Positions 1 to 12,973 of a stretch of 12,973 bases of DNA are shown here, one piece after another. Position 1 is the stretch's first letter, and each line of letters starts with the position of its first letter. The stretch is from an uncultured Eggerthellaceae bacterium (lineage in GTDB: Bacteria > Actinomycetota > Coriobacteriia > Coriobacteriales > Eggerthellaceae). A model generated the notes under the pieces. The model had not been told where the DNA came from and searched no databases. It saw nothing but the letters and a program-made list of their open reading frames with translations. A program made the translations under genes and the position numbers. The stretch is taken from NCBI GenBank assembly GCA_946631805.1, contig CAMPAJ010000019.1:1-12973 (forward strand). Reading direction: 5' to 3'.

Positions 1-504
1 GTGGCCGAGATCCTCGAAGCCATCGGCGTGGGAACATGCGGCGGCCCCGGCACGACGGCTGCGCTCGCCATGCTCAACGATGCCGTCAAGAAAGGCGGCG
101 TTATGGCCAGCAGCTCGGTTGGCGGGCTCTCGGGTGCGTTCATCCCCGTATCGGAAGACGCCGGCATGATCCGCGCTGCCGAAGCTGGCACGCTCTGCCT
201 GGAAAAGCTCGAGGCCATGACCAGCGTCTGCTCGGTCGGCCTGGATATGATAGCCATTCCCGGCGACACGTCGCAGGAAGCTATATTCGGCATCATCGCA
301 GATGAATGCGCTATCGGCATGATCAACAACAAGACGACGGCCGTGCGCCTGATTCCCGCCATCGGCAAGAATGTTGGCGACCGGCTGGAATTCGGCGGGC
401 TTTTGGGCTACGCGCCCGTCATGCCCGTCAACGACGGCGCAGGCACCGTGTTCGCCCACCGCGGCGGACGGATGCCCGCTCCCCTGAATTCGCTGAAGAA
501 CTAA
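1..504 (+). CDS. PFL-like UPF0210/DUF711 family protein, C-terminal part (5' end outside window)
   Basis: The 167 visible residues match the C-terminal portion of the UPF0210 (DUF711) family, which has the pyruvate formate-lyase-like barrel fold. Recognisable parts are the Gly-rich GTCGGPG stretch near residue 12, the [17 protein letters not shown] segment near 38-52, and the family tail [13 protein letters not shown]...HRGGRMPAP followed by SLKN and the stop. The family is usually about 450 aa, so roughly 285 residues lie upstream. The GTG at base 1 is almost certainly an internal valine, not a start. The biochemical role of the family is not established; relatives are often encoded beside a small ACT-domain protein, which cannot be seen here. 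The next gene starts 19 nt downstream on the same strand, so the two are probably co-transcribed. Family assignment is firm; function is unknown. Confidence 0.9.
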
Positions 505-523
505 TTGCTCGAGGAATTACACT

Positions 524-2668
524 ATGAATTACCGCGTTTTGCCTAGCTGTGTTCGCCGCTTGACGAACATGCACGTTCCCTATGCCGCCGCATGGCTGCT
601 TGTCCTGCTCGTGTTTGCTTGCACAGCGTTCGCTCAGCCTGCATCTGCAACCGGTCTCACCGCTGGGTCGGTGGACGAAAGCACGCAAGCTCCCGCTGCC
701 GAAGAAACCGTGGACGAAGAGCCGCCACCCTACACGGGCAAGGGCGATATCGCAGCTGGAACGTATTACATTTGCTCGTCGTACGCGAACGATCGGGTCG
801 TGTGCCTCGACAAGAAATCGAAAAAGAACGGCATCGAAGCCAAGATCAAGCAGGTTAGGGGCACCAAGGCCCAGCGCTGGATCGTGGCCTTCGACGCCAA
901 GGGGTTCGCCACCATCCGCAACGCTTCAACGGGCCGTTACCTGACGTGCCTCGACAAGAAAGCCAAAGCCGGGACCGACGTCGCACAATGGAAGAAGCAA
1001 TCCAAGAACGCAAAGACGCAGCGCTGGATCGTCAAAAAGCAAGGCAGCGGCTACGTCATATGTTCGGCAATCAACAAGAAACGCGTGCTCCAGACATCGG
1101 GAAAGAAGGCGAACGAAGAACTCTCGGTAACGATTCAAAAGCGCACGAACAAGAAGCGCCAGCTGTTCACGCTCGTACCCGAAAAAGCAGCCGCAGCAGA
1201 ACCTGGCACGCAAGTGATCGAAGACGGGACGTACGCCCTCAACCTTGCAGCTGTGAACGGCCTGGCCGTAACGGTCGAAGACTCGTCGAAGGATGCAGGC
1301 GCTAACGTCCACATGTGGGCAACTGGCGGCGTCGCTGGCCAGGCTTTCAAAATCGCCTACGACGGGAAGGGCTACTACACCCTTACAAACGTGTATTCCA
1401 AGAAAAACCTCGCCGTCGCTCGCTCTTGTGCTGTTCCCGGGATGAACATCGTGCAATCGACGAGCAAGAAGACCAATTTGAGCAAGTGGCGCATCGATTC
1501 GTTCAAAACAGGCTACCGGTTCGTCAACAAAGCGACCGGCCTGGCCCTTGCCATCCCCAAAACCGCATGCGAAAACGGCGACAACGTATTCGGGAATAAG
1601 CCGAACAAGGGCAAGAAGCAGCTGTTCAACCTTGTACCCACAACCGCGGTGAGCCCAGCTTTTAGCGGGGTCTACTACCTGACCATGTGCAAGAAGCCAA
1701 GCCGCGTGGTAGAGCCTGTAGATTGCCTGCGCCACAACAACGTCAAGGCGCAGATTTACAAGAAGCGCACGAAGGACACCAACGTGCAAAAGGTTCGCCT
1801 GAAGAAGGCGGGCAAGGGCCTGTACTACATCCAAAACGTCGCCACGAAACGTGTCTTGAGCTTGGCCGGCACTTCCAAGAAGGAGCGCTCGTCGATCGTA
1901 TATGCATACAACCTCAAGAAAAAGCAGAACAAGTGGTCAATCGTACTTAACGAGGATATGTCCGTAAGTTTCAAGAACGCCTATTCCGGCACGATGCTCA
2001 CGGTATCCGGAGGAAACACGGACAAAGGAACCAAGCTCAAGGCCAAGAACGCGACTGCGAAACTCGCGCCTGCCCAGAAATTCTGGCTGCAGGGAACAGA
2101 AAAGGTGAAGGAGCAAGTCGTTCTCGACGTGCCCTGCTACATGCAGAACCCGCAGCTGCCAACGGGCTGCGAATCGGTCGCGCTCACGAACGAGTTGCGC
2201 TACTGGGGCTTCAAGCTCGGCAAGACCACCATGGCCTACCACTGGATCCCCTACGGCTCCGATGGCGTGTACAACTTCATCGGCAGCCCCAGCAACGAGT
2301 CGGGTTGGATTATCTGCGCGCCGGGAATCGAGCGCACGGCTAACAAATACATGAGCTCGAAGGACTCCTCGCTCGTAGCCGTCAACATAACCGGCACGTC
2401 CCTCAGGGGCCTGCGCACGTACCTCGACCAAGGCTACCCAGTGATTATCTGGACGACCATCGGCCTGGGCAGCCCTGGCTATGCCACGTACAAGCATGGT
2501 TATCCGCTTCGTTCCAACAACCACGCCATCGTGCTCAGCGGCTACGACCCCGAATCCGGCAAGTACCGCGTTGCCGACTCGCTCGCTGGCACCGTCTGGC
2601 GCTCAGGTGGCATCTTCACCACGCGTTACAACCAAATGGGCAAGCAAGCCGTCGTGATCTTGGATTAG
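524..2668 (+). CDS. Secreted protein: three ricin-type beta-trefoils plus C39-like cysteine peptidase domain
   Basis: A 714-aa exported protein. A basic N-terminus (residues 1-18) and a hydrophobic core at about 20-36 form a signal peptide, with cleavage likely after AFA (about 37) or ASA (about 42). A short acidic Pro/Glu linker follows (about 48-73). Nine units of about 48 residues come next, each ending in a QRWIV-, KWRI- or QLFTL-like motif. They group into three RICIN beta-trefoils at about 75-219, 232-372 and 380-524. Residues 533-714 resemble the Peptidase_C39_2 fold: Gln541 (oxyanion), Cys549 in PTGCES, His667 in NNHAIVLSGYD and Asp685 in VADS give a complete papain-like set. The trefoils suggest binding to glycans or the cell wall; the substrate is unknown. 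The start is fixed by a GAGGA ribosome site at 511-515, 8 nt before ATG. The repeats are very rich in Lys-Lys pairs. It is probably in one operon with the preceding gene. Domain calls are strong; the role is inferred. Confidence 0.88.
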   Translation: MNYRVLPSCVRRLTNMHVPYAAAWLLVLLVFACTAFAQPASATGLTAGSVDESTQAPAAEETVDEEPPPYTGKGDIAAGTYYICSSYANDRVVCLDKKSKKNGIEAKIKQVRGTKAQRWIVAFDAKGFATIRNASTGRYLTCLDKKAKAGTDVAQWKKQSKNAKTQRWIVKKQGSGYVICSAINKKRVLQTSGKKANEELSVTIQKRTNKKRQLFTLVPEKAAAAEPGTQVIEDGTYALNLAAVNGLAVTVEDSSKDAGANVHMWATGGVAGQAFKIAYDGKGYYTLTNVYSKKNLAVARSCAVPGMNIVQSTSKKTNLSKWRIDSFKTGYRFVNKATGLALAIPKTACENGDNVFGNKPNKGKKQLFNLVPTTAVSPAFSGVYYLTMCKKPSRVVEPVDCLRHNNVKAQIYKKRTKDTNVQKVRLKKAGKGLYYIQNVATKRVLSLAGTSKKERSSIVYAYNLKKKQNKWSIVLNEDMSVSFKNAYSGTMLTVSGGNTDKGTKLKAKNATAKLAPAQKFWLQGTEKVKEQVVLDVPCYMQNPQLPTGCESVALTNELRYWGFKLGKTTMAYHWIPYGSDGVYNFIGSPSNESGWIICAPGIERTANKYMSSKDSSLVAVNITGTSLRGLRTYLDQGYPVIIWTTIGLGSPGYATYKHGYPLRSNNHAIVLSGYDPESGKYRVADSLAGTVWRSGGIFTTRYNQMGKQAVVILD

Positions 2669-2726
2669 CTGCTAGAACCCTAACTGACCCCCGCCCTGGA
2701 AGCGTGTCGCGCAACTACAGTTGAAC

Positions 2727-2747
2727 CGCCCCGCAAGCCCTGGGGCG
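2727..2747. terminator. Stem-loop in the convergent gap, possible weak bidirectional terminator
   Basis: CGCCCC (2727-2732) pairs with GGGGCG (2742-2747) around a 9-nt loop, midway between the stop of the secreted peptidase gene and the stop of tlyA. No T-tract follows on either strand, so it lacks the second half of an intrinsic terminator. A second short inverted repeat, CAACT-AC-AGTTG, lies at 2712-2723. Nothing else is visible in the 105-nt gap. Function is a guess from position. Confidence 0.3.
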
Positions 2748-2773
2748 ACGGGACGGATTGAAAGCCCAGCCCT

Positions 2774-3529
2774 TTAACCCAATACCGCGCGAACGAGGTA
2801 TTCGACGTTGTGCGAGCGCTTGCCCTCGATAGGCGACTCGATAACGCCCGTGCACGCAAATCCACATGCCTCGAGCGCGTCGGAAACTTCCTGCACGGTA
2901 CGGGCGCGCACGGCTTCATCGCGCACGACGCCCTTTTCGTCCGTCTCGTCATGACGGGATTCGAACTGGGGCTTCACTAACCCGATGAACACCGAGCCGG
3001 GTTTTCCCAAGGCTGCGAACACGGGGGCAAGACTTGCAAGGCCGATGAAACTCAAATCGGCAACGATCACGTCGAACGGCGCGCCAAGCTCCACCGGGTC
3101 GGCGAGGCGCACGTTCGTGCGCTCGAATACGCTCACGCGCTCATCTTGGCGCAGTTTCCAGGCCAAGTCGCCATACCCCACGTCAACAGCAGCTACCGAA
3201 GCCGCGCCCGCCTGGAGCAGGCAATCGGTAAACCCGCCCGTCGAGCACCCCACATCGATGCAGCGCAAACCCTCGACAGATTGCCCGAACGCGTCGAGCG
3301 CCCCTTGGAGCTTCACCCCTCCACGCGAAACGAATTGCTTTTTCCCCTTCACCGTAATCGGAACTTCGGGGTCGACCATCACAGCCGCGCTCGTGGGATA
3401 CACATCGCCCACCTTGACCTCGCGCGACAAGACGGCAGGCACTACCTCGCCTGCCGTCTTAAATAATCCGCGCTCCACAAGAAGCGTATCGAGTCGTTTC
3501 TTCTTCAATCTAATTGCTTTCGCATCCAA
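2774..3529 (-). CDS. tlyA: TlyA family 2'-O-methyltransferase (16S/23S rRNA cytidine)
   Basis: TlyA/hemolysin-A family enzymes have an N-terminal S4 RNA-binding domain and an FtsJ/RrmJ-like SAM methyltransferase domain, and methylate ribose 2'-OH of rRNA cytidines. Here residues 9-60 are S4-like (KKRLDTLLVERGLF). SRGGVKL (68-74) carries Lys73, DVGCSTGGFTD (92-102) is the SAM loop, Asp158 lies in VADLSF, Lys186 in LVKPQFE and Glu243 in NVEYL. The K-D-K-E catalytic tetrad is therefore intact. Length (251 aa) fits the family. No ATG is available near the 5' end: the frame begins with TTG at 3529, directly after an in-frame TGA at 3530-3532. Neither it nor the alternative TTG at 3508, which would give the common KKKRLD N-terminus, has a clear ribosome site. 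The start is therefore uncertain. The gene lies downstream of the structured intergenic region and converges with the secreted peptidase gene. Confidence 0.92.
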   Translation of the reverse strand: MDAKAIRLKKKRLDTLLVERGLFKTAGEVVPAVLSREVKVGDVYPTSAAVMVDPEVPITVKGKKQFVSRGGVKLQGALDAFGQSVEGLRCIDVGCSTGGFTDCLLQAGAASVAAVDVGYGDLAWKLRQDERVSVFERTNVRLADPVELGAPFDVIVADLSFIGLASLAPVFAALGKPGSVFIGLVKPQFESRHDETDEKGVVRDEAVRARTVQEVSDALEACGFACTGVIESPIEGKRSHNVEYLVRAVLG

Positions 3530-3558
3530 TCAATGATGGTTGTAGCACTTTATGGGGA

Positions 3559-3783
3559 GCACTATGCTTTGTGCACGCTACCGTCCTACTCCAAGTAGCC
3601 CTGGCTAGAAGAGGAAGAGAGCCATAGACGATCTTACGCTAGCCTCAATCAGGTAGCCCCCGAGAGGCCGCCCGGCGGAGGGTGGGGTGTGAACGATTCT
3701 GCAGCTACTGTTCCTGTAATCCACTTAGGTTAGGCGAAGCCAAGTGAACACCCCATCCTCCGCGGGCCGGCCACTCTCGGGGC
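3559..3783. ncRNA. Candidate structured RNA in the asd-tlyA gap (strand undetermined)
   Basis: The 264-nt gap between asd and tlyA shows no plausible reading frame but dense nested complementarity. By eye, with + strand coordinates: GCAC 3559-3562 with GTGC 3571-3574. A domain is closed by GCTACC 3577-3582 with GGTAGC 3652-3657; it encloses CTAC/GTAG (3586-3598) and TGGCT/AGCCA (3602-3624). The large palindrome at 3656-3783 follows (separate entry). Since both genes are read on the minus strand, the minus transcript would be an asd 3' extension or a tlyA leader; an independent RNA on either strand is equally possible. I do not see the signatures of SRP RNA, RNase P RNA, tmRNA, T-box, TPP, c-di-GMP or lysine riboswitches. 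Structure is seen in the sequence; existence as an RNA is inference. Confidence 0.4.
3656..3783. repeat. 128-nt imperfect palindrome with branched apical loop
   Basis: The left arm (3656-3690) and right arm (3748-3783) are complementary over about 35 nt with a few bulges. Paired blocks include GCCCC(C)GAGAG with CTCTCGGGG, GCCG with CGGC, CGGAGG with CCTCCG, and GGGGTGT with ACACCCC. The 57-nt apical part folds into two further hairpins: GATT/AATC (3695-3698 with 3718-3721, with CAG/CTG inside) and CACTT/AAGTG (3722-3726 with 3742-3746), so a three-way junction is predicted. The outer end lies only about 10 nt beyond the asd stop. No T-tract flanks it and no target-site duplication is obvious, so neither a simple terminator nor a clear MITE is demonstrated. 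Confidence 0.75.
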
Positions 3784-3793
3784 GGACGTTCGG

Positions 3794-4846
3794 TTAGCGC
3801 TCCTTTACCAGCAGCTGAGCAATCTGCACGGCATTGAGCGCCGCACCCTTGCGAATCTGGTCGCCAACGCACCAGAACTGCAAACCGTTCTGGATGGTCG
3901 GATCGACGCGCAGGCGGCCGACGTACACATCGTCGGTACCTTGCAGCATGCCGGGCATCGGATACACGTTGTTGGCCGGATCGTCCATGACCGTTACCCC
4001 GGCAGCGTTGGCAAGCGCTTCCTGGGCTTGCTCGAGCGTTATTGGCGCCTCGAACTCGACGTTTACGGACTCGGCATGGCAGCGCAAGGACGGAACGCGC
4101 ACGCACGTGGGCGCAACGTCAATCGGCGCATGGAATATCTTCTTGGTTTCGACGACCATCTTCCATTCTTCCTTGGTCGACCCGTCTTCCATGAACACGT
4201 CGATGTGCGGAATGCAGTTGAAGGCGATTTGATGCGCAAATGCCTTGATCGTGAGCTCGTCACCGCGCTTTCCATCCAGGAACTCGCGCGTCTGGTCGTA
4301 CAGCTCGGCCATAGCAGGCGCGCCGGCACCGCTTGCCGCCTGGTACGACGACACAACCACGCGCTTGATGGGCGCCACATCGTGAAGCGCCTTGAGCGGC
4401 AGCGACATGATGATGGTCGTGCAGTTGGGATTGGCAATAACACCGCTATGCCATTTGACGTCATCGGGATTGACTTCAGGAACGACCAGAGGCACGTCTT
4501 CTTCCATGCGGAAAGCGCTGGAATTGTCCACCATGACGGCACCGGCGTCCACTACAGCCTGACGCATCTGCTTGGAAACGCCCGCACCTGCCGAGAACAA
4601 CGCGATGTCTACACCCTGGAAGGCCTCGGGGGTCATCTCCTGAACCGTGAGCTCGCCAGCGGGCACGTCTCCGCAACCGCCGAACTCGATCTTCTTTCCC
4701 GCCGAGCGGGCGCTTGCCAATGCGCGCACTTCCGAAGCTGGGAAGTCCACATCGTGCAGGACCTGCATAAACTCCTGGCCAACGGCGCCCGTCGCACCTG
4801 CTACGGCCACCACCGGACGAGCCGGCATAACTTTATCCCACGTCAT
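3794..4846 (-). CDS. asd: Aspartate-semialdehyde dehydrogenase
   Basis: This enzyme converts beta-aspartyl phosphate to aspartate semialdehyde with NADPH, the branch point to lysine/diaminopimelate, threonine and methionine. At 350 aa it is the usual length. GATGAVG (17-23) is the Rossmann nucleotide loop, and SSAFR (109-113) carries the phosphate/substrate-binding Arg. Cys142 in NPNCTT is the catalytic thiol. SSYQAASGAG (166-175) is the conserved active-site segment. His257, seven residues after Arg250 in RVPSLRCHAES, is the acid/base. The ATG at 4846 is chosen over an internal ATG at codon 7 because AAAGGAGG (4853-4860) sits 6 nt upstream. It appears to be transcribed alone: a strong terminator of the upstream unit lies at 4905-4938. 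The roughly 45 nt left for a promoter contain only weak boxes (TTTACA, 17 nt, TTCTAG). No leader riboswitch fits in that space. Confidence 0.97.
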   Translation of the reverse strand: MTWDKVMPARPVVAVAGATGAVGQEFMQVLHDVDFPASEVRALASARSAGKKIEFGGCGDVPAGELTVQEMTPEAFQGVDIALFSAGAGVSKQMRQAVVDAGAVMVDNSSAFRMEEDVPLVVPEVNPDDVKWHSGVIANPNCTTIIMSLPLKALHDVAPIKRVVVSSYQAASGAGAPAMAELYDQTREFLDGKRGDELTIKAFAHQIAFNCIPHIDVFMEDGSTKEEWKMVVETKKIFHAPIDVAPTCVRVPSLRCHAESVNVEFEAPITLEQAQEALANAAGVTVMDDPANNVYPMPGMLQGTDDVYVGRLRVDPTIQNGLQFWCVGDQIRKGAALNAVQIAQLLVKER

Positions 4847-4852
4847 GGTTAC

Positions 4853-4860
4853 CCTCCTTT
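4853..4860 (-). promoter_or_regulatory. Strong Shine-Dalgarno site of asd
   Basis: The minus strand reads AAAGGAGG, ending 6 nt before the asd ATG. It is nearly fully complementary to the 16S rRNA tail and decides the start at 4846. Confidence 0.85.
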
Positions 4861-4904
4861 GCCGTCCAACCTACAGCATCTAGAATCGCGGTTTCCTTGT
4901 AATG

Positions 4905-4938
4905 TAAAAAAGCGGCGCAGGAACAGCCCTGCGCCGCT
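4905..4938 (-). terminator. Rho-independent terminator after the small Cys-rich gene
   Basis: On the minus strand, an 11-bp perfect stem AGCGGCGCAGG/CCTGCGCCGCT (4938-4928 with 4921-4911) with a 6-nt loop is followed by a run of T (4911-4906). It begins 8 nt beyond the stop of the 69-aa gene. It should end the transcript carrying the M28-like and Cys-rich genes and isolate asd. Confidence 0.93.
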
Positions 4939-4945
4939 CGGACCG

Positions 4946-5155
4946 TTAGGCTTCTTCTTTGCCTTGGACTTTTTGCAACCTCAAGTTGCAAACCGAATAC
5001 GGTTGACCCTCGAACAGTCGAAACGTCTTGTACCCGCAGTTGCCGTATCCGCTGCAAGCCCTGCACTTTACGACGCTTATGTCGTTTCCGCACAGGTCCT
5101 CATCGGTCAGTTCCTTAAAGCCGCGTTTGGCCATTGCTGCTGCCACATCTACCAT
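4946..5155 (-). CDS. Small cysteine-rich protein, possible zinc-binding, unknown function
   Basis: A 69-aa protein with five cysteines: Cys22, Cys31, Cys34, Cys40 and Cys56. The C-x2-C-x5-C core lies in KCRACSGYGNCGYK, with the last Cys in YSVCN. This spacing could hold one zinc ion, but I recognise no named family. There is no signal peptide or membrane segment, so it is probably cytosolic. The start is taken as ATG 5155 because AGAGGA lies about 4-5 nt upstream; an in-frame TTG at 5197 would add 14 residues without a ribosome site. The gene follows the 1007-aa M28-like gene by 42 nt and is closed by a strong terminator 8 nt after its stop, which supports it as the last gene of that transcript. 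The low-complexity Lys/Glu tail (KVQGKEEA) is unremarkable. Confidence 0.8.
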   Translation of the reverse strand: MVDVAAAMAKRGFKELTDEDLCGNDISVVKCRACSGYGNCGYKTFRLFEGQPYSVCNLRLQKVQGKEEA

Positions 5156-5197
5156 GCTATCCTCTTGCCCCTCACCTTGTTGGCACGTACCCTGCAA

Positions 5198-8100
5198 TTA
5201 ATCCTGTTTTAACAGCTCAACGATGTAATTGATGTTCTCTTCGAATATCAGCTCGTCGACGTTCTCGTAGATGTCATCGGCACTGCCCTTCAGGGCGGGA
5301 CGCCCATCCTCGACGCCGAGGATGTGCATGGCCTGTAGACCCGACTTCTGCATGACGGTGGTGATGCTGTCGGTTGCAAGCTTGATCTGGCCAAGGACTA
5401 TGCCCGTCGCCTCGGCAGCGCCGCGAGTGAAGCGCTTGATGCGCGACGATGCCTGCATCTTCCTGAACTGGCCTTCCTCGGAAGCAACGCACAGCTCGCC
5501 AACGCCGAGCGATTCAAGTTCGATGACCATGGCGCCACGCAGCTCATGCTTGTGCTCCTCTACGAAGGCGCGCGCACCATCGTGCAGCTCGGTGTCGGAG
5601 CCAATGGCCACGAACCAGATTTCGGCATCGAAATCTGGATTGCGGAAGTGGTAGATCTGCTCGATTTCCTCGTTGAGCTCGTGATCTTCGGTTGCCTCGA
5701 TGGCTTCCTGGATAGGATCTTCCTCTTCATCGACGCCCGAACGCGTATCTACATGGCCCAGACGTATGCGCGAGAACGCGCCGCCTTCCCACTTGCGGCC
5801 GTTCGCATTGGACTCTTCGTCGCGGAAGCTCTCCCAGCTGCCGCGTTCGCGCCCAACTTCACGTGCCTCGAAGTCATCGTCGACGTTGAGCCACTCCTGC
5901 GGCGTATCCTTGAGCTCTGCGCCCTCGTTGTTGCGGATCCTGTTCAGGAAACCGCCTGCACGAGATTTGGGAACCTCTACTTGGCCAGGCGCAGGCGTTG
6001 CAGCTGATTGCGCCCCGTCGGCCGGCTCCTCTGTTTCGGATTCGTCGAATACGGCCGGCACATCGATCTTTGCCGGCTTCTTCTCTACGACGACGGGGAT
6101 TTCCATGCTGTAGTCGACATCGGAATGGTCGGCTTCGACCGTTATCTTGGGGAGTTGGGAAGATTCGAGCAACGAGCCTCGTTCGGGTTCGCTCACGGGT
6201 ATCGGCGAGATTATGCCCGAAAGCGATGGCACGTCGGTGCGGAGCATGCGGAACAACCCCGAACGCGACGGGTTCGTGTTCTCGGGGACGCCTTCCTTCT
6301 TGTCTTGGCCGTCCACGAGCGGAAGATTCTGAAGACGTAGGCGCGCACTGTTGTCAAGGTTGTCCTGCGCGGCCTCTTGCTCCTCTTGGGCAGGCTCATC
6401 ATCTTGCATTACTTCCGCGATCTCGTCTTTGAGCTCTTCTTGAATCGCCTGGCGAAGCATCGCGGGCGTAAATGCGATAGTTTGCCCAAGATCGACCTTG
6501 GGCTCATCCGCAAGACGATCCTCGAAAGTGCCGGGGTTCTGAATGGGTTCGAGCGTCAAGCCAGTCTGGCCTGCCATGTTTTCCCTGGAGCTATCGATTT
6601 CCAGCGCCTCATCGGCATCTTCATCCAACGCCTTAGCAGGGAGCTCCGTATCGTCAGCCTCTTCAGGTTGCTCGAAATCAGGTTCGGCCTGCATGCCCTC
6701 GCCAACATCAACGCTGGCGCCGTCATCTGCATCAGCTGCCGTTGAAAACGCCTCGAATCGCGGTTGGTACGTTTCATCGACCTGTGCATCTTCGACTGCA
6801 ACGACGTCTTCGAACGTCGGCTGCTCGGGCGTGGCCGCGAACTCGTTTTCGGGTTCGGGTTCTGCAGGTGCTTCCACCATCGCTGCAAGCGCAGCACGGG
6901 AAGCCGCTTCGCGCTCCAGTTGCTCCTTCGCACGGGCGGCCCGCTCCTCTTCCTCGCGTGCGCGCTCGCGCTCGGCGAGCTGCTGTTCCGCCGCCTGGAT
7001 AGCTTCGGTGTAGCGTGACTTCTGAATCGGTTTGGCCGACTCGCTCTTCTTGGCATTGCGCTGCGCCGCGACAAACCAGCTCGGCGCGTTCTCGAAACCA
7101 GACACATCCTCTTCGACCGCAGGTGCGAAGGCTGCGGGGTCTATAGGAGCAAAGGCGCTTTCGACCACCGGCGCTTCCTCGATGTCGTCAAAAGACGGCT
7201 CGCTGTAGTCCTCGTACGCATACTCGGGCTCTTCATACTGCTCCTTCGGGGCAGGAGTAGCGTAAATATGCTGATCGATTGGCCTTCCCGTCAATGCGGC
7301 AATCGCGGCCTTGGCCGCGAGCAGACGCTCCTCTTCGCTCGCGTTATCGAATTCCTCATCGGTCATCTCTGCTTCGTAGTTCAGCTGCGCATCGTCAGGT
7401 ACCAGGCCTTCTGCACGGGCGGCACGCTCGCCGTGAACTACAGCTTCGCCCTCGTCCGCCAGAAGATCGGCTTCGCTCAGGCTTCCCGAATTGATGCGCT
7501 GGGCGATTTCGAGCAGAGCCGCGACGCCGGTCGCGTTGTTGTTTGCGCCCTCGTTATAGGGGGCGACGCGGTACAGGATGGCTTTGACTATAGGCATAGC
7601 CACCAAAATGATGGCGATGATGGTAAGCAGGTTGATGAAGATGAGGCCCGCTCCACCCGTGCCGCCGAGGAACAGGCGAAGCAAGAGGAAGAACGGTGCA
7701 GCCACCATACCGGCAAGGCATACCTTGGAAAGGGGAAGGTTCATGCTTTCGGCGCGTTGGATAATACCCGGCGTCACCTTGCCCGTATCGTAATGGGCGA
7801 TGAGCACGATCTTGCGACGGCGGGCGCCGCGCTTTTCTTCTGCACCTTCACCGAATGGCTGGTACTTAGCCACGACGTTTTGGCTTGCCCCGCGCGCCAG
7901 CCTGCTCGAAATGATCGGCTTGTCGTATGCCTCGAGCACATAAATGACGGCTGCGATGAGTGCGAGCACGAGCGCCGGAATAGTCAGGATGTTGAACAGC
8001 ATGGCCAGAATCGAAACCACGATGGTGATCATGGCCAAGATGGCACGGCCGCCTTCGAGGTTCGACGAGCTCGTGAAGTCCTCGATGTTTGCCGTGAACC

Positions 8101-8221
8101 CGGCTTCTTTTTGGAATTCGTCAGCAATGTAAAGGGCCGCCTGCTGTTCTTCTTCGGTTCCTGCAGGGCGTGCACCTATTTCCTTGGATAGATACTCTAC
8201 GTAATCAAGTGGCTGGGGCAT
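5198..8221 (-). CDS. Four-TM protein on a degenerate M28 peptidase fold, split by a long acidic insertion
   Basis: A 1007-aa protein. Residues 1-55 (LSKEIGARPAGTEEEQQAALYIADEF) and 115-150 (IAHYDTGK, with His143 and Asp145) match the start of M28 metallo-aminopeptidases. The segment EGANNNATGVAALLEIA (224-240) is the next M28 block. The fold resumes at about 865 (EIWFVAIGSDTELHDGARAF) and runs to the end (ADDIYENVDEL). Two hydrophobic hairpins give four TM helices at about 57-79, 80-98, 166-186 and 189-213. The basic KRGARRRK between them suggests the M28 parts face the cytoplasm. About 620 residues (245-865) of Glu/Asp/Ala-rich, probably disordered sequence with a charged helix near 403-450 interrupt the domain. 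Expected metal ligands are mostly altered: bridging Asp is Asn228, Glu-Glu is Asp876-Thr877, Asp is Glu903 and the last His is Gly979. Catalysis is therefore doubtful. CGGAAGG ends 7 nt before ATG 8221. Function unknown. Confidence 0.85.
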   Translation of the reverse strand: MPQPLDYVEYLSKEIGARPAGTEEEQQAALYIADEFQKEAGFTANIEDFTSSSNLEGGRAILAMITIVVSILAMLFNILTIPALVLALIAAVIYVLEAYDKPIISSRLARGASQNVVAKYQPFGEGAEEKRGARRRKIVLIAHYDTGKVTPGIIQRAESMNLPLSKVCLAGMVAAPFFLLLRLFLGGTGGAGLIFINLLTIIAIILVAMPIVKAILYRVAPYNEGANNNATGVAALLEIAQRINSGSLSEADLLADEGEAVVHGERAARAEGLVPDDAQLNYEAEMTDEEFDNASEEERLLAAKAAIAALTGRPIDQHIYATPAPKEQYEEPEYAYEDYSEPSFDDIEEAPVVESAFAPIDPAAFAPAVEEDVSGFENAPSWFVAAQRNAKKSESAKPIQKSRYTEAIQAAEQQLAERERAREEEERAARAKEQLEREAASRAALAAMVEAPAEPEPENEFAATPEQPTFEDVVAVEDAQVDETYQPRFEAFSTAADADDGASVDVGEGMQAEPDFEQPEEADDTELPAKALDEDADEALEIDSSRENMAGQTGLTLEPIQNPGTFEDRLADEPKVDLGQTIAFTPAMLRQAIQEELKDEIAEVMQDDEPAQEEQEAAQDNLDNSARLRLQNLPLVDGQDKKEGVPENTNPSRSGLFRMLRTDVPSLSGIISPIPVSEPERGSLLESSQLPKITVEADHSDVDYSMEIPVVVEKKPAKIDVPAVFDESETEEPADGAQSAATPAPGQVEVPKSRAGGFLNRIRNNEGAELKDTPQEWLNVDDDFEAREVGRERGSWESFRDEESNANGRKWEGGAFSRIRLGHVDTRSGVDEEEDPIQEAIEATEDHELNEEIEQIYHFRNPDFDAEIWFVAIGSDTELHDGARAFVEEHKHELRGAMVIELESLGVGELCVASEEGQFRKMQASSRIKRFTRGAAEATGIVLGQIKLATDSITTVMQKSGLQAMHILGVEDGRPALKGSADDIYENVDELIFEENINYIVELLKQD

Positions 8222-8276
8222 TTGTGTACCTTCCGCTTCATCGTAACTCGCATGAATTTGAACATACTTAGGGGAA

Positions 8277-8282
8277 AGTATA
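8277..8282 (-). promoter_or_regulatory. Possible -10 box for the M28-like gene
   Basis: The minus strand reads TATACT, placing a start point about 50 nt before ATG 8221. The -35 position (about 8300-8305) reads GTCGAA, a poor match, so the promoter is tentative. It lies in the 167-nt gap after the membrane coiled-coil gene, the only gap between minus-strand genes from 5198 to 12705 large enough for a promoter. Apart from this box and the ribosome site I see nothing else in the gap. Confidence 0.3.
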
Positions 8283-8388
8283 CGCCTTATTGCTGGGAGT
8301 TCGACGCTTAATCACCTATATCCCATGCGAGTACATCGGTTTGAGTCGCGAAAACGTATCTGCAACGCCGCTACACCAGCCCGCCTCG

Positions 8389-9543
8389 TTACGAGCCGAT
8401 GTACTGGCGAATAAGCGAGTCGGCTTCTATGGCTTGGTCGCGGGCGGCTGCGTATTGCTCTTTCAAAGGTTCAACCTGTTCTTGGAACGACTCTTCCACC
8501 GTCTTGTTCACCGATTGCGGTAGAAGCTTCGCAAGCTCCACGGCTTCTTTGTCGTTGTAGTTGTAGGCGTCGTTTTCTTGCGCTGCCTTATCGCGGTCGC
8601 CGGCTATAAGGGCGTCGCTTGTTGCCAGGGCGTGGTCGAGCGATTCGATTCGCTTCTGCAAGTACGCTATATGAGGCGAAAGGTCCATGCTCTCTGTCGT
8701 TGGGTCAATGGACTCGAGTTGGGTAAGGGCGGATTTCATGAGGTCTTCCACCTCTTGCGTCTGCTTGCGTGCTGCCTCGGTTTCTTCCTGGGTCTTTGCG
8801 TTGTTTGCAGCTGAGCTTGCTTGCCGGGCTTTTTGGTCGGCATCTATCACGTCATTCCAAATGGAATTGACTTCAGACGCTTCGCTTGCGGAATTCTCGG
8901 CTATATCGAGCGTTTTCGTCGCGGCGTCGATCATGTCCAAACGTGCTTCTGCAGCAACCACCACCTGTTCTATCGCCGTCTTGTCTCGACTGGTGATGGC
9001 GTACGTGCTCACGCGATCTTTGTCTCCAATAATGTTGTTGAGCACCAAATTAGCGCGCGTCATATCGTCTTTGAGCCGTGTACGCTGATCGCGAGACGAT
9101 GATATTGGGTCGCTCATGAATTCTTCCATGGCCGGCAAATCTTGGTCAGCCGCTACAAACCGCTGCACAACGCCGTCGAAGCGCATCTGAAAATCCTGCA
9201 TTCGCGAGTATTGCTGGTATCCAACGTACACGGCAGAAACCATCATCGCAATTACAACGACGAACGCCACTGCCCAAAGGCGTATGGACCGCGCGCGGCG
9301 CTCGCGTTTGCGCCGCGTCACCTCTGCCTGCCTCGAAAGTGTAGAAGTACCTGTAGTCCCGTGGTAGCTCCCAAGACTCCCCGAATTTACCCGCGACGGA
9401 TTAATGGACGAGGAGTCTTTTCTGCGCCTGCGGCTTGATTCGGTAGATGTCGAACGGGCTGCATCCAGCACGTCGAAGGACAGCTCGTTCGACGAACCAG
9501 CCGTATGCTGCTTAATATGCAGATGGTCGAAAACGTTCGACAT
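8389..9543 (-). CDS. Single-pass membrane protein with basic Ser/Thr-rich tail and long external coiled coil
   Basis: A 384-aa protein without a family I can name. Residues 1-87 are hydrophilic, rich in Ser, Thr and Arg (for example SRRRRKD at 37-43 and RRKRERRAR at 77-85). A single transmembrane helix spans about 88-108. The basic side precedes the helix, so the tail should be cytoplasmic and residues 110-384 outside. The outer part is Ala/Glu/Asp/Gln-rich and reads as long helices with heptad character, for example about 190-290 and 330-375. No enzymatic motif is visible. AAAGGG lies about 5 nt before ATG 9543. The gap to the upstream dinG stop is only 45 nt with no terminator, so it is probably co-transcribed with dinG. 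Any link to DNA repair or division is speculative. Confidence 0.8.
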   Translation of the reverse strand: MSNVFDHLHIKQHTAGSSNELSFDVLDAARSTSTESSRRRRKDSSSINPSRVNSGSLGSYHGTTGTSTLSRQAEVTRRKRERRARSIRLWAVAFVVVIAMMVSAVYVGYQQYSRMQDFQMRFDGVVQRFVAADQDLPAMEEFMSDPISSSRDQRTRLKDDMTRANLVLNNIIGDKDRVSTYAITSRDKTAIEQVVVAAEARLDMIDAATKTLDIAENSASEASEVNSIWNDVIDADQKARQASSAANNAKTQEETEAARKQTQEVEDLMKSALTQLESIDPTTESMDLSPHIAYLQKRIESLDHALATSDALIAGDRDKAAQENDAYNYNDKEAVELAKLLPQSVNKTVEESFQEQVEPLKEQYAAARDQAIEADSLIRQYIGS

Positions 9544-9588
9544 CCAAGCCCTTTCGACGAATACCAGGAACCCGTGGCTTTACCAAAT

Positions 9589-12500
9589 CTACCACTTGGC
9601 CATGAGGCTGAGTGCATCGACTATCTCGGCCATCGTTCGCACGCGCACCGTTTTGCTTTGCAACGAGTTGAGGAACGTCTTGCCGTACCGCTTTGTTACC
9701 AAGCGCTTGTCGGCCAATATGAGCACGCCATGATCATCGTGTTTGCGTATAAGTCTCCCGGCAGCTTGCTTTGTCTCGATAACCGCTTGCGGCAACACAT
9801 AATGCCACCACGCGTGGTCGTCGCGCGAAGCACGCTCGCAGTACAGCGGATCGGTGGGCCTGCCAAAGGGAAGCTTGGGTATTACCACGCCCTTGAGCGT
9901 CGCTCCCGGAGCATCGAATCCCTCCCAGAACGACTTGAGCGCAAACAAGGACAAGTGCTCGTCGGCAAGGAAATCATCGCGCAGCCCCTTAACCGATACG
10001 CCGTAACGTTGGCAAATAAGCCGCAAACCTTCACGCTTTAGCTCCGGAAAAACTTCCTCGTAGCATCGCTCCATCTCGCGTCGATTCGTGAACAGCGTGA
10101 GCATGGATCCGTTTTGCGCAAGGTGAACTTGGCGAAGCAACTCGTTGAGCGCAGAAAGATACTGGGGGTCATTGGGCTCGGGTATATCCGACACAACGTA
10201 GATAATCATGTTGTTGTCGAAGTCGTAGCTCGAATCCAGCTCTATGAACTTCGATTGCGAGAATTCCCCCTTGTTCAGACCAACGGCATCGGCAAACGTG
10301 TCGAACTTGCCGTTCACCGTAAGCGTCGCCGAGGCGTACACGACAGAATGGGTGCGCGTATAGAGCGTCTCGTTCATCTTGTCGCCCACATCGAGCAACA
10401 ACGCCTGCACGCTATCTTGCAAGCGATCCTTCTTCTTGAAGAGCGTTGCCTGGTATACGTAATTGTCCGGTACCACTTGGAATATGAGTTCCGCAGCGTT
10501 GCGTATCTCTCGAGCATCCATGACGCATGACGCTATTTCGCGCTGAGCAACGGCTGCTTCTTCGATTCCCTCAAGGTAGGCTACAACATCGGATGCTTTT
10601 GCGATGAGCTTGTCGGAAGCTTCGACGAGTTGCAAGACGATGGCCGCCACGTCGTTGAACTTTTGCGAATGCCGTACGTCGGCGTTCAGCCAAATATCCG
10701 ACTGATCATAGGAATGATTGCGTTTGCCCTTACTCGAAGGGTCAAAGTACAAAAGGTCTTTGACGCGGAGTGCGTATTCACTCACTACTTGCGCATATGC
10801 GTTGCCAGCTTCGCGCGCTTTCACAAGGAGCCCGAAGAGCAAGGTCAGTTGCTCGCCTTCTACATGTGCAATACTACGCTCCACATGCGTGAACACATTG
10901 CGTCCGCCTGATGCGTCGCTAACTTGGTCGGCTATGCGAACGAGCGCTTCGGAATCGACCTTCTGGGCGAAGGCGGAACGCGCCTCGTTTTCGGTGGAAT
11001 GGGCCTCGTCGACAATCCAATGGCGAATGGTCGGCAACAATCCGCCATCAGCTGCCAAGTCGCAGAATAGAAGCGAGTGATTGGTTACGACAACATCGGC
11101 CATCTCTGCGCGGCGCCGTGCACCATGAACGAAACAGAGCTTGCCGAAAAATGGGCATTTCCTCCGCAGGCATTCGCTGCTCTTACAAGTAACGCTATAT
11201 CGAGGAAGCGCGCGGTAGTCGATCTTGCACGAATCCATGTCGTCGAAGTCGCTTTGCTCCACATATGAAAGCAAAGCTGCCAAGGAGGGGGCCTGGCTTA
11301 CGGGCTTTCCAGCCACATCGCGCATCCCGGGGCCGTTATCCACAAGCCGCGATATCTTCCTTAGGCATGGGTAATGCGACATGCCTTTTAAAGGAGCCCA
11401 AGTAAGCTTCGCATCAGGTCCGTAAACGTCTTGCAGCGCTTCATCGAGCGCCGGCAATTCCTTGTATACGAGTTGATCGAGCAACGAGTTGGTTTTAGTT
11501 GCAACTCCTACGCAAACATCGTTGCTCTTTGCGAACAAGGCGGCAGGAACAAGATATGCCATCGACTTGCCTACGCCAGTCCCGGCTTCGACGGCAAGGT
11601 TTTCGCTATTTTCAAAGGCAGACCGAATACTTTGGGCCATCGATAATTGCTCGGCCCGCGGTTCGTAATCGGCGTACATAGAGCCGAGCAAGCCGTCCGA
11701 TGTAAAAGCCTCGCCGATTACATCGATGGGAGGGAACGTGAGCTGACCCACCAAATCGTCGGCGTCCTTGCGTGCCATGCGCGCGGGTAGCGTAAGTACA
11801 CGCCTTTTGCGCATTTCGCGTACCGAGAACTTTTGCCGTAGTTTCTTTGCTGGCTCTTCCTCATGCTGCTTTTCTTCGAGCAACGTTTGAACGAAGACAT
11901 CGAAGTCCGATGATTCCTGGTGCGCTTCGGAGGTTTCACGTGAAACGTCATCGCTCGCGTTTTCTTGTTCGTCCAGTGCCTTGATGTCTTCGGATTTGAA
12001 ATCCAGATCTTGCAGTCTCTCGATTTGCTGGAACACGAATCCCGTATTCCAATCCTCGATCGTTGCCATCTGACCGATTTCGCTCACAAGTGATGCGGGC
12101 ATGTTTGCGACTGCTGCCAACAATATACGGTATACCACACAGGTCGCAGCCACATCATCATCGGCTCGATGCGTCGAAATCGGCGCATCAAACGTACGCA
12201 CCAAATCGAGGAGCCTGTGAGATTTAAGACGCGGCAAAGCGATGCGCGACAAGTCCAGAGAGTCAATCCATATATTGTTGAGCAGCGGATATCCGGCAGG
12301 ATGTTTGGTGCAAAATGTTCTGTCGAATGTTGCGTTGTGCGCAACAACTAGAGCATCCCCCACAAATTCCGCCAATCCTTCCAAGGCCTCGTTTGGCGAT
12401 GGCGCATCAATTAGATCGGTATCGGTGATGTGGGTCAGCTGAATGATATCGTCGGTTAGAAACCGTCCCGGATTGACGAACGTTACATACCAATCGACGA

Positions 12501-12705
12501 TTTGTCCGCAGTGCATCCGCGCCGCGGCAATCTGGATGAGTTCGTCTTTGGAAAACGATAGGCCCGTCGTCTCGGTATCGATAACGACGACGTTTCTATC
12601 GAGGACGCCGAAATCGGTGTGTTCGGCAAAGTCGGCAAGCCCTTCGTAACGCGTGATTACATCAATCGGGGTACCGTCAAGTATGTGATCTGTAATAGTA
12701 GCCAT
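9589..12705 (-). CDS. dinG: DinG/XPD-type ATP-dependent DNA helicase with N-terminal DEDDh exonuclease domain
   Basis: A 1038-aa fusion of a DnaQ-like 3'-5' exonuclease and a superfamily 2 helicase, as in Firmicute DinG. Exonuclease: Asp43/Glu45 in VIDTETTG, Asp128 in AHNATFD, and His179 with Asp184 in HRADDD, so the DEDDh set is complete. A charged linker covers about 236-300. Helicase: Walker A GTGVGK (375-380), five Cys at 447, 507, 512, 517 and 524 of which four would hold the 4Fe-4S cluster, DEAH (566-569), and motif VI QAAGRLIR near the C-terminus. DinG enzymes unwind forked DNA, R-loops or G-quadruplexes and act in DNA damage tolerance; that role here is by family. No ribosome site precedes ATG 12705, but TACAAT sits so that transcription would begin at the A of ATG. 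The linker codons contain a parS core (separate entry). Probably first gene of an operon with the membrane coiled-coil gene. Confidence 0.94.
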   Translation of the reverse strand: MATITDHILDGTPIDVITRYEGLADFAEHTDFGVLDRNVVVIDTETTGLSFSKDELIQIAAARMHCGQIVDWYVTFVNPGRFLTDDIIQLTHITDTDLIDAPSPNEALEGLAEFVGDALVVAHNATFDRTFCTKHPAGYPLLNNIWIDSLDLSRIALPRLKSHRLLDLVRTFDAPISTHRADDDVAATCVVYRILLAAVANMPASLVSEIGQMATIEDWNTGFVFQQIERLQDLDFKSEDIKALDEQENASDDVSRETSEAHQESSDFDVFVQTLLEEKQHEEEPAKKLRQKFSVREMRKRRVLTLPARMARKDADDLVGQLTFPPIDVIGEAFTSDGLLGSMYADYEPRAEQLSMAQSIRSAFENSENLAVEAGTGVGKSMAYLVPAALFAKSNDVCVGVATKTNSLLDQLVYKELPALDEALQDVYGPDAKLTWAPLKGMSHYPCLRKISRLVDNGPGMRDVAGKPVSQAPSLAALLSYVEQSDFDDMDSCKIDYRALPRYSVTCKSSECLRRKCPFFGKLCFVHGARRRAEMADVVVTNHSLLFCDLAADGGLLPTIRHWIVDEAHSTENEARSAFAQKVDSEALVRIADQVSDASGGRNVFTHVERSIAHVEGEQLTLLFGLLVKAREAGNAYAQVVSEYALRVKDLLYFDPSSKGKRNHSYDQSDIWLNADVRHSQKFNDVAAIVLQLVEASDKLIAKASDVVAYLEGIEEAAVAQREIASCVMDAREIRNAAELIFQVVPDNYVYQATLFKKKDRLQDSVQALLLDVGDKMNETLYTRTHSVVYASATLTVNGKFDTFADAVGLNKGEFSQSKFIELDSSYDFDNNMIIYVVSDIPEPNDPQYLSALNELLRQVHLAQNGSMLTLFTNRREMERCYEEVFPELKREGLRLICQRYGVSVKGLRDDFLADEHLSLFALKSFWEGFDAPGATLKGVVIPKLPFGRPTDPLYCERASRDDHAWWHYVLPQAVIETKQAAGRLIRKHDDHGVLILADKRLVTKRYGKTFLNSLQSKTVRVRTMAEIVDALSLMAKW
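11932..11947. promoter_or_regulatory. parS: parS-like centromere site inside dinG
   Basis: Bases 11933-11946 read GTTTCACGTGAAAC, a perfect 14-bp palindrome identical to the chromosomal parS core bound by ParB/Spo0J in Actinobacteria. It also matches the central 14 bases of the wider consensus TGTTTCACGTGAAACA; the flanking bases here are G and G. In the gene it encodes Val254-Thr258 (VSRET) of the linker between exonuclease and helicase domains, where sequence constraint is low. The chance of this exact 14-mer in a random 13-kb window is roughly 5 in 100,000. No second copy was found in the window. ParB binding is inferred. Confidence 0.8.
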
Positions 12706-12711
12706 TGGGCA

Positions 12712-12717
12712 ATTGTA
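12712..12717 (-). promoter_or_regulatory. -10 box giving a leaderless dinG transcript
   Basis: The minus strand reads TACAAT followed by exactly six bases (TGCCCA) and then ATG at 12705. With normal -10 geometry (hexamer at -12 to -7) the transcript would start on the A of the start codon. This agrees with the lack of a Shine-Dalgarno site. The -35 region is weak (GTTTTA at 17 nt). Leaderless mRNAs are common in Actinobacteria. Confidence 0.55.
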
Positions 12718-12789
12718 CCGTTATTCTGCACTTTTAAAACCCGTGCCACTCGAGCAGCAAATCATCTATATTAAATTGCCTGAGGAGAG

Positions 12790-12811
12790 CTTCACGCTTA
12801 ACCTTCACGCT
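12790..12811 (+). repeat. Direct repeat of CTTCACGCT upstream of the divergent gene
   Basis: CTTCACGCT occurs at 12790-12798 and 12803-12811, a 13-nt period, in the 131-nt divergent gap between dinG and the gene at 12837. It could be an operator half-site pair or chance. The rest of the gap holds the dinG -10 box and an AT-rich TATATTAAAT (about 12767-12776) without a matching -35. Confidence 0.3.
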
Positions 12812-12836
12812 CGCTCTAGACCAGAAGGACACTACA

Positions 12837-12973
12837 TTGGAACTAGTAGATTATTCGTATGAAGGATTCTATGCGCGTTTTAACGCTGCAGACCAAAAAC
12901 AAGGCGGCTTGCTCATGGGCGCCGACAATCTGGTTGGCGACGACTTCGAAGTCTTCTTTAAAGTAGAGGATGG
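12837..12973 (+). CDS. Start of an unrecognised protein gene (3' end outside window)
   Basis: An open frame runs from TTG 12837 to the window edge, 45 full codons, beginning (M)ELVDYSYEGFYARF and continuing through QGGLLMGADNLVGDD. AGAAGGA (12823-12829) ends 7 nt before TTG, a good ribosome site, and no ATG or GTG in this frame is better placed. A competing frame from ATG 12871 closes at TAG within the window and has no ribosome site. The gene diverges from dinG. The visible residues match no family I can name; aromatic and acidic residues are frequent, with no signal peptide or membrane segment so far. Confidence 0.6.
   Translation, partial: MELVDYSYEGFYARFNAADQKQGGLLMGADNLVGDDFEVFFKVED

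Follow-up and report, generated by a model that had tools for sequence, protein, structure and literature searches.

A candidate chromosomal parS site in the inter-domain linker of DinG from an uncultured Eggerthellaceae bacterium

In chromosomal ParABS systems, ParB (ParB/Spo0J) closes on parS as a CTP clamp and slides along the DNA, and the coated region is moved by ParA and may load SMC. With regard to number, a range of 1-20 parS sites per genome has been given in one account (PMC10197239) and 24 sites are mentioned for M. xanthus in another (PMC10387095). Actinobacteria are described as possessing ParABS with parS near oriC, Eggerthella being named in the lists of that source (PMC4255298). 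With regard to position, nine of the ten parS sites of Pseudomonas aeruginosa PAO1 are stated most likely to lie within coding sequences (PMC4368675). Intragenic parS sites are therefore already known, and the site discussed here would add one with good comparative support; as in PAO1, it lies within a reading frame, but the recurrent use of a single linker, that of DinG, in many species and in one frame sets it apart. Among the open-access papers listed by the searches, titles and the beginnings of abstracts yielded no parS in dinG and no genome with more than 100 parS sites, and of the papers found with the 14-mer itself none concerned this class by title.

The window, that is, the whole stretch of 12,973 nucleotides that was analysed, contains the 14-bp core of chromosomal parS, GTTTCACGTGAAAC, without mismatch at positions 11933-11946. 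It is the sole match in the window on either strand when up to two mismatches are allowed (0.04 expected), and at least one match was found in 7 of 200 shuffles. Read on the minus strand, the 14-mer is GTT TCA CGT GAA AC and supplies codons 254-258 of DinG, translated as VSRET (11932-11946, minus strand). The original prediction had placed a parS core, identical to that of actinobacterial chromosomes, in linker codons at 11932-11947; the exact 14-mer and its identity with the core are borne out, the latter also by relatives, and a 14-bp palindrome does lie inside that interval, but the two outermost bases do not belong to it. These are G and G on the plus strand and do not pair, so that the perfect palindrome has 14 bp rather than 16, and they depart from the outer T..A of the 16-bp form TGTTTCACGTGAAACA. 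Among 224 copies collected from relatives' loci the outer bases are T..A in 214 and G..G in none; the remaining 10 also depart from T..A, which is thus preferred rather than strictly defining. The window core is whole, yet with G..G flanks its binding of ParB may be weaker. The flanks could also be taken as a mark of a former parS, now decaying or weak, with its outer bases changed, its binding poor and its persistence owed to recent descent, a reading to which the history of the site in DinG is relevant.

A further comparison is offered by the Noc-binding site NBS, likewise a palindrome read by a protein of the ParB fold, which is reported to differ from parS at positions 1 and 6 (PMC7383237). 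At both positions the window site carries the parS bases rather than those of NBS, if the numbering of that source starts inside the outer T..A, as it seems to.

The gene that houses the site, dinG (9589-12705, minus strand), encodes a 1038-residue fusion of an RNase_T exonuclease to a DinG-type helicase, with Pfam matches to RNase_T and Helicase_C_2 above the cut-off and a DEAD match just below it. The RNase_T match covers residues 40-191 and the helicase matches begin at residue 359; the 14-mer sits between them, within an inter-domain linker that an alignment of 55 DinGs places at residues 222-296 (11818-12042, minus strand). Beside dinG lies the start of a divergent gene (12837-12973, plus strand), cut by the window end after 137 bases, with 67% identity over 45 amino acids to L001:8850-9536; the same gene is thus the neighbour of dinG in the relative's locus L001.

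When the window DinG was scanned against genome contigs 47 loci were found, several with little flank or a partial dinG, and the best of these came, to judge by their titles, from Eggerthellaceae or Coriobacteriaceae, a number of them living in ruminant guts. Of the 47, 22 contain the exact 14-mer, in most cases roughly 2-7 kb upstream of dinG; in two (L001 and L002) it lies inside dinG. In both of the latter the gene order is rsmG, parA, parB, rlmN, ddl, divergent gene, dinG, with ddl, rlmN, parB and parA on the divergent-gene side of dinG, and from the end of parB to the start of dinG there are 3.7 kb (L001) and 3.2 kb (L002). The Pfam assignments are AAA_31 for ParA and ParB_N with HTH_ParB for ParB at both loci, GidB, RlmN_N and D-ala-D-ala ligase at L001, and the DnaA domains at L002, where dnaA is also present; a ParB_N match was obtained in all 14 relatives searched. 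Given the shared divergent neighbour and this gene order, the window's own parAB would be expected some 3-4 kb past the window end, which favours the earlier suggestion that the window is origin-proximal. The likeness to chromosomal parS comprises an identical 14-bp core, several copies in relatives near dnaA, rsmG and parAB, and the usual ParB domains; the outer G..G in place of T..A and the location in the dinG linker are the points of difference.

The best explanation, judged from sequence, is that the window 14-mer is very probably a working chromosomal parS housed in a tolerant DinG linker, a candidate ParB nucleation site that matches the core exactly and recurs near parAB and in the dinG linkers of relatives. 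A ParB dimer would bind the 14-mer, close as a CTP clamp and slide onto flanking DNA, adding to a ParB-coated origin region that would be moved by ParA and might load SMC; binding at this particular copy and a role in segregation are what we infer from the motif and its setting. The site would have come to lie in the dinG linker through selection for parS copies in DNA near parAB, and the linker, presumably disordered and flexible, would tolerate the polar peptide VSRET, selection acting on the DNA and not on the peptide. If this reading is right, the fixed pentapeptide and its codons are there because the DNA is required as a ParB site, and a DNA element would dictate a stretch of protein sequence.

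How far relatives share the linker site was examined in 55 DinGs. Of 100 relatives, 91 yielded a dinG, as did three further genomes (G009, G011 and G013), and 55 genomes were taken, mainly more distant ones being omitted; G014, with only the N-terminal part at its locus, was then dropped and the window added. The helicase-side dinG locus of G014 (L060) has no copy of the 14-mer. The open frames of the 55 DinGs contain 15 exact copies. All of them read VSRET, and none falls in the exonuclease or helicase domains. Two lie upstream of the DinG domains (G039 and G024) and 13 in the linkers of 11 DinGs, singly in the window, G001, G002, G017, G021, G023, G024, G031 and G049 and in duplicate in G026 and G041. 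The site is missing from the linkers of the other 44, including those of G003-G006. Linker length ranges from 18 to 147 residues, and the linkers can hardly be aligned except where two DinGs are closely related, as with the window and G001.

One could suppose that VSRET serves the DinG linker as a short functional motif, the palindrome being a by-product. The linker copies are always in the VSRET frame, with D or N often before the peptide and S after it; the frame alone is weak evidence, however, since of the three frames one is closed by a stop and the only other open frame gives FHVK. As sites chosen by exact match cannot prove codon conservation, the codon comparison was begun from the peptide, by way of the strings VSRE, SRET and VSR.T in the 55 DinGs. 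All 13 occurrences of VSRET in linkers use GTT TCA CGT GAA and carry the core, where the chance of these four codons from the window's own dinG codon usage is 0.0017 for the window alone; the three peptide matches without the core (G033, G016 and G018) are outside the linker. The product of the codon probabilities is 1e-44; given the common ancestry of the genes, it cannot be taken as a P value. The uniformity of the codons argues against selection on the peptide, as does the distribution of the 14-mer beyond dinG: nine marker genes were compared across 55 loci, and 171 of the 224 copies fall outside their open frames, while one copy each in rlmN and rsmG is in the FHVK frame. A peptide motif with the palindrome as its by-product is the least probable of the readings considered here and very unlikely.

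The 53 in-frame copies among the 224 comprise 30 that precede the first residue of the query protein and 23 in gene bodies, the latter distributed over dinG (12), ParA (4), ParB (3), rlmN (2) and rsmG (2). All gene-body copies in dinG, parA and parB read VSRET. Those of ParA are in an N-terminal extension (one in G058, one in G001 and two in G002), where DVSRET occurs once in L001:4198-5250 and twice in L002:4765-5781, and those of ParB (G022, G035 and G049) precede the ParB_N domain.

At the protein level, 25 of 121 proteins (the window and the 120 best of 3539 matches) have VSRET in the linker. When mapped on a maximum-likelihood tree built from the helicase part, with 55 rows, the linker site needs 5 changes, as against 10.3 in shuffles, and none of 500 shuffles reached 5 or fewer. 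The site is accordingly clustered by descent but was gained or lost several times; the tree does not distinguish between the two. In it the window falls together with G002 and G001, in which the site is present, and with G006, in which it is absent. For the alternative of a decaying or weak parS, absence from 44 of 55 linkers and at least five changes on the tree would indicate that loss may be common. Yet the 14 core bases are intact in the window, whereas at identical residues the window dinG shares the same codon with its relatives in 42% (G001), 43% (G002) and 45% (G006) of cases; one-mismatch variants are rare, a single one as against 39 exact copies in 11 low-copy loci of relatives; and the best protein match of the window DinG, 99% identical, retains VSRET at the protein level. 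Decay of a former parS is hence an unlikely explanation, and a working parS is preferred. The original prediction had proposed a comparison of dinG in related species, and its outcome is divided: wherever the linker has VSRET the motif is kept at synonymous positions (13 of 13), but most DinGs lack the peptide altogether. The further suggestion, that the protein has accommodated the DNA site in its linker, gains support from the linkers of relatives.

Copy number in whole genomes is low among the near relatives. Fourteen genomes reached via DinG loci have 0-5 exact copies each, and at least one in 12 of the 14; no exact 14-mer was found by the genome search in G005 and G006, both of them drafts. 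The reversed pattern, used as a control, gave 0 copies in these genomes. The site-bearing relatives G001, G002, G017 and G021 have 3, 5, 4 and 4 copies, respectively, and all 16 are inside dinG or within 7 kb of it. Elsewhere single copies are on a contig other than that of dinG in G007 and G013 and some 19 kb from dinG in G011, and G004, a much broken assembly, has copies on three contigs, none of which is that of dinG. The 14-mer is present in 75 of 100 relatives of G001.

Many copies scattered genome-wide had been named beforehand as evidence against a parS, and this pattern is absent from the near relatives but present in some cousins, with up to 150 copies. When 396 genomes of the class were sampled, at least one exact copy was present in 334 and 40-150 copies in 19, ten of which reach 106-150 (G023, G024, G041, G049, G152, G213, G216, G267, G270 and G307); the control gave none in the 396 apart from one copy in G103. 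In a sample of 396 genomes of the phylum, more than 33 copies were seen only in G023, G049 and G152, all of which are also in the class sample. The window's near relatives are not of this multiplied-copy kind.

The one such genome that was mapped, G023, has 114 exact copies (loci including L078-L107, L133 and L148-L167), which are densest near parB: 41 fall in 200 kb at 2.19-2.39 Mb, the stretch containing parB, and the other 73 are scattered across the remaining 3.2 Mb. Exact copies far outnumber those with one mismatch (41 versus 3 near parB, 31 versus 4 in the rest of the 400 kb considered below), which indicates that the motif is sharply kept. A single ParB_N match was found in G023 and two each in G024 and G049, the second ones weaker, and ParB looks similar in sequence across 23 genomes whose copy numbers run from 3 to 114.

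These cousins give reason to consider an operator, whereby the 14-mer, or the CACGTG within it, would be read by a transcription factor that is not related to ParB. In 400 kb of G023, half taken around parB and half picked because it contains copies, genes are called over 85% of the sequence, yet 55 of the 72 copies are intergenic; the coding calls are approximate, several frames having the look of antisense artefacts in a GC-rich genome. Moreover, distal copies have a longer palindrome, roughly GNACNRAT-core-ATYNGTNC, unlike the copies near parB (L078, L083, L089, L092, L098, L106 and others). Among 87 copies with flanks read, C at -5 is present in 83% of 46 distal ones, in 51% of 41 near parB and in 8% of the 13 innermost. 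Eight tandem pairs spaced 34-36 bases apart are all distal. Either ParB or another protein may read these distal copies.

Positional conservation of the scattered copies was searched for in 16 genomes. Among genomes for which the DNA in question was available, an exact copy precedes a MetG-like gene in 2 of 15 (by 128 bases in G023 and 152 in G049) and a CydA-like gene in 6 of 14 (L186-L190 and L197; G023, G213, G152, G216, G267 and G024). The paucity of shared positions suggests that copies turn over between species; recurrence upstream of the CydA-like gene makes a regulatory role for scattered copies possible, but the distances there vary, from 105 to 658 bases. A single regulon for the scattered copies of G023 was rejected: 24 predicted proteins that flank them are diverse, with no single theme as judged by eye without a family search, and include some that resemble methionyl-tRNA synthetase, cytochrome bd oxidase, catalase, MurB, ornithine carbamoyltransferase, copper ATPases and LuxR-type regulators, the largest group in an all-against-all comparison having six entries. 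For the window, with its site in mid-gene and near relatives holding just 0-5 copies, an operator unrelated to ParB is very improbable, and a parS remains the favoured reading.

Window and cousins might conceivably be parts of one phenomenon. Throughout the class, exact 14-mers would be selected wherever the sequence is permissive, in origin-near linkers (those of DinG, ParA and ParB, in the VSRET frame) and, in some species, at 100-150 sites chromosome-wide (mostly intergenic where examined), and a single ordinary ParB would coat and organise the entire chromosome, the window being a low-copy example. This extension is put forward tentatively, as a possibility that we consider somewhat doubtful. 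The multiplied copies in cousins most deserve experimental work; if the 40-150 exact copies of such genomes are bound, chromosome-wide action of ParB becomes directly testable.

A few other features of the window and its relatives may be recorded. A perfect DnaA box, TTATCCACA, is present at 11336-11344, but its aligned place is filled in 1 of 55 DinGs (gapped rows counted as without it); it was set aside as a meaningful element and is probably due to chance, as had been suspected. The dinG of G001 has an in-frame TAA at L001:12691-12701 between two otherwise open parts, reflecting either an assembly error or a broken gene. Elsewhere in the window, positions 524-2668 (plus strand) encode a 714-residue, perhaps secreted protein in which ricin-type lectin domains are repeated and a C39-like peptidase domain is also present. 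Positions 5198-8221 (minus strand) encode a 1007-residue protein that matches M28 peptidase over a short stretch and whose long middle part, acidic and of low complexity, looks disordered on visual inspection.
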